Positions 1-10,002 of a DNA stretch of 10,002 nt are shown here, one piece after another (position 1 is the first letter of the stretch; each line of letters opens with the position of its first letter). The notes beneath the pieces were generated by a model. That model worked only from the letters and a program-made list of their open reading frames with translations. It had not been told where the DNA came from and searched no databases. The position numbers and the translations under genes are program-made. Source of the DNA: Chloroflexota bacterium (GTDB taxonomy: Bacteria; Chloroflexota; Dehalococcoidia; JAUQQI01); contig JAUQQI010000040.1 in assembly GCA_030549955.1 (NCBI GenBank), positions 973 through 10,974 of the forward strand. The letters are read 5' to 3'.

Positions 1-1089
1 GATATCCTGGCCCGCTCTGCCGTTGAGGTCGCCCAGCTTGAACCCCTCACCATTCGGATGGTTGTCCAGGTCCGACCAAAGGTCCAGCTTGGCAACTACC
101 GGTCCATTCGCCTGGAGCGGCCCGTCATCGCCGTGACGGACGAGGAGATTGCCCAGCGGCTCGAAGAGCTGCGCAAACGCTACGCAACCCTGGAGCCGGT
201 TGACCGGCCGGTCGAGGCGGGCGACCGGGTTATGGCCGACATTACCGGCTGGGTGAACGACGAGGAATTCATCCGCCGGGAGGCCTATGAGCTTACCGCC
301 GGGGACGACCCGGCCATCTTTCCGCCGGGCTTCGGCAGGCAGCTCATCGGTCGGGCCAAGGGCGAAACCCTCGAATTTACGCTGGTTTACCCCAAAGATT
401 TTCAGGTCGGACAGCTTGCCGGCAAAGAGGCCCGGTTTCAGGTCACGGTCAATGACGTCAAGGTTGAGCGGCTCCCGGAGCTGGATGACGAGTTTGCCCG
501 GACGGTTGAGGGCGACTTTGAAACCCTGGGTCAGCTCCGGGAACACATCCGGTCAGACCTCCTCCGCCAGAAGGAGGAGCAGGCTGAAGACGAGTACCGG
601 CGCCAGGTCCTGGAGGCGGTCATCGCTGGCGCCAGCGTTGAGATTCCGCCCGTTATGGTCGACCAGCAGGTCGAACGCATGGTGGAAGACCTGGCCGACC
701 GCCTCGCCCAGATGCGGCTCAACCTGGTCCAGTACCTCAGGGGCACCGGCCGGACCGAGGAGCAGCTCCGGGAAGAATTCCGGCCCCAGGCCCGGCGCAT
801 ACTCCTCGAGCAGCTGGTCCTGGACGCCGTCGCCGAAGCCGAGGGAATTGAGGTCAGTGATGACGACGTCCGGGCCGAAGCCGAAAGCATTGGCGGGCCG
901 GCCGGCGCAGCCAGGGACCAGGTTATGGAGTTCTTCACCCAGGGTGCGGGCCGGGACCACCTTACGAATATCATCCGGCGGCGCCGGGCGCTCGAACGGC
1001 TTGTTGAAATAGCTGCCTCGCCCGAGCCGCCCGCCGAAACTGAACCGACGGAAGGGAGTGGCGATGACGAAGGGACTTTACCTGCCTGA
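1..1089 (+). CDS. tig: Trigger factor, 5'-truncated by window edge
   Basis: Ribosome-associated chaperone and peptidyl-prolyl isomerase that meets nascent chains at the exit tunnel. The frame is open from base 1, so the gene starts outside the window; the first in-frame ATG (58) is internal. The fragment has 362 residues. Roughly 90 N-terminal residues, most of the ribosome-binding domain, are missing. The linker motif [13 protein letters not shown] is at about residues 24-36. The FKBP-like isomerase domain spans about 73-154, shown by [22 protein letters not shown], the FTLVYPKDF strand and [12 protein letters not shown]. The helical C-terminal chaperone arms follow from about 155, rich in Glu, Arg and Gln, and end in an acidic, proline-rich tail. 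Its 3' end overlaps clpP by 26 bases in another frame. The order tig-clpP-clpX is a classic bacterial operon and supports the call. Confidence 0.95.
1052..1058 (+). promoter_or_regulatory. Shine-Dalgarno that fixes the clpP start
   Basis: AAGGGAG lies inside the 3' end of tig, five bases before ATG 1064. An in-frame GTG at 1058 would add two residues, but its G is the last base of this Shine-Dalgarno, so it cannot use it. ATG 1064 is therefore the better start. Confidence 0.7.
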
Positions 1090-1693
1090 AACCCATTCGG
1101 CCATTATCCCCATGGTCATCGAGCAGACGGGCCGTGGGGAGCGGGTCTACGATATCTTCTCGCTCCTGCTTAAGGAGCGGATCATCTTCCTGGGCACACC
1201 CATCAATGACCAGGTTGCAAACCTGATCATTGCCCAGCTTCTCTACCTGGACCGGGAAGACCCGGAAAAGGACATCCACCTGTATATCAGCTCGCCGGGT
1301 GGGGTGATAACGGCGGGCCTCGCGATCTATGACACGATGCAGCTCATCCGGCCGGATGTTCAGACGATCTGTGTCGGCATGGCCGCGAGCATGGCGACGG
1401 TCCTCCTGGCCGCCGGGGCGAAGGGTAAGCGGTTCGCCCTGCCCCACTCCACCATCCACATGCACCAGGCCCAGGTGGGCAGCGTCGGGGGCGCGGCCGC
1501 CGACGTGGAGATCATGGCCAAGGAGATTCTCCGCCAGCAGGACCAGATTCGGCGGATCCTGGCTTACCACACCGGCCAGCCGCTCGAGCGGATCATCCGG
1601 GATACCGACCGCGACTTCTTCATGACGCCCGAGCAGGCGGTCGAGTATGGTATCATTGATGAGGTCTTGACGAAACCGGGTCGGGGCGCCTAG
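1064..1693 (+). CDS. clpP: ATP-dependent Clp protease proteolytic subunit
   Basis: Serine peptidase (family S14) that forms the tetradecameric degradation chamber in the cytoplasm and is fed by ClpX, and usually also by ClpA or ClpC. The protein has 209 residues, near the usual family length. The full catalytic triad is visible: Ser109 in GMAASMA, His134 in IHMHQ and Asp184 in TDRDFF. The oxyanion region SSPGG is at 76-80. One extra residue lies between His and Asp (50 apart rather than the usual 49), within the [15 protein letters not shown] stretch. The N-terminus (MTKGLYLPE, then [18 protein letters not shown]) is standard, with little room for a long propeptide. The gene overlaps tig by 26 bases and lies 26 bases before clpX, implying cotranscription and probable translational coupling. 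Its partner ClpX keeps the IGF docking loop, so the pair should form ClpXP. Confidence 0.97.
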
Positions 1694-1719
1694 TATTACA
1701 CCGAAAATCGGAGTCTGGG

Positions 1720-3030
1720 ATGTCAAACTCTCGGAACTCACGGGTTCAGTACCATTGCTCCTTCTGCGGTAAAAGCCAGGACCAGGTTCGACGGCTGATT
1801 GCCGGACCCGGGTCCGTCTTCATCTGCGACGAGTGTGTTGACCTCTGCCGCGAAATCATCGATGAGGAGGGGGCGCCGCCGCCGAAGCCCCGGGGCGCAC
1901 CGACCAGCATCCCGACGCCCCGCCAGATTTACGACCAGCTCAGCCAGTATGTCATTGGCCAGGAGCGGGCCAAGAAGGTCCTGTCGGTCGAGCGGGCCAA
2001 GAAGGTCCTCTCGGTCGCCGTCTACAACCACTACAAGCGCATCCTTATGGGCGGTCAGATCGATGACGTCGAGCTACAGAAGAGCAACATCCTGCTCATC
2101 GGCCCGACCGGCTGCGGCAAGACGCTCCTGGCCCAGACCCTGGCGAAGATCCTCGACGTCCCGTTCACCATTGCCGACGCGACGTCCCTGACTGAGGCTG
2201 GCTACGTCGGCGAGGACGTCGAGAATATCCTGCTCCGGCTCATCCAGGCCGCCGACTACGACCTGGCCCGGGCCGAACGGGGCATCGTTTATATTGACGA
2301 GATCGACAAGATCGCCCGCAAGGGCCCGAACCCGTCCATTACCCGGGACGTTTCCGGCGAAGGCGTCCAGCAGGCCCTGCTGAAGATCCTGGAGGGCACC
2401 ATCGCCAATGTCCCGCCCCAGGGGGGCCGCAAGCACCCCCATCAGGAGTTCATTCAGATAAACACCCAGAATATCCTCTTCATCTGCGGCGGCGCCTTTG
2501 AGGGCCTTGACAAAATCATCGCACGCCGCCTGAACAAGGACCGGCGGATCGGGTTCACCGCCGTTAACGAGAAGCGGGCGCCGGAGACCGTCGACGCCCT
2601 CCTCCGGCAGGTGACCCCCGACGACCTGCTCGAGTTCGGGCTGATTCCCGAGTTTATCGGCCGGCTCCCGATTATCGTGACCCTGGACAGCCTGAATAAG
2701 GATGCGCTTATCCGGATTCTGACCGAACCGAAGAACGCGGTCATCAAGCAATACCAGAAGATCTTTGCCCTGGATAAGGTCGAGCTTATTTTCACCCCGG
2801 ATGCCCTCGAAGCCGCCGCCGAAGAGGCCCTCCGGCACAAGACCGGCGCCCGGGGCCTGCGGACCATCATTGAAGATGTGCTCCTGGACGTGATGTATGA
2901 GCTTCCATCGAGGCCCGACGTGCGCAAGTGCATCATCAACGCCGACACCATCCTCAAGCGGGCTCAGCCGATTCTGCTTAATCGCTACGACCGGCCGGTG
3001 ACGACCGAACCGGTCGACGAATCAGCCTGA
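1720..3030 (+). CDS. clpX: ClpX, unfoldase of ClpXP, with a 9-residue tandem duplication
   Basis: AAA+ unfoldase that recognises, unfolds and feeds proteins to ClpP. It has 436 residues. The N-terminal zinc-binding domain has Cys13, Cys16, Cys36 and Cys39. In the AAA+ core I see the box II motif YVIGQ (77-81), Walker A GPTGCGKT (128-135), the pore-1 loop GYVG (161-164), Walker B IVYIDEID (189-196), the RKH loop (237-239), the ClpP-docking IGF loop (277-279), the arginine finger in EFIGR (Arg315) and the sensor-2 segment GARGLR (376-381, Arg378). All functional elements are intact. The oddity is ERAKKVLSV twice in a row (82-90 and 91-99), where the family has one copy before [11 protein letters not shown] 1720 has GGAG at 1710-1713, six bases upstream. 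The gene is last in the operon and is followed by a strong terminator. Confidence 0.97.
1963..2016 (+). repeat. 27-bp in-frame tandem duplication inside clpX
   Basis: Two head-to-tail 27-base copies, 1963-1989 and 1990-2016, differ at one position only (G at 1983, C at 2010; both Leu codons). Each encodes ERAKKVLSV. Removing either copy restores the usual ClpX sequence running from VIGQ into AVYNHYKR, so this is an insertion by duplication and not a normal domain difference. The silent mismatch argues against a simple copy artefact but does not exclude an assembly error. Confidence 0.9.
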
Positions 3031-3051
3031 GCAGGTCTTCCGACACCAGAC

Positions 3052-3085
3052 GCCGGGCGGTCCTCTTGGGCCGCCCGGCCTTTTT
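3052..3085 (+). terminator. Intrinsic terminator of the tig-clpP-clpX operon
   Basis: A perfect 9-bp GC stem (GCCGGGCGG at 3052-3060 with CCGCCCGGC at 3071-3079) extends inwards by GG-rich pairs including one G-T pair, closing on a TCTT tetraloop. A T-tract follows at 3081-3085. It lies 21 bases after the clpX stop. Its T-tract touches the stop codon of the convergent gene. On the - strand the same hairpin has no T-tract after it, so it should end + strand transcripts best. Confidence 0.9.
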
Positions 3086-3864
3086 CAGGCGGCCGTCCCA
3101 AACCACCGGCCCTCAAGGGCCGCGAGGGTTCCGGCCGCCCGGAGTCTGACTAAGGCACCTTCAACCCGCTCATACAGGGCCCGAGCGTCGGCCCGCAGAA
3201 GCAGGCCGAGGGGCCGGGAAATCAGGGGTGCCGGTTCGATAGTCAGGGTCGGGTTGAGGCCGAGGGCCTGCCGGGCGACGATATAGTTCAAGACGGCCGC
3301 GTCAACCTGGCCGGACGCCAGGGCCCAAGCCGCCTCCCGGGCTGACCAGTAGGCCACCGGCTCGAGGGTACGCTGTCGGGCAACCTCCCGGGCCCGGCTT
3401 TCGGCCTCGCCCGCCGCCTCAAAACCGAGCCGGCCGGTCCGGGCCCCGGCCGTCACCAGAAAGTAGCCAACGTCGATATACGGGCTCGTGAACCGGAAGT
3501 GCTCTTCGTATTCCGGCCCGGGATTAAGCCCGGCCGCGACGTCTGCCCGGCCGGTAAAGACCAGGTCGGGCAGCACCTCCACCGAATCGGTGACAAAGTC
3601 CGCCCGCAGGCCGAGGTCGTCGGCCAGGCTCCGGCAGAGGTCCGGTTCGAAGCCGACCGGCCGGCCCGCCGGGTCCAGGTCTGAGAGGGGCGGATAGCTC
3701 GGGTCAAGGGCGACCCGGAGCCGCCCCGATGCCCGGACCTTCTCCCAGCTCAGGTCAGGTCCCAAAGGCCGGCATCCCGCCAGGACGACAAACCCGGACA
3801 GGACCGCCAGGAACCCCCGCCGCGAGAACGGCCGCGATTCGGTCTCAAGTCGCGACCCGGGCAA
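3085..3864 (-). CDS. Family 3 solute-binding lipoprotein with a Tat-type signal
   Basis: Substrate-binding protein of the SBP_bac_3 fold, normally the extracytoplasmic receptor of a polar amino acid ABC transporter. With TTG 3864 as start it has 259 residues. The signal peptide holds a twin-arginine motif SRRGFL (14-19) and a lipobox LAGC with Cys31, so it is probably exported folded by Tat and lipid-anchored. Family signatures: RLRVALDPSYPPLSDL (48-63), GRPVGFEPDLCRSLADDLG (67-85), GRADVAAGL (105-113), FTSPYIDVGYFLV (125-137) and the second-lobe segment GQVDAAVLNYIVA. The Arg that usually binds the ligand carboxylate is Tyr119, and the Asp that usually binds the amino group is Asn193, so the ligand may not be an alpha-amino acid. 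No permease or ATPase gene is adjacent. It overlaps the upstream yceI-like gene. A TTG at 3876 is also in frame but directly abuts the GGAGG. Confidence 0.85.
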   Translation of the reverse strand: MPGSRLETESRPFSRRGFLAVLSGFVVLAGCRPLGPDLSWEKVRASGRLRVALDPSYPPLSDLDPAGRPVGFEPDLCRSLADDLGLRADFVTDSVEVLPDLVFTGRADVAAGLNPGPEYEEHFRFTSPYIDVGYFLVTAGARTGRLGFEAAGEAESRAREVARQRTLEPVAYWSAREAAWALASGQVDAAVLNYIVARQALGLNPTLTIEPAPLISRPLGLLLRADARALYERVEGALVRLRAAGTLAALEGRWFGTAA

Positions 3865-4534
3865 CGGTAAAGTCAACCTCCAGGCGGATGTTGTCCTCGA
3901 CGCTCAGGACAACTGCGACCCGCGGCACCTGCATGTTAAAATCCCCGAACTTAAAGCTTGTTGTCGCCGTACCCGTGACCTGGTCGCCCGCGAATTTCGC
4001 GGTCACTTCCCAGATGACCGGTCGGGTCGTGCCGTGAACGGTCATGTCGCCCACAAGCTGGAAGGTGGTTTCACCCGATGCCGGCAGGGGCCACGGCAGT
4101 CCTCGGGCCTCCCGGGGCACAAATTCGGCCGTCGGGTAGCGGCTCACTTCTAAGGTGTTTGTCTTGATGAAGTTGTCCCGGCGCTGTTCGTTGCTCCGCA
4201 GGGTTGTTAAGTCAACCGTAAGCTTCGAGGCCGAGCTGATGATGGACCCGTCGCGCGCAAAAGCAATTGTCCCGGAGATGGCCTTAGTTCGGCCGATCGC
4301 GTCGCTCGGAAACTGCAGGTTTGCAAGCTGTTCCCGGACACGGTAGCGGGCCTCGCTCTGGTCGGGAACAATTCTGAAGGCGACGGCCGCGGCCGGCCCC
4401 GAGCCGGATGCTGCGGTGGGGGTTCCCGAAGGCCGGGTCTCGGCCCCGGGGCTCGGGACCGTAGCCTGAGGCTGTCCGCAGGCCGCCAGCACCGTTGCCA
4501 GCAGGATTAAAATTAAAAATCCGTTCCTTACCAC
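3845..4534 (-). CDS. YceI-family lipoprotein
   Basis: YceI-like proteins have a lipocalin-like beta-barrel; characterised members bind polyisoprenoid or similar apolar ligands outside the cytoplasm. From GTG 4534 the protein has 229 residues. The signal peptide is a short basic start followed by FLILILLATVLAAC, with lipobox LAAC and Cys19. A Pro/Ser/Thr/Gly/Ala linker spans about 20-50. The YceI domain fills the rest: FRIVPDQSEARYRV, AISGTIAFARDG, the hallmark DLTTLRSNEQRRDNFIKT followed by SRYPTAEFV, then GDMTVHGTTRPVIWEV and FKFGDFNM. GTG 4579 is in frame but has no Shine-Dalgarno and would place unusual residues before the signal peptide; AGGAGG at 4548-4553 serves GTG 4534, though 13 bases away. 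The stop lies inside the next gene, so the two lipoproteins are probably translated together. The actual ligand is unknown. Confidence 0.88.
   Translation of the reverse strand: MVRNGFLILILLATVLAACGQPQATVPSPGAETRPSGTPTAASGSGPAAAVAFRIVPDQSEARYRVREQLANLQFPSDAIGRTKAISGTIAFARDGSIISSASKLTVDLTTLRSNEQRRDNFIKTNTLEVSRYPTAEFVPREARGLPWPLPASGETTFQLVGDMTVHGTTRPVIWEVTAKFAGDQVTGTATTSFKFGDFNMQVPRVAVVLSVEDNIRLEVDFTVARVAT
3877..3881 (-). promoter_or_regulatory. Shine-Dalgarno of the solute-binding protein gene
   Basis: GGAGG on the - strand lies inside the end of the YceI-like gene. It is directly next to TTG 3876 (no spacing) and 12 bases from TTG 3864. The second start is favoured; the long spacing matches that of the upstream gene (13 bases). 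Confidence 0.5.
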
Positions 4535-4632
4535 GTTTCTGACACACCCTCCTGGAACGAATTTCGCTTCCCCGCGCACCGGGGCTGGGTGGGCTCGCGG
4601 GCGCTGCCTTCTCCCCGCAAGCTCCCTAAGAA

Positions 4633-4662
4633 ATTAACACAGGTGGGCGAAAGGGCTGTTAA
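4633..4662 (-). promoter_or_regulatory. Predicted promoter of the YceI/solute-binding operon
   Basis: On the - strand TTAACA (4662-4657; five of six matches to TTGACA) is followed after 18 bp by GTTAAT (4638-4633; four of six matches to TATAAT). A TG one base upstream makes it an extended -10. It would start transcription near 4626, giving a leader of about 90 bases. The -35 lies inside the third unit of the phased repeat array. Confidence 0.5.
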
Positions 4663-4685
4663 ACCGGTGCAAAATCCCTGTTAAA
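4642..4685 (-). repeat. Four 11-bp phased direct repeats, probable response-regulator site
   Basis: Read on the - strand, the units are TTTAACAGGGA (4685-4675), TTTTGCACCGG (4674-4664), TTTAACAGCCC (4663-4653) and TTTCGCCCACC (4652-4642). All begin TTT and have C at position 6. Units 1 and 3 share TTTAACAG exactly, at a 22-bp distance. Direct repeats at one helical turn, TTAACA-like, overlapping a -35 are typical of PhoB/PhoP/OmpR-family regulators. The assignment to that family is inference. Confidence 0.5.
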
Positions 4686-4945
4686 CCCGGCATGGCCGGC
4701 GTGTACTGAGGTCCAGGACCGGCTATTTCAGGGCGCTTTAATTGGGGGCCCGGCAATTCGAAATCTTCTCGATTAGCTAACACAACGGTGTACCCGAGCG
4801 CTAACTGACCGGGCCACCAGACCAGTTGCAGGAGTCCGGTTCGCGGCGGGAAACCCAGAACAACCGGCAGCTCAGCCAGGAGTTCAGCCGGGCCGCCTAG
4901 GGCGGCACAGCCGGCCCTGCTGAGTCGGGCGTGACCTGGCCAACC
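4686..4945. other. Non-coding stretch between the YceI unit and the molybdenum enzyme gene
   Basis: About 260 bases with no credible gene on either strand. The part nearest the repeats (4731-4800) is more A+T-rich than its surroundings and contains GCTAAC twice (4776 and 4800). The right part holds the hairpin listed separately. I see no tRNA, riboswitch or transposon end here. Confidence 0.6.
4871..4924 (-). terminator. GC-rich hairpin downstream of the molybdenum enzyme gene, possible weak terminator
   Basis: Outer arms CTCAGC (4871-4876) and GCTGAG (4919-4924) extend by AGG/CCT past one bulged base. Inside is a perfect GCCGCC-TAG-GGCGGC hairpin (4892-4906). A - strand transcript would enter it about 20 bases after the stop at 4946. 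There is no T-tract, so it is not a standard intrinsic terminator; it may act with Rho or protect a 3' end. Confidence 0.3.
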
Positions 4946-7213
4946 TTACCGCAACGCCCGCCAGAGCCGCTCCGGGGTGATGGGCAGTTCGGTGATGCGG
5001 ACCCCGGCCGCATCCCGGACGGCGTTGGCTACCGCCGCCAGGGTCGGGACGATAGGCGGTTCGCCCACCCCCCGGGCCCCAAATGGGCCCAGCTCCGACG
5101 GCACCTCCACCAGCTCAACTTCGAACCCCGGAACGTCCGCTGCCCGGGGCAGGGCGTAGTCCAGGAACGAGCCGGTGAGCAATTCGCCCTGCTCATCGAA
5201 TACCAGCTGTTCCATCAGAGCCCAGCCGAGGCCCTGGGTTGCCCCGCCGTGGACCTGGCCTTCGATGGTGAGGGGGTTGATGGCCCGACCGACGTCCTGG
5301 ACGGCCAGGAACCTGGTCGGCCGAATTAGGCCCGTCTCCGGGTCGACCTCGACCTCGACAACCTGGACCGTGAAGCCCGGGGCCTGGCGGCCGATGCTCG
5401 ATTCGCCTTCGGCGACGATAGGGGCAAGTCCCCGGTGGCCGGCGTAGGTCCTTTGCCCGAGCTCCCCGAGGCTTATCCCCCGCCCCGGCACCCCCCGCAC
5501 CGAAACATAGCCATCCTTAAGCTCCAGGTCGTCGGGATTGGCCTCCAGGTATTCAGCGGCCACCCGCAGGATTTTTTCGCGGGCCGCCTGGGCCGCCCGG
5601 ACCACGGCCGCGCCCACCGTGTAAGTTATCTTGCTTCCGCCGCTCGCCCCGGCGAAGGGTCCAAGGGCCGTGTCCCCAAAGATTATCCGGACCTTCTCGG
5701 GCTGAAGGCCGAGAACTTCAGCGGCGATCAGCATGAGGGCCGTATCCGTACCGTTTCCGAGGTCAATCGACCCGACGTGAAGCTGCAAGGTGCCGTCCTC
5801 CTCCAGGCGACAGACGGCCGTTGCCGGACCAAGCCCACCCGGCCACCCACCTAAGGCAAGGCCGACGCCCCGGCCATTTCGCCGGCGGTCCCGCCAGATA
5901 GGATGGTTTTGGACCACGCTCAGGCAGGCCGCGGCCCCGATTTCAGGCCACCGGCGCTCGGTAGCCGCCGGAATCCGGTCGCCCCTGGCGGCGACATTCC
6001 GCAGGCGAAACTCCAGGGGGTCGATGCCGAGCCGGCGGGCCAGCTCGTCCATCTGCGATTCGATGGCGAACGTGGCCTGGGGTGCCCCCGGCGCCCGGTA
6101 GGCCCCGGTCGCCGGCTTATTGGTCAAGACTTCCCAGGTTCGAATCCGCAGGTTCGGCCAGCGGTAGTAGCCGCCCAGGAGCATCGCCATTATTCCCGAG
6201 ATCCCGGCCCGGTAAATGCCCGAATCGATGTAGATGTTGGCATCCAGGGCGGTCAGAGTTCCGTCCCGGCGAACCCCGGTCTTGAGGCGGATGACGGTGG
6301 CGGGGGCCGGGGTTGTCGCCAGCAAGTCCTCGGCCCGGGTCAGGGCTATCCCGACGGGCCGCCGGACCGCGAGGGCGGCGGCCACTGCCAGGGGTTCGAG
6401 GGTGCCGTACTTCGCCCCGAAGCCGCCGCCGATTTTCAGGGGAACAACCCGAACAGCCGACTTTGGCAGGCCGGTGATGTCGGCGATGAGGTCCCGGACG
6501 ATATACTGGCCCTGGGTGCTGGTGTAGACGGTAATGCCCCCACCCAGGGGGTCGGGCGCGGCGACGGCGGCGTGGGGCTCCAGGTAGTTCTGGTGGACGA
6601 ACTGGGTCCGGTAAGTGGTCTCGAGAATAAGGTCGGCCTGGGCAAACCCGGCCTCAACATCCCCCCAGCCGACAGTTGACCGGGCGGCCAGGTTGCCACC
6701 GGCGGTCTGCTCGGCCGCATTTACGGGCCCAGCGTGGACGTCGGCGTCTTCGCGCTTTTCACCGGGCACACCCCCGGGCCAGACCAAGACGTCCCGCTCG
6801 GTCAGGGCCGTCAGGGGGTCAATAACCGGCCGGAGGGGCTCATAGTCCACCTCAACGGCTTCGGCACCGTCCCGGGCGGCGAGTTCGTTCTCGGCCAGAA
6901 CCAGGGCAACGGGCTGGCCCCGGAATATCACCCGGTCCCGGGCAAGAATAAGGCGGGACCGGGTCGTTGGCTCCGGCTGGATGGGCAGGTCGGCGGCCGT
7001 GAGGACGGCAACGACGCCGGGAACCTGCCGGGCCCGGTCGGTGCGAATGGCCCGGATGCGGGCGTGGGCATAGGGGCTCAGGATCGGCCGGCCGAAGAGC
7101 ATGCCCGGCAGGCGGAGGTCGGCCGGGTAACGGGCGGCCCCGGTGACTTTCTCTTTACCGTCGACGAGCGGAATCCTTCGGCCGATATACGTGGTTGCGG
7201 TTCCCGAGATCAT
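4946..7213 (-). CDS. Xanthine dehydrogenase-family molybdopterin-binding large subunit
   Basis: Large subunit of a molybdenum hydroxylase, which binds the Mo-pterin cofactor and hydroxylates a heterocycle or aldehyde, or in related enzymes oxidises CO. Complete at 755 residues. The N-terminal aldehyde oxidase/xanthine dehydrogenase a/b hammerhead domain spans about 15-130 (GRRIPLVDGKEKVTGAARY, LFGRPILSPYAHARI, RGQPVALVLAE). The Mo-pterin domain carries STQGQY (232-237), IGGGFGAKYG (261-270), GAYRAPGAPQ (370-379), DLGNGTDT (484-491), GQVHGGATQGLG (652-663) and GPFGARGVGEPP (709-720), where Glu718 is the catalytic Glu. The Gln common in the D-x-G-Q-G motif is Asn487 here. It lacks the CO dehydrogenase loop AYRCSFR, so it is not a form I CoxL; the substrate is unknown. 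Residues about 140-180 are a hydrophilic insertion-like stretch. ATG 7213 has GCGAGG nine bases upstream. FAD and 2Fe-2S partner genes are not adjacent. Confidence 0.92.
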   Translation of the reverse strand: MISGTATTYIGRRIPLVDGKEKVTGAARYPADLRLPGMLFGRPILSPYAHARIRAIRTDRARQVPGVVAVLTAADLPIQPEPTTRSRLILARDRVIFRGQPVALVLAENELAARDGAEAVEVDYEPLRPVIDPLTALTERDVLVWPGGVPGEKREDADVHAGPVNAAEQTAGGNLAARSTVGWGDVEAGFAQADLILETTYRTQFVHQNYLEPHAAVAAPDPLGGGITVYTSTQGQYIVRDLIADITGLPKSAVRVVPLKIGGGFGAKYGTLEPLAVAAALAVRRPVGIALTRAEDLLATTPAPATVIRLKTGVRRDGTLTALDANIYIDSGIYRAGISGIMAMLLGGYYRWPNLRIRTWEVLTNKPATGAYRAPGAPQATFAIESQMDELARRLGIDPLEFRLRNVAARGDRIPAATERRWPEIGAAACLSVVQNHPIWRDRRRNGRGVGLALGGWPGGLGPATAVCRLEEDGTLQLHVGSIDLGNGTDTALMLIAAEVLGLQPEKVRIIFGDTALGPFAGASGGSKITYTVGAAVVRAAQAAREKILRVAAEYLEANPDDLELKDGYVSVRGVPGRGISLGELGQRTYAGHRGLAPIVAEGESSIGRQAPGFTVQVVEVEVDPETGLIRPTRFLAVQDVGRAINPLTIEGQVHGGATQGLGWALMEQLVFDEQGELLTGSFLDYALPRAADVPGFEVELVEVPSELGPFGARGVGEPPIVPTLAAVANAVRDAAGVRITELPITPERLWRALR

Positions 7214-7283
7214 GCCCCTGAACCTCGCTGGCTGGAGTTTTCAGGCCGGTTAGGCAGGGAGGATTCCCGCCCCGGTTAATTAA

Positions 7284-7312
7284 AGCCTACGACGCCCCGC
7301 CGCCGGCGTCAA
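7284..7312 (-). promoter_or_regulatory. Predicted promoter of the molybdenum enzyme gene
   Basis: TTGACG (7312-7307; five of six to consensus), a 17-bp spacer and TAGGCT (7289-7284; TANNNT, common in high-GC bacteria). It predicts a leader of about 65 bases before ATG 7213. A perfect dyad, GACGCC-N8-GGCGTC, occupies 7291-7310, across most of the spacer and part of the -35. Confidence 0.5.
7291..7310. repeat. 20-bp dyad in the spacer of the molybdenum enzyme promoter
   Basis: Perfect 6-bp arms GACGCC (7291-7296) and GGCGTC (7305-7310) around eight bases. Its place between -35 and -10 suits a repressor operator or a MerR-type activator. GC-rich 6-bp arms can also arise by chance in this composition. 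Confidence 0.3.
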
Positions 7313-7334
7313 CCCCGGCGCCCTGCTGCCGGTT

Positions 7335-7340
7335 TAAAAT
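7335..7340 (+). promoter_or_regulatory. -10 element predicting a leaderless mRNA for the glycosyltransferase
   Basis: TAAAAT (five of six to TATAAT) ends eight bases before GTG 7348, so transcription should start at or next to the start codon. There is no Shine-Dalgarno of usual spacing and no good -35. This arrangement is typical of leaderless genes in several high-GC phyla. Confidence 0.45.
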
Positions 7341-7347
7341 AACAGGT

Positions 7348-10002
7348 GTGCTGACTGTACGGCTGGCCGGAAAAGCGGGCTACGAGCTTTTAGAGACGCC
7401 TGCCGGTCCTCAGCGGCAAACCCGCTGGCGACTTTACTGGCTGATCCTGCTGGTTCTCGCCTTTGGCCTGCGGGTTCACGGCCTCGACTCTAAAAGCATC
7501 TGGCTTGATGAGGCCCTGAGCTTCCACCGGGCAGCAACCCTCGACCGGGCAATCTCAGGGTTGGTCGTAACCGGGGGCGTTCCGAGCCGGGATACCCAGC
7601 CGCCACTTTACTTTGTGCTACTTTACGGTCTTCTCAGCCTGGCCGGACCCTCGGATTTTGCGGGCAAATTTCTCTCGGTTTTCTTCTCGACCCTGCTGGT
7701 CCCACTTCTGGGAGCCATCGGCTCCCGGCTGGGGGGTCAGCGGGCGGGCCTGCTCGCGGGCCTGTTGGGTGCGGTCTCGCCCCTGTACGTGTGGTATGCC
7801 CAGGAAGTCCGAATGTACGCCCTGCTGGCGTTCTTCGCCGGCCTGGTTATCTACCTGGGCCTGAGGTCCGTCAACGCTCTGGGGCAAGGCGACCGGAAGG
7901 CCAGTATCACCTGGGCCACATTTACTGTTCTGGTGGCAGTCCTGGGCATTCTAACCCAGTATGTTGCGGTCTTTACCGTTCCGGCCCTCGGGTTCGGCTT
8001 TGCGGCGGCCATTCTCCGGGGAAAGCGGGTCCCGGTCCTTGTTGGAACCGCGGCCCTCGGGATCATCGGGCCGGCCCTGCTGGTTGATGCGGCCTGGGGC
8101 CGGCTTCTGACGGCCCCGACGCCCCAGTTTGACCAGGTTCCGGTCCCGGTGGCCCTCTGGGACCTTGCCGCCCGCACAGCCGGAGGCCTGACCCTGGACG
8201 GGCCCGCGCTTAATGGCCTGGCAGCCCTTTTCGCCGTTCTGGCGGCCCTCGGACTGGCCCGGGGTCTGCCCCGGCCCAGCCGATTGTGGCTCGTCGGGGT
8301 CGTTACCATCCCGCCCCTGGCAACGGCCCTGGTCGGGGCCCAGAAGCCCCTCATCTCAAACGTTCGGCATCTGATTTTTGCAGCGCCCGGCCTGTACATT
8401 GCCGCCGCCCTGGGCATCGATTATATGACCCGGCAGGCCCGTTGGGCCGCAGTGCCTGCCATCGGGGCCCTATTGGGAGGGGCCATCATTGGGCTTACCG
8501 CCTACTTTGACCCAGGCTTTCAGAAGGACGATTTCCGGTCCCTCGTCGAATACCTGGAGGCGAACGTCGGGCCCAACGACCTGGTCCTCGCCCACGAGGC
8601 AACCGTCTATCACGTCTTCGAGCATTATGACGGGGGGTATTTACCGGTCGAGGCTCTGCCCCGGTTCGGCGAGTCGGTGGGGACCCGGCTCTCGCCTGAG
8701 TTTGAGGCCCGGCTCCGGGAACTTCGGAACACTCACCGGCGCATCTGGCTTATTTACTGGCCTCGAAGCATCGCCGGCGACCCCGCGAGCCTGGTTCCCG
8801 GCTGGTTTGACCGGCACCTCTTCCCGGCCGCGGACCGGGCCTTCGCTGGCCGGGGGATGGGGGTGGCCGTCCGGACCTACCTGACCCACCCGCCGGTTGA
8901 ATCCACCCTGCCGGCCGGACTCCAGCCGGTCGACCTGACGTCGGCCGACGGCCTCAAACTCCTCGGCTGGAAGGCTGCTTCCGCCCCAACCCCCGACGGC
9001 CGCATTGAGCTGTCGTTCTACTTCCAGGTTGACCGGAACCCCCTGACGGATTACCGTCTGGTAGCCCGGCTGGTGGATAGCCAGGACCACGTTTGGGCGG
9101 CTTTTGATGGCCGGCCGATTCCGGCCTGGCCGACCACCCGCTGGCCCAGGGGCCAGGCCGTCCGGGCCGACATTCTGCTCCGGCTTAAACCGGGGGCGCC
9201 GCCCGGCAATTACCGGCTCGAGGCCGGGCTGGCCCCCGAAAGCGACGAGAAGCCTGCTCTCCTGCTGGGGCCGGGGGGCGGCCCGGTGGGGACTATGGTC
9301 AGCCTGGGAGAGGTTCAGACCGTCGGGGCCTATCGCCACCGCCCGGACTTTGACCGCCGGGCCCCGAAGGGCCTGAATCTCGCCTGCGGGTGCGGGCTTC
9401 GCATCCTGGACGTGGTGGCGGAGGGCCGAACAACCATTCCGGGCCAGCCTTTAACACTTTGGGGCTACTACCGGGTCGAAGAACCGGTCGACCTCACGGC
9501 CTATCGGCTCACCATTGAGTTGCGCCGAAATGGTATCCCGGCGGTCACCGGCGTCTGGCCGCTGGTTTTGCCCGCTTTCACCGGGCCCGAACCCAAAGCC
9601 GGCGACTGGCTGGCCAGGGCTTACGACCTGCGGATACCCGTCGGGGTTGCGGCCGGCGAGTACCGGCTGGTTGGCCGGATTCTCGGCCCGGAAAATTCCC
9701 CGGCGCCCCTTTACCCGTTATTACCCGGCTTTGCTAGGACCGAGTTTGACCTCGGACCCGTGCAGGTGATCGTCACCGGCCAGCAATTTGAGTCGCCGAG
9801 CCCTTCCCGTTCCGCCGATGCGTATTTCGGCAACCTCCTCCGGCTCCGGGGCTACGACCTCGCCCTGCCCGAATCCGACCGGCTCCAGGTGACCCTCTAC
9901 TGGGAGGTCCTGGGCCCCTCGGACCGGAAGCTTAAGGTCTCGGTGCAGCTCTTTGCTGGTCCGAAGCTCATCGCCCAGGATGATAGCGTGCCCGTCAACT
10001 GG
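7348..10002 (+). CDS. GT39-type membrane glycosyltransferase with repeated exported domains, 3'-truncated
   Basis: GT-C fold glycosyltransferase of the PMT/ArnT-like family 39, expected to transfer a sugar from a polyprenyl-phosphate donor on the outer face of the membrane. The frame is open for 885 codons to the window edge with no stop. GTG 7348 is the only good start; the next in-frame ATG codes for Met156. A basic N-tail precedes the first membrane segment (about 29-43). The first outer loop has IWLDEALS with catalytic-type Asp54-Glu55, then DTQPPLYFVLLY (82-93) and YAQEVRMYALL (150-160, Glu153, Arg155), all family hallmarks. Further hydrophobic segments continue to about 388. The rest is soluble: a segment typical of these enzymes (QKDDFRSLVEYLEANVGPND), then three repeated beta-sandwich-like units from about 532, 675 and 824, the last cut off. 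Such tails are common in Chloroflexota proteins. The acceptor (protein, lipid or glycan) is unknown. It is divergent from the molybdenum enzyme gene. Confidence 0.88.
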   Translation, partial: MLTVRLAGKAGYELLETPAGPQRQTRWRLYWLILLVLAFGLRVHGLDSKSIWLDEALSFHRAATLDRAISGLVVTGGVPSRDTQPPLYFVLLYGLLSLAGPSDFAGKFLSVFFSTLLVPLLGAIGSRLGGQRAGLLAGLLGAVSPLYVWYAQEVRMYALLAFFAGLVIYLGLRSVNALGQGDRKASITWATFTVLVAVLGILTQYVAVFTVPALGFGFAAAILRGKRVPVLVGTAALGIIGPALLVDAAWGRLLTAPTPQFDQVPVPVALWDLAARTAGGLTLDGPALNGLAALFAVLAALGLARGLPRPSRLWLVGVVTIPPLATALVGAQKPLISNVRHLIFAAPGLYIAAALGIDYMTRQARWAAVPAIGALLGGAIIGLTAYFDPGFQKDDFRSLVEYLEANVGPNDLVLAHEATVYHVFEHYDGGYLPVEALPRFGESVGTRLSPEFEARLRELRNTHRRIWLIYWPRSIAGDPASLVPGWFDRHLFPAADRAFAGRGMGVAVRTYLTHPPVESTLPAGLQPVDLTSADGLKLLGWKAASAPTPDGRIELSFYFQVDRNPLTDYRLVARLVDSQDHVWAAFDGRPIPAWPTTRWPRGQAVRADILLRLKPGAPPGNYRLEAGLAPESDEKPALLLGPGGGPVGTMVSLGEVQTVGAYRHRPDFDRRAPKGLNLACGCGLRILDVVAEGRTTIPGQPLTLWGYYRVEEPVDLTAYRLTIELRRNGIPAVTGVWPLVLPAFTGPEPKAGDWLARAYDLRIPVGVAAGEYRLVGRILGPENSPAPLYPLLPGFARTEFDLGPVQVIVTGQQFESPSPSRSADAYFGNLLRLRGYDLALPESDRLQVTLYWEVLGPSDRKLKVSVQLFAGPKLIAQDDSVPVNW
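8941..10002 (+). repeat. Three diverged beta-sandwich-like repeats in the glycosyltransferase tail
   Basis: Each unit opens with a short hydrophobic strand (GLKLLGWKA near 8950, GLRILDVVA near 9394, LRLRGYDLAL near 9838), followed by a strand of the form L-x-L/V-x-F/Y-x-Y/W (IELSFYFQV, PLTLWGYYRV, LQVTLYWEV), then a polar strand on ligand-like loops. Units 1 and 2 end with GNYRLEAGL or GEYRLVGRI. The repeats are diverged protein repeats, not DNA repeats. Unit 3 is incomplete. Confidence 0.6.

Follow-up and report, generated by a model that had tools for sequence, protein, structure and literature searches.

The clpX gene in the window, the whole 10,002-bp stretch of DNA analysed here, carries a 27-bp tandem duplication, so that ClpX has nine extra residues between the VIGQ box and the following helix. 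As a sequence observation, the duplication is correct and confirmed. We put at even odds the explanation that it is a real, private, in-frame duplication in the organism's only clpX and is tolerated as a bulge. To judge from how its nearest named relatives are labelled, the organism is probably Chloroflexota-like.

A 27-bp tandem duplication in an otherwise intact clpX

The clpX gene (1720–3030, plus strand) encodes 436 residues in an uninterrupted frame. At 1963–2017, Tandem Repeats Finder reports a repeat of period 27 with 2.0 copies and 96% matches. The first copy (1963–1989, plus strand; residues 82–90) and the second copy (1990–2016, plus strand; residues 91–99) adjoin each other and are identical at 26 of 27 positions. 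Codon comparison shows that each copy encodes ERAKKVLSV and that the sole mismatch, CTG versus CTC in the leucine codon, is silent, exactly as the initial annotation had described. The VIGQ codons (1951–1962, plus strand; residues 78–81), located from the sequence and the alignment, lie immediately 5′ of the duplication, and the duplication junction has about one base in common. A further tandem pair (period 12–300, at least 92% identity) is not found elsewhere in the window. When the bases of 60 contigs from this genome were shuffled once per contig, tandem pairs of period 18–90 number 0 at 92% identity or more, 0 at 85%, and 1 at 80%. The absence of pairs at 92% identity, both in the rest of the window and in the shuffled contigs, indicates that the clpX duplication is not due to chance.

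The remainder of the protein is that of a ClpX. It matches NCBIfam NF003745 with 648 bits (cut-off 359) and TIGR00382 with 646 bits (cut-off 370.75), and contains the Pfam domains zf-C4_ClpX, AAA_2, and ClpB_D2-small. The N-terminal C4 zinc finger is present (PF06689, 72 bits; cut-off 27), and its residues C13, C16, C36, and C39 are invariant in an alignment of 70 sequences. Residues G128–T135 (except residue 132), G161–G164, D193–E194, and G376–R378 are invariant in the same alignment. The motifs of ClpX we take to be Walker A (GPTGCGKT), Walker B, the pore loop (GYVG), the IGF loop, and sensor II (GARGLR). Curated models, zinc finger, Walker A and B, pore loop, sensor II, and fold all identify the protein as ClpX; what it lacks is the uninterrupted 12-residue segment between the box and NHYKR, which is a regularity of our sample, not a defining criterion of ClpX. 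The open frame, the scores above both NCBIfam cut-offs, and the alignment agree with the earlier statement that the remaining motifs are intact.

On the plus strand the gene order is tig–clpP–clpX. The upstream neighbour of clpX is clpP (1058–1693, plus strand; NF001368, 307 bits, cut-off 249), preceded by the trigger factor gene tig (1–1089, plus strand; TIGR00115, 281 bits, cut-off 180), whose 5′ end lies beyond the window. The longest clpP frame has a candidate GTG start within the 3′ end of tig, giving a 32-bp overlap (1058–1089). The neighbours at 3085–10002 are ordinary: a SBP_bac_3 solute-binding protein, a YceI-like protein, a molybdopterin-binding dehydrogenase subunit, and a PMT_2-type membrane glycosyltransferase. 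At 2572–2577, between residues 285 and 286 of ClpX, the window protein has one residue fewer (NEK-RAPE) than its nearest relatives, P0001 and P0002; the loop concerned varies in length.

The duplication is absent from the retrieved relatives

The distance from the YVIGQ-type box to NHYKR is 21 residues in the window. Of 109 clpX loci (29 loci of relatives, with four more long matches left out, and the best 80 of 592), 106 have a distance of 12 residues, as do all 128 retrieved proteins (the best 120 of 7,998 scored, and 8 new ones among 10 from a region search). Of the other three loci, L067 has VIKQ, and its distance was read by eye as 12; L043 and L092 fall outside the measurement. The distance is measured up to the first NHYKR; two proteins described below (P0121 and P0122) score 12 despite a further copy downstream. 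Within this sample, then, the segment is constant, as had been claimed.

P0001 and P0002, the nearest among 5.8 billion database proteins, are 97.7% and 96.7% identical to the window ClpX, with 10 differences (4 of them before the duplication site) and 14 differences, respectively, over 427 aligned residues. The alignment shows one copy in each. In a search with residues 72–114, scoring covered the 7,999 candidates with the most words in common, and none of the 10 proteins returned is a second carrier. The database holds one representative per 90% cluster, and a carrier could therefore hide behind P0001 or P0002. A search for genomes of the same order returned the window's own genome alone. 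In a literature search for ClpX with tandem or in-frame duplication or insertion, no such ClpX appears in the titles and abstract openings of the papers listed.

Judged from these comparisons, the duplication is a single private event among the retrieved sequences. The single copy in P0001 and P0002 and the 12-residue distance constant in the sample count against its reality in the organism. They also bear on the idea that the insertion is functional and specific to a clade, adjusting the ATPase or the subunit packing of ClpX. The site of the insert next to the VIGQ box and the one silent difference, which hints at some age, are consistent with such a role, but the insert is absent from the two nearest relatives, turns up in no further protein among the 7,999 scored (members inside 90% clusters being hidden), and shows no amino-acid change in either copy. 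A tuning insertion is therefore very unlikely.

Predicted structure of the duplicated segment

We modelled the window protein with AlphaFold2 together with 69 relatives, and P0001 in the same way with 68. In the model of the window protein, residues 78–88 are coil and residues 89–110 form a helix of 22 residues. In the model of P0001, the helix after VIGQ comprises residues 82–100 (19 residues), corresponding to residues 91–109 in window numbering. The second copy is thus predicted to fill the place of the native helix, with most of the first copy looped out. The initial annotation had proposed that the extra residues lengthen the helix, or loop out of it, by about two and a half turns; the model agrees with a loop-out before the helix and disagrees with a lengthening of that size (89–110 versus 82–100).

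The looped-out residues are modelled with low confidence. The pLDDT of the window protein is below 50 at residues 83–85 and averages 56 over residues 81–90, as compared with 95 over residues 81–90 of P0001; the preceding block of the window protein (residues 71–80), which includes VIG, averages 86. The model is superimposable on ClpX crystal structures with an rmsd of 1.6 Å over 311 residues (4i34_B) and 1.7 Å over 316 residues (3hte_A). ClpX entries come first in both Foldseek searches; the top row is a full-length integrative model (9a5x_A) with an rmsd of about 10, presumably due to domain placement. The ClpX core fold is therefore predicted to be kept, with the first copy as a low-confidence loop. 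The confidence of the five models ranges from 83.1 to 69.5 for the window protein and from 81.5 to 79.3 for P0001, and this wider spread would argue against the reality of the duplication. Because no relative in the alignment has the insert, the model says little about stability.

Gene copy number and tandem repeats in the assembly

The window's own assembly comprises 2,472,290 bases in 334 contigs and is 82.36% complete. No second full ClpX is found in it. Beyond this gene, the clpX search yields pieces of 45% on contig C334 and 41% on C4, together with weak AAA+ similarity on C255; the pieces on C334 and C4 both fall below the clpX cut-off and are read as putative HslU. The initial annotation had called for a search for a second clpX, and a second gene rescuing the altered copy was also considered; neither is found in this assembly, 82% complete.

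Sixty of the 334 contigs (640,803 bases, including 2,860 N) were scanned for tandem pairs, and a repeat of the scan with N masked gave the same three pairs. Only two are duplications of at least 15 bp with at least 92% identity, that in clpX and one in L149, and both are in frame within long open frames; the third is an exact 12-bp pair in L144. The pair in L149 (12659–12700) is a 21-bp tandem pair with 20 of 21 positions identical, in frame within a 403-residue open frame near a contig end. Among pairs of period 18–90, the period is divisible by three in 4 of 4 at 85% identity and in 17 of 18 at 80%. With only two pairs of at least 15 bp at 92% identity, the sampled contigs are not littered with duplication errors.

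Assembly artefact as a competing explanation

An assembly artefact would explain the duplication in another way: two contig or strain paths that share a conserved 27-bp word, one with CTG and the other with CTC, were abutted unmerged, and a single biological copy was doubled. We give this explanation a chance a little short of even. The number 27 is a k-mer size in short-read assemblers. De Bruijn assemblers usually collapse repeats instead of creating them. The genome is fragmented (334 contigs), as such an artefact would have it, and the 27-bp word is conserved: with at most two mismatches it occurs in 4 of 109 other clpX loci, these from other families: two in the same class (L009 and L013), one labelled Caldilineae (L043), and one labelled Actinomycetes (L052). 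Among the 35 of 109 loci within six mismatches of the word, the leucine codon is CTC in 22, CTG in 8, CTT in 3, and TTG in 2. Against an artefact, neither copy has an exact match in any of the 109 other loci, the reading frame is preserved, comparable duplications are nearly absent from the sampled 641 kb, and one lineage is found on both flanks, with 4 of the 10 differences from P0001 over 427 residues before the site. The frame could have been kept by luck, 1 time in 3.

Four of the 128 retrieved proteins (P0003, P0121, P0122, and P0123) resemble chimeras and thereby lend the artefact further support. P0003, of 557 residues and from a Limnocylindrales assembly according to its source name, consists of two AAA+ pieces in one frame joined near FIQIDTTNIL, and is probably a mis-join. 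P0121 and P0122, on contigs of 2.9 and 3.4 kb, contain additional diverged copies of the same ClpX stretch and look like mis-joins. P0123 (402 residues, on a 55-kb contig) is identical to P0001 over a block of 179 residues (68–246) that starts one residue before YVIGQ, and differs from it at both ends. The next longest block identical to P0001, P0002 aside, is 60 residues; with the window protein, the longest identical block of P0123 is 173 residues, from the second copy onward. Either assembly produced a chimera here or P0123 arose by true recombination. ClpX thus looks like a place of assembly mis-joins, and chimeric contigs from related genomes are an acknowledged problem in short-read metagenome assembly (PMC7299287).

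For the reality of the duplication speak the kept frame of clpX and its other, intact motifs. In addition, the copies differ silently, which mere repetition of one sequence by error would not produce. A single silent change over nine codons would fit either a duplication of some age or two strain alleles joined together. Consequently, of the suggestion of a recent slippage event in one strain, the in-frame duplication stands and its recency fits poorly, unless two strain alleles have been joined. On balance, the odds are about the same for a real bulge as for an assembly artefact, and assembly error receives more weight here than it did in the initial annotation.

Occurrence of ClpX in the class

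Among 59 relatives of the same class, 33 have a clpX that passes the cut-off, and in G058 a piece of the gene lies at a contig edge. The remaining 25 give nothing beyond weak matches and appear to lack clpX. Fifteen of these 25 are listed as at least 90% complete, and two of the fifteen (G012 and G048) each consist of one contig. Among the control genomes, 10 of 14 pass the clpX cut-off and 14 of 14 match at a loose threshold. ClpX seems to occur patchily in the class and to be dispensable in parts of it. A tolerated or defective allele is therefore conceivable, which is not proof for the allele in the window.

Alternatively, a damaging duplication might segregate in the population as a defective clpX allele, survivable since ClpX is not always required. 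In keeping with this, the insertion falls within a segment that does not vary in the sample, and no more than 34 of the 60 genomes sampled from the class, counting the window's own, have a clpX that clears the family cut-off. Yet the rest of the gene is without decay, 417 of 427 residues being identical to P0001 in an open frame, and we regard such an allele as improbable.

Discussion

In the explanation that we put at even odds, a real and tolerated bulge, the 27-bp duplication would have arisen once, probably by replication misalignment or template switching. The second copy is predicted to replace the native helix that follows VIGQ, leaving the first as a flexible loop of about 7–9 residues between the VIGQ box and the helix. 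The fold, Walker A and B, the pore loop, the IGF loop, and sensor II would remain in place, and the protein would therefore probably retain assembly and function, although its nucleotide handling may be altered. We infer that the duplication is real in the organism, that clpX is expressed, and that activity is retained. One could go further and propose a reversible switch, in which the repeat expands and contracts in frame between one and two copies and the interconverting forms of ClpX differ in nucleotide handling at VIGQ, but we hold this to be highly doubtful.

The duplication is a single private event, with an artefact as a plausible explanation alongside. A real duplication would be a test, set by nature, of how far a model AAA+ motor tolerates change in a constant element adjoining the VIGQ box. 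An artefact would serve as a warning that, in metagenome assemblies, mis-joins tend to fall in conserved parts of clpX. Under either reading it is not a new system, and there is no sign of a new function.

Like P0121, P0122, and P0003, the window ClpX repeats a conserved portion of ClpX in a single open frame. In those proteins, however, the copies are diverged and longer, whereas the copies in the window are 26/27 identical and exactly tandem. Compared with P0001 and P0002, the window ClpX also has one residue fewer between residues 285 and 286. Compared with known ClpX (TIGR00382 and NF003745), it has the same zinc finger, motifs, tig–clpP–clpX gene order, and predicted fold, and differs by an insert of nine residues separating VIGQ from the helix that follows.
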